A stretch of DNA of 64,000 bases from a virus, in the IMG/VR virus record IMGVR_UViG_3300008952_001422, positions 1 to 64,000 of that record, one strand, 5' to 3'. This document shows positions 1 through 64,000 of the stretch, piece by piece. A program made the position numbers and the translations under genes. Numbering within the stretch: the stretch's first letter is position 1; the number at the start of each line of letters is the position of its first letter. Under the pieces are notes generated by a model, which was not told the DNA's origin, did not search any database, and saw nothing but the letters and a program-made list of their open reading frames with translations.

Positions 1-427
1 GACTCATATATTCTTTTTCTGTACCTTTATCACTTATATATCCATCAGCACCAGGATGAAAATTTCTATCTCTGTGTTGTTTCATATGAAGTACTTCGTG
101 TTTTAACGCATCTTTCAATTTGTTTAAGAAGTATTTTTTACTGTTGTCTGACCATGTAAAACTTGCAGGACCTTCTTTGCTGAATAATATTTTAATGAAT
201 ATAGCAATATCACCTTCTTCATCGAAATCTGGTTCGTAGTGGGCACTAATTGATAGTTCACCTTCTTTCAAATCAGGAGTTCTTACAACTTGGATTGATG
301 CTATAGGAAAGTGATTTCCTACAATATCAATAATTTCATCATGAGATTGTGTACCATTGATGTCTTTTGCGATACCTTCTAAGTCGAACTCTTGTCCGTC
401 TGGCATTAATATTTCTTTAATTAACAT
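1..427 (-). CDS. Metallopeptidase-like protein, C-terminus beyond window
   Basis: Minus-strand gene that starts at ATG 427 and runs off the left edge, so 142 residues are visible. Residues 110-114 read H-E-V-L-H, an HExxH zinc-protease signature, after about 100 residues without a recognised domain. The N-terminus (MLIKEILMPDG) is of the short acidic type seen in other virion-associated genes of this window. The zinc-binding role is inferred from the motif only; the third ligand is not in the visible part. It is transcribed in the same direction as the next two genes, which carry late promoters. Confidence 0.7.
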   Translation of the reverse strand, partial: MLIKEILMPDGQEFDLEGIAKDINGTQSHDEIIDIVGNHFPIASIQVVRTPDLKEGELSISAHYEPDFDEEGDIAIFIKILFSKEGPASFTWSDNSKKYFLNKLKDALKHEVLHMKQHRDRNFHPGADGYISDKGTEKEYMS

Positions 428-438
428 AATTCTTTAAT

Positions 439-735
439 TTATAATTCTTCAATTTTCTTAGTAAAGGGATTGAATGTAGCAACTGGGTCGCTACCGTATT
501 TGTCATCAGGTTCTACTAAAACAAAGTCAAATGCACCATATCCACCATCATCAAAGAATACTTTCCATTTTTTATTGTTCCAAGTTATAAGTCTTTTTTC
601 GTAATACTTTATCATTTTTACAACATCTTCGCCGGTTTTTCCGTAATGGCGTTGAGCGCCTTGGTCAAGCATTTTTCTACTAAATTCAATTTCGCTTTGT
701 ATTAAGTCGTTTTCTATTAACTCGTGTAATTTCAT
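439..735 (-). CDS. Hypothetical protein (98 aa)
   Basis: I do not recognise this small soluble protein. It has an N-terminal helical half with many charged residues and a C-terminal part with aromatic beta-like segments (KWKVFFDDGGYGAFDFVLV). The start at 735 is preceded by an AGGAC ribosome-binding site and, further upstream, by a late-type promoter at 767-774. It lies 11 bases upstream of the metallopeptidase-like gene, so the two are probably co-transcribed late. Confidence 0.75.
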   Translation of the reverse strand: MKLHELIENDLIQSEIEFSRKMLDQGAQRHYGKTGEDVVKMIKYYEKRLITWNNKKWKVFFDDGGYGAFDFVLVEPDDKYGSDPVATFNPFTKKIEEL

Positions 736-766
736 TTTAGTTAGTCCTTATAAATTTGACTAACTG

Positions 767-774
767 TATTTATG
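767..774 (-). promoter_or_regulatory. Late promoter (CATAAATA)
   Basis: On the minus strand the sequence reads CATAAATACAGTTA, one base off the T4 late box TATAAATA, about 32 bases before the start at 735. It sits over the 3' end of the DUF2061 gene. Confidence 0.55.
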
Positions 775-1000
775 CTTTAAATCTAGATAAGTGTTTTTTA
801 ACTTTTAGACGTTTGAATACTTTACCCCAGGCTCTTTCGTGCAAGAAATACACAACAAATTTAATGATTGCGTCAATAGATGCTATTGACCCTGCTATTG
901 TTAAATTGCCAGTAAGTATATATGATATGATAAAGGTTATACATATCGATAATATTCGATATGACAACGATTTATATAAATGAACATGCAGTGCTTTCAT
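770..1000 (-). CDS. DUF2061 family small membrane protein
   Basis: Small membrane protein of the DUF2061 family: the family pattern is visible as KSLSYRIL near the N-terminus, a hydrophobic helix, a LTGNLTIAGSIASIDAI stretch and a closing YFLHERAWGKV. Two transmembrane helices are likely. I chose ATG 1000 rather than the upstream ATG at 1018 because GAGAGGA lies at proper distance before it. The family's function is unknown; bacterial members sit in the inner membrane. A late-type box at 1022-1029 lies just upstream, so it may be a late gene. Confidence 0.85.
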   Translation of the reverse strand: MKALHVHLYKSLSYRILSICITFIISYILTGNLTIAGSIASIDAIIKFVVYFLHERAWGKVFKRLKVKKHLSRFKA

Positions 1001-1021
1001 AGTGTTTTCCTCTCTCATATG

Positions 1022-1029
1022 TATTTATT
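1022..1029 (-). promoter_or_regulatory. Late promoter candidate (AATAAATA)
   Basis: The minus strand reads CAATAAATACATATG, a late-type box with one mismatch, 22 bases before the start of the DUF2061 gene. The call rests on position and similarity to the other late boxes here. Confidence 0.45.
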
Positions 1030-1102
1030 GACTATCTTTTATGACTTATATGCTTATTTTTCAATGATTTAGTCAAAAAAGGGGTTATTTTACGTGAAAA
1101 AC

Positions 1103-1130
1103 TTGACTTTGGGCTCCATTATGCTATAAT
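1103..1130 (+). promoter_or_regulatory. Sigma70-type early promoter
   Basis: TTGACT (1103-1108) and TATAAT (1125-1130) are separated by 16 bases, within the recurrent AACTTGACTTT context. It drives the 1181-1750 gene and is divergent from the late minus-strand genes. Confidence 0.85.
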
Positions 1131-1180
1131 TAACGATATAGTTCGATTTTTTCACTAGGCGGAGAGAGGATGTGAATACT

Positions 1181-1750
1181 GTGACATATGCATCAGAATT
1201 ACGTAGTATTTTTAATCGTAATGCTTATTCGACACTAATTGCCAATATGGGCACACAGTTGAATGATAGAAAAGACCGCTTTGATAAAAGTGATATTATC
1301 GAACAAGCAGTTGCAGTCTATTCAGGTGATAGACTTGCATGGGTAGACCTGATTGGTCGTGACCATGTGGATTCAGTTACAGGTTTTGATTTAGAATTCA
1401 AATATGTATCTGATGGTTTGTTTACAAAGGCACAAAAGTTGCCAAAAGAAGTTGTAAATGTAAAGTTAAAGAATAACTTAGGCTCCCACAAAGGAATTAC
1501 AGTAGACCATCCGGCAGATTTTTATATGATTGGTCAACAAGATGCAATCGCAATAATCAGTTGGGAAGACATTCAGAACTATCTAGTGGCAGTACCTGAT
1601 GGAATTGAGGCACGTATTCCATTTGATAAACTTAGTTTCATTTTTGATTTCAATGATATTGAGTTAGGTAATGTAGAAATAGAAACAGAAACAGATTACA
1701 AACAAATCAAAATGGATGCACAAAGAACATTAATTGAAACATTTTTATAA
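1181..1750 (+). CDS. Putative PD-(D/E)XK-like nuclease
   Basis: Product of 189-192 residues without a firm family match. The middle contains D-x(n)-E-x-K geometry (VDSVTGFDLEFKYV) and later ISWEDIQNYL, which resembles the core of a restriction-endonuclease fold; this is a pattern-level guess. I prefer GTG 1181 over GTG 1172 because the GAGAGAGGA ribosome-binding site (1162-1170) would be too close to 1172. It is the first gene behind a strong early promoter, as expected for a host take-over or anti-host function, but nothing visible proves that. Confidence 0.6.
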   Translation: MTYASELRSIFNRNAYSTLIANMGTQLNDRKDRFDKSDIIEQAVAVYSGDRLAWVDLIGRDHVDSVTGFDLEFKYVSDGLFTKAQKLPKEVVNVKLKNNLGSHKGITVDHPADFYMIGQQDAIAIISWEDIQNYLVAVPDGIEARIPFDKLSFIFDFNDIELGNVEIETETDYKQIKMDAQRTLIETFL

Positions 1751-1777
1751 ATATGAATGACTTAAGAAAGGAAGTAA

Positions 1778-2125
1778 ATGAGTAATTATACTACTGGTCC
1801 AGGACCATTAGATGGTAGTAAGAAACGTTTAAAACTTAATGATAAGATTAAGGCTTTAAATTCGAGTAGAGTGTTTAAGAAGATAACGCCAAAAGGCGAT
1901 TTATCTTGGCACGTCAAGTGGATTTCAGTTATTCTTATTGTAATAGCAACTGCGGCCAGAAGTGAAGGCTCAATACCACATATTGATTTGTGGTTTGGAA
2001 TGCTAGGTACATTAGGTTGGCTTTGGGTAGGTATGCTTTGGCATGACCGTGCATTGATTTTGCTAAATGGTGTATTAGTTACTCTTATAGGCATGGGCCT
2101 AATAAACTTTTATTTCGGAGCATAA
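1778..2125 (+). CDS. Small three-helix membrane protein
   Basis: 115 residues: a 45-residue basic soluble N-terminus, then about three hydrophobic helices (WISVILIVIATAA, MLGTLGWLWVGMLW, ALILLNGVLVTLIGMGLI). The LSWHVKW and GWLWVGMLWHDRALILLN stretches resemble a small bacterial membrane family I recall as DUF6552; function unknown. It is preceded by GAAAGGAAG and lies 27 bases after the preceding gene, so it is probably in the same early operon. Confidence 0.75.
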   Translation: MSNYTTGPGPLDGSKKRLKLNDKIKALNSSRVFKKITPKGDLSWHVKWISVILIVIATAARSEGSIPHIDLWFGMLGTLGWLWVGMLWHDRALILLNGVLVTLIGMGLINFYFGA

Positions 2126-2127
2126 CA

Positions 2128-2367
2128 ATGGGACATTTTATTAAATTTACATTTACTGCATTTGATAAAGATTTTTCTGTTCACGTTGATGATAAAGATA
2201 TCTCAACTCCAGTAAAAATGCTGAACGCAAAAAGTAGAGCAATGGGGAAAGCAAATAGAGAATTTTTAGATAAATTCTTAAATGAGGGGATTGACCCATT
2301 TCCAGGCTGGTGGTCTGAATCATCACCAACGGATTTTTATTGGTCAACAGGAAATAATTTTGATTAA
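2128..2367 (+). CDS. Hypothetical protein (79 aa)
   Basis: Unrecognised small soluble protein ending in an aromatic-rich tail (PFPGWWSESSPTDFYW). It begins two bases after the stop of the preceding membrane protein, with its ribosome-binding site (CGGAG) inside that gene, and it ends at a hairpin. It looks like the last gene of the operon starting at 1181. Confidence 0.7.
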   Translation: MGHFIKFTFTAFDKDFSVHVDDKDISTPVKMLNAKSRAMGKANREFLDKFLNEGIDPFPGWWSESSPTDFYWSTGNNFD

Positions 2368-2389
2368 AACTCAGTTGTTAACTGGGTTT
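2367..2389 (+). terminator. Stem-loop after operon, possible terminator
   Basis: AAACTCAG (2367-2374) pairs with CTGGGTTT (2382-2389), eight pairs including one G-U, around a 7-base loop. There is no U-run after it, so it may stabilise the 3' end rather than stop transcription by itself. Confidence 0.5.
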
Positions 2390-2396
2390 ACCACAT

Positions 2397-2404
2397 TATA
2401 AATA
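2397..2404 (+). promoter_or_regulatory. Late promoter (TATAAATA)
   Basis: Exact T4 late box TATAAATA, 30 bases upstream of the early promoter at 2434. The small gene at 2493 may thus be read in both phases. Confidence 0.5.
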
Positions 2405-2433
2405 GATAAGTTTACAAAAAGAAGTACAAAAAC

Positions 2434-2462
2434 TTGACTTTTCTAACGTATTGTGTTAAGAT
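2434..2462 (+). promoter_or_regulatory. Sigma70-type early promoter, weak -10
   Basis: TTGACT (2434-2439) in the ACTTGACTT context and TAAGAT (2457-2462) with 17-base spacing. The -10 matches the consensus at four of six positions. Confidence 0.65.
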
Positions 2463-2492
2463 GGTTACATTAAACATATAAAAAGAGAGGTT

Positions 2493-2645
2493 ATGATGGA
2501 ATTAGAAAGTATTGGGTCATACATTTTATTGGCCTTTATATTAGGATTTTTTAGTATTGCTTTATTATCGAACTTTTTCTTCCCATTCTTTATGGATGCG
2601 AATGACAAGATTAATAAAGAATACAAAGATATTCCCCTAGATTAG
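2493..2645 (+). CDS. Small single-pass membrane protein (50 aa)
   Basis: A 50-residue reading frame with AAAGAGAGG before its ATG and a promoter at proper distance. Residues 9-33 form one very hydrophobic segment (YILLAFILGFFSIALLSNFF), followed by a short charged tail ending in DIPLD. No family recognised; short phage membrane peptides like this often modify the host envelope, which is a general expectation only. Confidence 0.65.
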   Translation: MMELESIGSYILLAFILGFFSIALLSNFFFPFFMDANDKINKEYKDIPLD

Positions 2646-2780
2646 ATTATTAGGGTAATCGATTGTTTCGTTATCATTTTTTATGAATGATGATGAAGCA
2701 ATTGATATCGTATGTCTTAGAGATAAGCATATGCATCCGAACTGATGTAAAACTACTTTTTAATATAACAGGAGTAACAT

Positions 2781-3002
2781 ATGTTAGAGAAAGTCTTACG
2801 CTGGACATCCGGCGCAACAGAGGCTGGTATTTCACTAATCGGTCTTGCTATCGTACTACAAGTAGTATTTGGTGGGTCTGTACCTTTCTTAGGTGGTGAC
2901 GTAATCGGTACTGTAATTGGAATAGTGGCGCAACTTGGCTCCGCTGGTCTAGTTGGATTAATTTCTGCGGCTATTTTGTGGAAACTATTTTCAAAAGATT
3001 AA
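2781..3002 (+). CDS. Small two-helix membrane protein
   Basis: 73 residues with a short amphipathic N-terminus (MLEKVLRWTSG) and two glycine-rich hydrophobic helices (about 15-36 and 41-68), ending in a charged KLFSKD. AACAGGAGTAAC gives a clear ribosome-binding site. The shape would fit a small holin or antiholin, but a better holin candidate exists at 45679, and this one has no lysis neighbours. Followed by a strong hairpin. Confidence 0.7.
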   Translation: MLEKVLRWTSGATEAGISLIGLAIVLQVVFGGSVPFLGGDVIGTVIGIVAQLGSAGLVGLISAAILWKLFSKD

Positions 3003-3031
3003 ACCCTAATATACGCAATTTTGGTATATTC

Positions 3032-3063
3032 GATTGAGAATGCCTGTCATGGGCATTCCAATC
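3032..3063 (+). terminator. Strong stem-loop, possible terminator
   Basis: GATTG-A-GAATGCC (3032-3044) pairs with GGCATTCCAATC (3052-3063): twelve pairs, one bulged A, 7-base loop. It ends the short-membrane-gene unit. No U-run follows, so termination or 3'-end protection are both possible. Confidence 0.6.
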
Positions 3064-3138
3064 TTACGGTTTCGGTACTTCCCCTAAGTATGATTATCTA
3101 CTTTAAAAAGTACCACTTTATTCGCAGTTTCATTTTGA

Positions 3139-3146
3139 TATAAATA
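3139..3146 (+). promoter_or_regulatory. Late promoter (TATAAATA)
   Basis: Exact T4 late box, followed by GTTGATATAGAGGAACT, with the ribosome-binding site of the phosphoesterase immediately downstream. Confidence 0.75.
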
Positions 3147-3170
3147 GTTGATATAGAGGAACTTAATTCA

Positions 3171-3932
3171 TTGAAACTACATTGCATAAGCGATACACAC
3201 ATGAGACATCGGGAAATCGAACTTCCCGGTGGCGATGTGTTAATACATGCAGGAGACATAATGACTAACCGTGACCCAGGACAGTTACTAGAGTTTTTAG
3301 TATGGTTTGATGAACAAAAATACACTACTAAACTTTTTATCGCTGGCAATCATGACTATATCTTTGAAGACAATCCTAACCTTGCTAAGAAAATCCTTAG
3401 ACTATTCCCATCAATCACATACTTACAAGATTCCGAGACAACAATAGACGGTATCAAATTTTATGGTTCACCATGGATTCCAACAAACTTTCTAGGTAAG
3501 GCATTTTCTTTCTTAAGAACTGAACACGACATAGCAAAACGACACTGGTCAAAAATTCCCGATGATACTGATGTTCTTATTACTCATAGTCCAGTCTATG
3601 AAAAATTAGATAAGATTGTGCGACCAGTCAGACATAATCAAACTCAACTACATCTCGGTGACCCATCTCTTGGGAAACGAATCAAAGAAATAAATCCACA
3701 ACTTCATATTTGTGGACATATCCATTCAGGTCAAGGAATACTTGACGAACATAAAGAAACAACTACCTATATCAACGCCGCTAGTCTGGGCGAAGATTAT
3801 GAATATTCTAATAAAAGGAGATACATACCATGCAAAATTTTAAAAACCACATCAGAGATTGGACTTCAAGAAAATGGCACTCTACACACAATTGGAAATC
3901 AGGTACAGGAAAGTTCATTAAAAGAACACTAA
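3171..3932 (+). CDS. Calcineurin-like metallophosphoesterase
   Basis: The metal-binding motifs of the metallophosphoesterase fold are in order: SDTH near residue 6 (D-x-H), GDIM near 28, GNHD near 61, THSP near 140 and GHIHSG near 181. Overall it resembles the MPPED1/2-like branch, which cleaves phosphodiesters or phosphomonoesters; the substrate is unknown. The start is TTG 3171 after AGAGGA. The fold should end around residue 215; the last 35 residues look poor, and the DNA there encodes another small gene in a second frame. It has its own late promoter. Confidence 0.85.
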   Translation: MKLHCISDTHMRHREIELPGGDVLIHAGDIMTNRDPGQLLEFLVWFDEQKYTTKLFIAGNHDYIFEDNPNLAKKILRLFPSITYLQDSETTIDGIKFYGSPWIPTNFLGKAFSFLRTEHDIAKRHWSKIPDDTDVLITHSPVYEKLDKIVRPVRHNQTQLHLGDPSLGKRIKEINPQLHICGHIHSGQGILDEHKETTTYINAASLGEDYEYSNKRRYIPCKILKTTSEIGLQENGTLHTIGNQVQESSLKEH

Positions 3933-3988
3933 ATAAAAAGGCAAGAAAAGAAGCAAAAGAAAAAATATGTCGAATAATGATTGGATAA
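3830..3988 (+). CDS. Small basic protein overlapping the phosphoesterase 3' end
   Basis: A 52-residue frame starting at ATG 3830 with a strong AAAAGGAG eight bases upstream. It overlaps the phosphoesterase gene by 103 bases and the next gene by 22. The product is very basic (SRKWHSTHNWKSG, KRTLNKKARKEAKEK), as expected for a nucleic-acid-binding peptide. The strong ribosome-binding site is the main support; no homologue recognised. Confidence 0.55.
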   Translation: MQNFKNHIRDWTSRKWHSTHNWKSGTGKFIKRTLNKKARKEAKEKICRIMIG

Positions 3989-4533
3989 AATACGAAACAC
4001 CACATGATGGAGTAGGAACCCATGTATCCGTTTGGATAAATGAAAAGATGGGATTAGTTAAACGAACATTTGATGGTGACCATTGCGGACCTGGTGTATC
4101 TAAATTTAAAAGCAAATCTGATACATTCTTTAAGAATGAAGTATATTGGTTAACTCATCCTTTGCTTTTCGAAAGCAAATTCTTACCTGAATTAATTGAA
4201 ATCAATGGAGATACTAAAACTATAATTCAAAAATATTATGGTCCTAACTTACTAGATTATCTTCACGACCCTAAAGGTTTTCCTGTTTCAAATATTTCTG
4301 AACAGATATTAGAGATGTACACATTCTTTACAGAAGTTGGAGTTAATAAACTGAATGGTGCATTATCGAATATGTCAGCAAATGATGGACAATTAATTGC
4401 ATTCGATTTCAAGTGGGCAAGACCAGCCCCAAAGGCAAACGCAAAAGAAATAAAAGCATTTCATACTTGGTTTACAAAGATTGACCCAGATTTGGTAGAG
4501 AAGTTAATTAAGATGAAGACTTCTAAATTATAA
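3967..4533 (+). CDS. Kinase-fold-like hypothetical protein
   Basis: 188 residues. VNKLNGALSNMSAND followed by LIAFDFKWARP resembles the catalytic and metal-binding part of aminoglycoside-phosphotransferase-type kinases (N-x4-N, then D-F), but the usual H-x-D is missing, so it may be a pseudokinase or unrelated. The gene ends tail-to-tail with the minus-strand gene at 4528, overlapping it by six bases. Start ATG 3967; the upstream bases AAAAGAAGCAAAAGAAAA give only a weak ribosome-binding site. Confidence 0.6.
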   Translation: MSNNDWIKYETPHDGVGTHVSVWINEKMGLVKRTFDGDHCGPGVSKFKSKSDTFFKNEVYWLTHPLLFESKFLPELIEINGDTKTIIQKYYGPNLLDYLHDPKGFPVSNISEQILEMYTFFTEVGVNKLNGALSNMSANDGQLIAFDFKWARPAPKANAKEIKAFHTWFTKIDPDLVEKLIKMKTSKL

Positions 4534-4977
4534 TTCTATTGATGTTTTGACTCCAGGAGAGGCGATATCCATCGCATATAATCCTGCTAATACCATTGAA
4601 AGTATTTTTTCTAAACTTAATCCTACAACAGCGATTGAAGGCAACATAGGAGATAATAGCATTAGAATCATAACTCCTAATCCTATCATTCTTGGATGGG
4701 CACGAAAGAAACCAAAGAATTTTTTTAATGTTGATGTTTTTACTTTTTCTTCATTGCCAAGTTTGTCTTCAAGTTTAGACATGTATTGTTTCATGTCTTG
4801 AGTTTTTTCTTCACTTGGTTCTGGTTGTTTTTTGAATTTGTTTACTGCTTTTTGTAAAAGTGTTTGGCTAAGTCTTTCAGCATCCATACTTCCATCTTCG
4901 AGTAATGGAACATTTCTTTTAGCCCATTTCTCTAATTCGTACAACGTATTAGATTGTGTGATTTCGCCAATTCTCAT
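4528..4977 (-). CDS. Membrane protein with acidic linker
   Basis: 149 residues: soluble N-terminus starting MRIGEITQ, a charged linker (QPEPSEEKTQDMKQYMSKLEDKLG), then two hydrophobic helices (about 98-115 and 118-140). Not recognised. Its start touches the stop of the 254-residue gene upstream, which carries a late promoter, so both are probably late and possibly virion-associated. Confidence 0.7.
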   Translation of the reverse strand: MRIGEITQSNTLYELEKWAKRNVPLLEDGSMDAERLSQTLLQKAVNKFKKQPEPSEEKTQDMKQYMSKLEDKLGNEEKVKTSTLKKFFGFFRAHPRMIGLGVMILMLLSPMLPSIAVVGLSLEKILSMVLAGLYAMDIASPGVKTSIEL

Positions 4978-5741
4978 TATATATCCGGATTAGTTCTATA
5001 ACCTTTATGGGTAAAGCCAGTGACATTAGAAATAAAATCACTTATAAATTCTTCTGTGTCTTCGTATGAACCCAAATGTTCTTTTGGTACACTAACAGTA
5101 AGAGAGGTAGGTAAGTCAAGTCCTTCTGGACCCTCACCTGTACTATCTTCTGTGTCCCATTCAATATCTTTTACTTTAAATACTTTATCTTCTGTAACTT
5201 CTTTCTTCTTAAGTAATCCTAGGTCATCTAATCTACGAACAATCATACCTCTAACATCTGCTTTAGGGTCTTTTTCTTCCATAGCATCTAACTCATCGAA
5301 TAGTTCATCGTCACCAAGAAGATGATAAATCTTATCATGGGCTCCAGCGGCAGGTAATTCTTGTTTCATTAAGTCTTTTAATTCTTTAACTTTTTCTGGA
5401 GTATCTGGAATTGACCATGTGCCTTCTGTAACTTTTTCTTTAGAAGATTCCATGACATCATCATTCCAATATGTGTTCGTATCGATATTGTCGGATTTCT
5501 TGTCATAAATGTCTACAATGATACCCATATCATTAGAAGATACGACTACATCGTGATGCTCGGCAGTAATATGCGTTTGTTGGTCTACTCGAAGTTTGTG
5601 AACTCCGCCTTCTTGTATGTTTCTTAATTGAGCCCTATTCTGAGCCTTATTATATTGCTTAACACCCTCATCAGTTTTATTCTGAAGGTTTTGAATAAGT
5701 CTTTTCCAAGATAGAATGTCGCTGTTGTCTAAATATGCCAT
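4977..5741 (-). CDS. Hypothetical late protein (254 aa)
   Basis: Acidic protein without recognised domain. The N-terminal part (DNSDILSWKRLIQNLQNKT) reads like a helical virion-protein start, followed by a segment rich in V and D (HHDVVVSSNDMGIIVDIYD). Ribosome-binding site AAGGAAAT lies before ATG 5741, behind a late promoter at 5773-5780. Its late class and position suggest a structural or assembly role; that is inference. Confidence 0.7.
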   Translation of the reverse strand: MAYLDNSDILSWKRLIQNLQNKTDEGVKQYNKAQNRAQLRNIQEGGVHKLRVDQQTHITAEHHDVVVSSNDMGIIVDIYDKKSDNIDTNTYWNDDVMESSKEKVTEGTWSIPDTPEKVKELKDLMKQELPAAGAHDKIYHLLGDDELFDELDAMEEKDPKADVRGMIVRRLDDLGLLKKKEVTEDKVFKVKDIEWDTEDSTGEGPEGLDLPTSLTVSVPKEHLGSYEDTEEFISDFISNVTGFTHKGYRTNPDI

Positions 5742-5772
5742 AATATTTCCTTGTTGTACAATACGTTAATTG

Positions 5773-5780
5773 TATTTATC
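5773..5780 (-). promoter_or_regulatory. Late promoter (GATAAATA)
   Basis: The minus strand reads GATAAATACAATTAACG, the form most common in this window, about 32 bases before the start at 5741. It is back-to-back with the early promoter at 5788. Confidence 0.75.
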
Positions 5781-5787
5781 TTTATAC

Positions 5788-5817
5788 TTGACTTTTGATA
5801 GTGTTTTGTGGTATAAT
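5788..5817 (+). promoter_or_regulatory. Sigma70-type early promoter
   Basis: TTGACT (5788-5793), 18-base spacer, TATAAT (5812-5817). The start codon of the next gene lies only 10 bases after the -10 box. Confidence 0.8.
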
Positions 5818-5827
5818 TGTGTGTACT

Positions 5828-6256
5828 ATGGAAATAAAACATAAACCACAATTCAATATAGAGAAAGTAACGGCTCATTATACGAAAAAAGACGGTGTAC
5901 CAGTACATTATGTATGTACATCCGACTTAGATGAGAGTGATAGACCATTTGATATCTATTATCGTGATACTCCTCATCCTGAGCATAATAACTTTTATTT
6001 CGGATTATATGCAGATGATGAAGATAGAATGATGATATGTAAAGCAGATTCTATTGAAAACTATACTTTTGGATTGATATCAGACGAAGATAAATGGGTA
6101 TATAGTCGAAGTCACCATGATTTTGTTGAAACAGATTCTGGTTATATTGATGGTGGGCGAAGATTTATCAAAAGAGGTGGTGAGTTAGATAATCAAAAAC
6201 ATATAGTCGCTAAAGTAGTAGATGGCGTATTTGTAACTGGAGATGAAACTGAATGA
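5828..6256 (+). CDS. Hypothetical protein with near-leaderless start
   Basis: 142 residues, rich in acidic and aromatic residues, no recognised domain. A longer frame opens at 5795 but that codon lies inside the promoter, so ATG 5828 (MEIKHKPQF) must be the start. The expected transcription start is near 5824, leaving about four bases of leader and no ribosome-binding site. The gene ends in an ATGA overlap with the next one. Confidence 0.75.
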   Translation: MEIKHKPQFNIEKVTAHYTKKDGVPVHYVCTSDLDESDRPFDIYYRDTPHPEHNNFYFGLYADDEDRMMICKADSIENYTFGLISDEDKWVYSRSHHDFVETDSGYIDGGRRFIKRGGELDNQKHIVAKVVDGVFVTGDETE

Positions 6257-7221
6257 AAAGAGATGCAAATAATAATATAATTAGTTACGGCTTTCCAGAA
6301 GAGGAAATCTTTGATTCTAAAACATTGTCTGATGATGAAAAATCAACAGAATTAAACAAATTGTTGCGTCAGCAACAGAAAGATGGAATATTTGGTGGTG
6401 AAAAACAAGAATACTTTACAGTAGCAGATTTAACAACTCCAGCAGTAGAACCATTGAGAACAGTTGAACAAAATGTTTTAGCACTCATTTTATATTGGAG
6501 TGATACTGATGTTTGTTCACCACGAGATATGGGTGGCACTAAGTACAATTATTGGTGTAATATACTTCGTGATTGTGCGAGATGGCAGGACCCACGGAAT
6601 GATGTTACAATTGAAAAGCATACGCCAAGACCTAGACCTGATTATAATTTTCATGATTTGGAGATGACTCCTAGAAAACAGGATATCGACCTTGCAAAAA
6701 CAATTATTGATTACTATAAAATAAAATTATCTCATAGAGCATTAACTGGAGATATACCATTATCTGAATATGAAAATAAATTAGGTAGTTTTATCAATAC
6801 AAAACCAAATCAATTTAAGTTTGATGAAATTGGACTTGCTGTAAGATTACCAGAAACATATAATGTTGATTTGATATTCGATGGATTTATACAAGACTAT
6901 GATTCATTACCACCATACGACTCAGATTGGACTACTTCTCTTTCTACACCCCCAACAAAGAGACCACTTGTTCTTAATTTTATAAGAAAAGTAGATATTC
7001 TTGGTAGCAAAGAACAAAACATTCGTTACTATTTTGAATGTGATAAAGAATTGTATTGTATGAAATTTCCAGAAAATAATTCACTATTACATGTTCTTGA
7101 TGTTGTACTAGAAAACAGTAACAATATATTAAAGATATCAGCGGCAACTACGCCAACTGTACTTTATTTAAACAGTAATTTCTGGTATAATATGGTCCAT
7201 GATGGATGGATACTAGAGTAG
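6253..7221 (+). CDS. Hypothetical protein (322 aa)
   Basis: Unrecognised soluble protein of 322 residues. The middle (about 70-150) contains several conserved-looking tryptophans and cysteines (YNYWCNILRDCARWQDP) and the C-terminal half has beta-strand-like patches. It starts in an ATGA overlap with the preceding gene and is followed two bases later by a MazG gene, so it belongs to the early operon from 5788. Confidence 0.65.
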   Translation: MKRDANNNIISYGFPEEEIFDSKTLSDDEKSTELNKLLRQQQKDGIFGGEKQEYFTVADLTTPAVEPLRTVEQNVLALILYWSDTDVCSPRDMGGTKYNYWCNILRDCARWQDPRNDVTIEKHTPRPRPDYNFHDLEMTPRKQDIDLAKTIIDYYKIKLSHRALTGDIPLSEYENKLGSFINTKPNQFKFDEIGLAVRLPETYNVDLIFDGFIQDYDSLPPYDSDWTTSLSTPPTKRPLVLNFIRKVDILGSKEQNIRYYFECDKELYCMKFPENNSLLHVLDVVLENSNNILKISAATTPTVLYLNSNFWYNMVHDGWILE

Positions 7222-7222
7222 T

Positions 7223-7534
7223 ATGATTAAAGATAATGATGATGAACTAATGGTAATCACCATGGAAGAATGCGGCGAGTTAATTCAGGCCTGTTCGAAA
7301 GCCATGAGAACTAGAGAGTACAGTAGTCAGCAATTAACCGAGGAAGTCGGTGATGTCATGTGCATGGTAGGATTACTTATGCAATATGGACTCATTGATG
7401 AAGAAGAAGTCGAAAAAAGAGTAAACGTGAAACTTGCCAAATTGGCAAAGTGGAGTTACTTGGTAGAAGATAATGAAGAACACCAGGAGATAAGAAATGA
7501 CGATAGAAGACGTAATACCAAACGAAGACGGTGA
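7223..7534 (+). CDS. MazG-like NTP pyrophosphohydrolase
   Basis: The all-alpha NTP pyrophosphohydrolase pattern is visible: MEECGELIQACSKA (E-E-x-G-E) near residue 14 and LTEEVGDVMCMVGLL (E-x2-D) near 38. Enzymes of this family hydrolyse (d)NTPs to NMPs and in phages are thought to sanitise nucleotide pools or lower host alarmones. At 103 residues it is a single-domain form. Its basic tail (DDRRRNTKRRR) lies in DNA that also encodes the start of the next gene. A second MazG relative is at 27756. Confidence 0.85.
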   Translation: MIKDNDDELMVITMEECGELIQACSKAMRTREYSSQQLTEEVGDVMCMVGLLMQYGLIDEEEVEKRVNVKLAKLAKWSYLVEDNEEHQEIRNDDRRRNTKRRR

Positions 7535-7811
7535 TTACTTAGATTTGATAAGCAAGGAGAGAGCAGACTTAAGAAATCAATTACAAAAAGAAATACTAGA
7601 AGTTACATTTACGAAAGTAAATGGCGATAAACGAATAATGAATTGTACATTACTTGAGGGCGTTGCTCCTTCAAATAAAGATTTAAATAAAGATACACCA
7701 GAAAGAAAAGTTAATGAAGAAGTACTTAGTGTATGGGATATTGACGCAAAGGGGTGGCGAAGTTTTCGTGTCAAAAATGTTACAAGAGTAAGAACTCATT
7801 CTTGGGGATAG
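7497..7811 (+). CDS. Sm-like beta-barrel protein (WYL_2-type)
   Basis: 104 residues. Residues 34-60 (EVTFTKVNGDKRIMNCTLL) and 80-99 (VLSVWDIDAKGWRSFRV) match what I remember of the short phage SH3/Sm-like family often called WYL_2, in which the WxSFR strand is typical. The role is unknown; the fold suggests nucleic-acid or ligand binding. It has a good AGGAGATAAGAA ribosome-binding site and overlaps the MazG gene by 38 bases. Confidence 0.7.
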   Translation: MTIEDVIPNEDGDYLDLISKERADLRNQLQKEILEVTFTKVNGDKRIMNCTLLEGVAPSNKDLNKDTPERKVNEEVLSVWDIDAKGWRSFRVKNVTRVRTHSWG

Positions 7812-7815
7812 AATA

Positions 7816-8139
7816 ATGTTTAACGTTCATAATATTGATGGAGAGATAGTTAAGGAAGATGACAGATATATAGTTAAGGATAACACTTCACTTAAAAATC
7901 TTATTGTAAGTTCAACGACTTTATTTCCAAACAAGTCCACAAGTGGACATAAACATAAAGGTCAAGAAGAAGTTTATATATTTCTTACTGGAAATGGATA
8001 TATATACTTAAATGAAAAGAAAATGTCGGTTCAAGCAGGCGATACGGTTTTAATTGAAGATGGTGTATTTCATAGAGTAGAATCTGGTGCTAGTGGATTA
8101 TATTTTGTTTGCGTGTTTGACGGTAAAAGGTATGAATGA
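7816..8139 (+). CDS. Cupin-domain protein
   Basis: Small single-domain cupin (107 residues). Motif 1 is seen as SGHKHKGQEEVYIFLTGNGY (H-x-H-x4-E-x6-G) and motif 2 as AGDTVLIEDGVFHRVE (G-D-x-n-H). These residues bind a metal, commonly Fe, Zn or Mn. Sugar-phosphate isomerase or epimerase and small-molecule-binding roles are common for such proteins; the nearby UDP-glucose dehydrogenase makes a sugar-nucleotide role possible but unproven. Confidence 0.85.
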   Translation: MFNVHNIDGEIVKEDDRYIVKDNTSLKNLIVSSTTLFPNKSTSGHKHKGQEEVYIFLTGNGYIYLNEKKMSVQAGDTVLIEDGVFHRVESGASGLYFVCVFDGKRYE

Positions 8140-8375
8140 TTATAGATTGGTCACTAAAAACAATTAAAGAAGAAGTAGATAAGATAAGGTTCGCAGAAGG
8201 TGACAAATATATGGATGGTTTCACCACATGGGGATGTAAAAAAGATTTGTACGAAATTCTTTGGTATGTTGAGAAGGCATTAGATGAATGTGATACATAT
8301 TCAAATGAAGACGATTTTCTTGAAGAACACGAAAAAGAATTGATGTGGTCAATATTAAAGGGGGATAAAAAATGA
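8136..8375 (+). CDS. Hypothetical protein (79 aa)
   Basis: Short acidic helical protein without recognised motif. It starts and ends in ATGA overlaps with the cupin and sugar-nucleotide dehydrogenase genes, so it is translationally coupled to both. Confidence 0.65.
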   Translation: MIIDWSLKTIKEEVDKIRFAEGDKYMDGFTTWGCKKDLYEILWYVEKALDECDTYSNEDDFLEEHEKELMWSILKGDKK

Positions 8376-9130
8376 TATTAGTCATAGGTTGTGGATTTGT
8401 AGGTGAAACAGTAGCAAAGTCATTACAAGAAGCAGGTAATCCAGTTGTTCGTATTGACCCAAAGTATAATGATAATACGATTGATATGTATCTGGGTACT
8501 CCAGAATTAAGAGCAATAGTTTGTGTACCAACTCCAACCGTAGATGGGATTTGCGATGATAGTATAATTCGAGAAGTACTTGAAGAATTAGGTGATACGC
8601 CTGTTCTTCTCAAGTGTACAGTTCCACCTAATATGTTAGAAACATATCCAGAAAATGTAACTTATAATCCAGAATTCTTACGTGCTAAAACAGCCGAAGA
8701 AGATTTCAAAAAGCAAAAACATTTTATTCTTGGTGGTACACCAGAGAATTGTGAAATTTGGAAAATGCAGTTTTCTTATCTGAATAATCCTAAAATAAAA
8801 AGAATCTTATCTCCTGTAGAATTTATTGAAACAGATAGAACAACTGCAAGTATGGTCAAGTATGTTCATAATTGTTGGTTAGCAACCAAAGTCGCATTCT
8901 TCCACGAAGTGATGAATAACGTAGGCGACAAATATAATCATAAAGAAATGATTGATATTCTTTCTAAATTTGAAAATATTGGACCTTCTCATATGTCTGC
9001 ACCGAATGATGATGGTGGTCTCGGCTTCGGTGGACATTGTTTTCCTAAAGATGTAGAAGCATTCTTAAATTACTCAAAAAGTGAGATATTACAACAGGTT
9101 ATTGATACAAATAGCAAATTAAAAGATTAG
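8372..9130 (+). CDS. UDP-glucose/GDP-mannose dehydrogenase family protein
   Basis: NAD-dependent sugar-nucleotide 6-dehydrogenase. The Rossmann motif is GCGFVG (6-11), the CVPTP strand is at 51-55, the conserved lysine and asparagine are K163 and N167 in MVKYVHN, and the catalytic cysteine is C223 in GFGGHCFPKD. Such enzymes oxidise UDP-glucose or a relative to the uronic acid. At 252 residues it is much shorter than the usual 390 or so; the C-terminal UDP-binding domain is missing, as in several marine phage versions. It may modify a surface glycan or supply a sugar precursor. Confidence 0.85.
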   Translation: MILVIGCGFVGETVAKSLQEAGNPVVRIDPKYNDNTIDMYLGTPELRAIVCVPTPTVDGICDDSIIREVLEELGDTPVLLKCTVPPNMLETYPENVTYNPEFLRAKTAEEDFKKQKHFILGGTPENCEIWKMQFSYLNNPKIKRILSPVEFIETDRTTASMVKYVHNCWLATKVAFFHEVMNNVGDKYNHKEMIDILSKFENIGPSHMSAPNDDGGLGFGGHCFPKDVEAFLNYSKSEILQQVIDTNSKLKD

Positions 9131-9133
9131 TAC

Positions 9134-9162
9134 TTGACATTCGCCAAGAAACCGTGTATAAT
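9134..9162 (+). promoter_or_regulatory. Consensus sigma70 promoter
   Basis: TTGACA (9134-9139), 17-base spacer, TATAAT (9157-9162): a perfect consensus and the strongest promoter in the window by eye. It drives AcpS and the GreA-like gene. Confidence 0.9.
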
Positions 9163-9196
9163 ATTACACTGATTTAACATAACAAGAGAGGTATCT

Positions 9197-9577
9197 ATGA
9201 TATATGGAATTGGTGTCGATATAGTCGAAATTGAAAGATTCCGTAAAATCATTAATAGACGCAGTGATAAATTTGCAAAGAAAGTATTAACTGATATAGA
9301 GTATGATACTTATCTGAAGTCAAATAATAAAGAACAATATCTCTCCAAATGTTGGGCAGTTAAAGAGGCTTTTGTCAAGGCAATGGGAACTGGATTTACT
9401 GGTATATATAAAAAGACTGATATAGGTTATCGTTCACTAGACAACAGCAGACCTTTTATTGAACTATCGAATGATATTGCAAATAAAGTAGATAATCTCA
9501 ATATTAAAATAAATTTAAGTGTAAGTGATGAGGTAAGTAATGCTATTGCTTTTGTTATACTTGAGAGGTCATTATAA
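9197..9577 (+). CDS. acpS: Holo-[acyl-carrier-protein] synthase
   Basis: Transfers the 4'-phosphopantetheine arm of coenzyme A to a serine of acyl carrier protein. The family start GIGVDIVEIERF (residues 4-15, with the Mg-binding aspartate) and the second motif AVKEAFVKAMGTG (with the Mg-binding glutamate) are present, and 126 residues is the usual AcpS length. A clear AGAGAGG ribosome-binding site precedes ATG 9197. Its likely substrate is the phage's own ACP encoded at 47400. Why a phage needs both is open; an Fe-S or lipid role is discussed in the findings. Confidence 0.93.
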   Translation: MIYGIGVDIVEIERFRKIINRRSDKFAKKVLTDIEYDTYLKSNNKEQYLSKCWAVKEAFVKAMGTGFTGIYKKTDIGYRSLDNSRPFIELSNDIANKVDNLNIKINLSVSDEVSNAIAFVILERSL

Positions 9578-9602
9578 TTAATTATTAACAAAGAGGAAAT
9601 AT

Positions 9603-10151
9603 ATGAAAACAATGCTAACACACTTTAATATTGACAATTCTGATAAATATGCTAATACATTGAGAGGAGACACCGACATGGAAAATGGTAATTTTATGAC
9701 GAGTAAAACTCGTGATAGAATACTCGCCGAAATCCAGACTCTTGAAGATAGTAAACCTGAAATATCAACAAGAATTGGTGATGCAAGATTGCAAGGCGGG
9801 TTAGAAGAAAATGAAGAATTGTTAATGGCATTGGATGATTTGCAACGCATTGACATGGAACTCAGCCGTTATAATGAAATGCTCCAAGATGCTCAAATCA
9901 TACAACCCTTATCCCCAGGCAAAAAGAAGAAAGCCGTAATTGGAACAACAGTAACAATTATGAATATAAAAACAAAAGCCGAATTTACTTACACTATCCT
10001 AGGTGTACACGATTCTGACCCAAATAATGGAATTATTAGTTTCAAATCCCCAATGGGCCAAGAACTTTTATCACGTGAAGTTGGTGATGAAATAGAAGTA
10101 AATGATTCCTACTACGAAATCACTAAAATTGTTGTAAAAAAACTACAATAG
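9603..10151 (+). CDS. GreA/GreB-like transcription elongation factor
   Basis: The N-terminal coiled coil with ARLQGGLEENEELLMA corresponds to the GreA tip motif (A-R-x-x-G-D-L-x-E-N), and the C-terminal domain ends with SPMGQELLSREVGDEIEV, the GreA FKBP-like signature. GreA rescues backtracked RNA polymerase by stimulating transcript cleavage. The tip lacks the first of the two acidic residues (GG instead of GD), so cleavage activity may be altered. Two starts are possible: ATG 9603 with AGAGGAAA, or ATG 9678 with GAGAGGAG; the second gives the normal GreA length of about 157. Confidence 0.85.
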   Translation: MKTMLTHFNIDNSDKYANTLRGDTDMENGNFMTSKTRDRILAEIQTLEDSKPEISTRIGDARLQGGLEENEELLMALDDLQRIDMELSRYNEMLQDAQIIQPLSPGKKKKAVIGTTVTIMNIKTKAEFTYTILGVHDSDPNNGIISFKSPMGQELLSREVGDEIEVNDSYYEITKIVVKKLQ

Positions 10152-10176
10152 TTGCAAAAATACAACAGTCATAAAC

Positions 10177-10204
10177 TTGACAAAATTATCATTTATGCTA
10201 TAAT
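10177..10204 (+). promoter_or_regulatory. Sigma70-type promoter
   Basis: TTGACA (10177-10182), 16-base spacer, TATAAT (10199-10204), in the recurrent TTATGCTATAATGGT context. Confidence 0.85.
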
Positions 10205-10235
10205 GGTTATAGAATTGTTATAAATGAGAGTAATT

Positions 10236-10802
10236 ATGAAAATAGTCTTTTGGACCGTGATGATTATCGCTGGATTAACTGCATATGCAGATAGCCTGGA
10301 CACGACAACATCTGGTGTTGTTGCAACACCAGTAGCAGTATATGTAGAAATTGATGTTGATGAACAACACTGTCTAGCACAGAATATCTATTTTGAAGCA
10401 GGAAATCAAAGCCTCGACGGAATGGCCGCAGTTGCGGATGTCACTCTAAATCGTGTTAAAAGTAGCCGTTATCCAGATACTATTTGTGAAGTTGTAAAGC
10501 AGGGATTGAAACATTCTAATGGTGCAATGAAACGAAACATGTGCCAGTTTAGTTGGTATTGTGATGGTAAAAGTGATTATATTAGTAGAAAGATAGTACT
10601 AACCAAGGAATGGTGGAATTCTTATAAGATAGCAGAAGATATATTACAAGAGTTTTATGGTATGAAAGAGAACAAGTGGATAGGTATTACATCTGAAAGT
10701 ACTCACTACCATGCAAACTATGTTGTGCCAGATTGGATTGATGATGCTGGTATGAGTAGAACAAAGCAAATTGGTAAACACATATTTTATAAGTTTTGGT
10801 AA
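10236..10802 (+). CDS. SleB-family cell-wall hydrolase (candidate endolysin)
   Basis: An N-terminal signal-like helix (IVFWTVMIIAGLTAYA) is followed by the Hydrolase_2/SleB domain: CLAQNIYFEAGNQSLDGM with the catalytic-type glutamate, VADVTLNRVKSSRYPDTIC, CQFSWYCDGKSD and a closing THYHANYVVPDW segment. Such enzymes cleave peptidoglycan glycan strands. The signal helix suggests export by the host Sec route or a signal-arrest release mechanism. ATG 10236 (MKIVFW) follows a GAGAGT sequence; the earlier ATG 10224 is also possible. It is under a sigma70 promoter and far from the holin and spanin candidates. Confidence 0.85.
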   Translation: MKIVFWTVMIIAGLTAYADSLDTTTSGVVATPVAVYVEIDVDEQHCLAQNIYFEAGNQSLDGMAAVADVTLNRVKSSRYPDTICEVVKQGLKHSNGAMKRNMCQFSWYCDGKSDYISRKIVLTKEWWNSYKIAEDILQEFYGMKENKWIGITSESTHYHANYVVPDWIDDAGMSRTKQIGKHIFYKFW

Positions 10803-10803
10803 A

Positions 10804-11334
10804 ATGACAACACATGCAACAATAGATATAGAAACATTAGGAACTAGTCCAGATACAGTAGTATTAACTATTGGCGGAATTAAGTTCGACCCGATGGAAG
10901 ATGATGGTTTGCATAGTCAATTTTATTATAGATTGGATGCTGATGAACAAATAGAAATGGGTCGTACAGTTGATGAAAAGACACTTGAATGGTGGGAAAA
11001 GCAACCTGAAGAAATTAGAAAAGAAGCATTAGAAACCACAGGTAGAGTTTCGACAGAACAATCACTAAAGGCACTAAATAAGTGGCTGGTTGGTGTAGAT
11101 AAAATCTGGTGTCAAGGTCCAGTATTTGATATTGGCATATTACAGAATTTATATAAACAGATAGGACTACATCACAATTGGCCATTTTATATTATTAGAG
11201 ATAGCAGAACATTGTTTAGTTTAATGGATAAAGACCCACGAAAAGAAATCGACTTTGCGGCACACAATGCCTTAGCAGATGCTATTGTGCAAAGTTTATG
11301 TATTCAGAAAGTTTATAAGAAACTTGATATATAA
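10804..11334 (+). CDS. DnaQ-like 3'-5' exonuclease (DexA/RNase T type)
   Basis: The DEDD exonuclease motifs are visible: ATIDIETLG near the N-terminus (D-x-E), WCQGPVFDIGILQNLY in the middle (D) and AAHNALADAIVQS near the end (H-N-A-x-x-D). The acidic residues bind two metal ions for 3'-5' hydrolysis. Length and the DEKTLEWWEKQPEEIR segment fit the T4 DexA / exonuclease VIII-like group. I chose ATG 10804 because an upstream in-frame ATG at 10771 lies inside the hydrolase gene; the start is two bases after that stop. Confidence 0.85.
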   Translation: MTTHATIDIETLGTSPDTVVLTIGGIKFDPMEDDGLHSQFYYRLDADEQIEMGRTVDEKTLEWWEKQPEEIRKEALETTGRVSTEQSLKALNKWLVGVDKIWCQGPVFDIGILQNLYKQIGLHHNWPFYIIRDSRTLFSLMDKDPRKEIDFAAHNALADAIVQSLCIQKVYKKLDI

Positions 11335-11356
11335 AATTTATAAAAGGAGTTAAATT

Positions 11357-11566
11357 ATGGCTGACATATATAGTGTAAAAAACGTAAACACAAATAAAAT
11401 TATTGAAACTGGGTTTGACAAGAAAGCAGATGCTAAAGTCAAACGTAATGAACTCTGTAAAGATTCCCATGAGAAATGGAAAAACAAAGTTGAATCGGGC
11501 GAGGATTTGCCAAAGCCATTTCCTTATATTGTTACAAAAGGAACGGAGCATCCAAGGATGAAATAA
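11357..11566 (+). CDS. Hypothetical protein (69 aa)
   Basis: Small basic protein with AAAAGGAGT before the start. The pattern [32 protein letters not shown] looks like a small strand-turn-helix fold seen in T4-like phages, but I cannot name it. One base separates its stop from the GMP reductase start. Confidence 0.7.
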
Positions 11567-11567
11567 T

Positions 11568-12713
11568 ATGAGAATTGAAGACGAGATAAAATTAGATTAC
11601 AACAATGTACTGATTAGACCAAAAAGAAGTACATTAGGTTCACGTAAAGAAGTAGACCTTGAACGTGGCTTTACTTTCCGAAATTATAATGGAGACACAT
11701 TAGACGATTATCGACATTATCGAGGTGTTCCGATTATGGCAAGTAATATGGATGGTGTAGGAACTGTTGAAATGGCAGACACACTTGCACAACAAGGAAT
11801 GTTTACCTGTCTAGTCAAGACATTAGCAGTAAGTGAACTAATCGAATATTTTAATAAAGATGAAATTACATCACCACCTGATGGTGATGTCAGAAAAGAA
11901 CACGTAGCAATGAGTATTGGTATAACTGATACGGATGCGGCAAAGTTTAAAGGAGTATATCATCAAGTAGGTGACAACTTAAAATATGTTTGTATTGATG
12001 TAGCAAATGGATATAGTGAACGATTTAGTAACTTCGTTAGAAAGTTTAGAAAACAATATCCTAATGTAGTAATCATTGCAGGCAATGTAGTCACTGGTGA
12101 AATGACAGAAGAATTAATTCTAAATGGTGCAGATATCATTAAAGTCGGTATTGGACCAGGTAGTGTTTGTACAACACGTATTCAAACTGGTGTTGGTTAT
12201 CCTGAACTAAGTGCAGTTATTGAATGTGCCGATGCGGCTCATGGACTAGGTGGACATATTATTGCTGACGGTGGTTGCACTTGTCCTGGCGATGTGGCTA
12301 AAGCATTTGCTGGCGGAGCCGATTTCGTTATGCTAGGTGGAATGTTAGCAGGACATGACGAAGGTGGTGGAGAAGTGATTACTAAAACATACGAAACGAA
12401 TGAAATGTTAGTTGATAGTAAAGGTTGGAAAGAACCAGTGTATGAACAAAAACAATTTGTAAAATTTTACGGTATGAGTTCAGATGCGGCAAATGTAAAA
12501 CACTTTGGCGGACTTAAAGATTATCGTGCAAGTGAAGGTCGTGAAGTATTAATTCCATATCGTGGTGAAGTATCAAATACAATTCAAGAGATATTGGGTG
12601 GTATTAGAAGTTCCTGCACTTATGCTGGTGCCCAACGACTTAAACATTTAATGAGGTGTGCGACATTCATTCGTTGTTATGATACACACAATAGGGTATA
12701 TGAAAACAATTAA
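11568..12713 (+). CDS. guaC: GMP reductase
   Basis: Converts GMP to IMP with NADPH, releasing ammonia. The sequence follows bacterial GuaC almost segment by segment: [14 protein letters not shown] (9-22), the [13 protein letters not shown] loop with catalytic C201, [32 protein letters not shown] and FYGMSSDAA. No CBS domains are present, which separates it from IMP dehydrogenase. At 381 residues it is longer than the usual 347, with an insert near 41-52 and one near 280-295. With the phosphoribosyltransferase at 20334 it would let the phage rebalance purine nucleotides from degraded host nucleic acid. Confidence 0.95.
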
Positions 12714-12957
12714 AAATCTAACTGACCCATCTATTAGTATCATTAACTCCTCGTTCACAAAGGGAGTTGCACTACCATATAGTGTTACAATGATACTTAA
12801 TGATACTGATAATCACAAGGCATTTAGAAAAATGATGAGTGAAAAATTTAATCAAAAAGATATCAGTATTCGTATAAGTAAATATATAAACGATGCATCT
12901 ATTCATTTCAGAAACGAAGATGATGTTGCTGAATTTTTATTAATAGCAGGAGAGTAA
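12700..12957 (+). CDS. Hypothetical protein (85 aa)
   Basis: Unrecognised. Starts at ATG 12700, overlapping the guaC end by 14 bases, with AGGGT as a weak ribosome-binding site; an earlier in-frame ATG at 12658 lies deep in guaC. The product has a strand-helix-strand look ([14 protein letters not shown] ... [12 protein letters not shown]). Its stop is directly followed by the cytidylyltransferase ATG. Confidence 0.6.
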
Positions 12958-13380
12958 ATGAAGATTGGATTTACAGCCTCTGCATTTGATTTATTACATG
13001 CTGGACATGTATTAATGTTGGAAGAGGCAAAAGCACAGTGTGACCATCTTATTGTTGGATTACAAACAGACCCGTCCCAGGATAGAAAGTCTAAGTCAAA
13101 ACCAGCACAATCTGTTGTAGAACGATATTTACAATTACGTGCATGTAAATTTGTTGACGAGATTATTCCTTATAACAGTGAACAAGATTTAGAAGATTTA
13201 CTAGCAGGAATGCATATTGATGTTCGTATTCTTGGTGTTGAATACAGAGATAAAGGATTTACAGGTAGTGATATTTGTAAGAATAGGGGTATTGAAATAT
13301 ACTTTAATGAAAGAGACCATCGATTCAGTTCATCTGGATTAAGAAAACATATTTTTGATTCCTTCAAAAAGAAAAAATAA
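12958..13380 (+). CDS. Glycerol-3-phosphate cytidylyltransferase-like protein
   Basis: Nucleotidyltransferase of the HxGH class: FTASAFDLLHAGHVLMLEEAK carries the CTP-binding HAGH (residues 15-18), KPAQSVVERYLQLRACKFVDE matches the RTEG-E-R-x-L region of TagD-like enzymes, and RFSSSGLRK is the ISSTxLR-type signature. Family members transfer CMP to glycerol-3-phosphate or similar alcohol phosphates. Length 140 is close to TagD (about 130). The role may be lipid or glycan precursor synthesis; the substrate is not determined by the sequence. Confidence 0.85.
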   Translation: MKIGFTASAFDLLHAGHVLMLEEAKAQCDHLIVGLQTDPSQDRKSKSKPAQSVVERYLQLRACKFVDEIIPYNSEQDLEDLLAGMHIDVRILGVEYRDKGFTGSDICKNRGIEIYFNERDHRFSSSGLRKHIFDSFKKKK

Positions 13381-13404
13381 TACACAGATAGTAATAAATA
13401 AGAG

Positions 13405-13432
13405 GGAAGTCTATTGACTTCCTTTAGTTTTT
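13405..13432 (+). terminator. Rho-independent terminator overlapping a promoter
   Basis: GGAAGTC (13405-13411), loop TATT, GACTTCC (13416-13422), then TTTAGTTTTT. It ends the guaC operon. The right arm contains most of the -35 box of the next promoter. Confidence 0.8.
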
Positions 13433-13442
13433 ATGGTACAAT
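13414..13442 (+). promoter_or_regulatory. Sigma70-type promoter inside a terminator
   Basis: TTGACT (13414-13419), 17-base spacer, TACAAT (13437-13442). The expected transcription start coincides with the ATG at 13449, so the mRNA would be leaderless. Confidence 0.75.
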
Positions 13443-13448
13443 GAAAAT

Positions 13449-14192
13449 ATGAATAAAGTAAAAGTAACAGACGTAACACACTACACCGACCGGCTATTTA
13501 AATTCAGAACAACAAGACCCAAGACCTTTAGATTTAGAGCAGGTGAATTTGTTTTGATTGGATTAGACCATTGGTCAGAAAAACTACAAAGAAATAAGCC
13601 AATAATGAGAGCATATAGTATGAGTAGTGGACCATATGATGATGAATTAGAATTCTATAGTATCAAAGTACCCGACGGACCATTAACAAGCAAACTACAA
13701 CACATTAAGATTGGTGATGAATTAATTCTTGGTCCAAAGTCAACAGGCACATTAGTAACGAGTAGTATAACACTTGGTGGTAATTTGTGGCTTATGGGAA
13801 CAGGAACAGGCATTGCTCCGTTTATGAGTTTACTTCGTGACCCAGAGATATATGAGCAATTTGATAACATTTATCTTACTTGGACAACAAGAACACATGA
13901 AGAACAGAATGCTTATGCACCTATACTTGAAACCGGTGTACACGAATGTACATACATTCCAACATTTACACAAGATGAACCATTAGATTCTGAATACAAA
14001 GGAAGAATAACAAATTTAATCAAAGACGGCACTCTCTTTAGTGAAGCAACACCAGAAAATGACAAGGTTATGTTATGTGGTAGCATGGAATTCAATCTAG
14101 AGATGAAAGAGTATCTTGAAGAACGTGGGTGGGAAGAAGGTAGTAAACAATCGATTGGTACTTTTGTTTTAGAAAAGGCGTTTGTCAGGTAA
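13449..14192 (+). CDS. fpr: Ferredoxin-NADP+ reductase
   Basis: Flavoprotein that passes electrons between NADPH and ferredoxin or flavodoxin. The FAD-binding motif RAYSMSSGP is near residue 56, the NADP-binding GTGTGIAPFMSLLRDP near 118, the MLCGSMEFNLEMKEYLEERGW segment near 210, and the C-terminal VLEKAFVR is typical of bacterial Fpr (subclass with shortened aromatic tail). Length 247 is normal. It has no leader or ribosome-binding site: the ATG is about seven bases after the -10 box. It may feed electrons to ferredoxin-dependent steps such as the radical SAM or Fe-S enzymes here. Confidence 0.92.
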   Translation: MNKVKVTDVTHYTDRLFKFRTTRPKTFRFRAGEFVLIGLDHWSEKLQRNKPIMRAYSMSSGPYDDELEFYSIKVPDGPLTSKLQHIKIGDELILGPKSTGTLVTSSITLGGNLWLMGTGTGIAPFMSLLRDPEIYEQFDNIYLTWTTRTHEEQNAYAPILETGVHECTYIPTFTQDEPLDSEYKGRITNLIKDGTLFSEATPENDKVMLCGSMEFNLEMKEYLEERGWEEGSKQSIGTFVLEKAFVR

Positions 14193-14206
14193 AAAATCTA
14201 TTTTAT

Positions 14207-14214
14207 GATAAATA
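14207..14214 (+). promoter_or_regulatory. Late promoter (GATAAATA)
   Basis: GATAAATATC, 52 bases upstream of the glutaredoxin start; the leader ends with AGGGAGAGG. Confidence 0.6.
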
Positions 14215-14265
14215 TCTTTTATATAAAAACACATCACATTCTACTAACTCACTAGGGAGAGGCCA

Positions 14266-14508
14266 ATGAAAGCAAAATTATACACCAAAGACAACTGCAC
14301 ATTCTGTGTACAAGCAAAAACATTAATGAACATCCGAGGTATTGAATTCGAAGAACGTAACATGCAAACTCATCCTGAAATTCGTACAGAACTTATGCAA
14401 GAGTGTGAGAAGATGGGTGTAGTTCCTAGAACTGTTCCACAGATTTGGATTGATGATGCTTATATTGGTGGCTTTCAGGAGTTGAAGAACAAATTAGATG
14501 CCATCTAA
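14266..14508 (+). CDS. Glutaredoxin
   Basis: Small thiol oxidoreductase. The active site is C11-T-F-C14 after KLYTKDN, the cis-proline is in RTVPQIWID (TVP), and IGGFQEL is the GG motif that positions glutathione. Length 80 fits class I glutaredoxins and T4 NrdC-like proteins, which reduce ribonucleotide reductase. No reductase gene is in this window. It has AGGGAGAGG before ATG and a late box upstream. Confidence 0.93.
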   Translation: MKAKLYTKDNCTFCVQAKTLMNIRGIEFEERNMQTHPEIRTELMQECEKMGVVPRTVPQIWIDDAYIGGFQELKNKLDAI

Positions 14509-14542
14509 GAGGTATACGTTTCTATTTGTCTAATACGAACAA

Positions 14543-15211
14543 ATGGCTAACAAAATATTACAAATTATAAAAGTTGACGCCTCATTAGTGGATGAAATCA
14601 AACCATCATTTAATGATTTGCCAGAAACAGACCATGTGGATGGGAATTATAGACTTAGAAAATACTTAAAAGTTAAAATGAAAAAAGACCATCCATCTTC
14701 TGAAACTTGGCCGTTGAATAATTATATAATTGAACCCCTAGACAATACTACTTTTACGCAAAGTAAAAAGTATAATACACATCAAGGCGGAATAGTTCGT
14801 AAATTTGAACCTGTTGATACTAAAGTTATTGAGTCCAATGCAATGTATGAATTGCTACGTGCCTTTTATGATGCCTGTGAATTAGATAATGATGTCGTAG
14901 TAGACATTCATCAAATGAGAGTTTTATGTCAAGGCGGAGCAACTCAAATGTCTCCAGAGGGATGGCATCAAGATGGTTTTAATTGTGTCACAATTATAGG
15001 AATTGACCGTTGTAATATTATAGGTGGTGAATTAATGACATCTGATAGTAAAACAAATCCGCCATTTATGACTGCACCGTTAGATTCTGGCACAATGTTA
15101 ATTATTGATGATGACTATTTGTGGCATAATGCTAGGTCAATTCAACCCTTGGATGATACCAAACCTGCATATTTTGATTCATTAATTTTTCTAGCAAAGA
15201 AAACAGTATAA
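14543..15211 (+). CDS. 2OG-Fe(II) dioxygenase family protein
   Basis: 222 residues resembling the bacterial 2OG-Fe dioxygenase family (PF10014 type) that hydroxylates free amino acids or similar small molecules. The iron-binding set is visible as H142-x-D144 in PEGWHQDG and H195 in DYLWHNARSI; the preceding VVVDIHQMRVLC strand also fits. The substrate is unknown. Start ATG 14543 has no strong ribosome-binding site. The region after its stop forms the left arm of a regulatory hairpin. Confidence 0.82.
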   Translation: MANKILQIIKVDASLVDEIKPSFNDLPETDHVDGNYRLRKYLKVKMKKDHPSSETWPLNNYIIEPLDNTTFTQSKKYNTHQGGIVRKFEPVDTKVIESNAMYELLRAFYDACELDNDVVVDIHQMRVLCQGGATQMSPEGWHQDGFNCVTIIGIDRCNIIGGELMTSDSKTNPPFMTAPLDSGTMLIIDDDYLWHNARSIQPLDDTKPAYFDSLIFLAKKTV

Positions 15212-15215
15212 AGAC

Positions 15216-15254
15216 GTTACTCCCAGATAAATACTATTGATAGAAAGGAGTAAC
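15216..15254 (+). promoter_or_regulatory. Hairpin hiding a ribosome-binding site, with late promoter in its loop
   Basis: GTTACTCC (15216-15223) and GGAGTAAC (15247-15254) are perfect 8-base complements. The right arm is the GGAG ribosome-binding site of the gene at 15257. The 23-base loop contains the late box GATAAATACTATT. Transcripts coming from upstream would fold and hide the site; late transcripts start inside the loop and lack the left arm. T4 genes such as e and soc are known to use this arrangement. Confidence 0.7.
15226..15233 (+). promoter_or_regulatory. Late promoter (GATAAATACTATT)
   Basis: Best late box in the window: the sequence GATAAATACTATT matches the extended T4 late consensus at all but the first base. 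Expected start near 15239. Confidence 0.85.
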
Positions 15255-15256
15255 TT

Positions 15257-15673
15257 ATGGAACAATTAGGTTTAGACGTAACAGATTTATTAATGCCGTG
15301 GATTAGTGTACTAGTCTCACTTCTTGTTGCTATCTGGATGAAAGACTATGCGACAAGTCTAGCAAAAGGTCTTAAATTTAAGATGAATCCAGCATTCAAC
15401 GAGGGCGATGAAGTATTACTTGATGGCGAACTTGCGATGATTGTTAAAATTGGTTCAAGAGAAACAGTATTTGGCGTATATTCTGACAGAGGATATACTT
15501 GGAGATACGTTCCTAATGAAAGAATTCCTTATCTAAAACTTGAAAAAGTTATCAAAAAAGATTTACACATAGATACCGAACAAGAAAAAGCAGAGAAACT
15601 TAAATCTGTAGTAGACAAACTGCAGGATGCCCAGATAAGTAAGAATAAAGACGCAATAGATAAACTCAAGTGA
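15257..15673 (+). CDS. Truncated MscS-like membrane protein
   Basis: 138 residues: one N-terminal hydrophobic helix (LLMPWISVLVSLLVAIWM), then a domain like the beta domain of small-conductance mechanosensitive channels (NPAFNEGDEVLLDGELAMIVKIG ... YTWRYVPNERIPYLKLEKVI), then a charged tail. In MscS the F-x-x-G-D-x-V and V-P-N-x segments follow the pore helix. Here the sensor helices are missing, so it could be a channel modulator or a small pore protein. It is under a late promoter with a translation-blocking hairpin for early transcripts. Confidence 0.75.
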   Translation: MEQLGLDVTDLLMPWISVLVSLLVAIWMKDYATSLAKGLKFKMNPAFNEGDEVLLDGELAMIVKIGSRETVFGVYSDRGYTWRYVPNERIPYLKLEKVIKKDLHIDTEQEKAEKLKSVVDKLQDAQISKNKDAIDKLK

Positions 15674-15765
15674 GATACAGAGGAAAAATAGACCTCTTCA
15701 AGGCATTGCTTATTCTAAGTCCTATATGGATATGGGTTCTAGTTGAAATCTTCATAATTTCTTAA
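15670..15765 (+). CDS. Small membrane peptide (31 aa)
   Basis: GTG start in a GTGA overlap with the stop of the MscS-like gene. The product begins VRYRGKIDLFKALL and has one hydrophobic stretch (ALLILSPIWIWVLVEIFIIS). Coupled translation and the compact fit support it; no homologue recognised. Confidence 0.45.
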   Translation: MRYRGKIDLFKALLILSPIWIWVLVEIFIIS

Positions 15766-15811
15766 AAATACTTACATTCTGAATATAATTTCCTTCTCCT
15801 GGAGAGATAAT

Positions 15812-16267
15812 ATGAATAATATTAAGGTAGTTGGTGGTACAATAAGTCAGCAAGAAAAAGCACAGTCTGTGGTGAAATACTGCATTAACAAATTAATGCC
15901 TAAGATGGAAACCTTAACAATAGAAGTTACACTTAAAAAATTAAAAGATGATGCAGATGGTTATTGTTTGCGTGTAACTCCTAGAGACTTTAAAATAGAA
16001 ATTAATTATACACAAGGTTTACGTAGAATGCTTGAAACCGTTGCACACGAAATGGTTCACGTAAAACAATATGCTCGTAACGAAACAAACGACTGGGCAT
16101 ATTATAATGGTAAAGAATTCTATAAGTGGAAAGACAAATATGTATCTGAGAATACTGACTATTGGGATTTACCTTGGGAAATTGAAGCAAATGGGATGGA
16201 AGTAGGATTGTTCGTACGTTGGGCAAAAGAGCGTGGTTTTGATAAACAAGCCTGGACACAAGTTTAA
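15812..16267 (+). CDS. SprT-like zinc metallopeptidase
   Basis: 151 residues. The zinc motif is H79-E80-M-V-H83 in ETVAHEMVHVKQYA, and a later DLPWEIEANGMEVG offers the downstream glutamate or other ligand expected of SprT-like proteases. The N-terminal part (VVKYCINKLMPKMETLTIEV) has the right helix-strand order. Members process DNA-protein cross-links or act as small proteases; the phage role is unknown. GGAGAGA precedes ATG 15812. Confidence 0.78.
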   Translation: MNNIKVVGGTISQQEKAQSVVKYCINKLMPKMETLTIEVTLKKLKDDADGYCLRVTPRDFKIEINYTQGLRRMLETVAHEMVHVKQYARNETNDWAYYNGKEFYKWKDKYVSENTDYWDLPWEIEANGMEVGLFVRWAKERGFDKQAWTQV

Positions 16268-16292
16268 TTCTTTAAAAAATCGACTTTTTCAC

Positions 16293-16321
16293 TTGACTTT
16301 TCACTCGTTTTTTGTTATCAT
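16293..16321 (+). promoter_or_regulatory. Sigma70-type promoter with TATCAT
   Basis: TTGACT (16293-16298), 17-base spacer, TATCAT (16316-16321). The next start codon is 11 bases after the -10 box. Confidence 0.7.
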
Positions 16322-16332
16322 TAGTAATACTG

Positions 16333-16515
16333 ATGAAAGAAGTAACAATAAAATTAAAAGTAGGTGATGAAATACTTGTTGGTCGCTTTAGGAATGTCAA
16401 TGCTAAGATAAAAGACATCTCTATTGATGATAATGGGCAACCCGTAATTCACACATCAAAAGGCAAAAAGAACGCATTAGGTTTTAGAGTTTCTAAAGGA
16501 GTAAAGACTAAATGA
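16333..16515 (+). CDS. Hypothetical protein (60 aa), near-leaderless
   Basis: Small basic beta-rich protein (VTIKLKVGDEILVGRFRN ... GKKNALGFRVSKGVKTK). The frame can be extended to 16312 but that lies inside the promoter, so ATG 16333 is the start; only about five leader bases are expected. Its stop overlaps the clamp-loader ATG (ATGA), so it leads the clamp-loader operon. Function unknown. Confidence 0.7.
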   Translation: MKEVTIKLKVGDEILVGRFRNVNAKIKDISIDDNGQPVIHTSKGKKNALGFRVSKGVKTK

Positions 16516-17438
16516 GAGAACTTTGGGTAGAGAAGTATCGACCAACAAATTTAAAAGATTACGTATTCCGTGATGACAAACAAAGAAATCAAGTATCAAA
16601 CTGGATAAAGAGTGGAGCAATTCCGCATTTGTTATTCAGTGGTGGTGCAGGAACAGGTAAAACAACATTAGCAAAAGTTCTATTGAACGAACTAGGAGTC
16701 GATGGTGGCGATATAATGCTTATCAATGCATCAAACGAAAACAATGTTGATACAATGAGAACAAAGATTAATGGATTTGCAAGTAGTTTTCCATTCTCTG
16801 GTGATTTCAAATATGTCTTACTTGACGAAGCAGATTATCTATCACAAAACGCACAAGCAATATTGCGTAATATGATGGAGACATTTGCAAACACTTGTCG
16901 TTTTATATTGACTTGTAATTATCCAAACAAAGTTATTCCAGCGATTCATTCTCGTTGTCAAGGTTATCACATTGAGAAACTAGACCAAACTGAATTTACA
17001 GTTCGAGTTGCAACGATTCTTTTAGCGGAAGAAACGAAGTTTGTTCCAGAAGATTTAGATATCTATGTCAAATCAACTTATCCAGATTTACGTAAATGTA
17101 TTAACATGATTCAACAAAACGTAGTTGATGGCGGACTACAAGAACCTGGTATGGGCGAAAGTGGTGAGAGTGATTGGATATTAGAATATGTTGCGTTGTT
17201 TCAATTAGGCAAAATAGCAGAAGCAAGAAAACTAATTGTTACCAAAGCAAGAGCAGAAGAATACGAAGGTGTATTTCGTAAACTATATGAAAACCTTGAT
17301 TGGTTTGGAGATGATGATATTACTAAAGGAAAGGCACTTTTATGTATAAGGGATGGACTAGTTAATCATGGTGTTGTGGTAGACCCAGAGATTAATCTAA
17401 GTGCAACGTTATTAGAATTACAATATATTAAACAGTAG
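16512..17438 (+). CDS. 44: Sliding-clamp loader small subunit (T4 gp44-like)
   Basis: AAA+ ATPase of the replication-factor-C/gp44 type that opens the sliding clamp onto primed DNA. LWVEKYRPTNLKDYVF is the RFC box II start, Walker A is GGAGTGKTT (44-52), Walker B VLLDEAD (102-108), sensor 1 LTCNYPNK (133-140) and the SRC motif AIHSRC (144-149). The C-terminal collar domain follows; 308 residues is near T4 gp44 (319). It starts in an ATGA overlap with the preceding small gene. This is the main replication marker of the window. Confidence 0.95.
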   Translation: MRELWVEKYRPTNLKDYVFRDDKQRNQVSNWIKSGAIPHLLFSGGAGTGKTTLAKVLLNELGVDGGDIMLINASNENNVDTMRTKINGFASSFPFSGDFKYVLLDEADYLSQNAQAILRNMMETFANTCRFILTCNYPNKVIPAIHSRCQGYHIEKLDQTEFTVRVATILLAEETKFVPEDLDIYVKSTYPDLRKCINMIQQNVVDGGLQEPGMGESGESDWILEYVALFQLGKIAEARKLIVTKARAEEYEGVFRKLYENLDWFGDDDITKGKALLCIRDGLVNHGVVVDPEINLSATLLELQYIKQ

Positions 17439-17459
17439 TCGGCGGAGAAAGGATGAGAT

Positions 17460-17543
17460 GTGTTAAGAATTTTAGTTTTAGCAGGTATGTTTCTGTCGAT
17501 ATACTGGCTTTTGAGTACTATGGGTACTTGGAGCGGATTATAG
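17460..17543 (+). CDS. Possible small membrane peptide (27 aa)
   Basis: GTG 17460 with GGAGAAAGGA seven bases upstream opens a 27-codon frame with an almost wholly hydrophobic product (LRILVLAGMFLSIYWLLSTMG). The ribosome-binding site is better than most, but the length makes this tentative. A late box follows directly. Confidence 0.35.
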   Translation: MLRILVLAGMFLSIYWLLSTMGTWSGL

Positions 17544-17547
17544 CATA

Positions 17548-17555
17548 GATAAATA
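17548..17555 (+). promoter_or_regulatory. Late promoter (GATAAATA)
   Basis: GATAAATACAAG, 37 bases before the gene at 17593. Confidence 0.7.
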
Positions 17556-17592
17556 CAAGAAATAACTTATTATACTATAAGAATAGAGTAAA

Positions 17593-17928
17593 ATGTCAAA
17601 CAAGAAAGCATATTTAGTTTTAGCACATACATTTGCTCCTGCGCCTGGCGCCGACACTTCTATGAAGAATTTTGGTGACGAAGGACAATGGCAGATGCAT
17701 GAGTCTGTATATTTTGTTACTAGAATTAGAAAAGGTTGGTGGCAAACTGCAACAACTATTGTAAACCTTACTGATAGTAAAGTAGTAAAAAACAAAGCAG
17801 AGACCACTGATTATAAACAAATTGTTCAACACGTTATGATTAAATATCCAGCACAATATAACCAATTTATTAAAGAGTGTAAAGCAGAAGGATTAATAGA
17901 TAAAGGCAATGATACACCAGATAAATGA
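17593..17928 (+). CDS. Hypothetical late protein (111 aa)
   Basis: Unrecognised soluble protein with a proline-glycine patch (FAPAPGADTSMKNFGDEGQW) and a WWQTATTIVNLTD strand. It follows a late promoter. Its stop overlaps the next start (ATGA), so it leads a short operon with the cupin-like, Smr and NAD synthetase genes. Confidence 0.7.
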   Translation: MSNKKAYLVLAHTFAPAPGADTSMKNFGDEGQWQMHESVYFVTRIRKGWWQTATTIVNLTDSKVVKNKAETTDYKQIVQHVMIKYPAQYNQFIKECKAEGLIDKGNDTPDK

Positions 17929-18365
17929 GTAAATTAGCAAGAAACTCAGCAAATAAAAAACACAATGTGCCAGATTTTAAAGTATTGGGCGTTGTCAAAT
18001 CAGAAATCTCAGATAAAATCAACGATTTAGTTATTGAGAAGAAAGCAAACGAGGTTATTAATATTATAGACTATATTAATTCGTTCGTTAAAGCAAAAAT
18101 AACTAACGTAAGTGTTGATACTTGGGACGAAGCATTTGAAACAGACTGGAAAAGAAGTAACGATTACTCTACTCCTACCTGTGCTATATTTTTAGTAACA
18201 AAAGGTTCAGCATCAGTTCATGTCGATAAAGACCAGTACGAAATGACAACAGGAAAACTTTATTCTGTGAATGAATGGTGTACTCATAAACTAGTAAACA
18301 AATCTTCTGCTCCATTAACTATGTTATTAGCACAGTTCAAATGGGATAAAGAGGTACACGAATAA
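17925..18365 (+). CDS. Cupin-like protein
   Basis: 146 residues. The C-terminal half reads as a cupin: TKGSASVHVDKDQYEMTTGKLYSVNEWCTHKLVNKSSAPLTMLLAQF, with an H-x-D pair in the first motif and a histidine in the second. The upper half is helical and basic. It resembles the cores of aspartyl-hydroxylase-like proteins, so a metal-dependent oxygenase or binding protein is possible. Starts in an ATGA overlap. Confidence 0.65.
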   Translation: MSKLARNSANKKHNVPDFKVLGVVKSEISDKINDLVIEKKANEVINIIDYINSFVKAKITNVSVDTWDEAFETDWKRSNDYSTPTCAIFLVTKGSASVHVDKDQYEMTTGKLYSVNEWCTHKLVNKSSAPLTMLLAQFKWDKEVHE

Positions 18366-18673
18366 TGGATTTACACGGATTAGACTTAGACACTGCATGG
18401 CAAGAATATAGAAGAGCCACAAGTGAATGCTATCAAAAGAAGATAAAGAATTTAAAAGTAATCACAGGTCAAGGCGAGATGGCAAAAGAATTCCTAGGTT
18501 GGGTACACGCAGACCCATATGCAATATCGGCTAGAAATCCAGAAAACAATAAAGGTTCTTGGACCGTAACAATCAAAAAACATAAGACAGAAAACAAACC
18601 AAAGAAATCAGCAAAACCAGATAAACTTGATTTAGAAATACTCTATACTAAATTTAAGAAAATAGGAGAATAA
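18365..18673 (+). CDS. Smr-domain protein
   Basis: Residues 1-60 follow the Smr (small MutS-related) fold: LDLHGL motif replaced by MDLHGLDLDTAW at the start, then LKVITGQGEMAKEFLGWV with the T-G-x-G motif. Smr domains are structure-specific nucleases or nucleic-acid-binding modules, recently linked to ribosome-stalling mRNA cleavage. The basic C-terminal tail (KKHKTENKPKKSAKPDK) supports nucleic-acid binding. Its start overlaps the preceding stop (TAATG), and its last codons contain the AGGAG that serves the NAD synthetase gene. Confidence 0.8.
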   Translation: MDLHGLDLDTAWQEYRRATSECYQKKIKNLKVITGQGEMAKEFLGWVHADPYAISARNPENNKGSWTVTIKKHKTENKPKKSAKPDKLDLEILYTKFKKIGE

Positions 18674-18675
18674 TC

Positions 18676-19410
18676 ATTCTCACTTCAGAAAAAATCGAAA
18701 AAATCTCTAATTGGATTAGTGAATATTTAAAAAACAGTAATCGAAAATCATTAATCATTGGAGTATCTGGCGGCATCGATTCCGCAGTCACAAGTACATT
18801 ATGTGCTATGACTGGTGCTCCTACAATCGTTGTCAGTATGCCTATTCGACAACATCACATTCAACATAACTTAAGTCTAACTCACTGCTGGTTTCTCAAA
18901 GGCAGACATCCTAACGTAACTCATATCAATAAAGACCTCACTAGTGTTTTTGAAGAATTTGAAAGTACATTCGAAGACGAGAAAGACGACCTTGCATTCG
19001 CAAATACTCGTGCTAGATTGCGAATGACTGCACTATATCAAATTGCACAATTCAATAAAGGACTAGTTGTAGGAACTGGCAACAAAGTAGAAGACTTTGG
19101 TGTTGGATTCTTTACAAAATATGGTGATGGTGGAGTTGATATTTCACCTCTTGCTGATTGTATGAAGTCCGAAGTATGGGATATAGGTCGTAAACTAGAG
19201 ATAAATCAAGCAATTATAGACGCAGAGCCAACAGATGGATTATGGGACGATGCTCGTGTTGATGCAGAACAATTGGGTATGACTTATGCAGAATTAGAAG
19301 ATGCAATGCTCGGTAAAGGTTCTAAACGACTTATTGATAGATTTATGACACTCAAGTATCTAAACAGTCATAAAATGATACCAATTCCTGTCTGTTATTT
19401 GAAAGACTAA
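18676..19410 (+). CDS. nadE: NH3-dependent NAD+ synthetase, probable AUU start
   Basis: Converts nicotinate adenine dinucleotide to NAD+ with ATP and ammonia. The PP-loop SGGIDS lies at residues 31-36, LVVGTGNKVEDFGVGFFTKYGDGGVDISPLADCMKSEVW carries the family's GTGN and GD-SPLxD motifs, and PTDGLWDDARVDAEQLG the C-terminal lid. No ATG, GTG or TTG exists in frame between the upstream stop and 18808, but 18808 is downstream of the PP-loop. ATT at 18676 lies seven bases after AGGAG (18664-18668) and gives a normal N-terminus (244 residues), so an AUU start is the best reading. Confidence 0.85.
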   Translation: MLTSEKIEKISNWISEYLKNSNRKSLIIGVSGGIDSAVTSTLCAMTGAPTIVVSMPIRQHHIQHNLSLTHCWFLKGRHPNVTHINKDLTSVFEEFESTFEDEKDDLAFANTRARLRMTALYQIAQFNKGLVVGTGNKVEDFGVGFFTKYGDGGVDISPLADCMKSEVWDIGRKLEINQAIIDAEPTDGLWDDARVDAEQLGMTYAELEDAMLGKGSKRLIDRFMTLKYLNSHKMIPIPVCYLKD

Positions 19411-19414
19411 ACAC

Positions 19415-19443
19415 TTGACTTTGGCGTTACTTTATGTTATCAT
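19415..19443 (+). promoter_or_regulatory. Sigma70-type promoter with TATCAT
   Basis: TTGACT (19415-19420), 17-base spacer, TATCAT (19438-19443). The next ATG (19453) is about three bases after the expected transcription start. Confidence 0.75.
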
Positions 19444-19452
19444 TATCTAAAT

Positions 19453-19782
19453 ATGAATTGTTTATTAATAGGTTTAGCATTATCTATGCATATGGGATTA
19501 CAAAATGACTATAATCACAATCATCCATATGTTATGTGCGAAAAAGAAGAGATTGTTGCTGGAGCATATTACAATAGTTTAGATAGATGGAGTGGCGTTT
19601 TAGCAAAAAAAGTTAATATATCTGATGATTTGTATGTAGATGTTGGACTTGCTACTGGATATTATAAAGATGTAGTTCCTTTAGTAAGAGTTAGATACAA
19701 GAATATGTTTGTCATGCCAGCATTAGAAGATGAAAGAACTGGAGTAGTAGCAGGGATTCAATTTGATTTTAAGTTAAAATGA
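19453..19782 (+). CDS. Secreted, beta-rich envelope protein
   Basis: 109 residues with a short signal-like start (MNCLLIGLALSMHMGLQ) and then amphipathic strands (IVAGAYYNSLDRWSGVLAKKV, YVDVGLATGYY, VPLVRVRYKNMFVMPAL) ending in GIQFDFKLK. The alternating pattern suggests a small outer-membrane or periplasmic barrel; similar small proteins with a GAYxNS motif occur in marine T4-like phages as I recall. Near-leaderless start. Followed closely by the FTR1-like permease gene. Confidence 0.65.
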   Translation: MNCLLIGLALSMHMGLQNDYNHNHPYVMCEKEEIVAGAYYNSLDRWSGVLAKKVNISDDLYVDVGLATGYYKDVVPLVRVRYKNMFVMPALEDERTGVVAGIQFDFKLK

Positions 19783-19792
19783 AGGAAATAAA

Positions 19793-20326
19793 ATGTTTAC
19801 AAGTTTTGTTATAACACTCATTGAGTGCCTGGAGATTGCGTTTATTACACTGTTAATTTCACAAACTAGTGTTAATAAACAATTAATATACAAATACGGT
19901 GGTCTTGGTCTAATTGGTGGATTATTATCTGCTTATTATTTACATGATATGTTAGAAAACTATGAATGGCTGATGTATGCTATTCTTAGTTCTTTGTTCT
20001 TTTATCTTTTTGTTAAAAACAAGGATATTCAAAAGCATATTAAAGAACACGTAGAGTCCATCACGGGTGCAAGTTCTATAGTATTATTTTCAACTGCATT
20101 CTTTATATATGGTCGAGAAAGTTTTGAGATTTTTAGTAATCTCTTTTTAAATCCTGATGCTAGTTGGTCAGCGGCATTCTGTGCCGTTATATTAGCAATA
20201 TGGCTTTATGTGTTTGCTAGAGATTCTAAGTATACGAGTTATATATTTAAATTTGGATATTGGGCATATCTTGGGTTTGCTTTGTGGTTTGGTTACGAAG
20301 CATTAGAACATTTACACATTCTTTAG
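19793..20326 (+). CDS. FTR1-like membrane permease
   Basis: 177 residues with about six hydrophobic helices. Two helices carry the spaced glutamates of the FTR1/EfeU iron permease family: ITLIECLEIAFI (E11, E14; the usual R-E-G-L-E has lost its arginine) and IYGRESFEIF (R108-E109-x-x-E112). FTR1 proteins move iron across the inner membrane. At 177 residues it is shorter than bacterial relatives (about 270). If functional it could raise cell iron for the phage's Fe-S and 2OG-Fe enzymes; the family call is from the motif and topology only. Confidence 0.6.
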   Translation: MFTSFVITLIECLEIAFITLLISQTSVNKQLIYKYGGLGLIGGLLSAYYLHDMLENYEWLMYAILSSLFFYLFVKNKDIQKHIKEHVESITGASSIVLFSTAFFIYGRESFEIFSNLFLNPDASWSAAFCAVILAIWLYVFARDSKYTSYIFKFGYWAYLGFALWFGYEALEHLHIL

Positions 20327-20333
20327 GAGTAAA

Positions 20334-20861
20334 ATGACACATACAATAGACGAAGTATCAGGAGATTTATATGTTACATGGGACATCTATAATAAAAAGA
20401 TAGAAGACTTAGCAACACAGATATACGAAGACGGTTATGAATTTAATCAAATAGTTTGCATTGCAAAAGGCGGACTAAGGGTAGGAGATGTTTTGGCTCG
20501 TATCTTCGATGTTCCATTTGCAGTAATGTCAGTTGAATCATATCATGGAGAAGGTGTTAAAGACAATCAAGGACAAATTGTATTTGGTAATTCATTAGCA
20601 AAAACATCACCTAATATAGGTTCAAAAGTTTTGCTAGTAGATGATTTAGCAGATACAGGCAGAACACTTAGAAAATGTGTAAAATGGCTAGAACATTATC
20701 ATGGATTTTTTATAGAAGAACTTAAAACTGCTACATTATGGACAAAAGGATTATCAACATTTACTCCAGACTATTATGTAGAGTTTCTACCAAATGACCC
20801 ATGGATACATCAACCATTTGAGAAATACGAAACAATGTTGGTTGAAGAATTAAGAGAGTAA
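20334..20861 (+). CDS. Purine phosphoribosyltransferase (xanthine/guanine type)
   Basis: Type I phosphoribosyltransferase. The PRPP-binding loop is VLLVDDLADTGRTL (about 103-116), IVCIAKGGLRVGDVLARIFD is the pyrophosphate-loop region, and the C-terminal DYYVEFLPNDPWIHQPFEKYE matches the hood of Gpt-like enzymes (WI-x-FPWE). It would convert guanine, xanthine or hypoxanthine plus PRPP to the nucleotide. AGGAGTAAA precedes ATG. It complements GMP reductase in purine salvage. Confidence 0.88.
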   Translation: MTHTIDEVSGDLYVTWDIYNKKIEDLATQIYEDGYEFNQIVCIAKGGLRVGDVLARIFDVPFAVMSVESYHGEGVKDNQGQIVFGNSLAKTSPNIGSKVLLVDDLADTGRTLRKCVKWLEHYHGFFIEELKTATLWTKGLSTFTPDYYVEFLPNDPWIHQPFEKYETMLVEELRE

Positions 20862-20863
20862 GA

Positions 20864-21106
20864 ATGACGTTGGAAGAAATATATAGAAAATATGAGAAAT
20901 TAACCTTAGAGATTTGTACAGGAGAAAAAACACATGATAATACATTGGAATGTGCAGGTGCAATGATGGGACAAGCAATGAAGTTGTATAAGTTAGTATT
21001 ATCACCAGAAGATTTTGATGCATTGATGCAGATAATTTCACAGGCATCAGGATTAGATGGTAAGGGATTTGATAAAGACGATTTTGATTCGGGGACATTA
21101 CACTAA
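20864..21106 (+). CDS. Hypothetical protein (80 aa)
   Basis: Small acidic helical protein, no motif recognised. Starts two bases after the phosphoribosyltransferase stop and its stop overlaps the next start. Confidence 0.65.
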   Translation: MTLEEIYRKYEKLTLEICTGEKTHDNTLECAGAMMGQAMKLYKLVLSPEDFDALMQIISQASGLDGKGFDKDDFDSGTLH

Positions 21107-21306
21107 TGAAAAAAGAATGGGATGGACTTAGAAAACAATATGCAGGTATTATTAAGAATTTACTTAATAATGTTGATATTTGCAATGAACGTTATATAAA
21201 AAGTGGTGACGAAGGTTATATGGTTCAACGTAAAGAGTATATCAAAGAGATTGAAAAAATAAAAACGATGATAAAAAAGAAAGAACGTGAATTAGGCTAT
21301 TATTAG
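21106..21306 (+). CDS. Hypothetical coiled-coil protein (66 aa)
   Basis: Short, highly charged helical protein (YIKEIEKIKTMIKKKERELGYY) that may form a coiled coil. Starts at the last base of the preceding stop (TAATG). Function unknown. Confidence 0.65.
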   Translation: MKKEWDGLRKQYAGIIKNLLNNVDICNERYIKSGDEGYMVQRKEYIKEIEKIKTMIKKKERELGYY

Positions 21307-21315
21307 GAGAATAAA

Positions 21316-22512
21316 ATGAAAGTATTATGTATATTATATGATGACCCAACAGGTGGAATGCCAACAAGTTATCCACTGTCGGATTTACCAGCAATAGAGA
21401 AATATCCGGACGGTATGACATTACCAAGTCCAAAGGGCAGAGATTTCAATCCAGGTGAATTACTAGGTTGTGTATCAGGTGAATTAGGATTAAGAAAATA
21501 TTTAGAAGAAGAAGGACATACATTAGTCGTTACATCTGATAAAGATGGTGAAGGTTGTACGGCTGATAGAGAATTAGTTGATGCTGATATTGTTATCTCT
21601 CAACCATTTTGGCCTTATTACTTAACAAGAGAAAAGATGGAGTCAGCACCTGACTTGAAGATGGCTATTACTGCCGGCATTGGCTCAGACCATGTAGACT
21701 TAGAAGCGGCTATGGACCATAACATTGATGTAACAGAAGTTACCTATTGTAATAGTAGAAGTGTAGCAGAACATATTGTTATGCAAATCCTTGTTTTAGT
21801 TAGAGATTTTACTACTCAACATAAGATTGTTAACGAAGGTGGATGGCATATTGCTGATGCAGTTTCAAGGTCTTATGATGTAGAAGGTATGCACATAGGA
21901 ACTATTGCGGCAGGTCGTATTGGTTTAGATATGTTAAGAAAGATGAAACCATTTGATGTACATTTACATTACTTTGATAAACATAGATTAAGCAATGAAG
22001 TAGAAACAGAATTAGGTTTAACATATCACGATTCAGTTGAATCTTTAGTTGCAGAATGTGATGTTATTAATATTAGTTGTCCACTTCATCCAGAAACAGA
22101 ACATATGTTCAATGATGAGTTGATTGCTAAATGTAAGCCAGGTGCTTACATAATTAATACAGCACGTGGTAAGATATGTGATAAAGATGCGATTGCTCGT
22201 GCATGTGAGTCAGGTCAATTAAGTGGTTATGCTGGAGACGTTTGGTTTCCACAACCAGCACCGAATGACCATGTATGGAGAACAATGCCTCATCATGGAA
22301 TGACACCACATACTTCAGGTACTTCTTTATCAGCACAAACAAGATATGCTGATGGAGTTAGAGAAATACTAGAATGTTTCTTTGCTGGAGATGAAATAAG
22401 AAATCAATATCTGATTGTTCAAAATGGAGAGTTAGCAGGAATGGGTGCCCATTCATATACTAAAGGAACTGCAACCGGTGGGTCAGAAAAAGCGGCGGAG
22501 TTTAAGAAATGA
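21316..22512 (+). CDS. fdh: NAD-dependent formate dehydrogenase
   Basis: Oxidises formate to CO2 with reduction of NAD+ to NADH. The protein follows the metal-free Pseudomonas sp. 101 enzyme closely from start (KVLCILYDDP) to end (GAHSYTKGTATGGSE), and the known functional residues appear at the same numbers: I122, N146, D221 (NAD specificity), R284, Q313 and H332. VGMHIGTIAAGRIG carries the Rossmann motif. It is full length (398 residues). TTAGGAG precedes ATG 21316. This is a strong auxiliary metabolic gene: it would supply NADH, and through the linked fpr and nadE genes fits a redox module. I know of few phage examples. Confidence 0.96.
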   Translation: MKVLCILYDDPTGGMPTSYPLSDLPAIEKYPDGMTLPSPKGRDFNPGELLGCVSGELGLRKYLEEEGHTLVVTSDKDGEGCTADRELVDADIVISQPFWPYYLTREKMESAPDLKMAITAGIGSDHVDLEAAMDHNIDVTEVTYCNSRSVAEHIVMQILVLVRDFTTQHKIVNEGGWHIADAVSRSYDVEGMHIGTIAAGRIGLDMLRKMKPFDVHLHYFDKHRLSNEVETELGLTYHDSVESLVAECDVINISCPLHPETEHMFNDELIAKCKPGAYIINTARGKICDKDAIARACESGQLSGYAGDVWFPQPAPNDHVWRTMPHHGMTPHTSGTSLSAQTRYADGVREILECFFAGDEIRNQYLIVQNGELAGMGAHSYTKGTATGGSEKAAEFKK

Positions 22513-22691
22513 AAATTAACCCAGTTAGAGAAAAAGCATACAGATTATTGGCTGAGTGTATAAGGTCAGACCAATTATCGGCACGACAAGTACAAGAAGA
22601 AATGGAAGCAGACCCAGAATTTAAAGAGTGGTATCTTAAAACGTACCCACAAAATCAAATGTATAAAATATATAACAGAAAGGACATATAA
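22509..22691 (+). CDS. Hypothetical protein (60 aa)
   Basis: Short helical protein (EKAYRLLAECIRSDQLSARQVQEEMEADPEFKEWY) with ATGA overlap with the formate dehydrogenase gene. A helix-rich DNA- or protein-binding role is conceivable; nothing specific is visible. Confidence 0.6.
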   Translation: MKINPVREKAYRLLAECIRSDQLSARQVQEEMEADPEFKEWYLKTYPQNQMYKIYNRKDI

Positions 22692-22981
22692 TGAAAAGTA
22701 AATGGTTTAATTGGAATCATTTAAAATCTGCGGATTACTATAGTAATAATATATCACAACGTAAAAATGCAATAGTAGTGTATTTTAAACATATGTATGT
22801 TGGATTTAGAGAAGCAGGTAAACAATTGATATTAGCAATTGCTAGTATCATACACGCAATATTTCCACCATTGTTTGATTTCAAATTACTAGACATAGTA
22901 ATTAATCAAACTATAGGATTATACAAATATCTACCAAACCATCCTAGTTGGAAAAAATTGAAAGATGAACTTAAAGACTAA
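22691..22981 (+). CDS. Small membrane protein, DUF6356-like
   Basis: 96 residues. The central VVYFKHMYVGFREAGKQLILAIASIIHAIFPPLFDF resembles the small membrane family I recall as DUF6356 (Y-x-x-HM-x-x-x-x-A ... L-x-H-A-x-F-P). One or two membrane helices are likely. Function unknown. AAGGAC gives the ribosome-binding site. Confidence 0.7.
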   Translation: MKSKWFNWNHLKSADYYSNNISQRKNAIVVYFKHMYVGFREAGKQLILAIASIIHAIFPPLFDFKLLDIVINQTIGLYKYLPNHPSWKKLKDELKD

Positions 22982-22992
22982 GGAGTAACATC

Positions 22993-23745
22993 ATGGCAAA
23001 AAGATTGTTTAGGGTAGACACCGGTATTAACGGCGGTGAGTTAGTTGTTGGCACTGTTAATGAAGAATTTGTTAAACATTTTATTGATAAAGATGAAGGT
23101 GATTTAATAGATGCTATTGCTAATGCAGAACATGACCCAGAGGAATTTGAAGCATCTGGAATTCCAGAAATATGTGAAGATTTCTGTTCTTGGAGTGAAG
23201 TCGATGACATTGAACATCTTTATGGTGTATATGCAGACACAGAATGGTCATGGGTAGAATTACCAGCAGGAACAAAAGAAGGTTCCAGAGATTCAATGGA
23301 AAACGAATATGAAGGTGAAGTATTTGAACCTTTACATTTACACGACAGAGAAGCATATCACGAAGATAATGATGAACGTAAAGAAGAATACGATGTTGTT
23401 CCTTGTTTAGTATATCATACAGGTGAAAAGGGTGGTATGGGCTGTTGGTTTGTTGAAACTGATGGCGAAGATTTTGACCCTAACAAGTTTTGTTATTCGA
23501 CAGTAGCAACTAATGTTGCTGAAATTGTAGACCAAGCCTGGTACGATAAAGAAGAAGTATATTGCGACCAAAGTTGGTGCGATACTCGGAGCAAAGGCGA
23601 TTGGGTACGAGTAGGTTGGTTCAACAAAGACTGGCACGATACACGAGAACAGAGAGAAGAAGACGAGTATATGTGGGAATTGTATGATGAAAACCTAGAA
23701 GATGCCCGAAAAGAAGAAATAGAGAGAAGTATACTCATCAAATAA
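22993..23745 (+). CDS. Large acidic hypothetical protein (250 aa)
   Basis: Strongly acidic protein, rich in D, E and W, with cysteines in the C-terminal half (YCDQSWCDTRSKGDWVRVGWF). No family recognised. The N-terminal 70 residues begin with a beta-like VDTGINGGELVVGTV. AAGGAGTAAC lies before the start. It ends five bases before the tRNA-Glu gene. Confidence 0.7.
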   Translation: MAKRLFRVDTGINGGELVVGTVNEEFVKHFIDKDEGDLIDAIANAEHDPEEFEASGIPEICEDFCSWSEVDDIEHLYGVYADTEWSWVELPAGTKEGSRDSMENEYEGEVFEPLHLHDREAYHEDNDERKEEYDVVPCLVYHTGEKGGMGCWFVETDGEDFDPNKFCYSTVATNVAEIVDQAWYDKEEVYCDQSWCDTRSKGDWVRVGWFNKDWHDTREQREEDEYMWELYDENLEDARKEEIERSILIK

Positions 23746-23749
23746 TCAT

Positions 23750-23824
23750 GTTCGGTTCGTCTATCGGTTAGGACTCCAGGTTTTCATCCTGGCAAGAGGG
23801 GTTCGATTCCCCTACCGAATACCA
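23750..23824 (+). tRNA. tRNA-Glu (anticodon TTC)
   Basis: Full cloverleaf: acceptor GTTCGGT / ACCGAAT (first pair G-U), D arm GTCT-ATCGGTTA-GGAC, anticodon arm CCAGG-TTTTCAT-CCTGG with anticodon TTC, T arm GGGG-TTCGATT-CCCC, discriminator A and encoded CCA (23822-23824). It probably reads GAA codons, which are frequent in these very acidic AT-rich genes. Confidence 0.95.
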
Positions 23825-23828
23825 CTTA

Positions 23829-23892
23829 TGGGAGACATCAATATGCCAAGGAGCCCAATAATTAACCCTCCAGTGCTATAAATCGTCTCCCA
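23829..23892 (+). other. Candidate structured RNA after tRNA-Glu
   Basis: TGGGAGAC (23829-23836) and GTCTCCCA (23885-23892) are perfect 8-base complements 48 bases apart. Inside, GGAG (23850-23853) can pair with CTCC (23868-23871). No convincing reading frame is present. It could be a processing hairpin, a terminator without U-run, or a small RNA. Confidence 0.45.
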
Positions 23893-23914
23893 CCCCACTC
23901 AAAACCCCGAAAAC

Positions 23915-23942
23915 TTGACAAAATAGTGATTTATGCTATAAT
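23915..23942 (+). promoter_or_regulatory. Sigma70-type promoter
   Basis: TTGACA (23915-23920), 16-base spacer, TATAAT (23937-23942). The spacer ATTTATGC stretch is the same as at 10177 and 31103. Confidence 0.87.
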
Positions 23943-23976
23943 AGTTCTATAAATCAATAAAGAAAGGACGTAAAAG

Positions 23977-24192
23977 ATGGGAATGAGCAGTTATGTACTT
24001 GATAATGTAGATAAGTTCTGGGATATTGCAGAAAACACAATTGGTGAATGCGAAAGTCTTCAAGAATTCACAGATAAAATGTTAAAGCACGGAGATTTAC
24101 TTGCAGGTTCAGGTGAAAGTCAATATATTGAAGATAGTCTATATGAAGCATGGCAAGAAAAACAAAGCAAATATGCAGAAATGAGTAATTAA
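23977..24192 (+). CDS. Hypothetical protein (71 aa)
   Basis: First gene after an early promoter, with AAAGGACG before ATG. Acidic, helical; no motif recognised. It overlaps the following small membrane gene by one base (TAATG). Confidence 0.65.
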   Translation: MGMSSYVLDNVDKFWDIAENTIGECESLQEFTDKMLKHGDLLAGSGESQYIEDSLYEAWQEKQSKYAEMSN

Positions 24193-24305
24193 TGATTGAA
24201 ATATTTTTAGATGCACCAACAGAATTACAGGCTATTATTCTTTTTGGTATTGTGGCAATAATATGGCATATAATAAAAGAAGGAAAGGATAAACCATATG
24301 AATAG
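24192..24305 (+). CDS. Small single-pass membrane protein (37 aa)
   Basis: A 37-codon frame coupled to both neighbours (TAATG at its start, eight-base overlap at its end). Residues 12-28 are hydrophobic (LQAIILFGIVAIIWHII), followed by a charged tail. The tight fit and coupling make it a likely real gene. Confidence 0.6.
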   Translation: MIEIFLDAPTELQAIILFGIVAIIWHIIKEGKDKPYE

Positions 24306-24633
24306 AACGACAGATGTATATTTTAATGCAGAAGACGTAGGTAAGAAAGTCTATAGAAAAAGAACTTACTATACTTTATGTGTAGAACAAGATGTTTTAG
24401 CATCTAATCCAGATGAGGCAGATGATAAGTTCTTAGAAGGTGGTGGAATAAATCATTCAAACATTGGTAGAGATTTGACAGATGAAAATAAAGGTGTTGA
24501 AACTTATATGGTAGATGCAAATTATTCTGATAGCGAAAATACTGAATTATTAGGTAAAGTAGTTTATGAAGATGATGAATTTGCAAAAGAAGATGGTTTA
24601 GTAGAGTTAGATACTTTAGCAATTGAAGATTAA
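24298..24633 (+). CDS. Acidic hypothetical protein (111 aa)
   Basis: Highly acidic soluble protein (DDKFLEGGGINHSNIGRDLTDENKG). It has a good AAGGATAAACCAT ribosome-binding region inside the preceding small gene. No domain recognised. Confidence 0.65.
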   Translation: MNRTTDVYFNAEDVGKKVYRKRTYYTLCVEQDVLASNPDEADDKFLEGGGINHSNIGRDLTDENKGVETYMVDANYSDSENTELLGKVVYEDDEFAKEDGLVELDTLAIED

Positions 24634-24643
24634 AGGATAATAA

Positions 24644-24712
24644 TTGAAAAAAGATTATGAAAAAGAAAAAGAAGTTACATTTTCTGTATCATATACAGGA
24701 TGTGGGATTTAA
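24644..24712 (+). CDS. Possible peptide (22 aa)
   Basis: TTG 24644 preceded by AAAGGATAATAA opens a 22-codon frame (LKKDYEKEKEVTFSVSYTGCGI). It fills the gap between two genes and ends one base before the next start. Length and the TTG start make it doubtful. Confidence 0.3.
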   Translation: MKKDYEKEKEVTFSVSYTGCGI

Positions 24713-24713
24713 G

Positions 24714-24821
24714 ATGCTAACTGAATCCCAAGCACGAAAGTATAAAGCAAAACATGGCAATGTGATATGGAATGTACACAAAACAATAGATATTTTACCA
24801 GACTTATTGGAGGTTAAATGA
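24714..24821 (+). CDS. Small protein (35 aa) before DNA ligase
   Basis: ATG 24714 opens a 35-codon frame (MLTESQARKYKAKHGNVIWN) that ends in an ATGA overlap with the ligase gene and carries the ligase's TTGGAGG ribosome-binding site. It reads like a small basic helix; no family recognised. Confidence 0.5.
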   Translation: MLTESQARKYKAKHGNVIWNVHKTIDILPDLLEVK

Positions 24822-25939
24822 TGGATAAGATTACAACATTAGAGCCGTTATATAAACGTGACTCAAAAGGTAAATTACGAATTTGGGAAATCCAATGGGG
24901 ATATTCTGATGATACTGCTGGTACAAGAACTATTAGTGGATTAGTAGATGGCAAAAAAGTTACATCTGGCTGGAACTTTAGTGAGGCAAAGAATGTAGGT
25001 CGTGCTAATGCAACTACTATGATTACTCAAGCAGAATCAGAGGCTAAATCTCAATGGGATATTAAAGCAGAGAAAGAATACTTTAAAGACGTAAAAGATG
25101 TAGATACTTACGACAAGTTTAAGCCTATGTTGGCAAATGATTACAAAAAGACTAAAGTTCCAATTACATCAGGATTTGTTCAACCTAAACTTGATGGAAT
25201 TCGTTGTATTGTGAACAAAAATGGTATGTGGACTAGAAGTGGTAAAGCAATTAACAGTTGCCCACACATTTGGGAATCACTTCAAGGTTTTATGGAACAA
25301 AATCCTCATTATATCTTAGATGGTGAACTTTATAATCACGAACTGAAAGCAGATTTCAATAAAATCATTTCACTTGTTCGAAAAGTTAAAAGTACTCCAG
25401 AAGATATGGAAGAGGCAAAAGGTCTTGTTCAATATCACGTTTATGATATGTTTGATACATCAGCACCAGAAATGACTTTTGTTAATCGTATTAAACAAGC
25501 ACATTGGGCCAATAACGAATATGTAAAGATTGTATCAACTGATTTTTGTGATACACAAGATGAACTTGACGAAAAGTATAGTGAATATATGACAGATGGC
25601 TATGAAGGTCAGATGGTTCGTCAGGATACTCCGTATGAGAACAAAAGAAGTAAGAACTTACTTAAACGTAAACAGTTTATTACAGAAGAATATGACGTTG
25701 TGAGTGTTGAAGAAGGTCAAGGAAACTGGGCCGGATATGCAAAAAGATTTGTATTGAAGTTACCAAATGGAACAGAATTCGGTTCTGGTGTTCGAGGTAA
25801 TCAAGCACAGTTGAAAGAACTTTGGGAAACAGATACAAAACCTACTTGGGCAACATTACGTTATTTTGAAATGACACCTGATGGTATTCCTAGATTTCCA
25901 GTAGTCATTGATTACGGTGTAGGAACACGAAATGATTAA
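24818..25939 (+). CDS. ATP-dependent DNA ligase
   Basis: Seals nicks in duplex DNA. The adenylation motif I is K124 in PKLDGIRC; ILDGELYNH is motif III, TDGYEGQMVR motif IV, and LLKRKQF motif V. The C-terminal part (YDVVSVEEGQGNWAGYAKRFVLKLPNG) is the OB-fold. The N-terminal 90 residues look like a WGR-type or related DNA-binding region (KLRIWEIQWGYSD). Length 373 fits small phage ligases of the T7 type with an N-terminal extension. TTGGAGG precedes the double ATG. Confidence 0.9.
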   Translation: MMDKITTLEPLYKRDSKGKLRIWEIQWGYSDDTAGTRTISGLVDGKKVTSGWNFSEAKNVGRANATTMITQAESEAKSQWDIKAEKEYFKDVKDVDTYDKFKPMLANDYKKTKVPITSGFVQPKLDGIRCIVNKNGMWTRSGKAINSCPHIWESLQGFMEQNPHYILDGELYNHELKADFNKIISLVRKVKSTPEDMEEAKGLVQYHVYDMFDTSAPEMTFVNRIKQAHWANNEYVKIVSTDFCDTQDELDEKYSEYMTDGYEGQMVRQDTPYENKRSKNLLKRKQFITEEYDVVSVEEGQGNWAGYAKRFVLKLPNGTEFGSGVRGNQAQLKELWETDTKPTWATLRYFEMTPDGIPRFPVVIDYGVGTRND

Positions 25940-25956
25940 ATAAAGAGGAGTATATA

Positions 25957-26790
25957 ATGGTTCGTAGTTCAATTAAAGAGGCATTTCTTACAGAGCCTAA
26001 GTTCACTAAACATATTGCAGATAATGAAGATGTATCGGCTCGATTATTAGAGGCAGTTCGTATAGGAATGGGTGATGATGCGAATATCATTCCAGAAGAT
26101 AGGACAGTTGACGGTAAACGAGTTGATTTAACTATTAATGATAGTGACGGTACAACGATTGCAGTTATCGAGGCACAAGATGCCATAGGTTGGTTGGATT
26201 CTGTCCATGCTTCCAAGATTTCATATTATTGTTATGATAAAGATTGCACAACAGGAATATTAATTTGTGAAGATGCAAGTGAACATATCAAAGAATTCGT
26301 GAAGTATCAAAATGAGAATACAAATTTAGACCTTTGGTTAGTAGTAGCACTTATTTACAAAACAGACACTGGACCTTTTGTTGATTTTCAAGTTATTCAA
26401 CGTCCGTTTGAGTTAAAAGAGAAAATATCAAAAAGAAGTTCAACAACTACAACAGGTCGACATAAGTTTATGGAAGAGACTTGTCTAAAGTTAGAGAAAG
26501 ATAATCCTGGACTATTTACGAATGTTAGTAAATACTACGTGTCAGATAATAATGTTGTATCAAGTATGCCAAGTTTAAATATGGCAATACATCCTAGAGT
26601 GAACAAAGTAAAATTGTCATTCTATCATGCAGGTAAACTTGAAAATGATGAAATGTTTAAAAATATGATGATTAAACATGGTGAAGATAATAACATTGAC
26701 CCACATTTTACTAAAACATATTGTAATTTTCAGTTTGATGATACTGACAAAGCACTTGAAAGTTTTAAAATGTTTAAAGAGGGGTTGTAG
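25957..26790 (+). CDS. Putative PD-(D/E)XK-type nuclease
   Basis: 277 residues. VDGKRVDLTINDSDGTTIAVIEAQDAIGW has the D-x(n)-E-x-Q order of many restriction-like and AddB-like nucleases (D before a hairpin, then E-x-Q/K on the next strand), and YYCYDKDCTTGILICED is the following strand. The C-terminal half is unrecognised. The stop codon TAG lies within the tRNA-Asp gene, so transcript processing at the tRNA 5' end would cut this message just before its stop. AGAGGAG precedes ATG. Confidence 0.6.
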   Translation: MVRSSIKEAFLTEPKFTKHIADNEDVSARLLEAVRIGMGDDANIIPEDRTVDGKRVDLTINDSDGTTIAVIEAQDAIGWLDSVHASKISYYCYDKDCTTGILICEDASEHIKEFVKYQNENTNLDLWLVVALIYKTDTGPFVDFQVIQRPFELKEKISKRSSTTTTGRHKFMEETCLKLEKDNPGLFTNVSKYYVSDNNVVSSMPSLNMAIHPRVNKVKLSFYHAGKLENDEMFKNMMIKHGEDNNIDPHFTKTYCNFQFDDTDKALESFKMFKEGL

Positions 26791-26857
26791 TTCAGTTGGT
26801 TAGAACGTCCGCCTGTCACGCGGAAGGCCGAGGGTTCGAGTCCCTTCAACCCCGCCA
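26781..26857 (+). tRNA. tRNA-Asp (anticodon GTC)
   Basis: Acceptor GGGGTTG / CAACCCC, D arm GTTC-AGTTGGTTA-GAAC, anticodon arm TCCGC-CTGTCAC-GCGGA with anticodon GTC, T arm GAGGG-TTCGAGT-CCCTT, discriminator G and encoded CCA (26855-26857). The first ten bases overlap the preceding reading frame. Confidence 0.95.
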
Positions 26858-26878
26858 ATTAAGGCAAAGGAGTTAGTA

Positions 26879-27499
26879 ATGAATTTTAAAGATATATTGT
26901 TTATGCCTGTTGACATTCCTAAGTTTGACAGATGCTCAGATTTGATAGATGATTTTACTATCGATTGGGAAACTCCCAAAGCCGAGTATGACGTTCGTGG
27001 ACAACTATTTCTGCATAAAAAATCTAACTATGAGATATCAACTCCCAAAGATGAATTGACATCTTCACAGTTGTCGGTAATAGAGTATTGTAAAAAGTAT
27101 TTACCATTCACTGACTACATCAATATTAAAATTCATCATATCCAGAAAACGGGCATGGAGATGCACGTAGATTTTGGTGACCCAACCAAGAATCCAGAGT
27201 TATATAAACATACACAAGAACACGAACCTTGTGGTTTTAGAATGGTCATACAAGGAACAAAATCTGGTGATGTGGCAGTTACTAACAATAATGATGAAAT
27301 AATTGTTCCTAGGATGGCAGAAGATACAGATTGGTATGCTATTAGTCATACTGGAACATTACACGGAACTCCATCGAATATAGATAATATTAAAGATAGA
27401 TATGTATTGTTTGTTCAAGGTTGGGTTGATAAAGAGAAACATGCCGAGTTAATAAGTAAGAGCATAAACAAATATAAAGACTTAATAGTAAAAAAGTAG
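26879..27499 (+). CDS. Aspartyl/asparaginyl beta-hydroxylase-like oxygenase
   Basis: 206 residues. The facial iron set is suggested by MEMHVDFGD (H-x-D) and HTGTLHGT (H), with RYVLFVQGW as the closing strand that usually carries the 2OG-binding arginine. Family members hydroxylate Asp, Asn or Pro residues with 2-oxoglutarate and O2. Target unknown. AAAGGAG precedes the start 21 bases after the tRNA-Asp gene. Confidence 0.75.
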   Translation: MNFKDILFMPVDIPKFDRCSDLIDDFTIDWETPKAEYDVRGQLFLHKKSNYEISTPKDELTSSQLSVIEYCKKYLPFTDYINIKIHHIQKTGMEMHVDFGDPTKNPELYKHTQEHEPCGFRMVIQGTKSGDVAVTNNNDEIIVPRMAEDTDWYAISHTGTLHGTPSNIDNIKDRYVLFVQGWVDKEKHAELISKSINKYKDLIVKK

Positions 27500-27557
27500 A
27501 CATTTTAGTCTAAAATACCATATTATTCCCCCCATTATACTAAATATTTTTAAGAAC

Positions 27558-27665
27558 TTATGAGTTCGATTAAATTTTGTAGCAACCTTCTATTTGGCAA
27601 GGTGTCAAATACAAGACAATAGCAAATAGAGGACTACTAGCAGTTTGAGGTTCCGGACCTCATAA
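27558..27665 (+). ncRNA. Candidate structured RNA, family unknown
   Basis: In a 256-base gap without a gene, several helices nest: TTATGAG (27558-27564) with CTCATAA (27659-27665); GTAG (27579-27582) with CTAC (27634-27637); CTTCTATTTG (27587-27596) with CAAATAGAGG (27623-27632); and a local hairpin GAGGT-TCCGG-ACCTC (27647-27661) that competes with the outer helix. A promoter follows. It could be an RNA gene, a switch or a 3' processing element. Confidence 0.5.
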
Positions 27666-27688
27666 CTGTAAAATAAATTTAAAAAGAC

Positions 27689-27717
27689 TTGTATATGTCT
27701 TCTAAATGATGTATAAT
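27689..27717 (+). promoter_or_regulatory. Sigma70-type promoter, weak -35
   Basis: TTGTAT (27689-27694), 17-base spacer, TATAAT (27712-27717), 39 bases before the MazG-like gene. Confidence 0.6.
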
Positions 27718-27755
27718 ACTTAATAAGTATAACGTATCTAAAGGAGATATATTTC

Positions 27756-28169
27756 ATGTCGAGTAAAATAAATCTAAGTTCTTATCAAGACTTCGTTGAG
27801 GCTGTTACGAGTGACGAAGCAAATAAACTCACCCCATTCATTAATAGATTAGACGAACTGTCAGACACTACTGATTGTAATATTCCATTGTTTTTGAATA
27901 GTGCTATTGGTATGGCGGCCGAAGGTGGCGAGTTTGCAGAAATTCCAAAGAAAGTATGCTTTCAAGGAAAGCCATTAGATGAAGATACAATATTTCATGC
28001 AAAAAGAGAACTAGGTGATATCATCTGGTATTGGATGAATGCGTGTCGTTCATTGAACTTAGACCCGAATGAAGTGATTGAAGAAAATGTGAATAAATTA
28101 TCATCACGTTATCCTGGTGGAGAGTTTGATGTTCATTATAGTGAAAATCGTAAAGATGGAGATTTATAA
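27756..28169 (+). CDS. MazG-like NTP pyrophosphohydrolase (second)
   Basis: 137 residues of the same all-alpha family as the gene at 7223, but in the longer form: NSAIGMAAEGGEFAEIPKK (E-x-G-E-x2-E) near 47 and AKRELGDIIWYWMNACRSL (E-x2-D) near 85, then DPNEVIEENVNKLSSRYPGG. Likely hydrolyses a (d)NTP or a related nucleotide to the monophosphate. AAAGGAGAT gives a strong ribosome-binding site. Confidence 0.85.
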   Translation: MSSKINLSSYQDFVEAVTSDEANKLTPFINRLDELSDTTDCNIPLFLNSAIGMAAEGGEFAEIPKKVCFQGKPLDEDTIFHAKRELGDIIWYWMNACRSLNLDPNEVIEENVNKLSSRYPGGEFDVHYSENRKDGDL

Positions 28170-28486
28170 TGTATAGACCATTACCAGATGGAATTACAAT
28201 AGGTAAAAGTGGCATTGACGGTTTAGGAGTTTTCGTAACAAAAGATTTTAAAAAAGATATTGTATTAGGAATAGTTCATGTTGCTAATAAAAATTTTCCA
28301 CATGGACATATAAGAACGGCACTAGGAGCATTTTATAATCATAACGATAATCCAAATTGTGTTGTATTGAATGGCTACTGGCATCAGATACCAGTTAAGT
28401 ATTTGGTAACATCAAAAGATATTAAAGAGGGTGATGAATTAACAGCAAAATATTCATTGTATTCAATTAAAGAGGAAAATTGGTAA
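28169..28486 (+). CDS. SET-domain protein (putative lysine methyltransferase)
   Basis: 105 residues that look like a minimal SET domain: GKSGIDGLGVFVTKDFKKD is the first SET strand pair (G-x-G-x-F-A-x-x), GAFYNHNDNPNCVVLNG carries the N-H-x-x-x-P-N-C S-adenosylmethionine-binding motif, and KEGDELTAKYSLY is the closing G-E-E-L-x-x-x-Y with the catalytic tyrosine. SET enzymes methylate protein lysines. There is no post-SET zinc site. The target (host ribosomal protein, RNA polymerase or a phage protein) is unknown. Confidence 0.82.
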   Translation: MYRPLPDGITIGKSGIDGLGVFVTKDFKKDIVLGIVHVANKNFPHGHIRTALGAFYNHNDNPNCVVLNGYWHQIPVKYLVTSKDIKEGDELTAKYSLYSIKEENW

Positions 28487-28497
28487 AGATGGAGACT

Positions 28498-28505
28498 TAT
28501 AAATA
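28498..28505 (+). promoter_or_regulatory. Late promoter (TATAAATAGTATT)
   Basis: Exact late box with near-consensus extension, ending five bases before ATG 28511. The expected start is at or next to the ATG. Confidence 0.8.
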
Positions 28506-28510
28506 GTATT

Positions 28511-28783
28511 ATGGCAGAGTTATTAGAAGATTACGGAAAACTATCAGACGAAGAACTGGATTTAAAAATTGAAGATGTTATGAAGAAGTTAGACATAGCA
28601 TATTCAATGGGTCAAGGTCCGGTCGTTGACCAATTGATATTTCATTTAGAGAATTTGAAATTAGAGTTGGGTGAGAGATTAGAAAAGCAAAGATTTGGTA
28701 TTATTTCAGACAAAACACCAGAACAGTATAACATCACTGACGATGAGTTAAAGTCTAGTGAAGAAAGCAAGGATGAAACGTAG
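28511..28783 (+). CDS. Hypothetical late protein (90 aa), leaderless
   Basis: Small acidic helical protein (LSDEELDLKIEDVMKKLDIAYSMG ... LENLKLELGERLEKQRFG). It resembles short T4-type assembly-chaperone or virion accessory proteins only in general shape. The late promoter leaves no room for a leader or ribosome-binding site. Confidence 0.7.
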   Translation: MAELLEDYGKLSDEELDLKIEDVMKKLDIAYSMGQGPVVDQLIFHLENLKLELGERLEKQRFGIISDKTPEQYNITDDELKSSEESKDET

Positions 28784-29453
28784 AAGAAGAATGGAGTCAC
28801 CATATACGCAGAGTTTCTCAACATACAAAGGTGAATTCAATGCAACGTTGTTACAAACAAATGCAATGTTGTTTAGTGATATATTTGAGATTGAGGTCGA
28901 GTTTGGATGGACATCACCTGATTACGCAAAAAGTAATGCGGCATTTTTAAAGATAAAATTCTTCGTTGAAAATCTGATGCATCAAAGTATAATAACCCAT
29001 CCGAGTGCTAAAGTCAATCTAGCACATATTGAGAACAAAATTGTTATGCTACCTCATCCGCCAGCAAATGATATAATTGCTATGGTATTGCATTCAAAAT
29101 TAAACGCAATCGTGGGTGAGTATATACAAGTATTAACTGTCAAAGTAGGAAGTAAAGGAATTGACCCAGTTATTTCATATACTCATGCAGATGATACATA
29201 TCCAGCATTGCCAACTCTAAAAGAATGGGTAAAATCCGATGATTATTATTATGATGCTCCATGGTGGGGTAGAAACTCGACACATACCCAAGACTTTGAA
29301 GTCAATGCAGAAACAGACTTGACAAACATACCTAAACCTGATACAATATTAGAGGACTTAGAAAAAGCAATTCTTGGCGAATTAAAAATAGAAAAACCAG
29401 GTGGAGAAGTAGTTGAAATCAGCGATTGGAAACCAGAAATCATCAAAGATTAA
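28773..29453 (+). CDS. Hypothetical protein (226 aa)
   Basis: Unrecognised soluble protein. ATG 28773 is chosen over an in-frame GTG at 28758, because AAGG lies upstream and the extra residues are only a basic by-product of overlap. It overlaps the preceding gene by 11 bases. A WVKSDDYYYDAPWWGRNS patch is notable. Probably co-transcribed late. Confidence 0.65.
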   Translation: MKRRRRMESPYTQSFSTYKGEFNATLLQTNAMLFSDIFEIEVEFGWTSPDYAKSNAAFLKIKFFVENLMHQSIITHPSAKVNLAHIENKIVMLPHPPANDIIAMVLHSKLNAIVGEYIQVLTVKVGSKGIDPVISYTHADDTYPALPTLKEWVKSDDYYYDAPWWGRNSTHTQDFEVNAETDLTNIPKPDTILEDLEKAILGELKIEKPGGEVVEISDWKPEIIKD

Positions 29454-29970
29454 CAGAAATATAGACCAATATGGTAGGGTCATATATGATGTGTATGATT
29501 TGTATGATATGGTTATGTATGGTATGGACACTTCTAAAATCAAAGAAGTCAGTTGGAACCGTGATTTTGGCAAGTATAACGAGGCAATTAAGAAGAATTA
29601 TCTTGACGATACAGGATTAAAGAAACTTGAGGTTATTCAACTTGACGTAGAAGAATTTGATAAGATTAATCAACAGAATTGGTTTATTCCTGATGAATAT
29701 AAGAATTTAGATGTAAAATCTTATGTTTTAGACAGAACACCTGCTCATGCCATTGATAGAGTCAACGAAGAACTAAATCTCTATGATAAATACAATATAA
29801 TAGACGTACTTAAAGTGTGCATCTATATTGTTGATACCCTAAGAAAGAATAATATCGTATGGGGAGTTGGCAGAGGGTCAAGTGTTGCAAGTTATGTATT
29901 ATATATTATCGGTGTACATAAGATTGATAGCATAAAATACGATTTGGATATAAATGAGTTTTTGAGATGA
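29413..29970 (+). CDS. DNA polymerase III alpha-like fragment
   Basis: 185 residues. The C-terminal part (NIVWGVGRGSSVASYVLYIIGVHKIDSIKYDL then INEFLR) matches the palm region of bacterial replicative polymerase DnaE (G-x-G-R-G-S-x-x-G-S-L-V-x-Y-x-L-G-I-T-x-I-D-P-x-x-Y-x-L-x-F-x-R-F-L). The catalytic aspartates that follow in DnaE are absent, so it cannot polymerise. The TTG start has GGAG before it and lies inside the preceding gene. Whether it interferes with host replication or is a regulatory remnant is open. Confidence 0.7.
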   Translation: MKSAIGNQKSSKINRNIDQYGRVIYDVYDLYDMVMYGMDTSKIKEVSWNRDFGKYNEAIKKNYLDDTGLKKLEVIQLDVEEFDKINQQNWFIPDEYKNLDVKSYVLDRTPAHAIDRVNEELNLYDKYNIIDVLKVCIYIVDTLRKNNIVWGVGRGSSVASYVLYIIGVHKIDSIKYDLDINEFLR

Positions 29971-30176
29971 TAAAGAAAGATGGTATTATAAAATTCCCTA
30001 ATACTAAAAGAAAGTTAAGTATGGAAGAAGAAAAATTGGTTAATATATATGCTAATCACATACATAATGAATATCAAAATACTAATCCATTTGTTAAACC
30101 ACAAACAAAGTTATCTAGGTCAGAAGAAACATTAAAAGAACTTATTCAAAGTATATTTGAATTAAACGAGGAGTAA
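29967..30176 (+). CDS. Hypothetical protein (69 aa)
   Basis: Small charged helical protein that starts in an ATGA overlap with the Pol III-like fragment. No motif recognised; the C-terminal SRSEETLKELIQSIFELNEE is a probable helix. Confidence 0.65.
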   Translation: MIKKDGIIKFPNTKRKLSMEEEKLVNIYANHIHNEYQNTNPFVKPQTKLSRSEETLKELIQSIFELNEE

Positions 30177-30178
30177 AA

Positions 30179-30751
30179 ATGGCAAACCGTAAAAGTATGC
30201 GTGGAGTTGAAATCGATTTAGCAAAATTGATGGCTCGACAAGAAAAAAATATTACAGTTGGTAATACAAACTCAAATGCCCGTGGCGACCAACTGGGTAG
30301 AGGCGGTAGAATTGTTAAAAGTGCAGACGAACTTGCAAGAGAACACTACAATAGAAACGACCCAAAAGCAGTAGTACACGGTGGAATCAAAGCAGATGAA
30401 GAAATACCTAATGTCAAAGTACAAGAAGTAGAAAAGCCAAAAGATGATTGGGTAGAACCAACTCCTACTCCAACACCAGCGGCAGTTCCTGTACCGAAAC
30501 CAGCAGAAGCAACTCCAGAACCACCTAAGCCAACACCACCTCCAAAACCGGCACCTAAACCGGTAGAACCAACACCTAAATCGGTAGTATCACAAGAAGA
30601 AGACCCTTGGGTAGAAGACGAAGATGGAAATTTTGTTAGACAAAGTGAACTAAATCAGCAGGAGCAAAATGAACGAGTTTCAAAACCTACAACTAAAAAG
30701 CAATCCCCTAAACAACAATCCCCTAAATCACAATCAAAAAAGAAGTCTTAA
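30179..30751 (+). CDS. Proline-rich low-complexity protein
   Basis: 190 residues. A conserved-looking N-terminus (ANRKSMRGVEIDLAKLMARQEKNITVGN) leads into a P/T/K/E-rich linker (about 95-145, PTPTPTPAAVPVPKPAE-type repeats) and a basic Q/S/K tail. Similar proteins sit beside the co-chaperonin gene in marine T4-like phages as I recall. The linker suggests a flexible spacer; function unknown. GAGGAGT precedes ATG. Confidence 0.75.
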   Translation: MANRKSMRGVEIDLAKLMARQEKNITVGNTNSNARGDQLGRGGRIVKSADELAREHYNRNDPKAVVHGGIKADEEIPNVKVQEVEKPKDDWVEPTPTPTPAAVPVPKPAEATPEPPKPTPPPKPAPKPVEPTPKSVVSQEEDPWVEDEDGNFVRQSELNQQEQNERVSKPTTKKQSPKQQSPKSQSKKKS

Positions 30752-30752
30752 C

Positions 30753-31097
30753 ATGAAGGAAAGACTTAGACCGTTAAAAGATAACGTTATCTTAACTAAT
30801 CTGGAAACAGGTGAACGTGTAAGTGCAGGTGGAATTGTTATTCCTGATGATGATGGCAGAGAAACTGGAATTAGAGCCAGATGGGCACAAGTATATGCAG
30901 TCGGACCAGAGCAAAAAGACGTAAAAGTTGGCGACTGGGTACTAATGCAACACGGAAGATGGACAAAAGGTGCTGATTTGAAATTAGAAGGTTCAGAAAA
31001 GTTTCGATTTTGGAAAGCAGACCCAAAAGGAATGCTAGGAATCAGTACAATTGGAAAACCACCTAATATTTCAGTCCAAACTATTGTAAATTCATAA
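30753..31097 (+). CDS. GroES-like co-chaperonin (gp31 analogue)
   Basis: 114 residues of the Cpn10 fold: LRPLKDNVILTNLETGE is the first strand pair with the R-P-L-x-D motif, SAGGIVIPDDDGRETG is the mobile loop (I-V-I-P is the GroEL-contact tripeptide region), then YAVGPEQKDVKVGDWVLMQHGRW as in GroES roof and core. T4 gp31 replaces GroES for capsid folding. The start ATG 30753 follows the preceding stop by one base; a longer frame from 30669 is just the overlap. A role with host GroEL is inferred. Confidence 0.85.
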   Translation: MKERLRPLKDNVILTNLETGERVSAGGIVIPDDDGRETGIRARWAQVYAVGPEQKDVKVGDWVLMQHGRWTKGADLKLEGSEKFRFWKADPKGMLGISTIGKPPNISVQTIVNS

Positions 31098-31102
31098 AAA
31101 AC

Positions 31103-31130
31103 TTGACAGATTCGTGTTTTATGCTATAAT
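31103..31130 (+). promoter_or_regulatory. Sigma70-type promoter
   Basis: TTGACA (31103-31108), 16-base spacer, TATAAT (31125-31130), in the same ATGCTATAATGGT context as at 10177. Confidence 0.87.
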
Positions 31131-31163
31131 GGTGGTATAAATTGAGAAAAAGAGAGGCTTTTC

Positions 31164-31463
31164 ATGACAAATCTTGTTAATCACATCAAATCAATCAACG
31201 AAAAGAGCAAAAAAGAGATGGATGCTAATCCAGGTCTTTGGATTGGTACGATTGTAGAAGACCCAAAGCATTGGAAAGAGTATGGTATCACTACTCCTGC
31301 TCAATTCGACAGATATCAAGACGAAATGTGTCTTTATGAAGTCGTTTCTATGCATACTTCTAAGAGTTATGCTAGAAGTCTAGGTATTTCTTCTATGACA
31401 GACGAGGAATTGTATAAAACCCTTGATTTTTACTCAAAAGCATACGATGAATTTGACGAATAG
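31164..31463 (+). CDS. Hypothetical early protein (99 aa)
   Basis: Helical protein without recognised motif, first gene behind a strong early promoter with AGAGAGG ribosome-binding site. YEVVSMHTSKSYARSLGISSMTDEEL suggests a small helical bundle. Confidence 0.65.
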   Translation: MTNLVNHIKSINEKSKKEMDANPGLWIGTIVEDPKHWKEYGITTPAQFDRYQDEMCLYEVVSMHTSKSYARSLGISSMTDEELYKTLDFYSKAYDEFDE

Positions 31464-31483
31464 AAAGATATAGAGGTAAAAAA

Positions 31484-31690
31484 ATGAGTAAAATAACTAT
31501 TCTTAATAATAACACTATTATGAAAAATGGTGTTGTTTTTAATGTTCCAGGTCAATCAGAAGGACCTGCAAAAGTTTTATCTAACGGAAAAACTGTTTTT
31601 AATGACGAAAATCCTTTTTCGGTAGAAGATGTAATTGATAATATGAAGGAAACGAAGTTAGAAAAATTATTATGGGAAAAAAGTGACTAA
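31484..31690 (+). CDS. Hypothetical protein (68 aa)
   Basis: Beta-strand-like first half (KITILNNNTIMKNGVVFNVPG), helical end. GAGGTAAAAAA precedes ATG. Overlaps the HAD gene by eight bases. Confidence 0.65.
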   Translation: MSKITILNNNTIMKNGVVFNVPGQSEGPAKVLSNGKTVFNDENPFSVEDVIDNMKETKLEKLLWEKSD

Positions 31691-32261
31691 AAAAGTAATA
31701 TTAACGGATTGTGACGGTGTTCTTCTCGCTTGGGAAGATGCTTTTCACCAATGGATGAAAAGTAAAGGTTTTACCATCAAAGAAGAAGCAATTTACGATA
31801 TTTCGAAGAGTTTTGGGATTCCTAAGACTTTAGGCAAGAAATTAGTCAAAGAATTTAACGAAAGTGCATGGATGGGCTTTTTACCTGCATTTAAAGATGC
31901 AAGAAGCGGAGTTGCTAAACTAGTTGAACATGATTGGCAGTTTATTGTCATTACTAGTCTAAGTTTAGACCCAAAAGCACAAATGTTGCGAGTTAGTAAC
32001 TTAAAAAACATATTTGGCAAGAATGTCTTTATTGATGTTATCTGTTTAGATACAGGAGCCGATAAAGATGAAGCATTAGAGAAATTCAAAGATACCGGAA
32101 TGTGGTATATTGAAGATAAGCCAATAAATGCAGAAACAGGTTTGAAATACGGCTTGAAACCTATTTTGATTGAACACGAGCATAACAAAGAACACGAAGA
32201 AGATGGTATTGAGTATGCCTTTGATTGGGAAGAGATTTTAAACATTATCGAAAGGGGATAA
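31683..32261 (+). CDS. HAD-superfamily phosphatase (deoxyribonucleotidase-like)
   Basis: Motif I is LTDCDGVLL (D-x-D), motif II the ITSLSLDP stretch, and motif IV WYIEDKPINAETG (E-D). This fits the 5'(3')-deoxyribonucleotidase-like phosphatases that occur widely in phages and could dephosphorylate nucleotides or polynucleotide ends. Length 192 is normal. GTG 31683 is used, coupled to the preceding gene by overlap. Confidence 0.8.
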   Translation: MTKKVILTDCDGVLLAWEDAFHQWMKSKGFTIKEEAIYDISKSFGIPKTLGKKLVKEFNESAWMGFLPAFKDARSGVAKLVEHDWQFIVITSLSLDPKAQMLRVSNLKNIFGKNVFIDVICLDTGADKDEALEKFKDTGMWYIEDKPINAETGLKYGLKPILIEHEHNKEHEEDGIEYAFDWEEILNIIERG

Positions 32262-32262
32262 T

Positions 32263-32442
32263 ATGACTGACCACTATTTTGTACAAGTTATGGCTGATAA
32301 CGGAGAGGTTCTTCGTTGGGAAGCACTAACTAAAGAACAAGCCGACTTCATTTTTAAACAAGAAGTCGAAAAAAACGGTGCAGAAAACTGTACGACTGGT
32401 AAAACTGCTGGTCTTGACAGTAATTGGGTGCATCGCTGGTAG
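32263..32442 (+). CDS. Hypothetical protein (59 aa)
   Basis: Small protein (HYFVQVMADNGEVLRWEALTK) with AAAGGGG directly upstream of ATG 32263, one base after the HAD stop. It ends with a tryptophan-rich tail (SNWVHRW) and is followed by a clear terminator, so it is the last gene of the 31103 operon. Confidence 0.7.
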   Translation: MTDHYFVQVMADNGEVLRWEALTKEQADFIFKQEVEKNGAENCTTGKTAGLDSNWVHRW

Positions 32443-32463
32443 ACTTTTAAAGTCATTTAACTC

Positions 32464-32489
32464 AAAAGGGAGCAATGCTCCCTTTTTTT
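32464..32489 (+). terminator. Rho-independent terminator
   Basis: AAAAGGGAGC (32464-32473), loop AAT, GCTCCC then TTTTTTT: a textbook stem and U-run ending the early operon. Confidence 0.95.
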
Positions 32490-32511
32490 ACGTCTATTGG
32501 TTTCTGGAAAT

Positions 32512-32519
32512 GATAAATA
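32512..32519 (+). promoter_or_regulatory. Late promoter (GATAAATA)
   Basis: TGATAAATACATTTATAATTG, 27 bases before the gene at 32547. Confidence 0.75.
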
Positions 32520-32546
32520 CATTTATAATTGTTCGGAGAATAAGAA

Positions 32547-33188
32547 ATGGCACAATATAAAGTAACACGTTGGATGACTGCAAGTATACCAGTAGTTTCA
32601 CGTGTAGAAGCAAATTCTAGTGAAGAGGCGGAAGAAGAATCATCTACTGCACCTTATAATTATGACTATGGCAATTCTGTTATTGGTGATATTGAAGATA
32701 CTGACGTAGAAATAATAGAAGAAGCAGTCAAAGAAGATGAAAATTATGATATAACTCAAGCAGACACTAGAGTAGCATTAGATTGGAGTTATATTGACGG
32801 TCAACTTTATGATGATATTCTACAAGCATTTGTAGATGAACATGGTCAAGGCTATTATGATGATTGGGTTATTACTGCTAATAAGTCAGGAATTGATGAA
32901 AGTATTAAAGAAGATGGTATAGACCCGGAAACAGGTATAGATTCAGCAACAGGCAAACAAAGAATTGGTATAAAAGGCGGATACGATTTTGACGAATACG
33001 AAGTAGATGCAGATTCAGATGGAGTTGTAGTTACTTTCGGCAATGACGAAATTGAAATAGAACGTAGTGATTGGAACGAGGGTGAATTAACAATTAAAGT
33101 TAATGGTGAATCAGTTTCAGAAAACCTAGAAGAAAATCCAGAAGAAGGAATGCAAAGATTAAAAAATCTTATTAATTTTAGGAAATAA
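32547..33188 (+). CDS. Acidic hypothetical late protein (213 aa)
   Basis: Very acidic, with an N-terminal sensor-like strand (YKVTRWMTASIPVVSRVEANSSEEAEEE), a SYIDGQLYDDILQAFVDEHGQGYYDDW segment and a C-terminal strand-rich domain. Not recognised. GGAGAATAAGAA before ATG and a late promoter support it. Confidence 0.7.
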   Translation: MAQYKVTRWMTASIPVVSRVEANSSEEAEEESSTAPYNYDYGNSVIGDIEDTDVEIIEEAVKEDENYDITQADTRVALDWSYIDGQLYDDILQAFVDEHGQGYYDDWVITANKSGIDESIKEDGIDPETGIDSATGKQRIGIKGGYDFDEYEVDADSDGVVVTFGNDEIEIERSDWNEGELTIKVNGESVSENLEENPEEGMQRLKNLINFRK

Positions 33189-33193
33189 CAAAT

Positions 33194-33700
33194 ATGAACG
33201 AAATTATGCAAAATGATGTCATTGACAATCTTAGAAGTATTGACGGGAATGGCACATTACTTGATATCCTATTAGAATTTGAACACATGCTAGACGAACA
33301 AGGCATGTACGGATATGAAAATTGGAAGTTAGGTGAAGTAGCACATGGTCCAAAATTATCAAGATATTGGCTAAATGTAGTTTTAATGTATCCTTATTTG
33401 AAAATGCCTAATCCAAGAGCGGCATTGCGACTAAAGAATATAGGATGCGATGTCAAGTTTAAAAAAGGCACATTAAAAGTTCCAGTAACAGTTAAATCAC
33501 AAGAAGATTTAGATGCAAAGAAGAAACCAAAACTTAAAAATCATACAGTATGGTTAGTTGATGTTTGGATGCCAAGAAAGTTTGTAGACGAGGCATTAAC
33601 AAATAGAAATGTAGTTGATGGTGATATTAATCAATCTGAACTATCTAAGGCATATGAGGCTGGTCTAGATGATGAAACAAACATCGGGCAGAACAAATAA
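33194..33700 (+). CDS. Conserved-looking T4-type hypothetical protein (168 aa)
   Basis: LDILLEFEHMLDEQGMYGYENWKLGEVAHGPKLSRYWLNVVLMYPY followed by MPNPRAALRLKNIGCDVKF resembles a protein I recall from marine T4-like phages with no assigned function. The basic middle could bind nucleic acid. Late unit with its neighbours; stop and next start share one base. Confidence 0.68.
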   Translation: MNEIMQNDVIDNLRSIDGNGTLLDILLEFEHMLDEQGMYGYENWKLGEVAHGPKLSRYWLNVVLMYPYLKMPNPRAALRLKNIGCDVKFKKGTLKVPVTVKSQEDLDAKKKPKLKNHTVWLVDVWMPRKFVDEALTNRNVVDGDINQSELSKAYEAGLDDETNIGQNK

Positions 33701-34110
33701 TGAGATACGAACAGATTAAAGAAGGTGTTGAATATGGTGATTTAGATTCTCTAGTAGATTCTACAGTTTCAGTCGCAGAATTTAAACCAAAAACAGGAAC
33801 AGAAGAAGATGTTATTGTTATTGGATTTTATGTAAAAGATGAAGCACCTGCAATGGATTTAGCAAAGTTCATTGAAAGAGGAGTTACTCCAATACTTGAT
33901 ACTGAAGTTTCTCCAAATCCAAATGATGTAGGAATGTATATAGTGTTTGTTGAAGTTGAGAATAAAGACTTAATGAAAACAACATTGAATTTAATTAACG
34001 ACATTCGTGGTCTAGTAAAAGTTAAAGAATGGGAAATAAAATTTTATAAACGTGAAGCAATAAACGTTAAGGCAGAAGAAATCAAAGAATGGCTAAGGAA
34101 CCACCGCTAA
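33700..34110 (+). CDS. Hypothetical protein (136 aa)
   Basis: Alternating strand and helix pattern (EDVIVIGFYVKDEAPAMDLAKFIERG ... VGMYIVFVEVENKDLMKTTLNLINDI) suggests a small alpha/beta domain of ACT- or ferredoxin-like type. It starts on the last base of the preceding stop and overlaps the IF-1 gene by 22 bases. Confidence 0.68.
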   Translation: MRYEQIKEGVEYGDLDSLVDSTVSVAEFKPKTGTEEDVIVIGFYVKDEAPAMDLAKFIERGVTPILDTEVSPNPNDVGMYIVFVEVENKDLMKTTLNLINDIRGLVKVKEWEIKFYKREAINVKAEEIKEWLRNHR

Positions 34111-34310
34111 AGTTCGAAGGTAAAGTAGTTAACATTCTCCCTGGTGACAAATTTGATGTCAAACTGGACTCAAATGACTATATAGTGAAATGTACATTGT
34201 CTGGAAAGATGCGTAAAAATAGTATTAAAGTTATTCTTCGGGATAAGGTCTCTATTGAAATGTCTCCCTACGATTTAGGCAAGGGAAGAATCACTTTCAG
34301 ACACAAATAA
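34089..34310 (+). CDS. infA: Translation initiation factor IF-1
   Basis: 73 residues of the S1-like OB fold: FEGKVVNILPGDKFDVKLDSNDYIVKC is the first half, LSGKMRKNSIKVILRDKVSIEMSPYDLGKGRITFR the second, matching bacterial IF-1 strand by strand (S-G-K-M-R-K-N, G-D-K-V, P-Y-D-L-x-K-G-R-I). IF-1 binds the 30S A site, assists IF-2 and IF-3 and affects start-codon choice. It overlaps the preceding gene, with a weak local ribosome-binding site (AAAGAATGG). Phage IF-1 genes are rare; it may favour translation of unusual phage mRNAs. Confidence 0.93.
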   Translation: MAKEPPLKFEGKVVNILPGDKFDVKLDSNDYIVKCTLSGKMRKNSIKVILRDKVSIEMSPYDLGKGRITFRHK

Positions 34311-34323
34311 AAAGGTAAGAAAA

Positions 34324-34806
34324 ATGTTTTTACTAGGAAAAATTAAAATGTTACTAATCCTGACAGTCGTTATAGGCGCAGTAGGATTTGGTGCATGGAA
34401 ATATTATCAATATACACAAGAACAAATCAGAATTTATGCTGTTAACGCCGCAACCGCGGAATTAGCACAGCAAGAGGCTGAGGCTGCCGTAGAATCACTC
34501 AAAAGAGATATGGTCGAAATTCAAGCACAGTTTACAGCGGTTTCAGAGCAATTTGAAGTTGCTAAAGGACGAGTGAATGCATTAGAAGAAAAATTAAGTA
34601 AACATGACATTGGTAACTTAGCACAAGCAAAACCAAAATTAATAGAGAAAATAGTTGACAAAGGTACTGCGGATGTGTTAAGATGTTATGAGATACTAAC
34701 TGGTTCTCCACTTACTGAAGAAGAAATTGCAGTGACTAAGAAATCAAAAGCAAATACTACTTGTCCAGACGTGGCAAACCCTAACTATAAGGCACCAAGA
34801 CCATGA
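34324..34806 (+). CDS. i-spanin-like membrane protein (Rz type)
   Basis: 160 residues: an N-terminal membrane helix (MLLILTVVIGAVGFGAWKYY), then a long periplasmic coiled coil (about 30-100, rich in A, E, Q) and a C-terminal CYEILTGSPLTEEEIAV plus ending with a second cysteine. This is the layout of inner-membrane spanin subunits, which fuse inner and outer membranes at lysis. The adjacent lipoprotein gene supports the pair. AAAAGGTAAGAAAA gives the ribosome-binding site. Confidence 0.75.
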   Translation: MFLLGKIKMLLILTVVIGAVGFGAWKYYQYTQEQIRIYAVNAATAELAQQEAEAAVESLKRDMVEIQAQFTAVSEQFEVAKGRVNALEEKLSKHDIGNLAQAKPKLIEKIVDKGTADVLRCYEILTGSPLTEEEIAVTKKSKANTTCPDVANPNYKAPRP

Positions 34807-35252
34807 TTAAAGAAACAATACTAATAAGCACATTAGCACTTTTTGGATTAAGTGGTTGTGCGTCATTCATGCCAGAAGTGACAAAATATTCTACTGAACC
34901 AGTAGAACGCCCATTACTTGTATTACCTGAATCCGAGATAATAAACATGAAGGATGTAGACTATATTGTAGTCACAAGAGAAAATGTTGAAGAAGTTTGG
35001 GCAGAACTAGAAGCATCTGGCAAATCTATCGTACTATTTGCACTTACACACGAAGGTTATGAAAACTTGGCATTGAATAATGCTGATATCATTAGATATC
35101 TTTCTGAGCAGAGAGCAGTTATCATCGCATATAAAGAATACTATGAAAAAGCGGACAAGGCAATTGGTGACGCAAACGAAAAAAATAAGAATAAAGAAGA
35201 TGCAGAAGCAAGTTCAAGTTTTTCAATTAAGAAGTTTTTGAATTCAGACTAA
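34803..35252 (+). CDS. Lipoprotein, o-spanin candidate
   Basis: 149 residues with a signal peptide and lipobox (LFGLSGC, cysteine at residue 19), so lipid-anchored, probably in the outer membrane. The body (DVDYIVVTRENVEEVWAELE ... EGYENLALNNADIIRYLSEQ) has an alpha/beta look and a coiled-coil tail. It overlaps the i-spanin-like gene in an ATGA arrangement, as separated or overlapping Rz/Rz1 pairs do. It is longer than typical Rz1 (60-100), so the pairing remains a proposal. Confidence 0.7.
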   Translation: MIKETILISTLALFGLSGCASFMPEVTKYSTEPVERPLLVLPESEIINMKDVDYIVVTRENVEEVWAELEASGKSIVLFALTHEGYENLALNNADIIRYLSEQRAVIIAYKEYYEKADKAIGDANEKNKNKEDAEASSSFSIKKFLNSD

Positions 35253-35254
35253 TC

Positions 35255-35641
35255 ATGTCACCTTTTAAGGTCCTAGGCATAACCAAATACTCATCAGAAG
35301 ACGAAATAAGAATCGCATACAAACGATTGTTAAAGAAACATCATCCAGATACCGGTGATGGAGACAGAAAAAGACTTGATGATATCCGTCAAGCATTTAC
35401 TGATATAAAAAAGATACAATCAGAAAGTGGCAGTATCATTACAGTTTCACTTAATGTAAAGGTTAACGAAGAAGAACTGGACGCAATGCGTGGAACAAAG
35501 ACTGGATTTAGAGATGATATTATGCCAGATATTCATTATATTGTTACAGTACCAAAAACAACTAGATTAGGCGATACAATTCTAGTAAAAAACATCATAA
35601 ATAATACGAACTTGAAGATTAACTTTTTAAAAAGGACATAA
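35255..35641 (+). CDS. J-domain protein (DnaJ-like)
   Basis: Residues 3-55 form a J domain with the HPD motif at 30-32 (KRLLKKHHPDTG), which stimulates the ATPase of Hsp70. The following 70 residues (SIITVSLNVKVNEEELDAMRGTKTG) resemble the start of a DnaJ C-terminal substrate-binding domain but end early. No zinc finger or G/F region. It precedes the ClpA gene by a single base, so the two may act together on protein refolding or disassembly. Confidence 0.85.
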   Translation: MSPFKVLGITKYSSEDEIRIAYKRLLKKHHPDTGDGDRKRLDDIRQAFTDIKKIQSESGSIITVSLNVKVNEEELDAMRGTKTGFRDDIMPDIHYIVTVPKTTRLGDTILVKNIINNTNLKINFLKRT

Positions 35642-37876
35642 ATGGCTGAAAAAGACGGAACTCCAGATAGAATTGGCATTACATTAGAAAGAGCAGTTCA
35701 GTTTGCGAACTCTTTAACCCATGAATATGTTACGTTAGAACATCTATTGTTCTCTATTTTAGAAGAACAAGATGTAAGTGATTTACTAACTAACATGGAA
35801 GTGAAGGCTGGCGACATCATAAAAGATGTAGAGAAATATCTAAAGAACAGAGATGATATTACTAATGTCGTAAAGACCGCAGTGAATAGAGGACCTCGTA
35901 AAACTGCGGCATTGACCAGAGTATTCAATCGTGCAATCACTCAAGTTATCTTTAGTGGTAGAACTAAATTGTTTCCTAGAGATGTAGTAATTTCACTACT
36001 AAGTGAAGCAGATTCATATGCGTATTACTTCTTAGTAAAACATGGTGTAACACGTGAAGGTGCTATTCACGTCATTCAAAAAGAATTCTATTCAAGCAAA
36101 CCAGGAGTTACCACAGGCGACCCGGCTCATGCAGTCAGATTTGAAGATTTCTGTACTAATCTTAATATAAAATCAGCAGAAGGACTTATTGACCCAGTCA
36201 TTGGTAGAGAAGATGAACTAATCGAAATTACAGAAGTTCTTGCTAGACGTAAAAAGAATAATGTCATTATTGTTGGTGAACCAGGTGTTGGTAAAACAGC
36301 AATAGCAGAAGGACTTGCATTGATGATAACAGAGGGCAAAGTTCCTAAAATCCTTGAAAAGAAAACAGTATTTTCACTTGATATTGCAAGTCTAGTTGCA
36401 GGTACAAAGTATCGTGGTGAATTTGAAGAACGTGCTAAGATGGTATTCGAGCAACTTGCTAAGAAAGATAATGTTATTCTATTCATTGATGAAATTCATA
36501 TGATTATGGGTGCCGGTTCAGCAGGTGGTTCTAATATTGATATCGCAAACTTATTGAAACCATTACTAGCAAGTGGTAAACTATTCTGTGTTGGTGCAAC
36601 GACAAGTGAAGAATACAGAGAAAATTTCGAAAAAGACAGAGCATTACAAAGACGTTTTCAAAAAGTAGTAGTAGACCAACCAAGCAAAGAAACTACTAAA
36701 CTAATTATTAAAGGTCTTCAGCATTACTATGAGGCATTTCACGAACTTGAATATACTGAAGAAGCACTTGACTATGCAGTAGATTTAGCAGAACGTTACA
36801 TGCATGGCAAATATAATCCAGATAGAGTTATTGATGTTATGGATATTGCAGGTGCTAGAGGCAAACTTCATGGACATAAAGGACCAATTACAAAACAACA
36901 AATTGAAGAAGCAATTTCTAAGATAACTCGTATTCCTATGGATATGATTGATGCTAAAGAGAATACTAATTATAATAACTTAGAAGATAAGATTAAAACG
37001 AAACTATTTGGACAAGATGGGGCAGTTAGTGCCTTAGTTGAAAGTATTTTAGTAAGTAAGTCAGGAATGAGAGATAGAAATAAACCTATTGGTTCATTCT
37101 TGTTTGTTGGTCCAACAGGTACTGGTAAAACAGAACTATGCCGACAACTCGCACATAACTTATCAATAAAACTTCGCAAATATGATATGTCAGAATATAT
37201 GGAACAACATTCAGTATCAAAACTTATCGGTGCTCCTCCAGGTTATGTCGGACACGCAGAAGGTGGTATGGGAGCAGGACAACTTATAAATGATGTCGAA
37301 GAAACTCCTAACTGTGTTGTTTTACTTGACGAAGTAGAGAAAGCACATCCAAGTGTTATGAACTTATTACTTCAAGTAATGGATGATGGCAGATTAACAG
37401 GCTCTACTGGAAAAGAAGCAGATTTCTCTAATGTTATTCTAATTATGACTAGTAATCTAGGCTCTGCAACACAATCAAAACAAGCAATTGGATTTAGTAC
37501 AGATAACAAAGATGCTAGTTACCAAGCAGTTAAGAAATTCTTCTCGCCAGAATTTAGAAATAGAATTGACGCAAATATAGAATTTAAACCACTTGAAAAA
37601 ACTCATATCGATATGATTGTTGATAAAACTATCAATGAAATTAATGAGATGTTAACAGACAAGAATGTAATAATTAAAATTTCTGATACTGCTAGAATAT
37701 GGTTACGAGAACGAGGATATGTTCCAGAAATGGGTGCAAGACCATTACAACGTGTAGTAAATGATAATATTAAGAAGCCAGTATCAAAAGAAATACTTTT
37801 TGGAAAATTAAGAGACGGTGGCACGGTCACTGTCGATGTTACGAATGAAGACGAAATCAAATTTGTATATACCTAA
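35642..37876 (+). CDS. clpA: ClpA-type AAA+ unfoldase
   Basis: 744 residues, the normal ClpA length. The Clp N-domain fills about 1-145; Walker A1 GEPGVGKT is near 212-219 and Walker B1 VILFIDEIH near 277-285; Walker A2 GPTGTGKTEL near 490 and Walker B2 VVLLDEVEKAH near 558. There is no ClpB middle coiled coil, so it is ClpA- not ClpB-like. The IGF tripeptide at 616-618 is at the place of the ClpP-binding loop (IGL in E. coli ClpA), so it could dock onto host ClpP and redirect proteolysis. Start directly after the J-protein stop. Confidence 0.95.
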   Translation: MAEKDGTPDRIGITLERAVQFANSLTHEYVTLEHLLFSILEEQDVSDLLTNMEVKAGDIIKDVEKYLKNRDDITNVVKTAVNRGPRKTAALTRVFNRAITQVIFSGRTKLFPRDVVISLLSEADSYAYYFLVKHGVTREGAIHVIQKEFYSSKPGVTTGDPAHAVRFEDFCTNLNIKSAEGLIDPVIGREDELIEITEVLARRKKNNVIIVGEPGVGKTAIAEGLALMITEGKVPKILEKKTVFSLDIASLVAGTKYRGEFEERAKMVFEQLAKKDNVILFIDEIHMIMGAGSAGGSNIDIANLLKPLLASGKLFCVGATTSEEYRENFEKDRALQRRFQKVVVDQPSKETTKLIIKGLQHYYEAFHELEYTEEALDYAVDLAERYMHGKYNPDRVIDVMDIAGARGKLHGHKGPITKQQIEEAISKITRIPMDMIDAKENTNYNNLEDKIKTKLFGQDGAVSALVESILVSKSGMRDRNKPIGSFLFVGPTGTGKTELCRQLAHNLSIKLRKYDMSEYMEQHSVSKLIGAPPGYVGHAEGGMGAGQLINDVEETPNCVVLLDEVEKAHPSVMNLLLQVMDDGRLTGSTGKEADFSNVILIMTSNLGSATQSKQAIGFSTDNKDASYQAVKKFFSPEFRNRIDANIEFKPLEKTHIDMIVDKTINEINEMLTDKNVIIKISDTARIWLRERGYVPEMGARPLQRVVNDNIKKPVSKEILFGKLRDGGTVTVDVTNEDEIKFVYT

Positions 37877-38504
37877 TACAGAGACATCAACAAAATTATT
37901 TTATAAAGAATATCCATACAGGATAACATACCCAAGAATAGGAAGACTTCCTTATTTTTATCACAAAGATAATACTCCTAGTAATCAGTCTTGGATGTTG
38001 AAAAAGCAATGTCTAGACTATCTAAAGAAAACATTCAAAGGTAGAATTAAGTTTAATCACGGATATCATACTCACGCATACTTCTTAAAAAAAGAAGACT
38101 TCGAAAAAGCAAAAGAACACGAGGAATTTCAAGAGTTACATGTAAAATACACTATACCTCTATTTCCAGATTTAAAAGATATATTAGACCAATTCGATGC
38201 AAATACAGTACTACGCAAATCATTATTTCTAAGAAAGCACAAATATAAAGTAGAAATAGGCTACAATTATAACAACTTTCCAAAACTCTGTGATGAGATA
38301 TTTAAAACTTTCGGAAATAACTCCAATTACTCAGTTTCAGGAAATATAAAGTCGGTAACTAAGCGTTTTGGCTATTATGGTTCGTGGGCAACCTACAGTA
38401 TATACTGTAAAGACGAAATAGACGTTGAATACTTCACTTTTGTGTTTGGAGAGAACATCAAGTCAATATCAAAGGCAGTCCTTATAAGTGAATTAGATAA
38501 ATAA
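37845..38504 (+). CDS. Hypothetical protein (219 aa)
   Basis: Unrecognised basic protein, rich in Y, F and K (YKEYPYRITYPRIGRLPYFYHKD). I chose ATG 37845; an in-frame GTG at 37818 and ATG at 37836 are inside the ClpA gene too. It overlaps ClpA by 32 bases in another frame. The last bases hold a late promoter for the tail genes. Confidence 0.6.
   Translation: MKTKSNLYIPNTETSTKLFYKEYPYRITYPRIGRLPYFYHKDNTPSNQSWMLKKQCLDYLKKTFKGRIKFNHGYHTHAYFLKKEDFEKAKEHEEFQELHVKYTIPLFPDLKDILDQFDANTVLRKSLFLRKHKYKVEIGYNYNNFPKLCDEIFKTFGNNSNYSVSGNIKSVTKRFGYYGSWATYSIYCKDEIDVEYFTFVFGENIKSISKAVLISELDK
38496..38503 (+). promoter_or_regulatory. Late promoter (GATAAATA)
   Basis: GATAAATAAGAG at the end of the preceding gene, 50 bases before the first structural gene at 38553. 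Confidence 0.75.
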
Positions 38505-38552
38505 GAGATAGAAGATAATCTTTAACTACTAATTTATTAAGAGGGAAGGCAC

Positions 38553-38924
38553 ATGGCTCGCAAAACAACTACTTTATTACCTCAATGTGGCAGTACAGCA
38601 CTCGATGTAACAGGTGATGCAGTACCCGGCGATTCTTACTACGGATATACAGATGGTGTACATACAGTAGCAATCTACGGTGCTAATCTATCAGGAAGAA
38701 TTAAAATACAAGGAACACTAGCAACAACACCAACAGAAGATGACTGGTTTGACATTCTTCTTACTGGTATACCGTATAAAGACTACACTAACTTTACGGG
38801 CGTTGAAGGATTTACGTTTATTGCTAACTTAGTATTTCTCAGAGCAAAATTAGATAGAACAGCCCTTGGTATAACAAATTATTCAACAGCAGGGACAGTA
38901 CAGAAGATTTATCTGAATTACTAA
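38553..38924 (+). CDS. Small virion structural protein (tail-fibre region)
   Basis: 123 residues, beta-rich (HTVAIYGANLSGRIKIQGTLATTPTEDDWFDI), as in small decoration or fibre-associated proteins of T4-like marine phages. First gene behind a late promoter, with AGAGGGAAGG before ATG. Twelve bases separate it from the long fibre gene, so it may be part of the same appendage. Confidence 0.7.
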   Translation: MARKTTTLLPQCGSTALDVTGDAVPGDSYYGYTDGVHTVAIYGANLSGRIKIQGTLATTPTEDDWFDILLTGIPYKDYTNFTGVEGFTFIANLVFLRAKLDRTALGITNYSTAGTVQKIYLNY

Positions 38925-38936
38925 TAGGGAATAGAT

Positions 38937-41900
38937 ATGAGTATAAACGCACAACCATTTCAACCACAATTTAAACTTATTGGCAATTTAGCAGAAGACC
39001 AAGTACTAGTATACGATACTAGTGAAGGCGCATTTGTCAATTCAACTGCATCGGGTGGAAGTGGAGCATCTGGATATGATGCAGTCGCAAACATGGGAAC
39101 AGGAACTGCGTTATATTTTGGTGATGCAGGTACGACACTCCAACTTAAAACAATAATTGGTGGCACTGATATTACCATTACTGACAATGGTTCAGGCGGA
39201 TTAATAGTAGCATCAACTTCAACAGACACAGTCCAAGATGGTACTAACTTAGGGTCTGGCACAGGAATATTCGATTCTAAAGATGGCACAACACATGCTC
39301 TAAAATTTAAGAGTTTGGCAGTAGGTGCTGGTCTTACATTAACAGATGACGGTGCAGGCACATTAACACTTGTTAATACAAATGCCGCAGGCACAACAGA
39401 CGCAGATTTAACACTAAGTAACTTATCAGATAACGCAACAGCAAGAACAAACTTAGGTGTATATTCTAAAACAGAATCAGATTCTATGTATCATAAACAT
39501 GATGATGCATTTGTTCCGTCAGCAAATAATGTTCATGATATTGGTTCACCAACATTAAAATATAATGATATCTATGCTGAAACATTCCAAGGTACGGCTG
39601 TATTAGCAGACCAATTAACAATTTCAGGTACAAGTGGTCAAGTTCTAACTCATAATGGAACTGAATGGGTAGCAGGCGCTGGTAGTTCAATATTATCATC
39701 AGCATCAGATGTTTCAAATATTGCACCGGGAGATGGACAACATTTAGTTTGGAACGCAACAACTAATTTATGGACACCTTCTTCTGCAGGTGCAGGCGGT
39801 GGTGGATATCAAGATTCAGATGCAAGAAATGCCATTTCAGTTTCAGGTGATTTATCTTATAATGCAACAACGGGTGTTATATCATACACAACTCCAACTG
39901 ACACAGATACAACTTATACAGCAGGCACAGGATTAACATTAGTCGGTACAGTATTTTCAAATACGGCTCCTGACCAAACAGTAGCATTAACTGGTTCTGG
40001 TGCAACAACAATTACAGGAACATATCCTAACTTTACTATTTCTAGTACAGATACAGACACTAATACAACATATACTAATGTATCTGAGTTTACAAATGAT
40101 AGTGGTTACTTAACTTCAGTTCCAGCACAAGCATGGAGTACAATAACAGGTACACCTACAACAATCGCTGGATACGGAATTACAGATGCGTTTGATTCGA
40201 GTAGTGCTTTTCCATATTCTAATTTAACAGGTACTCCTACAATACCAACTAAAGTAAGTGACTTGACAAATGATTCAGGTTTCATATCAAGTGTTCCAGC
40301 ACAATCATTCGCTTCTCTTACAGGAAAGCCAACAACACTCGCTGGATACGGAATTACAGATGCATTTGACGGTGCATTTACTTCATTATCTGGTGTTGCT
40401 TCAGCAGGTGCAAGTGAAGACAACATGGTTCTATATTATGACCACGCAACAACTTCATTCAAATGGAAAACAGATGCAAGTACACCAGCAGGATACAACA
40501 ATGCAAATTGGGACACAGCATTTGGCTGGGGTGACCACTCAACGCAAGGATATCTAACTTCAACAACTGCTCATTATACTGACAGTGATGTTGATACACA
40601 CTTAAATGTAAGTGGTGCAACTAATGACCAAATGTTAAAATGGACAGGCACTGATTATGCTTGGGTAACATCTACTGATACAGATACAACATATACAGCA
40701 GGTACAAATGTAACTATAAGTGGTTCTAACGTTATATCAGCAACAGATACTAATACAACATATGTAAGTTCAGACTTCACACACGATGACTTGACTGGTT
40801 ATGTACCAGCCGAACATATTGATTGGACAACAAACCAAGGTGCAACTAATATACATGTAGACAACTATATTAACACAACATACTCTAACTTATCTGAATT
40901 TTCAAACGACAGTGGATATATTACAAGTGTTGGAGTATTAAGTTCACATACAGACGTTCATACATCAGCACCATCAAATGGAGACGTTCTTAAATGGGAT
41001 GCTGGAAACAGTAGATGGGCACCACAATCAGATGCAGTTGGAAGTGTAACAGCAACTAGTACAACAACATTTACAAATAAATCAGGTAACATTAGTCAAT
41101 GGACTAACGATGCAGGATATTTAACATCAGAAACAGATTCACAAACATTATCACTTACTGGTACAACATTAGCAATAACAGGCGGAAATAACGTAGACCT
41201 TTCTGCATTAACGATTGATGATTTTGCAGATGTAAATATTACATCAGTAGCAGATAATCAATTCTTAAAGTATGACAATGGAAGTGGCGAATGGAGAAAT
41301 GAAACAGTAACAATTCCTACACTTACAAGTCAATTAACAAACGATGCAGGTTTTATAACTTCAGCAGGCACATATAATAACAGTGATGTTGATACACATT
41401 TAAATCAATCAAATCCAACAAGTGGTTTTGTATTAAGTTGGAATGGTTCAGATTATGCTTGGGTATCAAATGGTGCCGCAGGCGCACATTTCGATGGACA
41501 ATTTAGTTCACTAACAGGAACGCCAACTACAATCGCAGGATATGGAATTACAGATGCATTTGATGGAGCATATGGCTCATTAACAGGCGCCCCTACATTA
41601 TATACTGATGCAGACGCAAGAGCCGCCATTTCAGGAACAACAGGATTATCATATAATAGCACAACAGGTGTAATGACACTTAATGCTTCAGTTGGTGATT
41701 TACTAAATGTAAGTTCTACTGCACCAAGTTCAGGACAAGTTTTAAAATGGTCTGGTTCAGAATGGGCTCCAGCCGCAGATACAGATACAGATACAGTTTA
41801 CACAACTTTCAACACAGATTTTGATACAAGATTAGCAACTAAAACAACTGCTGATTTATCCGAACTTACGAACAAATACTTTACAGACGATAGAGCAAGA

Positions 41901-43544
41901 CAAGCCATATCAGCAACTGGTGATATTTCTTATAACTCAACGACTGGTGTTATATCATATACAGCATCTCATTATACCGACAGTGATGTAGATACACACT
42001 TAAATAAAGCATCAGCAGGAACAGGAGAAATATTAAGTTGGAATGGAAGTGATTACGACTGGATTGCGAATGCAGGAACTCCAGCATGGTCAGCCATAAC
42101 AGGTAAACCAACAACGATTGCAGGTTTTGGAATAACAGATGCATTTGATGGAGCATTTGCTTCATTAAGTGGCAAGCCAACAACGATTGCAGGTTACGGA
42201 ATAACAGATGCATTTGATGGAGCATATGGCTCATTAACAGGCGCACCTACTATTCCTTCAGGTAATCAAATTATAGATTGGACGCAATCAGGTGCAGGAA
42301 CTATTCATGCTAGTAATTACACAGATACAGTTTATGCTAACAGTGATGTTGACTCTCATCTAAATCAAAGTAATCCAACAAGTGGATATGTTCTTTCTTG
42401 GAACGGTTCAGATTATGCTTGGGTGGCACAATCAGGCGGTGGCGGTGGTGCTACTGACAAGATTGAAGAAGGTGACTCTAGTGTAGAAGTAATAGACGGT
42501 GGTGCAAATGGCCATATTATGTTTGAGACTCAGAACACTAACAGATGGCAAATTACTAATCAAGGTCACATTCATCCAGAAACAAATGATGCATTTGATA
42601 TAGGTAGTGCAACTAAAAAAGTAAGAGATTTATATCTAGGTAGCAATTCATTATATATTGACACCAACACTATTCATACTTCAGGAACTAACTTATTGTT
42701 CAACGATGAAGATGTAATGGATTATACTAATCTTAAGAACAAACCAACTATTCCATCACAAAATACAGGTGGTACAGGCATTCAAGTTAATTCAGGTGTT
42801 GTTTCATTAAATGCAAATTTATCAGATTTATTAAACGTTCACACAACTGCACCAACAGACGGACAAGTACTTAAATGGGATAACTCAAATAGTAGATGGG
42901 AACCAGGCGCGGCAGGCGGAACTCTAGCAATGAACGATTTAACAGATGTTGATACATCTGGAATTTCAACAGGACAATATCTAAAATGGGATGGCTCAAA
43001 CTTTGTTGCATCAACAGTTTCAGGTGGTGGTGCGTCAGCAATAGACGATTTATCAGATGTAGATACGACTACAAGTGCGCCTAACAATGGTGATGTTCTA
43101 ACATGGGTTACAGCAGACAGTGAATGGGCTCCAGCCGCACCTTCAGGTGGCGGTGGTGGAGGTGCCTCAGTACAATATTTCAAACTAAATTATGCAACAA
43201 ATGGAAATTTAACATCAATTACAAATGCTACATCAGGAGTTAGTGCAACAATTTTATCAGCAACTGGCGGTGATGTAGAAGTAACATTCAGTGGTGCTAG
43301 TTATCCACCATCCAGCATACTAATTTATGGTTATTCTTATGGAACAAATGAATATGTAATCATGCCTCTAAACAAAGATATCGGAACTCGTAAAATTTCA
43401 GGTGGTGGTACTGCTGGTAGTCCAACAGCATTCGGTAGTTTCTCGGCAGAGGAATTAACTCTAAAACTTAGAGAGGCAGATACGGGTTCTTCAAGGAGTT
43501 TCGGAACAACAACACATGCTTGGATTATGTTCACAATGGTATAA
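38937..43544 (+). CDS. Long tail-fibre protein (1535 aa)
   Basis: Very long, low-complexity T/S/G/D-rich protein made of repeats, typical of trimeric tail fibres. Five copies of a (T)IAG(Y/F)GITDAFD motif occur (around residues 409-421, 469, 869, 1064 and 1087), together with repeats of DSDVDTHLN, LSWNGSDYAWV and QVLKWDNSNSRWEP. The N-terminus (NAQPFQPQFKLIGNLAEDQVLVYDTSE) probably attaches to the baseplate, and the last 130 residues, after a glycine run, form a distinct beta-rich head likely to contact the host. Late operon. Confidence 0.88.
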   Translation: MSINAQPFQPQFKLIGNLAEDQVLVYDTSEGAFVNSTASGGSGASGYDAVANMGTGTALYFGDAGTTLQLKTIIGGTDITITDNGSGGLIVASTSTDTVQDGTNLGSGTGIFDSKDGTTHALKFKSLAVGAGLTLTDDGAGTLTLVNTNAAGTTDADLTLSNLSDNATARTNLGVYSKTESDSMYHKHDDAFVPSANNVHDIGSPTLKYNDIYAETFQGTAVLADQLTISGTSGQVLTHNGTEWVAGAGSSILSSASDVSNIAPGDGQHLVWNATTNLWTPSSAGAGGGGYQDSDARNAISVSGDLSYNATTGVISYTTPTDTDTTYTAGTGLTLVGTVFSNTAPDQTVALTGSGATTITGTYPNFTISSTDTDTNTTYTNVSEFTNDSGYLTSVPAQAWSTITGTPTTIAGYGITDAFDSSSAFPYSNLTGTPTIPTKVSDLTNDSGFISSVPAQSFASLTGKPTTLAGYGITDAFDGAFTSLSGVASAGASEDNMVLYYDHATTSFKWKTDASTPAGYNNANWDTAFGWGDHSTQGYLTSTTAHYTDSDVDTHLNVSGATNDQMLKWTGTDYAWVTSTDTDTTYTAGTNVTISGSNVISATDTNTTYVSSDFTHDDLTGYVPAEHIDWTTNQGATNIHVDNYINTTYSNLSEFSNDSGYITSVGVLSSHTDVHTSAPSNGDVLKWDAGNSRWAPQSDAVGSVTATSTTTFTNKSGNISQWTNDAGYLTSETDSQTLSLTGTTLAITGGNNVDLSALTIDDFADVNITSVADNQFLKYDNGSGEWRNETVTIPTLTSQLTNDAGFITSAGTYNNSDVDTHLNQSNPTSGFVLSWNGSDYAWVSNGAAGAHFDGQFSSLTGTPTTIAGYGITDAFDGAYGSLTGAPTLYTDADARAAISGTTGLSYNSTTGVMTLNASVGDLLNVSSTAPSSGQVLKWSGSEWAPAADTDTDTVYTTFNTDFDTRLATKTTADLSELTNKYFTDDRARQAISATGDISYNSTTGVISYTASHYTDSDVDTHLNKASAGTGEILSWNGSDYDWIANAGTPAWSAITGKPTTIAGFGITDAFDGAFASLSGKPTTIAGYGITDAFDGAYGSLTGAPTIPSGNQIIDWTQSGAGTIHASNYTDTVYANSDVDSHLNQSNPTSGYVLSWNGSDYAWVAQSGGGGGATDKIEEGDSSVEVIDGGANGHIMFETQNTNRWQITNQGHIHPETNDAFDIGSATKKVRDLYLGSNSLYIDTNTIHTSGTNLLFNDEDVMDYTNLKNKPTIPSQNTGGTGIQVNSGVVSLNANLSDLLNVHTTAPTDGQVLKWDNSNSRWEPGAAGGTLAMNDLTDVDTSGISTGQYLKWDGSNFVASTVSGGGASAIDDLSDVDTTTSAPNNGDVLTWVTADSEWAPAAPSGGGGGGASVQYFKLNYATNGNLTSITNATSGVSATILSATGGDVEVTFSGASYPPSSILIYGYSYGTNEYVIMPLNKDIGTRKISGGGTAGSPTAFGSFSAEELTLKLREADTGSSRSFGTTTHAWIMFTMV
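41550..41590 (+). repeat. 41-base direct repeat, copy 1, in fibre gene
   Basis: This segment, starting ACAGATGCATTTGATGG and ending in AACAGGCGC, is identical to 42204-42244. Both encode the TDAFDGAYGSLTGAP part of the fibre repeat. Confidence 0.85.
42204..42244 (+). repeat. 41-base direct repeat, copy 2, in fibre gene
   Basis: Identical to 41550-41590, 654 bases apart (a multiple of three), so recombination between the copies would delete or add 218 codons in frame. Confidence 0.85.
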
Positions 43545-43555
43545 AGGACTAAGTA

Positions 43556-45583
43556 ATGGCAATCAACAAGACAAGTGCAATAGATTTAAATGTCCCGGCA
43601 AAAGTTCTACCAGTTTCGGTAACTTCACAAACAAGTGACGAGCAATGGGCCTATGACGATGGATTAGGTGACACTTGGTGGTCTGGTGGTTCAAATCCAA
43701 AATCATTTAGATGGGAACTTACTATGACTGTTACTGCTGTCAATCATGGTTCACACTTAACAAGAACTCCTAAAAAATTCGATGGCTTTGATGTTGTTGT
43801 AGGCGATTATATCGCTGGTGCAACTGATGGTCGTGCTTTACAGATTGTTAGTATTTCATCAAAATCGGCAACGACCGTTGTATGTAAAGTTGAAGATAGA
43901 TTAAGATATAATACATTTAGAAGTGCCTCAGGTTCTGGCTTATTTACAGTTCCAGGTGCGGCAGTTATATTTCAGATTAATGAAAATGGTCATCCAATGA
44001 TTGACCCATTACCAGCAGGTATTGTATCAAGTGACTTCTATGCTAACGTATCTTCTCGTTTTCAATACTTAAATCCTCAAATGAACTATATGCTAGAAAA
44101 AACTGCACATGGTTTTGAGCAGGGAGATGTAGTTGCAATGGACCATACTACTAACGTGTTTGAATTAGCAGATGCGGCCAATATTGAAAGATTAGTGGGC
44201 ACAGTAACACATGCTGGTCCAGGTCCAAACAAATTCTTATTAAGACCAGCAAATGGAATCGTTGATTTCGTTCCTGGTTTGCCAGGTAACCCAGGTGATT
44301 TCATTTATCCCAAAACAGACAGTTCTGGTGATTTAACTTTAACAAATACTGGTGTTGCTATATTCTTAAAATTAACAAATGCTGTTCCTAGTGAAGCAAG
44401 AGGTACTGTTACAAATGGTGCCTGTTCTGCGGCAGATAAATTAGAAATTAATGACACAGATGTGTTGTTCACAACAAACTCTGGTGGCGTTGTTTCTATA
44501 AACAATGCAGTAACAGATATTAACGCATTAACATCTACACATGGCGTAGTAGCATCTTCAACTCCAGCACCAAATACAATTACAAGTGATGCAGGAACTT
44601 ATGGTTCTGCTTACGGTCTTGTTGGTGGTTTCGTACCATTTAGTGCAAGTATTAATGGAACAACAGTAAACTTCTCAACTACAACAGCAGGTCAGGCACA
44701 ATATGGCATGGCTGTTGCTATTGCAGAAGATATGGCTGGTGATATTAATGCGACAAGTATTGCCAATGTCACAGCAACTCATTCAAGTGGTAATTTAATA
44801 ATTACACACTCACAAGGTAATGCATTTACTATTGTAAATGGAACATCAGATAGTAACGGTAATGATTTTGCTGGTAATAATTCTATCGCATCATTAGGTA
44901 CATCATACTCTGCGGCATCTGGTGCAACTCTTAAACTGACACGTGCTGATGGTGGTGAAATTATTATATACGACAAAGTAGGAACTCCAACAATAGACTT
45001 TGGCATTATGTCAGGTCACTCTGGTTCGTATTCTCTAGGTTTAAATGTTGAAAAAGGTATTCGTAGTGGTGGAGGTATTACAGTTTTGGCTGATATGGCT
45101 GCCAGAAATGCAATGACTCCTCTTACTGGTGACCAAGCACACGTATTAGACACAGGCGAGGGTGAATGGGGACTATATCTATATTCAGGTTCTGCTTGGA
45201 CATTGATTGCGAACGAAGATAGTGCGGCAACAGATGCCAACTCATTATCACACACATTTACTACTCCAGTCGGTGGATTTGGTAACACATCAACAATCAC
45301 ACTTGGTAGAGTTAGTAGCAATTCACGAATAATGAGTGTTCTTGTAGAATGTACAACTGTTTTAGCAGGATATTCAGGTGGAACACCATCGTTAATAGTA
45401 GGCGTTCAATCAGATACAGATAGATTTATGTCTGATGTTGAAAATGACTTAGAATCAACTGGTTCATACATAACAAATCCTGATTATCATTATGGTGGCA
45501 CTGCCGAACTAGAAATTAAGTGTTCATTAGCACATTATGGTGCAACTACTGGTGATGTAAAAGTCACAGTAACCTACGTATAA
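43556..45583 (+). CDS. Virion structural protein, fibre-associated (675 aa)
   Basis: Late structural protein of 675 residues, T/S/G/A-rich, beta-rich. The N-terminal 70 residues (SDEQWAYDDGLGDTWWSGGSNPKSFRWEL) are unlike the repeats of the preceding fibre. A stretch GDQAHVLDTGEGEWGLYLYSGSAWTLIA resembles the small beta modules found in fibre and baseplate proteins. The C-terminus (LEIKCSLAHYGATTGDVKVTVTYV) could be a receptor-binding or attachment domain. AAAGGACTAAGTA precedes ATG; 11 bases from the fibre stop. Confidence 0.78.
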   Translation: MAINKTSAIDLNVPAKVLPVSVTSQTSDEQWAYDDGLGDTWWSGGSNPKSFRWELTMTVTAVNHGSHLTRTPKKFDGFDVVVGDYIAGATDGRALQIVSISSKSATTVVCKVEDRLRYNTFRSASGSGLFTVPGAAVIFQINENGHPMIDPLPAGIVSSDFYANVSSRFQYLNPQMNYMLEKTAHGFEQGDVVAMDHTTNVFELADAANIERLVGTVTHAGPGPNKFLLRPANGIVDFVPGLPGNPGDFIYPKTDSSGDLTLTNTGVAIFLKLTNAVPSEARGTVTNGACSAADKLEINDTDVLFTTNSGGVVSINNAVTDINALTSTHGVVASSTPAPNTITSDAGTYGSAYGLVGGFVPFSASINGTTVNFSTTTAGQAQYGMAVAIAEDMAGDINATSIANVTATHSSGNLIITHSQGNAFTIVNGTSDSNGNDFAGNNSIASLGTSYSAASGATLKLTRADGGEIIIYDKVGTPTIDFGIMSGHSGSYSLGLNVEKGIRSGGGITVLADMAARNAMTPLTGDQAHVLDTGEGEWGLYLYSGSAWTLIANEDSAATDANSLSHTFTTPVGGFGNTSTITLGRVSSNSRIMSVLVECTTVLAGYSGGTPSLIVGVQSDTDRFMSDVENDLESTGSYITNPDYHYGGTAELEIKCSLAHYGATTGDVKVTVTYV

Positions 45584-45606
45584 TCCAATCTCCCCAATAA
45601 TTGCAA

Positions 45607-45628
45607 TAGTCCATTTCATTCCGGACTA
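45607..45628 (+). terminator. Weak stem-loop after tail operon
   Basis: TAGTCC (45607-45612) and GGACTA (45623-45628), 10-base loop, followed by AAAATATTCACTTTTTT. A weak terminator or end-stabilising hairpin. Confidence 0.4.
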
Positions 45629-45648
45629 AAATATTCACTTTTTTAAAA

Positions 45649-45656
45649 GATAAATA
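45649..45656 (+). promoter_or_regulatory. Late promoter (GATAAATA)
   Basis: AAGATAAATACATATAG, 22 bases before the holin-candidate start. Confidence 0.75.
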
Positions 45657-45678
45657 CATATAGAATCGTAACAGAGAT

Positions 45679-45987
45679 ATGAATATGACAAAGAAAACAA
45701 CAAATTGGATTTGGTTAGCACCAGAATATTTCAGCAGATGGAGACTATTTCCTAGAGCATTCATCTCTATGTACATCTATTTGTTATATGATGTAACGCA
45801 TTGGTTCATGTTGTTGCCCGAGCCAAACTCACAACAAGCAGGATTAGTATCAGTTTTAGTAGGTTCAGGCGCGGCATGGTTTGGATTATATGTAAATTCA
45901 AATTCTACTAAGTATGAAACACTTGAAGCGACCAGTACAACTGTAAAAATGGAAGATAAAAGAGATAAAAAGAAAAAAGATGAATAA
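45679..45987 (+). CDS. Holin candidate
   Basis: 102 residues: a short aromatic N-terminus (WIWLAPEYFSRWRLFPRAF), two predicted membrane helices (about 29-48 and 56-73, with a short PEPNSQQAG turn) and a long hydrophilic, lysine-rich tail (MEDKRDKKKKDE). This is the layout of class II holins, and I recall similar genes annotated as holins in marine myophages. Late promoter. ATG 45679 and ATG 45685 are both possible. Confidence 0.65.
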   Translation: MNMTKKTTNWIWLAPEYFSRWRLFPRAFISMYIYLLYDVTHWFMLLPEPNSQQAGLVSVLVGSGAAWFGLYVNSNSTKYETLEATSTTVKMEDKRDKKKKDE

Positions 45988-46465
45988 AAGTAACTTCAAA
46001 TATCATATTAGACTGAAAATGGCTAGCGAACTAGAGAAATCGGATATTAGCGGTATCATTACCGTTCTTAAAAAAGCAATAGTGAACATATTTCAACCAC
46101 TAGAAGATGGAACAGCAGTGATATATCACATGGGTGATGAGGCGATGAACTCACATATCTACGATTTTAGACTAAATCGTGGAGTTACAGAAGCAGAAGC
46201 AGAAGTTATTTTAGGTCTAATCACAGATTGGACTGATAAAGATTTTATTATGGAGATAACAACCAGCGAAAATTATGAAGAATTTGGTGAATTTGATGAT
46301 GAAATAGACTTAACTTCAATGAAACATAACAGGTGGATGGCAGACAAAATCGACAAAGGATGGAGATATGGTCTAAAATACAACAAAGAAGACAAAGTAG
46401 ACCCAAGATTACAGCCATATCAACAATTAACAAATAAGTTGAAAAATACTGACAAAACCACTTGA
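45980..46465 (+). CDS. RyR-domain protein
   Basis: 161 residues. The C-terminal part (about 115-158) reads MKHNRWMADKIDKGWRYG ... DKVDPRLQPYQQLTNK, which fits the RyR repeat (H-N-x-W-x-x-x-K-x-x-x-G-W-x-Y-G ... K-x-H-P-x-L-x-P-Y-x-x-L). RyR repeats occur in ryanodine receptors and in some bacterial and phage proteins, sometimes near nucleotide-signalling defence systems. The N-terminal 110 residues are unrecognised. It overlaps the holin-candidate gene by eight bases, and its stop lies in the next promoter's -35. Confidence 0.78.
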   Translation: MNKSNFKYHIRLKMASELEKSDISGIITVLKKAIVNIFQPLEDGTAVIYHMGDEAMNSHIYDFRLNRGVTEAEAEVILGLITDWTDKDFIMEITTSENYEEFGEFDDEIDLTSMKHNRWMADKIDKGWRYGLKYNKEDKVDPRLQPYQQLTNKLKNTDKTT

Positions 46466-46490
46466 CTTATGGGTAGGAACATTGTATCAT
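46462..46490 (+). promoter_or_regulatory. Sigma70-type promoter with TATCAT
   Basis: TTGACT (46462-46467), 17-base spacer, TATCAT (46485-46490), before the HscB / IscA / ACP cluster. Confidence 0.75.
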
Positions 46491-46512
46491 ATAAGAACAA
46501 ATAGGTAAAATT

Positions 46513-47049
46513 ATGTCAGGAACAAAACGTTTATATAATCTAGAAGAAAAGAATTACTTCAAATTCTTTGGTGTGGAGGAGAAGCAAGGAACTAGTATCC
46601 GAAGCCTTTCTACGCATTATAAGAAGATTTTAAACATATTAAAAGATGACAATTCATTTATTGGTAGAGACCATAAAGAATTTGCTCATAGAGCCTTTAA
46701 TACGTTAGTAGACCCAATTCTAAGAGCAAGATACATCTTGGAAACTAATGGACATGAATGGGACTTTCGTGATGGTACAACGGCAGAAGATTTAAGTTTT
46801 ATTTCTGAATTAAGAATACAACTTGGTAGAGCAAATCAAAATTATGAACTTGAGAATTTCATTTTTGAATTGAAAGGACATACTACGTTTATCATAGAAC
46901 AAATTGAAGAAAGTATAGACACTTATAAGAATTATAAAACAGCAATTGGCTTAATTAACAGATTTTATGAGATATCTCATCTACATGAAGAGGCATCAAA
47001 TAAAAAACACGAGGTAGAAGAAGGAATACATCACGGTGTGTTTGACTAA
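46513..47049 (+). CDS. HscB-like Fe-S co-chaperone, HPD motif lost
   Basis: 178 residues. NYFKFFGVEEKQGTSIRSLSTHYKKILNILKDDNSF follows the start of HscB, and RAFNTLVDPILRARYILETNGHEW is the diagnostic HscB segment (L-x-D-P-x-x-R-A-x-Y-L-L-x-x-x-G). The C-terminal three-helix part that binds IscU follows. The J-domain HPD is replaced by KDDN, so stimulation of HscA seems lost while scaffold binding could remain. First gene of the Fe-S cluster. Confidence 0.75.
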   Translation: MSGTKRLYNLEEKNYFKFFGVEEKQGTSIRSLSTHYKKILNILKDDNSFIGRDHKEFAHRAFNTLVDPILRARYILETNGHEWDFRDGTTAEDLSFISELRIQLGRANQNYELENFIFELKGHTTFIIEQIEESIDTYKNYKTAIGLINRFYEISHLHEEASNKKHEVEEGIHHGVFD

Positions 47050-47064
47050 TAAAAGAGAGGAAAT

Positions 47065-47385
47065 ATGATTTTTACAGAGAATGCGGCTGAACGAGTCAAA
47101 GAAATCATTACAGAAGATAAAGAAGATGTAAAAGCACTAAGAGTGTTTGTTCAAGGTGGCGGTTGTCATGGTTTTAGTTATGGATTTGGATTTGAAAATG
47201 ATATAGCAGGCGATGATACAGTCATTGAAACAAATAATGTAAAATTAGTAGTAGATAGTATGAGTATTATGTATCTAGCAGAAGCAACAATAGACTTTGT
47301 TCGCAGTCTTGAAGGCGAACGTTTCACAATAGATAACCCATCCTCAAGAACATCTTGTGGTTGTGGTTCAAGTTTTTCAATGTAA
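47065..47385 (+). CDS. A-type Fe-S carrier (IscA/ErpA-like)
   Basis: 106 residues with the three conserved cysteines: C34 in VQGGGCHGFSYGFGFE and C98, C100 in RTSCGCGSSF. Such proteins carry Fe-S clusters or iron to client enzymes. The sequence fits ErpA/IscA, with histidine instead of serine after the first cysteine. AAAGAGAGGAAAT precedes ATG. Marine T4-like phages often carry such a gene; here it is between HscB and ACP. Confidence 0.93.
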   Translation: MIFTENAAERVKEIITEDKEDVKALRVFVQGGGCHGFSYGFGFENDIAGDDTVIETNNVKLVVDSMSIMYLAEATIDFVRSLEGERFTIDNPSSRTSCGCGSSFSM

Positions 47386-47399
47386 AAGGAAATAATATA

Positions 47400-47636
47400 A
47401 TGTCAATAGCAGAAAATGTATTCGAGGTAGTATCAAGACAATTAAAATTTGAACTTAGTGACTTATCATTAGAAACTGATTTAAGAAAAGATTTAAATGC
47501 TGATAGCATTGATTCCGTTGAAGTAATCTTTGAACTAGAAGATTTATATAACATCACAATTGAAGATGAGGTTGCAGAAGAATTACAAACAATTGGTTCT
47601 ATTGTAGATGTTATCACCGAACTAACAAGCAAATAA
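47400..47636 (+). CDS. acpP: Acyl carrier protein
   Basis: 78 residues, acidic four-helix ACP. The attachment serine is S36 in LNADSIDSVEVIF, with I in place of the usual L after it; NITIEDEVAEELQTIGSIVDVI gives helices III and IV. Holo-ACP would be made by the phage AcpS (9197). In bacteria ACP mostly serves fatty-acid synthesis, and ACP also co-purifies with the cysteine desulfurase; the HscB and IscA neighbours make an Fe-S link attractive. AAAAGGAAATAAT before ATG 47400; the frame upstream of it is just IscA overlap. Confidence 0.92.
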   Translation: MSIAENVFEVVSRQLKFELSDLSLETDLRKDLNADSIDSVEVIFELEDLYNITIEDEVAEELQTIGSIVDVITELTSK

Positions 47637-47684
47637 CTCCGTTTTTTGCAAAAAACCCAACTTTTCACACAAATATAAGAAAAT

Positions 47685-47700
47685 AAGCAAATATTTGCTT
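47685..47700 (+). promoter_or_regulatory. Perfect 16-base palindrome, operator candidate
   Basis: AAGCAAATATTTGCTT is a perfect inverted repeat that ends on the first two bases of the -35 box at 47699. A dimeric regulator bound here would contact or block the promoter. Confidence 0.6.
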
Positions 47701-47728
47701 GACTTTCACATAAATACCGTGTTATAAT
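47699..47728 (+). promoter_or_regulatory. Sigma70-type promoter of the barrel gene
   Basis: TTGACT (47699-47704), 18-base spacer, TATAAT (47723-47728). The spacer contains a late-type box. Confidence 0.8.
47709..47716 (+). promoter_or_regulatory. Late box inside an early promoter (CATAAATA)
   Basis: CACATAAATACCG lies between the -35 and -10 boxes of the early promoter, so the same site may serve both early and late transcription. Confidence 0.5.
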
Positions 47729-47742
47729 TACAACTGTAGATT

Positions 47743-47794
47743 GAGGTTATCACCTTAGGGTGGTATGCTCGGTTTATTATTAAGTCTTAATAAT
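47743..47794 (+). promoter_or_regulatory. Structured mRNA leader, two hairpins
   Basis: Hairpin 1: TATCACC (47748-47754) with GGTGGTA (47759-47765), closed by GAG/CTC (47743-47745, 47768-47770). Hairpin 2: ATTATTAA (47776-47783) with TTAATAAT (47787-47794), followed by TTAATTTTTTT. The second looks like an attenuator placed just before the AAGGAGA ribosome-binding site. Confidence 0.55.
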
Positions 47795-47817
47795 TTAATT
47801 TTTTTATAAGGAGAACT

Positions 47818-48657
47818 ATGAACAAATTATTAAAAACAGCCATTGTGAGTACAGCATTGCTAACTGTACCTTATATCGCATTGGCGGATGAAACTGTAGC
47901 AGAAACATCAAATGTTTCCGTTACTGGTACATATGAAGGTACTGCGTCACACGATTTTGATGACCTTACTTATACCCAAAGTTTAGACCTTGTTATTGTC
48001 GGAACTTCTCCGGGTAATGGTAGTGTCACAGTTAAAGTTGATGAAACTGCAACTGTTGGTGACTTATACCTCGATACTGAAATACTTAATTTTGATGTTC
48101 GTCTTGGTAAGGTTGACAGCATAACTGGAATTGAAGTAGGAACAACTATCGCAGGTTTCACAGTATCGGCTCATCAAGCGTCTGGCGCCAATGGTGCAAC
48201 GACAATTGATGCTAGTACTGTAATGGGACCTCTTAACCTTTCAGGTGAAGATATTTTAGACGATGACCGCTTACTAAGTGCAGGAATGGATATTGCTGGT
48301 ATTGGTGTCGGTGGTTCATATCAAAACACAACGACAGGTACAAACACCATTCTTGATGCTGGTTTAGGCATACAAGGTTTTGACGTAGATGTCGCACATG
48401 CATCCATTGGTGATGCAAGTGTTACTAAAACTGGTGATAGCAAACATGCGTTACTAGGTACTATGACTAGTGCTACAAATGGCACAAATGTTAAAGGTGC
48501 TAAAGTATCATTAGGTGACCTTTCGGCTAAAGTTGTTAATTTAAATAGTAATAATACTTACACGTTATCGTTAGTTCGTGGCATTATGACATACTCTTAT
48601 GAGCATGTTTCAGGCGGCGATTCGACGGCTTCAGCAGGTATAAAACTTACGTTTTAA
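47818..48657 (+). CDS. Outer-membrane beta-barrel (porin-like) protein
   Basis: 279 residues. A cleavable signal peptide (KTAIVSTALLTVPYIALA, cut after ALA-DE) is followed by strands of alternating residues (VSVTGTYEGTA, SLDLVIVGT, SVTVKVDETATVGDLYLDTEI) and a C-terminal strand ending in ASAGIKLTF, the terminal phenylalanine required for outer-membrane barrel assembly. The size fits a porin of 12-16 strands. A phage-encoded barrel could change host permeability or block receptors against superinfection, as the PA-2 phage porin does. Strong AAGGAGA site and complex upstream regulation. Confidence 0.8.
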   Translation: MNKLLKTAIVSTALLTVPYIALADETVAETSNVSVTGTYEGTASHDFDDLTYTQSLDLVIVGTSPGNGSVTVKVDETATVGDLYLDTEILNFDVRLGKVDSITGIEVGTTIAGFTVSAHQASGANGATTIDASTVMGPLNLSGEDILDDDRLLSAGMDIAGIGVGGSYQNTTTGTNTILDAGLGIQGFDVDVAHASIGDASVTKTGDSKHALLGTMTSATNGTNVKGAKVSLGDLSAKVVNLNSNNTYTLSLVRGIMTYSYEHVSGGDSTASAGIKLTF

Positions 48658-48677
48658 ATTTTTACATCTCTAAGTTC

Positions 48678-48707
48678 AAAAAGCCTGTCTTAATGACGGG
48701 CTTTTTT
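48678..48707 (+). terminator. Rho-independent terminator
   Basis: AAAAAGCCTGTC (48678-48689), loop TTAAT, GACGGGCTTTTTT (48695-48707), one G-U pair. Ends the barrel-protein transcript. Confidence 0.95.
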
Positions 48708-48721
48708 GTTCTGGCCACTTT

Positions 48722-48729
48722 GATAAATA
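48722..48729 (+). promoter_or_regulatory. Late promoter (GATAAATA)
   Basis: TGATAAATAGTTCTAG, 42 bases before the first gene of the inner-membrane cassette. Confidence 0.75.
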
Positions 48730-48771
48730 GTTCTAGATAATTACATAATACAGACAGTGGGAGAGTTAACC

Positions 48772-49212
48772 ATGACTAAAACGTTTCTACAATGGTGGTT
48801 GTTTTTTGTACTCCAAATAATCATTCTAGGCGCCTCATATGTGTATAAACTACATTTATACATACTCAACAACGACCAGACTTATATCTGTTTCATTTTG
48901 ATAGGTATTTGGTTACTTACAAGTATGCGAATCGGATATAAGATGTACAAACATATTCGAACATCTAATGAAAAATTCTGGTTTATTGCAGAAAGTTGTA
49001 TGGCGATTGGTATGATGGGTACAGTTCTTGGTTTCATTCTTATGCTTGGCAGTAGCAACTTAGGTTCTATTGACCCATCAGATATAGAAGGTATGAAAAC
49101 CGTAATAGGACATTTAGCAAGTGGTATGTCCACGGCTCTATTGACTACCCTCACTGGTCTAATAGTTTCAGTTTCTTTACGCACTCAATTAATGATTGAG
49201 GAAGGTGAGTAA
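48772..49212 (+). CDS. MotA/TolQ/ExbB-type proton-channel protein
   Basis: 146 residues with three membrane helices. The third region (IAESCMAIGMMGTVLGFILMLGS ... GMSTALLTTLTGLIVSV) matches the MotA/TolQ/ExbB core (G-L-x-G-T-V-x-G-x-x-x-x-F and M-x-x-A-L-x-T-T-x-x-G-L). Such proteins form a ring around a TolR/ExbD/MotB partner and convert proton flow to mechanical work. ATG 48772 follows GGGAGAG; the upstream ATG at 48757 lacks one. The next gene, which overlaps by one base, is the probable partner. Confidence 0.8.
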   Translation: MTKTFLQWWLFFVLQIIILGASYVYKLHLYILNNDQTYICFILIGIWLLTSMRIGYKMYKHIRTSNEKFWFIAESCMAIGMMGTVLGFILMLGSSNLGSIDPSDIEGMKTVIGHLASGMSTALLTTLTGLIVSVSLRTQLMIEEGE

Positions 49213-49871
49213 TGTCTACACGATATGGGTCGAACCTATCGTTTAATGATGTATTGTTCAATGCACTATTAGGGTTTGTAGTTTTATTTGTATTAGCACT
49301 TCTGTTAATTAATCCAATAACAAAGAAATCAGATATCCCATCAAAAGCAGAAATCATGCTCACTTTAGAGTGGGATAGCGAAGTTGCTGACGATATAGAT
49401 ATATGGGTATTAGGTCCAGTTATGGGCGCACCTATTAGTTTCCAAAACAAACATAGTGGATATATGCACCTAGACAGAGATGACTTAGGAAGGTCATCAG
49501 ATGTTATGATGATAGATGGTGAGAAAATAATTATTAAAATAAATCGTGAAGTTGTAACCATGCGTGGTATAGCGGCAGGTGATTATTACATCAATATTCA
49601 CGTATATCATAAAAATTCAACAACTGGTCCAACTAAATATACAGTAACACTACTAGATGTTAATCCATATAAAGAAGTTTACGTCATGCAAGGTGAATTA
49701 CACAGTCGTGGCGATATTGTTAGACTTCCAGGATTTACATTGAATGAGGAAGGAGAAATTACTGATATCTGGACAAGTGATAAGATAATAGTTGGAGCAA
49801 GAGATACAAGTAGTGCTATAACGCACTATTCAAATGAACAAGGCATGGTGAATCCAGCCGACCAAGAGTAA
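49212..49871 (+). CDS. Membrane-anchored partner with beta-sandwich-like domain
   Basis: 219 residues. One helix near the N-terminus (FNALLGFVVLFVLALLLINP) preceded by SFNDVLFNALL resembles the TolR/ExbD single-pass anchor. The periplasmic part (WDSEVADDIDIWVLGPVMG ... GYMHLDRDDLG ... GDYYINIHVYHKN) looks like a DUF2135-type domain (D-I-D-x-x-V, G-x-L-D-x-D, G-x-Y-x-I-x-V). An acidic residue in the membrane helix, the proton carrier in ExbD, is not evident, but D13 lies at its start. Probably works with the preceding channel. Confidence 0.65.
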   Translation: MSTRYGSNLSFNDVLFNALLGFVVLFVLALLLINPITKKSDIPSKAEIMLTLEWDSEVADDIDIWVLGPVMGAPISFQNKHSGYMHLDRDDLGRSSDVMMIDGEKIIIKINREVVTMRGIAAGDYYINIHVYHKNSTTGPTKYTVTLLDVNPYKEVYVMQGELHSRGDIVRLPGFTLNEEGEITDIWTSDKIIVGARDTSSAITHYSNEQGMVNPADQE

Positions 49872-49886
49872 TAGAGGAGAATATAG

Positions 49887-50663
49887 ATGTTTTGGAATGA
49901 GATAACAGTTGATACTATGATTATGGTCTACGTAGTTGGACTATTCGCATTAATTATAGTATGTTTATATGCTCTAATTCAAAGTAAAGCAAACAAACTT
50001 TACACATTCATTATAATTCCATTAGCATTGATTATGGCAAGTATGACTTGGCAAGGTATCAAACTATTACAAGGTATGCCAGTTTATGGATTACCTATGA
50101 ATGAAAAAATTGAAGTACTATATGTCGAAGATAATAAGCCTTGGATATTTGTATTGTTAAGAGAGGAACATGGACCTGTTCTTTATAAAATAGATTGGAC
50201 AGAAGCAAACAAAAAGAAAATGCAAGAGTTGAAACGTTTAATTGGTGGAAGTTTTGCCCAAGGTAAATTTAAAAAAGAAGGCAATAAAGGTGAAACAACA
50301 GATTCATTTATATTTACACCAATGGAAAATATGACAGAACCTGAGAGTAAAGACCCAGAGGAAAATAGTGGTGTAACATTTTCACATCAGTCACCTACTG
50401 CTACTTATCCGGCTGACCGACCACAATTAGGCGGCTCAGTAGGCGGTTCAGGAGTTAGTTACGTACCCACAGAAGAAAATAACGATGATGATTTTATGAG
50501 AATAATTGAAGAAAGACAAGATATTAGAGAGTCGATAGAAGACGGAGTATCATTTACAAGAAATCCAGAAATAGATAATCAAGGATGGTCTACATTACTT
50601 TTATTCACAGAACAAGAAGTTAGAGAACCATTCATAGGTCCATTAAACGAGGGAGAAGAATAA
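49887..50663 (+). CDS. Membrane protein of the cassette (258 aa)
   Basis: Two N-terminal membrane helices (about 10-28 and 38-60), then a soluble domain of mixed strands (KIEVLYVEDNKPWIFVLLREEHG) and a long disordered, acidic, glycine-serine-rich tail. Not recognised. AGAGGAGAATATAG precedes ATG. It overlaps the next gene by one base. Confidence 0.7.
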   Translation: MFWNEITVDTMIMVYVVGLFALIIVCLYALIQSKANKLYTFIIIPLALIMASMTWQGIKLLQGMPVYGLPMNEKIEVLYVEDNKPWIFVLLREEHGPVLYKIDWTEANKKKMQELKRLIGGSFAQGKFKKEGNKGETTDSFIFTPMENMTEPESKDPEENSGVTFSHQSPTATYPADRPQLGGSVGGSGVSYVPTEENNDDDFMRIIEERQDIRESIEDGVSFTRNPEIDNQGWSTLLLFTEQEVREPFIGPLNEGEE

Positions 50664-50962
50664 TGTTATCAGAAAGTGTAGGAGCAGTTTTAATGATAGG
50701 ACATTTTATTGTATCAATTTTTAATGTACAACTTGGTGCGCCAGTTATCTATACAATGCCATTTGCAACTATGGAGCAATGCCAATTCTATGGTGAACAA
50801 TTGCCAAAAGACATGCAGATAGATATTGAGTGGAAGCATAGTACAAGATTTGAATGTTTCACAATTGCACAATTTCAAGAACTTCAACGACAACAGTTGC
50901 AACCTAAACAAGGCACGGCTCCAGAAAGTGCTACTAAACCAGAAGGCCCAATGAACCCATAA
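50663..50962 (+). CDS. Small secreted or membrane-tethered protein (99 aa)
   Basis: N-terminal hydrophobic segment (VGAVLMIGHFIVSIFNVQLG) that could be a signal or anchor, then a domain with two cysteines (EQCQFYGEQLPKD ... FECFTIAQFQELQRQQ) and a disordered proline-rich end. The pair of cysteines could form a disulfide in the periplasm. No family recognised. Confidence 0.65.
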   Translation: MLSESVGAVLMIGHFIVSIFNVQLGAPVIYTMPFATMEQCQFYGEQLPKDMQIDIEWKHSTRFECFTIAQFQELQRQQLQPKQGTAPESATKPEGPMNP

Positions 50963-50974
50963 GGGTAAAATAAG

Positions 50975-51823
50975 ATGAAAAAGATATTCACTTTTATAAA
51001 AGAACTATTACTTATAAGATTATTGATTAAACTTATAACAAATCCTATATTATTAGTATGTATAGTTCTTGCCGTTGCTGTAAGTAAAGACCAAGTAGTT
51101 AAATGGTATGATGATTACATGATACTATACGAAGAAGCAAACAATAAAGTCGAAGAAGAAGAAAATAGTCAAGGATTAATTTTTACGAAGATAGATGACA
51201 AGTTATATACATTAATGGGCACAGTAGAAGAAGGTGATTGTGAAAAGATTGCACCGGATATGCCTCCAGCATTTACTGTAATTTTAGAAAGTCCAGGTGG
51301 TAACTTAAAAGATGGTTCTTGTTTAGCGGCTCACATAAAACTTCGTGACGTAGTTACAGTAGTCAGAGATAGCATAGTTTTGAATGAACTAGGCGAAGTC
51401 ATTTATAAACCAGGCTCAAATCTTGACATTGATGAAAACACACCAGATTATATGAGAGGAAAATCAATATGTGCCTCAGCATGTGGTCTAATGTTCTTAG
51501 CAGGAGATAAACGATACTTGATGGGTGAAGTTTATTTCGGAATACATGGTCCAGGTACTCCTCCTGGTAGTATGAATGGGGCAAGTCCAGCGGCTATTGA
51601 AAGTAGTGCATTTAGAACTGCATCATCATTGATGAAACTACTTAAGTCTTTAGGAGTCGATGATGAAGATTTACGACTATTGTTCATTCAAATTCCAAAC
51701 GCAACAATGTATTGGCTACATCCTCGAGATTTTGAAGTAAGACCAGCATTGATTACTATTGCAACAGATTACAGAGATTTCTTTGGAACTACAGGTAGTG
51801 ATTTAGAAGGCGGACTTCGCTAA
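50975..51823 (+). CDS. Membrane-anchored ClpP-like serine protease
   Basis: 282 residues with an N-terminal membrane helix (about 18-36). The protease domain shows VILESPGGNLKDGSCLAAHIK (ESPGG at 105-109), the nucleophile S168 in SICASACGLMFLAG, and H191 in VYFGIHGPG, the order of ClpP/crotonase-fold proteases. CASAC with paired cysteines fits the periplasmic ClpP-like family of Gram-negatives rather than cytosolic ClpP or SppA. It may cut envelope proteins during late infection. AAGGGTAAAATAAG lies before ATG. Confidence 0.8.
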   Translation: MKKIFTFIKELLLIRLLIKLITNPILLVCIVLAVAVSKDQVVKWYDDYMILYEEANNKVEEEENSQGLIFTKIDDKLYTLMGTVEEGDCEKIAPDMPPAFTVILESPGGNLKDGSCLAAHIKLRDVVTVVRDSIVLNELGEVIYKPGSNLDIDENTPDYMRGKSICASACGLMFLAGDKRYLMGEVYFGIHGPGTPPGSMNGASPAAIESSAFRTASSLMKLLKSLGVDDEDLRLLFIQIPNATMYWLHPRDFEVRPALITIATDYRDFFGTTGSDLEGGLR

Positions 51824-51850
51824 AAGTAATCTAAATTAAACTCTAATTTA

Positions 51851-51858
51851 ACTAAATA
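51851..51858 (+). promoter_or_regulatory. Weak late promoter candidate (ACTAAATA)
   Basis: AACTAAATAGATG matches the late box at six of eight positions, 52 bases before the SbmA-like gene. It may give this gene extra late transcription. Confidence 0.4.
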
Positions 51859-51910
51859 GATGTACGAAAGGTTAAATTCGTATAGATTAATTAGTAATTA
51901 GAGGTGACAT

Positions 51911-52957
51911 ATGTTAAAATCATTTTTTCTAAGTAGGGAATACTTCGTATATGCATGGCTAATGCTGGCATTTCTCTTAAGCATGATTTGGTACAATGTA
52001 GAAATATTAGTATTCTACAACTTCTGGAACAAAGAAATCTATGATGTAATTCAATCACTACAAGAAGAAAGATTCTGGGAATTATTCCTGGGGTGGGATG
52101 TTGGTAGATTTTTGAATTTTGTGACCTTAACCGAGGGGACACAACCCTCATTCGTTGAAATCTTAGTCCTATACATTCCAATAGCAGTTTATTCCACTTG
52201 GCAGACACAAAGATACTGTTTTATGTGGCGACAAGCAAATACCAAACACTATATGACACGTTGGGAAGGTTCAACAGCAAAGATTGAAGGTGGCTCACAG
52301 CGTATACAAGAAGACTTAATGATATTTGGTAAGACGCTCCAAGGATTATTTACTGGATTCTTTAGTGCGATACTTATCTTATTTGCATTCCTTCCTATTT
52401 TATGGAATCTATCAGAGAGTTTACCTGTTTGGAATGGTATGATTATTCCTGGATTCTTAGTATGGATTGCATTATCTGTATCAATTGGTGGTACTTTAAT
52501 ATCTCTTTTACTTGGTTGGAAACTACCCGGTCTTGAATATAGAAATCAGGTAGTAGAAGCCAAAATGAGAAGGCAACTAGTTTTCTCTGAAGATAATTTT
52601 AAGGACAGAGCCACTGAAGTTCTATTTCCTATGTTCTATTCTGTACGTAGAAACTACTATAGACTGTTTAACTGGTATATGGGATTTGGTATATGGCAAA
52701 CAGCATTTGGATTATGTGTAGGTAACTTAGCACTAGTTGTTTTAGCACCTGCATACTTTGACCAACTCATCACACTTGGAGTCTTATTCCAAGTTCTAAA
52801 CGCATTCGGACGAGTAGAAAGTTCAATGGGTTACTTTATAGACCGTTGGACAACGATTGTTGATTTCTTATCAGTCATTAGACGTTTGAGAGAATTCAAC
52901 AAAGCACTTGATGACGCCGAAGATGTTACTTTTGATGACTCTGGCAAAAAAGTCTAG
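51911..52957 (+). CDS. SbmA/BacA-family peptide transporter
   Basis: 348 residues, multi-helix inner-membrane protein with the SbmA/BacA pattern throughout: FYNFWNKEIYDVIQS, IEGGSQRIQEDLMIFGKTL, FLPILWNLSESLPVWN, LPGLEYRNQVVEAKMRRQLVF, SVRRNYYRLFNWYMGF, NAFGRVESSMGYFIDRWTTIVDF and IRRLREF all have counterparts in E. coli SbmA. SbmA/BacA imports peptides (microcins B17 and J25, proline-rich peptides) using the proton gradient and has no ATPase domain. The phage form lacks about 60 N-terminal residues. It seems complete otherwise. Role unknown. Confidence 0.9.
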   Translation: MLKSFFLSREYFVYAWLMLAFLLSMIWYNVEILVFYNFWNKEIYDVIQSLQEERFWELFLGWDVGRFLNFVTLTEGTQPSFVEILVLYIPIAVYSTWQTQRYCFMWRQANTKHYMTRWEGSTAKIEGGSQRIQEDLMIFGKTLQGLFTGFFSAILILFAFLPILWNLSESLPVWNGMIIPGFLVWIALSVSIGGTLISLLLGWKLPGLEYRNQVVEAKMRRQLVFSEDNFKDRATEVLFPMFYSVRRNYYRLFNWYMGFGIWQTAFGLCVGNLALVVLAPAYFDQLITLGVLFQVLNAFGRVESSMGYFIDRWTTIVDFLSVIRRLREFNKALDDAEDVTFDDSGKKV

Positions 52958-53220
52958 TGAAAGACCAAGTTAAATTGGTAACAAATTATATATTACCTTT
53001 CATTTTCGGTGCAGGACTTATGTGGATTATTCAACAAAATCATATAAATGATTTACATCAAGAAATGGAATTTCAAAAATATAAACATGCTCAACAAGAG
53101 ATGTATCAAAAAATCAATCAGATAGAAGAAGACCTATATCGTAGACTTGCTGATGTTAATAGAAAACTAGGCAAGTTGGAAGTACGCAGTCGAATGATTA
53201 CTGGTGATGGTCATGACTGA
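52957..53220 (+). CDS. Membrane-anchored coiled-coil protein (87 aa)
   Basis: GTG start on the last base of the SbmA-like stop region. One N-terminal helix (YILPFIFGAGLMWIIQQ) followed by a coiled coil (HQEMEFQKYKHAQQEMYQKINQIEEDLYRRLADVNRKLGKLE). Similar small TM plus coiled-coil proteins occur at 57438 and 57781. Function unknown; it closes the membrane cassette. Confidence 0.7.
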   Translation: MKDQVKLVTNYILPFIFGAGLMWIIQQNHINDLHQEMEFQKYKHAQQEMYQKINQIEEDLYRRLADVNRKLGKLEVRSRMITGDGHD

Positions 53221-53379
53221 AATCCTGCCGTCTTAGATAGTAAGATGGAAGAATACAAAATGATAGTTGATAACTGGTTACGATAAGATAAACTACTAAT
53301 AAAACTTAACTACACACTATATATAGTACGGTTTTCTCTTAAATAATACTAGAGATAGAGGTTTTTAGGAGGTATGGGT

Positions 53380-53604
53380 ATGAAATTCTTATACGTTGAT
53401 GTTGATAATCGTAAGGTTGTTGGCTTATTTAGAAATAGCAATGAAGAAATTATAAAACTCAATATGAAAGAGTTACAGATATTAGTTCAGAAAGAACAAT
53501 ATGTGCTTAATTCTAGTATATTATCAGAGTTAAAAGAGGCTCTTAAGGCTATGGGACAGTATCGAAAAGCAAATCGTCCTTGGTACGAAAGGCTTTTCTG
53601 GTAA
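53380..53604 (+). CDS. Hypothetical protein (74 aa)
   Basis: Small strand-then-helix protein (KFLYVDVDNRKVVGLFRNSNEE ... ILSELKEALKAMGQYRK) ending in WYERLFW. ATG 53380 is seven bases after AGGAGG (53367-53372); ATG 53374 would be too close. It lies alone between a weak upstream region and a strong terminator. The 150 bases before it hold no other gene, only a 12-base palindrome at 53316-53327. Confidence 0.65.
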   Translation: MKFLYVDVDNRKVVGLFRNSNEEIIKLNMKELQILVQKEQYVLNSSILSELKEALKAMGQYRKANRPWYERLFW

Positions 53605-53623
53605 TAAAATCAATTTACTGTCT

Positions 53624-53651
53624 AATCCCGGCTCATGCTGGGATTTTTTTT
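53624..53651 (+). terminator. Rho-independent terminator
   Basis: AATCCCGGC (53624-53632), loop TCAT, GCTGGGATT followed by TTTTTT, one G-U pair. Confidence 0.95.
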
Positions 53652-53670
53652 GCTTCCCATCCATGAAAAT

Positions 53671-53678
53671 GATAAATA
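53671..53678 (+). promoter_or_regulatory. Late promoter (GATAAATA)
   Basis: ATGATAAATACAATAAAG, 33 bases before the long virion gene. Confidence 0.78.
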
Positions 53679-53711
53679 CAATAAAGTATAATTTAATGTT
53701 AGAGATATTGT

Positions 53712-56700
53712 ATGGATTTATCAGAACTACTAGAAGATAGCAATAAAGACTTGGTTATTATATATCCAGGACGTTTTCACCCATTCCATATAGGACATGG
53801 TAAAGTATATCAATACTTAAAGATAAACTATCCGAACGCCCAGGTGTTTATTTCAACTTCAGACAATACTGATGGAGATAGGTCACCTTTTACTTTTGAA
53901 GAAAAGAAAAAGATGATGATACTGGCTGGTGTTGATTCTGGTGCTATTGTTCAGTGCAAATCTCCATATCAGTCCGTAGAGATTACGGAAAGATTTGATG
54001 AAAACAAGACAGTTGTTGTCTTTGCTGTATCTGAAAAAGATATGGAAGAAGAACCAAGATTTGATTTTTCAAAGGGCATTAGTTTTAAGAAAAACGGTGA
54101 ACCAGCGTATCTACAACAATGGAGGGGTTTAGATTCTTCTGAAACTTTTAGCAAACATGGTTACTTAGCAACAACACCTACATATGGATTTAAAGTACGA
54201 GGTGTAGAAATAAACAGTGCATCGCAAATTCGAAATATGATTGCGACAAGTGATGACACAGAACTTAATCAAATTTTACAAGATTTATATAATATTACTG
54301 ATGTTCCACAGGATATAATAGAGATATTTAAGAGAAAGATTGGAAACAAGGAAACAATGAATGAAAACTGGAGTGAATGTTCACTTTCCGAGTTTTTAAT
54401 TGAAATCGAACACGAGGAAAAGAAAATGAAAAAGGGCATACTAAAAACAATAACTGAAGGAAAGGTTTTAGATGTTGTTTTAAAACCAATAACCGAAGGA
54501 AAGAAAGACTTACACGAAGTTGTTTTAGATGTAGATTATTCTAGAAATCCTGATGCATTAGTTAAAGCAATTAACACTATGGGTAAAAGACTTAATCTTA
54601 CACTTATGAATGCACCTTCTGGAGTAGAAGATTTAAAGACAAAAGGCGAAGCAAGATTACAAGGCGGTGTAAAAGATATAACTGCATTTGTAGAGTATTT
54701 GTATAAAAAAGGTATAATGCCATATTATAATATAGTAAAAGAGGGTAAAAGCCCACATAAAAAGGGAACCAAAAAGTATAATGCCCACATGGCAGCCATA
54801 CATGCCGAGTCTAATGAAAGTGAATTCACTAGAAAAGTCCAAGAAATAACAGAAAAAAAGATTAGTATTTTTGAAAGTCTTGCGGCAGACATAAAAGATT
54901 ATGTTGATGACCACAAAAAACACTTTGATGCCTATCCACAAGATGTAGAAATAGAAGATAAAATTTATGACTGGGATGAATACTGGGCAATATTAGATAA
55001 AGTTTATCCAGATGATTACGGCAATCAATATGCACAAGAAGGTGTTATGGGAACTATAGGACAAGGAATAGATGATTTGGCGGTAGGTGCTGGCAAGTTA
55101 GCCTGGAAAGGTGCCAAGAAAGCGGCTCCACACGTTAAAGCAGGAGCCAAGAAAGGTGCTAGTGCAGTTGGAAAAGGACTCAAAAAATTGAGTAAAATAG
55201 GAAGCAAAAATGTATCATCTAAATTTGATGGCACAGGTCATGTTAGTTCTACTTTCAGATATAATGAAGATTCTTCCGACTCTGTATTTTCTATTAGAAA
55301 ATTTAAAAATGCTAAAGACCCATCTAAAGATGGACTAGAAATTACTAAAACTGGTGGCATGGGTGGCACAGTTATTATAAAAAATCAAAGAGAACTAAAA
55401 GATTTATTAGTGGCACTTAAAAGCAATGTTGATAATCTTAAAGAAAATTATGCAAATGAACAACATGAACAACTAGAATATATTCATCACGTGTTACAAG
55501 AATGTGGTGCTGGAAATGTAGACAACGCAATGGTTGACCAAGCAATAGAATTTGTTGAAGATATTAGAGAACAACATTTTAATGCTGACGGTTCTACAAA
55601 ATCAGAGAGTATCAAAGAAGGTCTAGATAACGATGACACACGTAATATTGCTATTCGTTGTGTTGATGAAATGGTGTCTCAAGGACTTATTCCTAATGAT
55701 ATGGACACAGACAATCAAACTGAATTTGAAATTCAAGACATTATTCATGACCATATAAACAAAGCATTACAAGTACGAGAATCTCAAGGTTACACAGATA
55801 CAGGTAACATCGCAGGCTACTTAGATACGATTGATGAGTATGTAGAAATGTTATTTAAAAGTTCTAAAGATAAAAAAGAAACTGAAATAGCATACAGAAT
55901 TCAAAATGCTGTTGACGATATTAGAACTAGAGAACTTGGATTAAAGCCAAGTTTAATCAGAGCAAAGTACAACAAAGAAATAAAAGAAGAAATTGATTAT
56001 GATAATCTTAATTCTGATGACATTCATGGTACAAATATAAAGGATTATCCTGAATATTTTGATGTTAAAGAAGTTGATGATGACCTTAATGTTTGTGACA
56101 GATGTGGCGATATTCAACGTTGGTATGATGAGATGTATTGGAAAGGTGAAGAAGATATGGAAACAAATGAAATCCTTGGCGATGACAATGAGGCTGTTTG
56201 TGACCGATGTTTTGGTGAACTTGCAAGAGAACATCATGGTAGAAATAAAAAAGCCAGTGAGTCATATGAACCTAAAATGGGTTGGGAAAAGCCATCGGGA
56301 GATGTACCAAAAGACCATGAGTATGGACCTGGAAGTGAAGATAGACCTAAGGGTAAACGAGGTTATACGTCATCAAGAAATGCTAGAACATCACACTTAA
56401 AATCAATTAAAAAGTGGGCAAATAAAAAACGTAGACAAATGGATAAAGATGCTAAAGATGGAGTAACAGATATGGGAAAAATGACTTCTGATGAAAGAGC
56501 AAAGAGGTCATGGGCCATGATAGCAAGTAAAGACTATGATAATAAATCAATTATTAAAGACGGAGTAAATCAAGACCAAAGTCCAGAATCAATAGAACAG
56601 ATGCAAGAAATCTATAAGTATAATGAAGATAGAAATCATCATTCAGGAAATATACTTATGTTAGCACATGCATTTGGCACTAGACCTGAGATTAAAGCAA

Positions 56701-57434
56701 TTGAAGGACTTATGAAGATAATCAAAAGACAAGGACATGTAACTCCAGAACAAAACGATTTAATGTATAACGCAATACATAAGAAATACTATCAGGAATT
56801 ATTCCCACAAGCCCAAGAAGGTAATGAATTCTCAGGTGAATTAGCAAAAGCAAAAATTGATGGTAAGAAGTCATTTAAGGTTGATGGTAAAACTTATAAA
56901 GTTAAAGAAGCACTAACAAAACTTATAGACAATCAGAAATTTGTTGAAGCAGGCATTGTAAACTATTCTGATGCAAAGGGTAAACCTAAGTATAAGGAAG
57001 GTCAAAAGGCTGCCAAAAACGGTGAGCCATATGACAGCAATCCATATGATGGTGCTGAAAAACTTCATTGGTCAAAAGGTCACAATGACTGGAGACAAGA
57101 AAATCGCAGAAAACAAGGTAAACCAAATTATGGTGCGAGAGGACAATTCGAAGACATAGAATCTGACATTGATGAAGATGGTGTTTCAGCAGAAGACCTT
57201 GTAGATATTATTACACATCGTATTAAGATGAATAAAGAATTGATGTTGTCGTTATTAGGTGATGAAGGTCCAGGTCCATTAATGAGAGCAATTGAAGATG
57301 TAGCAGAGTTTCATAGTGGCACAACTGAAGTGGGTTCAAGTGATGTATCAATAATGGTTAAGGAAGTTATTAAATCAATGTTTCCGCTTGATTATCGTAA
57401 ATTTGATTCTGCGCCATATGGTAAGGATTCCTAA
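53712..57434 (+). CDS. Giant virion protein with N-terminal nucleotidyltransferase domain (1240 aa)
   Basis: Residues 12-200 form an HxGH nucleotidyltransferase of the NMNAT/cytidylyltransferase class: IIYPGRFHPFHIGHGKVYQYL, ISTSDNTDGDRSPFTFEEKKKMM and GVEINSASQIRNM (an ISSTxxR-type signature). The rest is a long, charged, low-complexity virion-type protein with a glycine-alanine-lysine stretch (about 440-500) and two CxxC pairs (C795/C798, C830/C833) that may bind zinc. Near 1036 a GNEFSGELAKAKIDGKKSFKV module recalls marine phage virion proteins. The enzyme may be packaged and injected; active-site integrity looks good. Confidence 0.8.
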   Translation: MDLSELLEDSNKDLVIIYPGRFHPFHIGHGKVYQYLKINYPNAQVFISTSDNTDGDRSPFTFEEKKKMMILAGVDSGAIVQCKSPYQSVEITERFDENKTVVVFAVSEKDMEEEPRFDFSKGISFKKNGEPAYLQQWRGLDSSETFSKHGYLATTPTYGFKVRGVEINSASQIRNMIATSDDTELNQILQDLYNITDVPQDIIEIFKRKIGNKETMNENWSECSLSEFLIEIEHEEKKMKKGILKTITEGKVLDVVLKPITEGKKDLHEVVLDVDYSRNPDALVKAINTMGKRLNLTLMNAPSGVEDLKTKGEARLQGGVKDITAFVEYLYKKGIMPYYNIVKEGKSPHKKGTKKYNAHMAAIHAESNESEFTRKVQEITEKKISIFESLAADIKDYVDDHKKHFDAYPQDVEIEDKIYDWDEYWAILDKVYPDDYGNQYAQEGVMGTIGQGIDDLAVGAGKLAWKGAKKAAPHVKAGAKKGASAVGKGLKKLSKIGSKNVSSKFDGTGHVSSTFRYNEDSSDSVFSIRKFKNAKDPSKDGLEITKTGGMGGTVIIKNQRELKDLLVALKSNVDNLKENYANEQHEQLEYIHHVLQECGAGNVDNAMVDQAIEFVEDIREQHFNADGSTKSESIKEGLDNDDTRNIAIRCVDEMVSQGLIPNDMDTDNQTEFEIQDIIHDHINKALQVRESQGYTDTGNIAGYLDTIDEYVEMLFKSSKDKKETEIAYRIQNAVDDIRTRELGLKPSLIRAKYNKEIKEEIDYDNLNSDDIHGTNIKDYPEYFDVKEVDDDLNVCDRCGDIQRWYDEMYWKGEEDMETNEILGDDNEAVCDRCFGELAREHHGRNKKASESYEPKMGWEKPSGDVPKDHEYGPGSEDRPKGKRGYTSSRNARTSHLKSIKKWANKKRRQMDKDAKDGVTDMGKMTSDERAKRSWAMIASKDYDNKSIIKDGVNQDQSPESIEQMQEIYKYNEDRNHHSGNILMLAHAFGTRPEIKAIEGLMKIIKRQGHVTPEQNDLMYNAIHKKYYQELFPQAQEGNEFSGELAKAKIDGKKSFKVDGKTYKVKEALTKLIDNQKFVEAGIVNYSDAKGKPKYKEGQKAAKNGEPYDSNPYDGAEKLHWSKGHNDWRQENRRKQGKPNYGARGQFEDIESDIDEDGVSAEDLVDIITHRIKMNKELMLSLLGDEGPGPLMRAIEDVAEFHSGTTEVGSSDVSIMVKEVIKSMFPLDYRKFDSAPYGKDS

Positions 57435-57437
57435 ATT

Positions 57438-57779
57438 ATGGCAAACGGAGTAGATTTAACACAACATGGTAAAGTAAACATGGACATCAAAAGTCTTGTA
57501 GGCATTGCTATAATGATAATGTCAATAGCGGCAGTTTACTTTTCATTGCAGGGCAAAATATCACAACTACAACTAGATGTTATTCGAATGCAAGATACTT
57601 CGGAATTGAATACAGAATTCCGTATTAAGTGGCCCAGAGGGGAACTTGGTGCATTACCAGATGATGCTGTACAAGACATAAACATTGAATATCTTAAAGA
57701 AGAAATAGAAGAGGTTAAGGAAGTTCTTGAAGAATTAGAAGAAGAACTAGAAGAACACATAAGAGCCCAGGGACAGTAA
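57438..57779 (+). CDS. Membrane-anchored coiled-coil protein (113 aa)
   Basis: A hydrophobic helix (LVGIAIMIMSIAAVYFSLQ, about 20-38), then a WPRGELGALPDD turn and a strongly acidic coiled coil (LKEEIEEVKEVLEELEEELEEH). Late operon with the long virion genes. No known family; possibly an injected or assembly membrane protein. Confidence 0.72.
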   Translation: MANGVDLTQHGKVNMDIKSLVGIAIMIMSIAAVYFSLQGKISQLQLDVIRMQDTSELNTEFRIKWPRGELGALPDDAVQDINIEYLKEEIEEVKEVLEELEEELEEHIRAQGQ

Positions 57780-57780
57780 T

Positions 57781-58041
57781 ATGAAAGACCAAATAATAAT
57801 GTTATTGATAGGAATTCTAATCGCCTTAGGTGGTTGGAATCTTACGCAAACATTTAGTCTATCAACTACTCAAGCAGTGTTAGATGATAAAGTTGATAAG
57901 TTAGAAAGAGGTGTTGAAAAACTTCAAGACCAAATGGACGACATGATGGACAAAGATGAAGAAATCATGGAACAGCATGAAGATTTGTTTGAACAAATTA
58001 GAAACAATAATGACAGCGGCTCAAGGACTTATAATTACTAA
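57781..58041 (+). CDS. Membrane-anchored coiled-coil protein (86 aa)
   Basis: N-terminal helix (IIMLLIGILIALGGWNLTQTF) and a coiled coil (VLDDKVDKLERGVEKLQDQMDDMMDKDEEI). Same design as the preceding gene, one base away. Ends on the first base of the next ATG. Confidence 0.72.
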   Translation: MKDQIIMLLIGILIALGGWNLTQTFSLSTTQAVLDDKVDKLERGVEKLQDQMDDMMDKDEEIMEQHEDLFEQIRNNNDSGSRTYNY

Positions 58042-58907
58042 TGAATTTATTTGAATTGACACAATATAAGAGTGCATCTGAGAAAGTGCTAATAGAGGGC
58101 GGTGCAATGCCTGGCGTTGGTGCTATTCATACTGATGAAATTAGACCAACACTTGCTCCATTAGAAAAAGAATTAGGAATCGATTTAATGAACAACACAT
58201 TAGGTAGTGTTGGCAAAAGAGAATTCAGTGGCGATATTGATGTTGCATTACAAATTGACACAGATAAGATACCAGAGTTTGTAGAAAGACTTAAAAAGAG
58301 CAATCAAATTCTTGATATTGCAAAGTCAAGTGTAATTATGACAAAGGTTAAAATTGTTGACTTTGATAAGAGTAAAGAAGATGGTAGACCAAGAACTGGT
58401 TATGTACAGGTAGACTTTATGCCTGGTGACCCAGATTGGTTAAAGACATACTATCATTCACCGAATGAAAAAGATAGTCAGTATAAAGGAGTTTATCGTA
58501 ATATAATGATTGCCTCTATTGCTGGAAACATAAATATCGAAGATAGTGAAGAAAAGATTGATGATGGCAGACCATTACAATCGAAAAGATTTATGTGGAG
58601 TCCAAGAGATGGACTAGTAAGAGTTTTACGTAGACCTGTTCCTAAGAAAAGTGGACAAGGGTATACAAAGAAAAATAACAATAAAATTATTGCTGGACCA
58701 TGGAAGACAGCAGATGAAATTGCTAAGAATCTCGGTCTAGATAATGGTGACGATTTAGATAGTTACGAAACATTAGTTAAAGTAATTAAAAAGAATTTAT
58801 CTAATGAAGACCAGAAAGCAATATTTACTGCGTTTGCAGATAATTACACAATAAAGGGTTTAGGTCTCCCACCAGAACTTCAACAGTATGACCAAGGTGA
58901 ACTATAA
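58041..58907 (+). CDS. Nucleotidyltransferase-fold protein (Pol-beta type)
   Basis: 288 residues. TLGSVGKREFSGDIDVALQID is the G-S-x(n)-S-G-D-I-D motif of Pol-beta-like nucleotidyltransferases (first two metal-binding aspartates), and GYVQVDFMPGDPDW supplies the third. A C-terminal helical domain follows. Marine T4-like phages carry such proteins among virion genes as I recall. It might add nucleotides to RNA, DNA or a protein; the target is unknown. Confidence 0.8.
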   Translation: MNLFELTQYKSASEKVLIEGGAMPGVGAIHTDEIRPTLAPLEKELGIDLMNNTLGSVGKREFSGDIDVALQIDTDKIPEFVERLKKSNQILDIAKSSVIMTKVKIVDFDKSKEDGRPRTGYVQVDFMPGDPDWLKTYYHSPNEKDSQYKGVYRNIMIASIAGNINIEDSEEKIDDGRPLQSKRFMWSPRDGLVRVLRRPVPKKSGQGYTKKNNNKIIAGPWKTADEIAKNLGLDNGDDLDSYETLVKVIKKNLSNEDQKAIFTAFADNYTIKGLGLPPELQQYDQGEL

Positions 58908-61411
58908 TGAAATTAGACGAATTAGACAAACAAATTACATCATCTGACCTAGAAGCGTTAGAAACATTTGCTGATAGAATATTTGGCAAAGTAGGTATTG
59001 ATGTTGAATTCACTCGTCATTTCTTAGACAGAGTTAATGATACACGTAATAGAAAACAAATTACAGCAAGTGAATTAACTCGTTTATTCAAACAAGAATA
59101 CAAACGTTGGGGTCAACCTATTGCCCAAATGGGACCTGATGCTGAAGCAGTAATGAAAGATTTATCAACTGATATCAATATGCCATTTGCATTAGTATGG
59201 GATAAAGAAAATGAAGAACTTGATTTAATAGTAAAGACTGTAATGCGTAAACCAGATTTCAAAACATCTAACAGAGAGTTCCCAGTAGAAAGTGAATATT
59301 TTATTAAAGGAAAAGATACTTTGATTCCGTATGTATCAATGGATTGGGGATTGTGGAAAGCATCTCAAAGAGGAAGAATCAGTTTTGATGAAAGACTTTC
59401 AGAGTATATTGATAATGCTGGTGGTCAAGGAAGTGAAGGTCATATGAAAATGTGGTCAAGATTTAAAAAGAATCATGGTATAAAGAGTATGACTACTGAT
59501 GAAAAAGAAGAAACTTTTTTATATCAAAAAATGAAAAGTATGAAAAAATGGGAATATCCTAAACTTGAAGAAGAAGATGCTGGTCTTTATTATGATAATG
59601 TTAAAAAGAAAGATTACAGTAAGTATAAGGGAGAACAAATTTACGAATTAAGACAACAACTAAAAAGTATTAGACAAACACTTCTTAATTTACAAGATGT
59701 CGACCCTAAGGATGGCAGTTCAGATATGCAAAACGACATTAAAGGTATGCTTAGAGGATATGATGAATTAACAACTGCTATGGGTTCAGCAGAAGATAAA
59801 CTTTTAGGTGAAGGTATAGCAGAAGATGATTTAAGTGAGTTGGGCAGAGGATTATTCAGTATGGGTGGTCGTTCTGGCTCAAGATATACTCCAACTCAAA
59901 GTTCAACACATAGAACCATATCTCTTCCATTACGAGGTGAGCCAAAACTTCGACCAGCACACTCAAATAATATGTTTAGAAGATTATTGAAACTTAATAA
60001 AGATAATGAAACAGACAAAGAAACAGTAAATGAAGACCCAGATTATACTTTGATGGCTCAAAAAGCCACAATGAATTTAAGTGACCAAGCGATTGTTGCC
60101 TTAATTGCAGATTTGTATAAACAATTAGATAGGCAAGTAAATGAAGAAACAACACAATGTACTGCTTGTGATGGTACAGGTTGGGATAGAAGTGTAACTT
60201 CTGACGAAGATGATAGAGGTTGTGACGAATGTGGTGGCACTGGCGAGATTGAAGTTTTAGAAGAACATAATGTTCAGGTTAAAGGTAGTGACCCGTGGCC
60301 AAAAGCGAAGCCAGGAAGAACAGACCATCCGTTTATAGGTAAGTTAGTTGGCTCAAAATATAACGAAGATAGTCTTGCTGATACTAGACAAAAAAGAATA
60401 GCAATAGATACAGTTAGAAATCCTAGTAAAGCATTGTTAGGTGGTCCTTCAGCCAGTGAAGCAGAAGATATTTTAAAAACTAAATTTGGATATTCAGATA
60501 AAGATATTGCTAATCTTAAATCTACAGATAGTGGATTACAGAAGTTTGATACCACAAACGAAGCAACACAAAAACCATACGTATCAATGTATAGAGATAA
60601 AGATAACAGAAACAAAATGGTTTATGATGTGTTAGATAAGTACGGCAACTCAGCATTTAAATCTTACGATAAAGATGAAGCACAGAAATATCTCAAAGAC
60701 AACTATGAATCATTGAGAGAAGAATCTCAAATATGGAAATTCAACAAAGAAGACCCAAATAATCCTGAAGTGTTAATTCAAGGATTTGGAAGACTTATGC
60801 TTAATCAAATAGAAGATAGTGTAATTGGTAAACTAGAAGACTTAGTTCAAAGAGCAAAGGGTAGGAGAGATTGGCAACAGATAAATGCTAATTTAGATAG
60901 TGAGATTATGCAAATTATGATTAAGGCAATTGTTGATACAAAGAAAGATTTAGAAAAAACACGTAAAAGAGGTGGTCCTAAGTCACGAGGTATTAACAAA
61001 GACATCAATTATGAAAGCAAAGAAAGAACTTCTATACTTGATGTGATTGGTGAAAACACAAAGGTAAAAGAATTCGAAAAAGACTTTTCTAAATTAAATG
61101 AATTCACTCTTGTAGATGTCAAAGACATGATTAAAAAAGGTTGGATGTCTAGGCCAACTGAGAAACAATGGAAAGAACTTATAAAGATATACAACAAGTA
61201 CAAAGGAAATGTAACTAGAAAAGATTTAATAGATGTTGGTATTGCAACTCTAGGTCGTAAAGAGTCAGTTAAAGAAACTGGTGGTGTAGGCAAAGTAGTA
61301 CCAGGAGTAAACACAAGTGTTGATGTTGGACCAAATGAAATTAAGAAACAAGCGGCCAAGTTTGGCAATGATGTTGACAAAGACGGAGTTCCAAAGAAAA
61401 ATTTACGATAA
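58907..61411 (+). CDS. Large virion-associated protein with DnaJ-type zinc motif (834 aa)
   Basis: The N-terminal 120 residues (VEFTRHFLDRVNDTRNRKQITASELTRLFKQEYKRWG ... ALVWDKENEELDLIVKTVMRK) form a compact module found in marine phage virion genes. In the middle CTACDGTGWDRS and CDECGGTGEIE (C418/C421, C439/C442) give a CxxCxGxG pair like the DnaJ zinc finger. The rest is charged and low in complexity. It overlaps the preceding stop by one base (TAATG). Probably packaged or a prohead-related protein. Confidence 0.72.
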   Translation: MKLDELDKQITSSDLEALETFADRIFGKVGIDVEFTRHFLDRVNDTRNRKQITASELTRLFKQEYKRWGQPIAQMGPDAEAVMKDLSTDINMPFALVWDKENEELDLIVKTVMRKPDFKTSNREFPVESEYFIKGKDTLIPYVSMDWGLWKASQRGRISFDERLSEYIDNAGGQGSEGHMKMWSRFKKNHGIKSMTTDEKEETFLYQKMKSMKKWEYPKLEEEDAGLYYDNVKKKDYSKYKGEQIYELRQQLKSIRQTLLNLQDVDPKDGSSDMQNDIKGMLRGYDELTTAMGSAEDKLLGEGIAEDDLSELGRGLFSMGGRSGSRYTPTQSSTHRTISLPLRGEPKLRPAHSNNMFRRLLKLNKDNETDKETVNEDPDYTLMAQKATMNLSDQAIVALIADLYKQLDRQVNEETTQCTACDGTGWDRSVTSDEDDRGCDECGGTGEIEVLEEHNVQVKGSDPWPKAKPGRTDHPFIGKLVGSKYNEDSLADTRQKRIAIDTVRNPSKALLGGPSASEAEDILKTKFGYSDKDIANLKSTDSGLQKFDTTNEATQKPYVSMYRDKDNRNKMVYDVLDKYGNSAFKSYDKDEAQKYLKDNYESLREESQIWKFNKEDPNNPEVLIQGFGRLMLNQIEDSVIGKLEDLVQRAKGRRDWQQINANLDSEIMQIMIKAIVDTKKDLEKTRKRGGPKSRGINKDINYESKERTSILDVIGENTKVKEFEKDFSKLNEFTLVDVKDMIKKGWMSRPTEKQWKELIKIYNKYKGNVTRKDLIDVGIATLGRKESVKETGGVGKVVPGVNTSVDVGPNEIKKQAAKFGNDVDKDGVPKKNLR

Positions 61412-61422
61412 AAGGCATTCAA

Positions 61423-62673
61423 GTGTATAACAAAGACACAATGTGTTATAAAACTTGGAATGATATTATCATATCATTACCAAAGAAAACAGTTAGTTGG
61501 TGTTGTAAGACAAACTTAACTGCTCAACAAACAAAAGAAACCACATTTAATTTAGATATCTTAAACACACAAGGTATAGATTTTCTTTTCAATCATCCAA
61601 TTCTTCAAAAGAGAAAAAACAACTTAGCAACTGGTGTAAGATGTCCAGATTGCCATGTATGTTGGGAATCAGAAGATAGGTCTGGACAAAGTCATAGAAC
61701 ATTATATACTAAAACTTACGAATCTAAGGAGTCCTTTACTGGTGAATTTGATTATGATACTCCTGCTACCTTTATTGAACTTGAATTAACAAACAAGTGT
61801 AATCTAGCATGTGTATATTGTGGACCACAACTTAGTTCAAGATGGCAAAAAGAATTAAAACAACGACATCCTGATACTGAAGATGAGATATTTCATAAAG
61901 TAATGGAGTTATTTACAGAATATTGTAATACTAAACTCACAAATGAACCATATATCAATATCAGTCTATTAGGTGGCGAGCCTTTCTTTACTGACCACAT
62001 GTACATATTCTTAGAATATCTTTCAAAATTCCATGTAAAATCAGAACAAGAAGTAACAGTTACAATCACAACTGGTATGGCTTTTCCTGAAAAGAAATTT
62101 ACGAAATTTATTGAGTTGATTGAACGTACTCCTAACATAATATACATTATGCAGTTATCTGGAGAAGCAATTGACGAGAGAGCAGAACTAATTCGGTGGG
62201 GGATGGACTTTAAGACGTGGAACAATAACTTAGATATGTTCTTAACAGAGTCAGCAAGACTGAAGAATCTAGTTATAGGATTTGGTTGCGCCCATAATGC
62301 CTTATCTCTGCCGTATTTCAAAGACTTTCTTGTATACATTAATAAAAAACTGGCAAAACACGAATACAAATCTCTTGTATGGTTTCTAATCAACTATATA
62401 GAAGAGCCACAACACTTATCCATATCAATGCTAAATAGTCACCATGCTGATGCTGTAACAGAGCAGATAGAGTACATGGAGAACGAAATGACTAATCTTT
62501 ATAAGAAAGATGAGTATACTACTATGCTAAAGTCACTTAGAAATCAAATTTTGAATGCGAATATCACTCCAGAGATGAAGCAGAATGCTTCAAAAGAGTT
62601 TGAAATGTTAGAGAATAGAAGAGGAATCTCCTACAAGTCTGAATTTCCTCATTTTGATGAGATAATTAAATAA
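61423..62673 (+). CDS. Twitch-domain radical SAM protein
   Basis: 416 residues. The [4Fe-4S] motif is C126-x3-C130-x2-C133 (NKCNLACVYC) with the SAM-binding ISLLGGEPFF further on. An N-terminal cluster of cysteines (C27, C28 and C74-x2-C77-x2-C80, RCPDCHVCW) is typical of twitch/SPASM radical SAM proteins with an extra cluster. These enzymes make peptide or protein radicals, for example in maturation or modification. Expected users of the phage Fe-S proteins and ferredoxin reductase. GTG 61423 with AAAAGG, or ATG 61441, are possible starts. Confidence 0.85.
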   Translation: MYNKDTMCYKTWNDIIISLPKKTVSWCCKTNLTAQQTKETTFNLDILNTQGIDFLFNHPILQKRKNNLATGVRCPDCHVCWESEDRSGQSHRTLYTKTYESKESFTGEFDYDTPATFIELELTNKCNLACVYCGPQLSSRWQKELKQRHPDTEDEIFHKVMELFTEYCNTKLTNEPYINISLLGGEPFFTDHMYIFLEYLSKFHVKSEQEVTVTITTGMAFPEKKFTKFIELIERTPNIIYIMQLSGEAIDERAELIRWGMDFKTWNNNLDMFLTESARLKNLVIGFGCAHNALSLPYFKDFLVYINKKLAKHEYKSLVWFLINYIEEPQHLSISMLNSHHADAVTEQIEYMENEMTNLYKKDEYTTMLKSLRNQILNANITPEMKQNASKEFEMLENRRGISYKSEFPHFDEIIK

Positions 62674-62689
62674 GAATATTTTATTTTTT

Positions 62690-62697
62690 GATAAATA
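62690..62697 (+). promoter_or_regulatory. Late promoter (GATAAATACTATT)
   Basis: Extended consensus, ending five bases before ATG 62703. The mRNA should start at or next to the A of the ATG. Confidence 0.85.
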
Positions 62698-62702
62698 CTA
62701 TT

Positions 62703-62909
62703 ATGAAAATATATGAGATTTTAGGTGAAATGACAAGTGCTGGTGGTATTGCAAGTGTTTCTACTACATTAGGTGGTGGTGACCCAAAGCAGAGCATATA
62801 CGCATCTAAAAAATCAAAGAAGAAAAAGAAATTAAAGATGGGATATAGTGCAGATGTTGGCAATTTATCATATAATACTCCCGTTAAATCACCAATGATT
62901 AGAAGGTAG
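62703..62909 (+). CDS. Small late protein (68 aa), leaderless
   Basis: KIYEILGEMTSAGGIASVSTTLGGGDPKQ and a lysine run, then MGYSADVGNLSYNTPVKSPMIRR. Short starts with EIL-x-E-M-TSAG are common in marine phage virion genes as I recall. ATG 62703 is directly behind the late promoter; a longer frame from 62688 would include promoter bases. Probably virion or assembly factor. Confidence 0.72.
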   Translation: MKIYEILGEMTSAGGIASVSTTLGGGDPKQSIYASKKSKKKKKLKMGYSADVGNLSYNTPVKSPMIRR

Positions 62910-62916
62910 AAGGCTT

Positions 62917-64000
62917 ATGAAACTGACACAACTTATAGAAACCAAAGAACGTCTTTACGTTTGCGTTCATGCTAAAACTCCAAAGCATGAAGTTTACGCA
63001 AAATCATCTTATGATGCGGCAAAACAAGCGGCTGAGTATTGGGGTATGAAATCTACAGCAGGCATTGATGCACATTTGGCAGAAGACAATCAGCCTGAAC
63101 CACGTAAGATGCAAGTAACACAAGCAGACAAAGATAATAATACTGAAGCCTGGAAACGTTTTAGAGCAGGTGACCCAAGATATGAATGGAAAGATATGAT
63201 ACTTTCCAAAAAAGAAGGTGATGTATCAGAAGCAGTTGGCGAATTTGCACAACCAATTTATGATTTAATTGATGACTTGGGTGGTGATAATGATGCACAT
63301 GAAATCGTATTAAACGATATGGTTCGTTACTTAGGTGGTGATACTATTCAAGATTTTGTTAAAGACTTTAGAAGTAACCATGATATGAATCATCCAGGTG
63401 AAGATGGCGATTACGGTGAAGATGATAAAAACTTTGAATCAGTAAAAGAAGCAACACATGGTGAAGCCAAACCAATTTATGATTTAGTTGGTTCATTAGG
63501 TGCAGGTGATATTGAATTAGCACAGAATCCTGTATTTCAAGATTTAGTTCGTTTTTTAGATGCTGATACTATTAATAAGTTTGTAACAGACTTCCGTAGA
63601 AAGATGGCTAAAGATAAAGATTTCAAAGGTTCAGTTGATTTTGGTCAATATAAAGAATCATTTAATGATGAAGAATATAATGATGAAGAAAGGGCTGGAA
63701 TGGAATATACTGTATGGGTTGGTGGTACTGAAGTTAATGACAAGTGGCTAAATTACGAAGAAGCCAAAGAGTTATATGACTTATGGAGAGCCAAAGGTTA
63801 CGATGACGTTCAACTAGATGCTCGTTTAAAAGAAGGTTCATTTTGGGGCAGAGATGATATGGTTGCTCAAATGAAAAGAGATGAACTAGCGGCAGGAATG
63901 AGAAAGTACACAAAAGATGTTGACGGCGTCCATAGCGGTTCGACTACTTCTGACCCAGAAGAATGGAAAAGATTAGAAGCAGATGGTTACGAATGGGATA
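62917..64000 (+). CDS. Large acidic virion-type protein, C-terminus beyond window
   Basis: ATG 62917 opens a frame that stays open to the right edge (361 codons). Start KLTQLIETKERLYVCVHAKTPKHEVYAKSSYDAAKQAAEYWGMKS is a small strand-helix module. Residues about 109-155 and 183-230 are an imperfect tandem copy (PIYDLIDDLGGDN ... DMVRYLGGDTIQDFVKDFR and PIYDLVGSLGAGD ... DLVRFLDADTINKFVTDFR). It follows the late gene at 62703 without a new promoter. Its make-up is like the other giant virion proteins. Confidence 0.75.
   Translation, partial: MKLTQLIETKERLYVCVHAKTPKHEVYAKSSYDAAKQAAEYWGMKSTAGIDAHLAEDNQPEPRKMQVTQADKDNNTEAWKRFRAGDPRYEWKDMILSKKEGDVSEAVGEFAQPIYDLIDDLGGDNDAHEIVLNDMVRYLGGDTIQDFVKDFRSNHDMNHPGEDGDYGEDDKNFESVKEATHGEAKPIYDLVGSLGAGDIELAQNPVFQDLVRFLDADTINKFVTDFRRKMAKDKDFKGSVDFGQYKESFNDEEYNDEERAGMEYTVWVGGTEVNDKWLNYEEAKELYDLWRAKGYDDVQLDARLKEGSFWGRDDMVAQMKRDELAAGMRKYTKDVDGVHSGSTTSDPEEWKRLEADGYEWD

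What the first reader, a model, noticed from the sequence alone, without database searches (positions are those of the whole stretch)
48722..53220. Late inner-membrane cassette: proton channel, partner, protease and peptide transporter
Seven adjacent same-strand genes behind a late promoter encode an ExbB/MotA-type channel, a TolR-like anchored protein with a DUF2135-like domain, two unknown envelope proteins, a ClpP-like membrane protease, an SbmA/BacA transporter and a membrane coiled coil. A proton-driven channel with a periplasmic arm recalls Tol-Exb-Mot motors and the ZorAB pair of Zorya defence. I know of no described phage system of this make-up. Possible roles: superinfection exclusion, defence against peptides, or preparing the envelope for lysis. 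This is my best candidate for an undescribed system.
Basis: partly seen in the sequence, partly recalled or inferred. Interest (0 to 1): 0.82.

Follow-up and report, generated by a model that had tools for sequence, protein, structure and literature searches.

The report
Phage-encoded proton motor with peptide importer
This marine virus, and hundreds of other viral contigs, carry a three-gene proton-driven motor of the kind bacteria use to power flagella and energise their outer membrane, often next to a periplasm-facing protease and a peptide importer, and no paper we found describes it.

Summary
In detail: seven same-strand genes follow a conserved late-promoter box (GATAAATA, 48722) and end at a terminator (53624), which adds one gene, H. 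The first six are conserved and under purifying selection; the seventh (G) has no homologue.

The core is a strict triad A-B-C, found in order in 103 of 106 viral B loci and 77 of 80 bacterial ones. A is a MotA/TolQ/ExbB-family channel; both pore threonines are conserved (T89 155/159, T131 159/159). B is a single-helix partner; its membrane aspartate is invariant (162/162). C is a two-helix protein and a new obligate companion. The triad is widespread: 360 viral relatives, unrelated rhizobiophages including the classic phage 16-3, and about 10% of sampled Gammaproteobacteria.

E has a ClpP fold; F is SbmA/BacA. Two SbmA lineages (35% identical) independently adjoin ABC. In an unbiased set of 27 related viral records, ABC and SbmA occur in exactly the same five. 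In 16-3-like phages a secreted trypsin-like protease precedes ABC.

Zorya membership fails (no ZorB, ZorC or ZorD; no ZorA tail). Best reading: a late, proton-powered envelope-processing module, a new variant of the 5:2 motor family. The motor identity is well supported; its task is inferred.

The parts
48680..48709 (+). intrinsic terminator of the upstream outer-membrane-protein gene, which isolates the cassette
   Evidence: sequence; stem GCCYGT..ACGGGC plus T-run conserved upstream of A in all six group-I loci
48722..48729 (+). late-promoter box GATAAATA
   Evidence: conserved at the same distance before A in six of six group-I loci; 11 copies on + versus 1 on - in the window, mostly 30-60 nt before gene starts
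48772..49212 (+). A: MotA/TolQ/ExbB-type channel subunit, 146 aa, three TM segments (in-frame GTG at 48757 also open)
   Evidence: PF01618 8.5e-8; pore Thr T89 155/159 and T131 159/159; numbering from GTG 48757
49212..49871 (+). B: single-TM partner with TM Asp13 and an all-beta periplasmic domain, 219 aa
   Evidence: D13 invariant in 162/162 distinct homologues; model pLDDT 81.8, helix 8-33 then beta domain
49887..50663 (+). C: third member of the triad, two TM segments plus periplasmic domain, 258 aa
   Evidence: next to A-B in 103 of 106 viral and 77-78 of 80 bacterial loci; alignment A6
50663..50962 (+). D: small membrane-anchored protein with two conserved Cys, 99 aa
   Evidence: directly before E-F in 36 of the 49 SbmA-scan loci; alignment of cluster 5
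50975..51823 (+). E: membrane-anchored ClpP-fold serine hydrolase, probably periplasmic, 282 aa
   Evidence: Foldseek to ClpP E 4e-6; Ser168 41/41, His191 41/41; directly before F in 48 of 49 loci
51911..52957 (+). F: SbmA/BacA-family peptide importer, 348 aa
   Evidence: PF05992 1.5e-73; 49 viral relatives
52957..53220 (+). G: N-terminal TM plus coiled coil, 87 aa; lineage-specific
   Evidence: no homologue in the fetched loci; other TM+coiled-coil ORFs sit after F in L002, L005, L007
53374..53604 (+). H: 76-aa conserved protein inside the same transcription unit
   Evidence: 72-82% identical in group-I loci; lies before the terminator
53624..53655 (+). intrinsic terminator that ends the transcription unit
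   Evidence: 9-bp stem then T-run

Best explanation
A, B and C are a phage-encoded, proton-driven motor of the 5:2 type. A forms the inner-membrane ring. B is the axle, carrying the proton-binding aspartate at the start of its helix and a beta-sandwich arm in the periplasm. C is an obligate two-helix companion that probably couples or regulates the motor. It is a phage-borne branch of an undescribed system that is also chromosomal in many Gamma- and Alphaproteobacteria. The phage makes it late, in one transcription unit with a membrane-anchored ClpP-fold protease (E) facing the periplasm and an SbmA-type importer (F). The most likely working: the motor spends proton-motive force to push or pull on envelope components while the protease cuts envelope or periplasmic proteins and the importer returns the peptides to the cytoplasm, so that the envelope is reworked and cleared late in infection. 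Shown: gene content, conservation, key residues, ClpP fold, promoter and terminator, genetic linkage to SbmA and in many lineages to a serine protease. Inferred: 5:2 assembly, proton flow, periplasmic placement of E, peptide flow, and purpose.
For: A is MotA_ExbB by Pfam with weak profile matches to solved MotA, ZorA and TolQ. T89 (155/159) and T131 (159/159) sit where ExbB has its essential Thr148 and Thr181, and B has an invariant TM Asp (162/162) like ExbD Asp25 (PMC12905483; residue match judged by motif). The triad is near-strict in viruses and bacteria. E has the ClpP fold with invariant Ser and His. E and F are adjacent in 48 of 49 loci. SbmA occurs in 11 of 20 large ABC-bearing records and, in an unbiased 27-record set, in exactly the five that have ABC (Fisher p = 1.2e-5), yet in only 4 of 50,697 isolate phage records. 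Two SbmA lineages, 35% identical, each adjoin ABC. Proteases of different families stand beside ABC: E, cytosolic-type ClpP, and a secreted Trypsin_2 in 16-3-like phages. Late box and terminators.
Against: ABC also stands without any protease or SbmA neighbour in many loci (Pootjesviridae; 36 of 56 dereplicated viral loci have no protease within about three genes), so these partners are not obligatory. Chromosomal ABC has no E or SbmA beside it. The unbiased set is phylogenetically clustered and made of fragments; only 4 of 11 group-III records with D-E-F showed ABC. The ClpP found near ABC in 16 loci looks cytosolic. E lacks an evident third catalytic residue. No complex was modelled and no activity measured.
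Confidence: 0.45

Rival explanations
1. Lysis helper: the late motor and protease weaken the peptidoglycan-outer membrane connection or set lysis time, with G as a spanin-like coiled coil.
For: Late promoter. In 16-3-like rhizobiophages the protease-ABC block lies 2-4 kb downstream of endolysin genes. Chromosomal ABC sits beside an L,D-transpeptidase gene. G has TM plus coiled-coil architecture.
Against: In Pootjesviridae ABC sits between topoisomerase genes and the late sigma gene, away from lysis genes. The small membrane proteins near the cassette (clusters 12 and 39) have no holin match. G is not conserved. An SbmA importer has no obvious lysis role.
Confidence: 0.2
2. Superinfection exclusion or anti-phage defence: the motor senses or blocks incoming phages, in the manner of ZorAB.
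For: A has weak matches to ZorA profiles (PADLOC 3.3e-6; NCBIfam 1.7e-4). In phage 16-3 the block lies 3-4 kb from the immX immunity genes.
Against: No ZorB-type (OmpA) domain, and no ZorC, D or E seen beside the triads examined. Phage A is 146 aa and lacks the long ZorA tail. Late expression is late for exclusion.
Confidence: 0.13
3. Peptide salvage alone: E and F feed amino acids to the phage, and ABC is an unrelated neighbour.
For: E-F adjacency in 48 of 49 loci. In some lineages E-F lies 30-48 kb from ABC. SbmA/BacA proteins import peptides (established knowledge).
Against: ABC and SbmA co-occur even when apart, and two SbmA lineages adjoin ABC independently.
Confidence: 0.15
4. The genes are unrelated accessory genes gathered by chance in one late operon.
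For: G and part of D-E-F placement vary between lineages.
Against: A-B-C order kept in 103 of 106 viral and 77 of 80 bacterial loci; purifying selection on all six genes.
Confidence: 0.05

Closest known systems
Tol (TolQR-TolA) and Ton (ExbBD-TonB) motors
   Same: Channel family, three-TM A subunit with pore threonines, single-TM B subunit with a membrane Asp, small inner-membrane third partner
   Different: B carries a large beta domain instead of the small TolR/ExbD domain; C has two TM segments, no long periplasmic arm and no sequence match to TolA/TonB; phage-borne with E and F
Zorya ZorAB
   Same: MotA/ExbB-family channel with a single-TM partner
   Different: No ZorB OmpA domain, no long cytoplasmic ZorA tail, no ZorC/D/E effector genes; found inside lytic and temperate phages
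MotAB and other 5:2 motors (GldLM, AglRS)
   Same: Conserved TM Asp and MotA-type channel motif
   Different: No OmpA-like peptidoglycan-binding domain in B, no flagellar or gliding genes nearby
SbmA/BacA peptide importers
   Same: F covers the whole Pfam profile
   Different: Phage-encoded, directly behind E in its lineage, and genetically tied to ABC
ClpP / SppA-type serine peptidases
   Same: ClpP fold, invariant Ser and His
   Different: N-terminal membrane anchor, no detectable sequence match, third catalytic residue not evident

Membership tests
5:2 proton motors (MotA/TolQ/ExbB with MotB/TolR/ExbD) | A subunit belongs to the MotA/TolQ/ExbB family | tested here: met
   PF01618 8.5e-8 for the phage and 2.3e-11 for the chromosomal A, both above cut-off
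5:2 proton motors (MotA/TolQ/ExbB with MotB/TolR/ExbD) | Pore threonines in the last two TM helices of A | tested here: met
   T89 155/159 and T131 159/159; equivalence to ExbB Thr148/Thr181 judged by motif
5:2 proton motors (MotA/TolQ/ExbB with MotB/TolR/ExbD) | B has one TM helix with an essential Asp | tested here: met
   Asp13 162/162; one hydrophobic segment; helix 8-33 in the model
5:2 proton motors (MotA/TolQ/ExbB with MotB/TolR/ExbD) | A5B2 stoichiometry and proton conduction | not testable with these tools
   No complex prediction or electrophysiology available
Zorya defence system | ZorB with OmpA-type peptidoglycan-binding domain | tested here: not met
   B has no accepted Pfam, NCBIfam or PADLOC match
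Zorya defence system | ZorC/ZorD/ZorE effector genes beside ZorAB | tested here: not met
   No PADLOC match to such effectors among the cassette proteins tested; none seen among recurrent neighbours
Zorya defence system | Long cytoplasmic ZorA tail | tested here: not met
   Phage A is 146 aa; ZorA profiles are 383-699 positions
Tol-Pal / Ton systems | TolA/TonB-like third component | tested here: not met
   C has two TM segments and no accepted family match
SbmA/BacA family | Full-length PF05992 match without ATPase domain | tested here: met
   1.5e-73 over profile positions 2-314 of 315; no ATPase domain in the Pfam result
ClpP-type serine peptidase | ClpP fold | tested here: met
   Foldseek E 4e-6, prob 1.00, TM-score 0.66 by target length
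ClpP-type serine peptidase | Catalytic Ser-His-Asp | tested here: inconclusive
   Ser168 and His191 invariant in 41/41; no invariant Asp in the region expected for the ClpP Asp
DUF2135 (PF09906) | Profile match of the B periplasmic domain | tested here: not met
   No match at E <= 1 in the window's genome; the profile rings in control genomes
Phage i-spanin (G) | Conserved i-spanin with partner o-spanin gene | tested here: inconclusive
   TM plus coiled coil only; no family match above chance and no partner seen

The most novel reading that the evidence does not exclude
A-B-C is a proton-powered machine for periplasmic proteolysis. The periplasm has no ATP, so the 5:2 motor would do there what AAA+ unfoldases do for ClpP in the cytoplasm: unfold or pull envelope proteins toward a protease (E in marine phages, a trypsin-like protease in rhizobiophages), with SbmA carrying the peptides home.
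Probability: 0.1. Interest if true: 0.95.

Novelty: new variant of a known kind. Interest (0 to 1): 0.77.

Why it matters
Rotary 5:2 motors are known from flagella, gliding, Tol/Ton transport and Zorya defence; the papers read here do not mention phage-encoded ones. A conserved three-gene motor found in hundreds of viral contigs, including a genetically tractable classic (phage 16-3), and in about a tenth of sampled Gammaproteobacteria would add a branch with a new obligate partner and a new periplasmic domain. Its repeated pairing with SbmA importers, and in many lineages with serine proteases, points to a use of proton-motive force late in infection that has no current description, and deletion of p038/p040/p042 in phage 16-3 makes it directly testable.

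Tried and rejected
DNA-level search in isolate phages gave no match. The A1 profile could not be used on genome contigs for lack of conserved stretches; A5 was used instead. DUF2135 for B: no match. PDB sequence searches for E (none) and B (only noise, ribosomal L23). Fold search for B gave an uncharacterised protein (2qng, SAV2460) and Bacteroides DUF4425 domains, so no function follows. Holin identity for the small membrane proteins of clusters 12 and 39: no Pfam match, and only an uncharacterised PHROG for cluster 12. Zorya membership rejected. Chance grouping rejected. T4-type TATAAATA is not enriched; the working box is GATAAATA. Gp23 search in the own genome was uninformative, since its control rang nowhere. 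Literature searches found no description; one eLife paper notes a lone ExbB gene in Lentisphaerae phages, a different case. The paper on the 16-3 relative AP-16-3 does not mention p036, p040, trypsin or holin.
Full report
WHAT IS THERE. The window is part of a 127-kb virus record. Its replication and Clp ATPase genes resemble those of T4-like and jumbo phages. Pfam recognises A as MotA_ExbB (8.5e-8) and F as SbmA_BacA (1.5e-73); B, C, D, E and G have no accepted family, and in PHROGs only F has a significant match, to a family of unknown function. A probably starts at ATG 48772, because its relatives start there.

TRANSCRIPTION UNIT. An intrinsic terminator (48680-48709) closes the upstream outer-membrane-protein gene, and GATAAATA follows at 48722. 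Both are present at the same place before A in L002, L003, L005, L006 and L007. GATAAATA occurs 11 times on the coding strand and once on the other, mostly 30-60 nt before a gene start; a first-order Markov null gave a mean of 5.2, with 11 or more in 4 of 200 simulations, so the position and strand bias carry more weight than the count. The next + strand terminator is at 53624-53645, so the unit includes H (53374-53604).

CONSERVATION. A scan with F found 49 viral loci. Three arrangements appear: A-B-C-D-E-F (the window, L002-L007, L033, L041), E-F-A-B-C (L008-L019) and D-E-F with ABC elsewhere (most of L020 onward). In three such records ABC lies 30-48 kb away. E directly precedes F in 48 of 49 loci; in the last (L046) the contig starts inside F. 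G is found nowhere else, but unrelated TM-plus-coiled-coil ORFs follow F in L002, L005 and L007. dN is far below dS for A-F.

THE TRIAD. A scan with a B profile gave 360 viral relatives. After iterative profile search A, B and C occur in order in 103 of 106 loci, with inserted genes in a few. B has an aspartate at position 13, the start of its only membrane helix, in 162 of 162 distinct sequences. A keeps T131 in 159/159 and T89 in 155/159. These are the expected places of ExbD Asp25 and ExbB Thr148/Thr181, which a review lists as essential (PMC12905483); the equivalence is by motif, not by structural alignment. The B model (pLDDT 82) is a helix at 8-33 followed by an all-beta domain. The best PDB fold match is an uncharacterised protein (2qng, E 3.5e-4).

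ISOLATED PHAGES. tblastn with B finds only rhizobial phages among 50,697 isolate records. Triads occur in Pootjesviridae between topoisomerase genes and the late sigma gene, in RHph_I1_18 and RHph_N3_13, and in phage 16-3 and its kin. In phage 16-3, p038, p040 and p042 match A, B and C profiles, and p036, just upstream (one 44-aa ORF between), is a signal-peptide-bearing Trypsin_2 protease. A protease-A-B-C block also stands in RHph_X2_25, RHph_TM3_3_14B and NV1.1.1, with homing-endonuclease genes inserted between members.

BACTERIAL CHROMOSOMES. A genome scan gave 275 relatives, and A-B-C sits together in 77 of 80 loci examined; a few of these (for example L135, L137, L141) look like phage contigs binned with bacteria. 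In a class-wide sample around a Salinisphaera genome, 39 of 369 genomes carry B. In many Gammaproteobacteria the operon also has a YkuD L,D-transpeptidase and a DUF302 gene upstream and a VWA-FHA membrane protein downstream. In marine Alphaproteobacteria it lies beside the suf operon. Most chromosomal A proteins carry an extra cytoplasmic stretch of about 90 residues that phages lack. A quick A+B+C tree groups the long-A bacterial rows together within the viral diversity; rhizobiophages sit apart on long branches, and the root is unknown.

LINK TO SbmA AND PROTEASES. SbmA is present in 4 of 50,697 isolate phage records, two of which are short unannotated fragments, but in 11 of 20 large ABC-bearing records. 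To avoid selecting on either gene I fetched relatives by the clamp-loader gene. Of 27 records of at least 50 kb, five have ABC and the same five have SbmA (Fisher p = 1.2e-5). The five are related and include near-copies, so the true strength is lower. Two SbmA lineages, 35% identical to each other, each adjoin ABC (A-B-C-F without E in L068, L069, L076-L078), which points to repeated association. A protease (E or a ClpP) lies within about three genes of ABC in 20 of 56 dereplicated viral loci. The E model has the ClpP fold with Ser168 and His191 invariant; no conserved third catalytic residue was found in the expected region. Its charge pattern suggests an N-in anchor with the catalytic domain in the periplasm (inference).

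MECHANISM. The anatomy supports a proton-driven motor acting on the periplasm late in infection. Because SbmA repeatedly accompanies it, and a serine protease does in many lineages, I propose that it powers or assists envelope processing, with proteolysis in the periplasm and peptide return through F. This step is inferred. Against a fixed partnership, many phage triads lack one or both partners, and none of the clearly chromosomal ones examined has E or SbmA beside it.

COMPARISON AND NOVELTY. The motor fits the MotA/TolQ/ExbB superfamily by family, pore residues and TM aspartate. It fails the Zorya test and has no TolA/TonB-like component. The papers read on 5:2 motors do not mention phage-encoded members, and no search hit described the cluster; the library holds only open-licence papers. 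I rate it a new variant of a known kind: confidence in the motor identity is high (about 0.85), in the stated task moderate to low (about 0.3).

Noticed in passing
L184:5100-9642 and many Gammaproteobacterial loci among L142-L213: Chromosomal ABC operon with a YkuD L,D-transpeptidase and a DUF302 protein upstream and a VWA-FHA membrane protein downstream, often near tilS-accA-dnaE; no description found in the papers searched.
   Followed up: partly
L136, L138, L140, L144: Marine Alphaproteobacterial chromosomes carry the triad with a short, phage-sized A next to the suf operon.
   Followed up: partly
window 45679-47636: Upstream late genes: a small membrane protein (phrog_10198), a RyR-domain protein, an HscB/DnaJ-like protein, an IscA/SufA-like Fe-S protein and an acyl carrier protein; several recur upstream of ABC in other phages.
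   Followed up: partly
window 47818-48657: Phage-encoded protein with signal peptide and C-terminal Phe, probably an outer-membrane beta-barrel; conserved before ABC in group I only.
   Followed up: partly
window 53712-57434: 1240-aa protein with an N-terminal cytidylyltransferase-like domain, behind its own GATAAATA box at 53671.
   Followed up: no
L216:6466-7008, L217:5159-5917, L218:5153-5890: HNH and GIY-YIG-like homing endonuclease genes inserted between members of the triad in 16-3-like rhizobiophages.
   Followed up: no
whole window: GATAAATA rather than T4's TATAAATA appears to be the common late box of this phage.
   Followed up: partly
window 61423-62673: Radical SAM protein; radical SAM genes recur near ABC in several other viral loci.
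   Followed up: no
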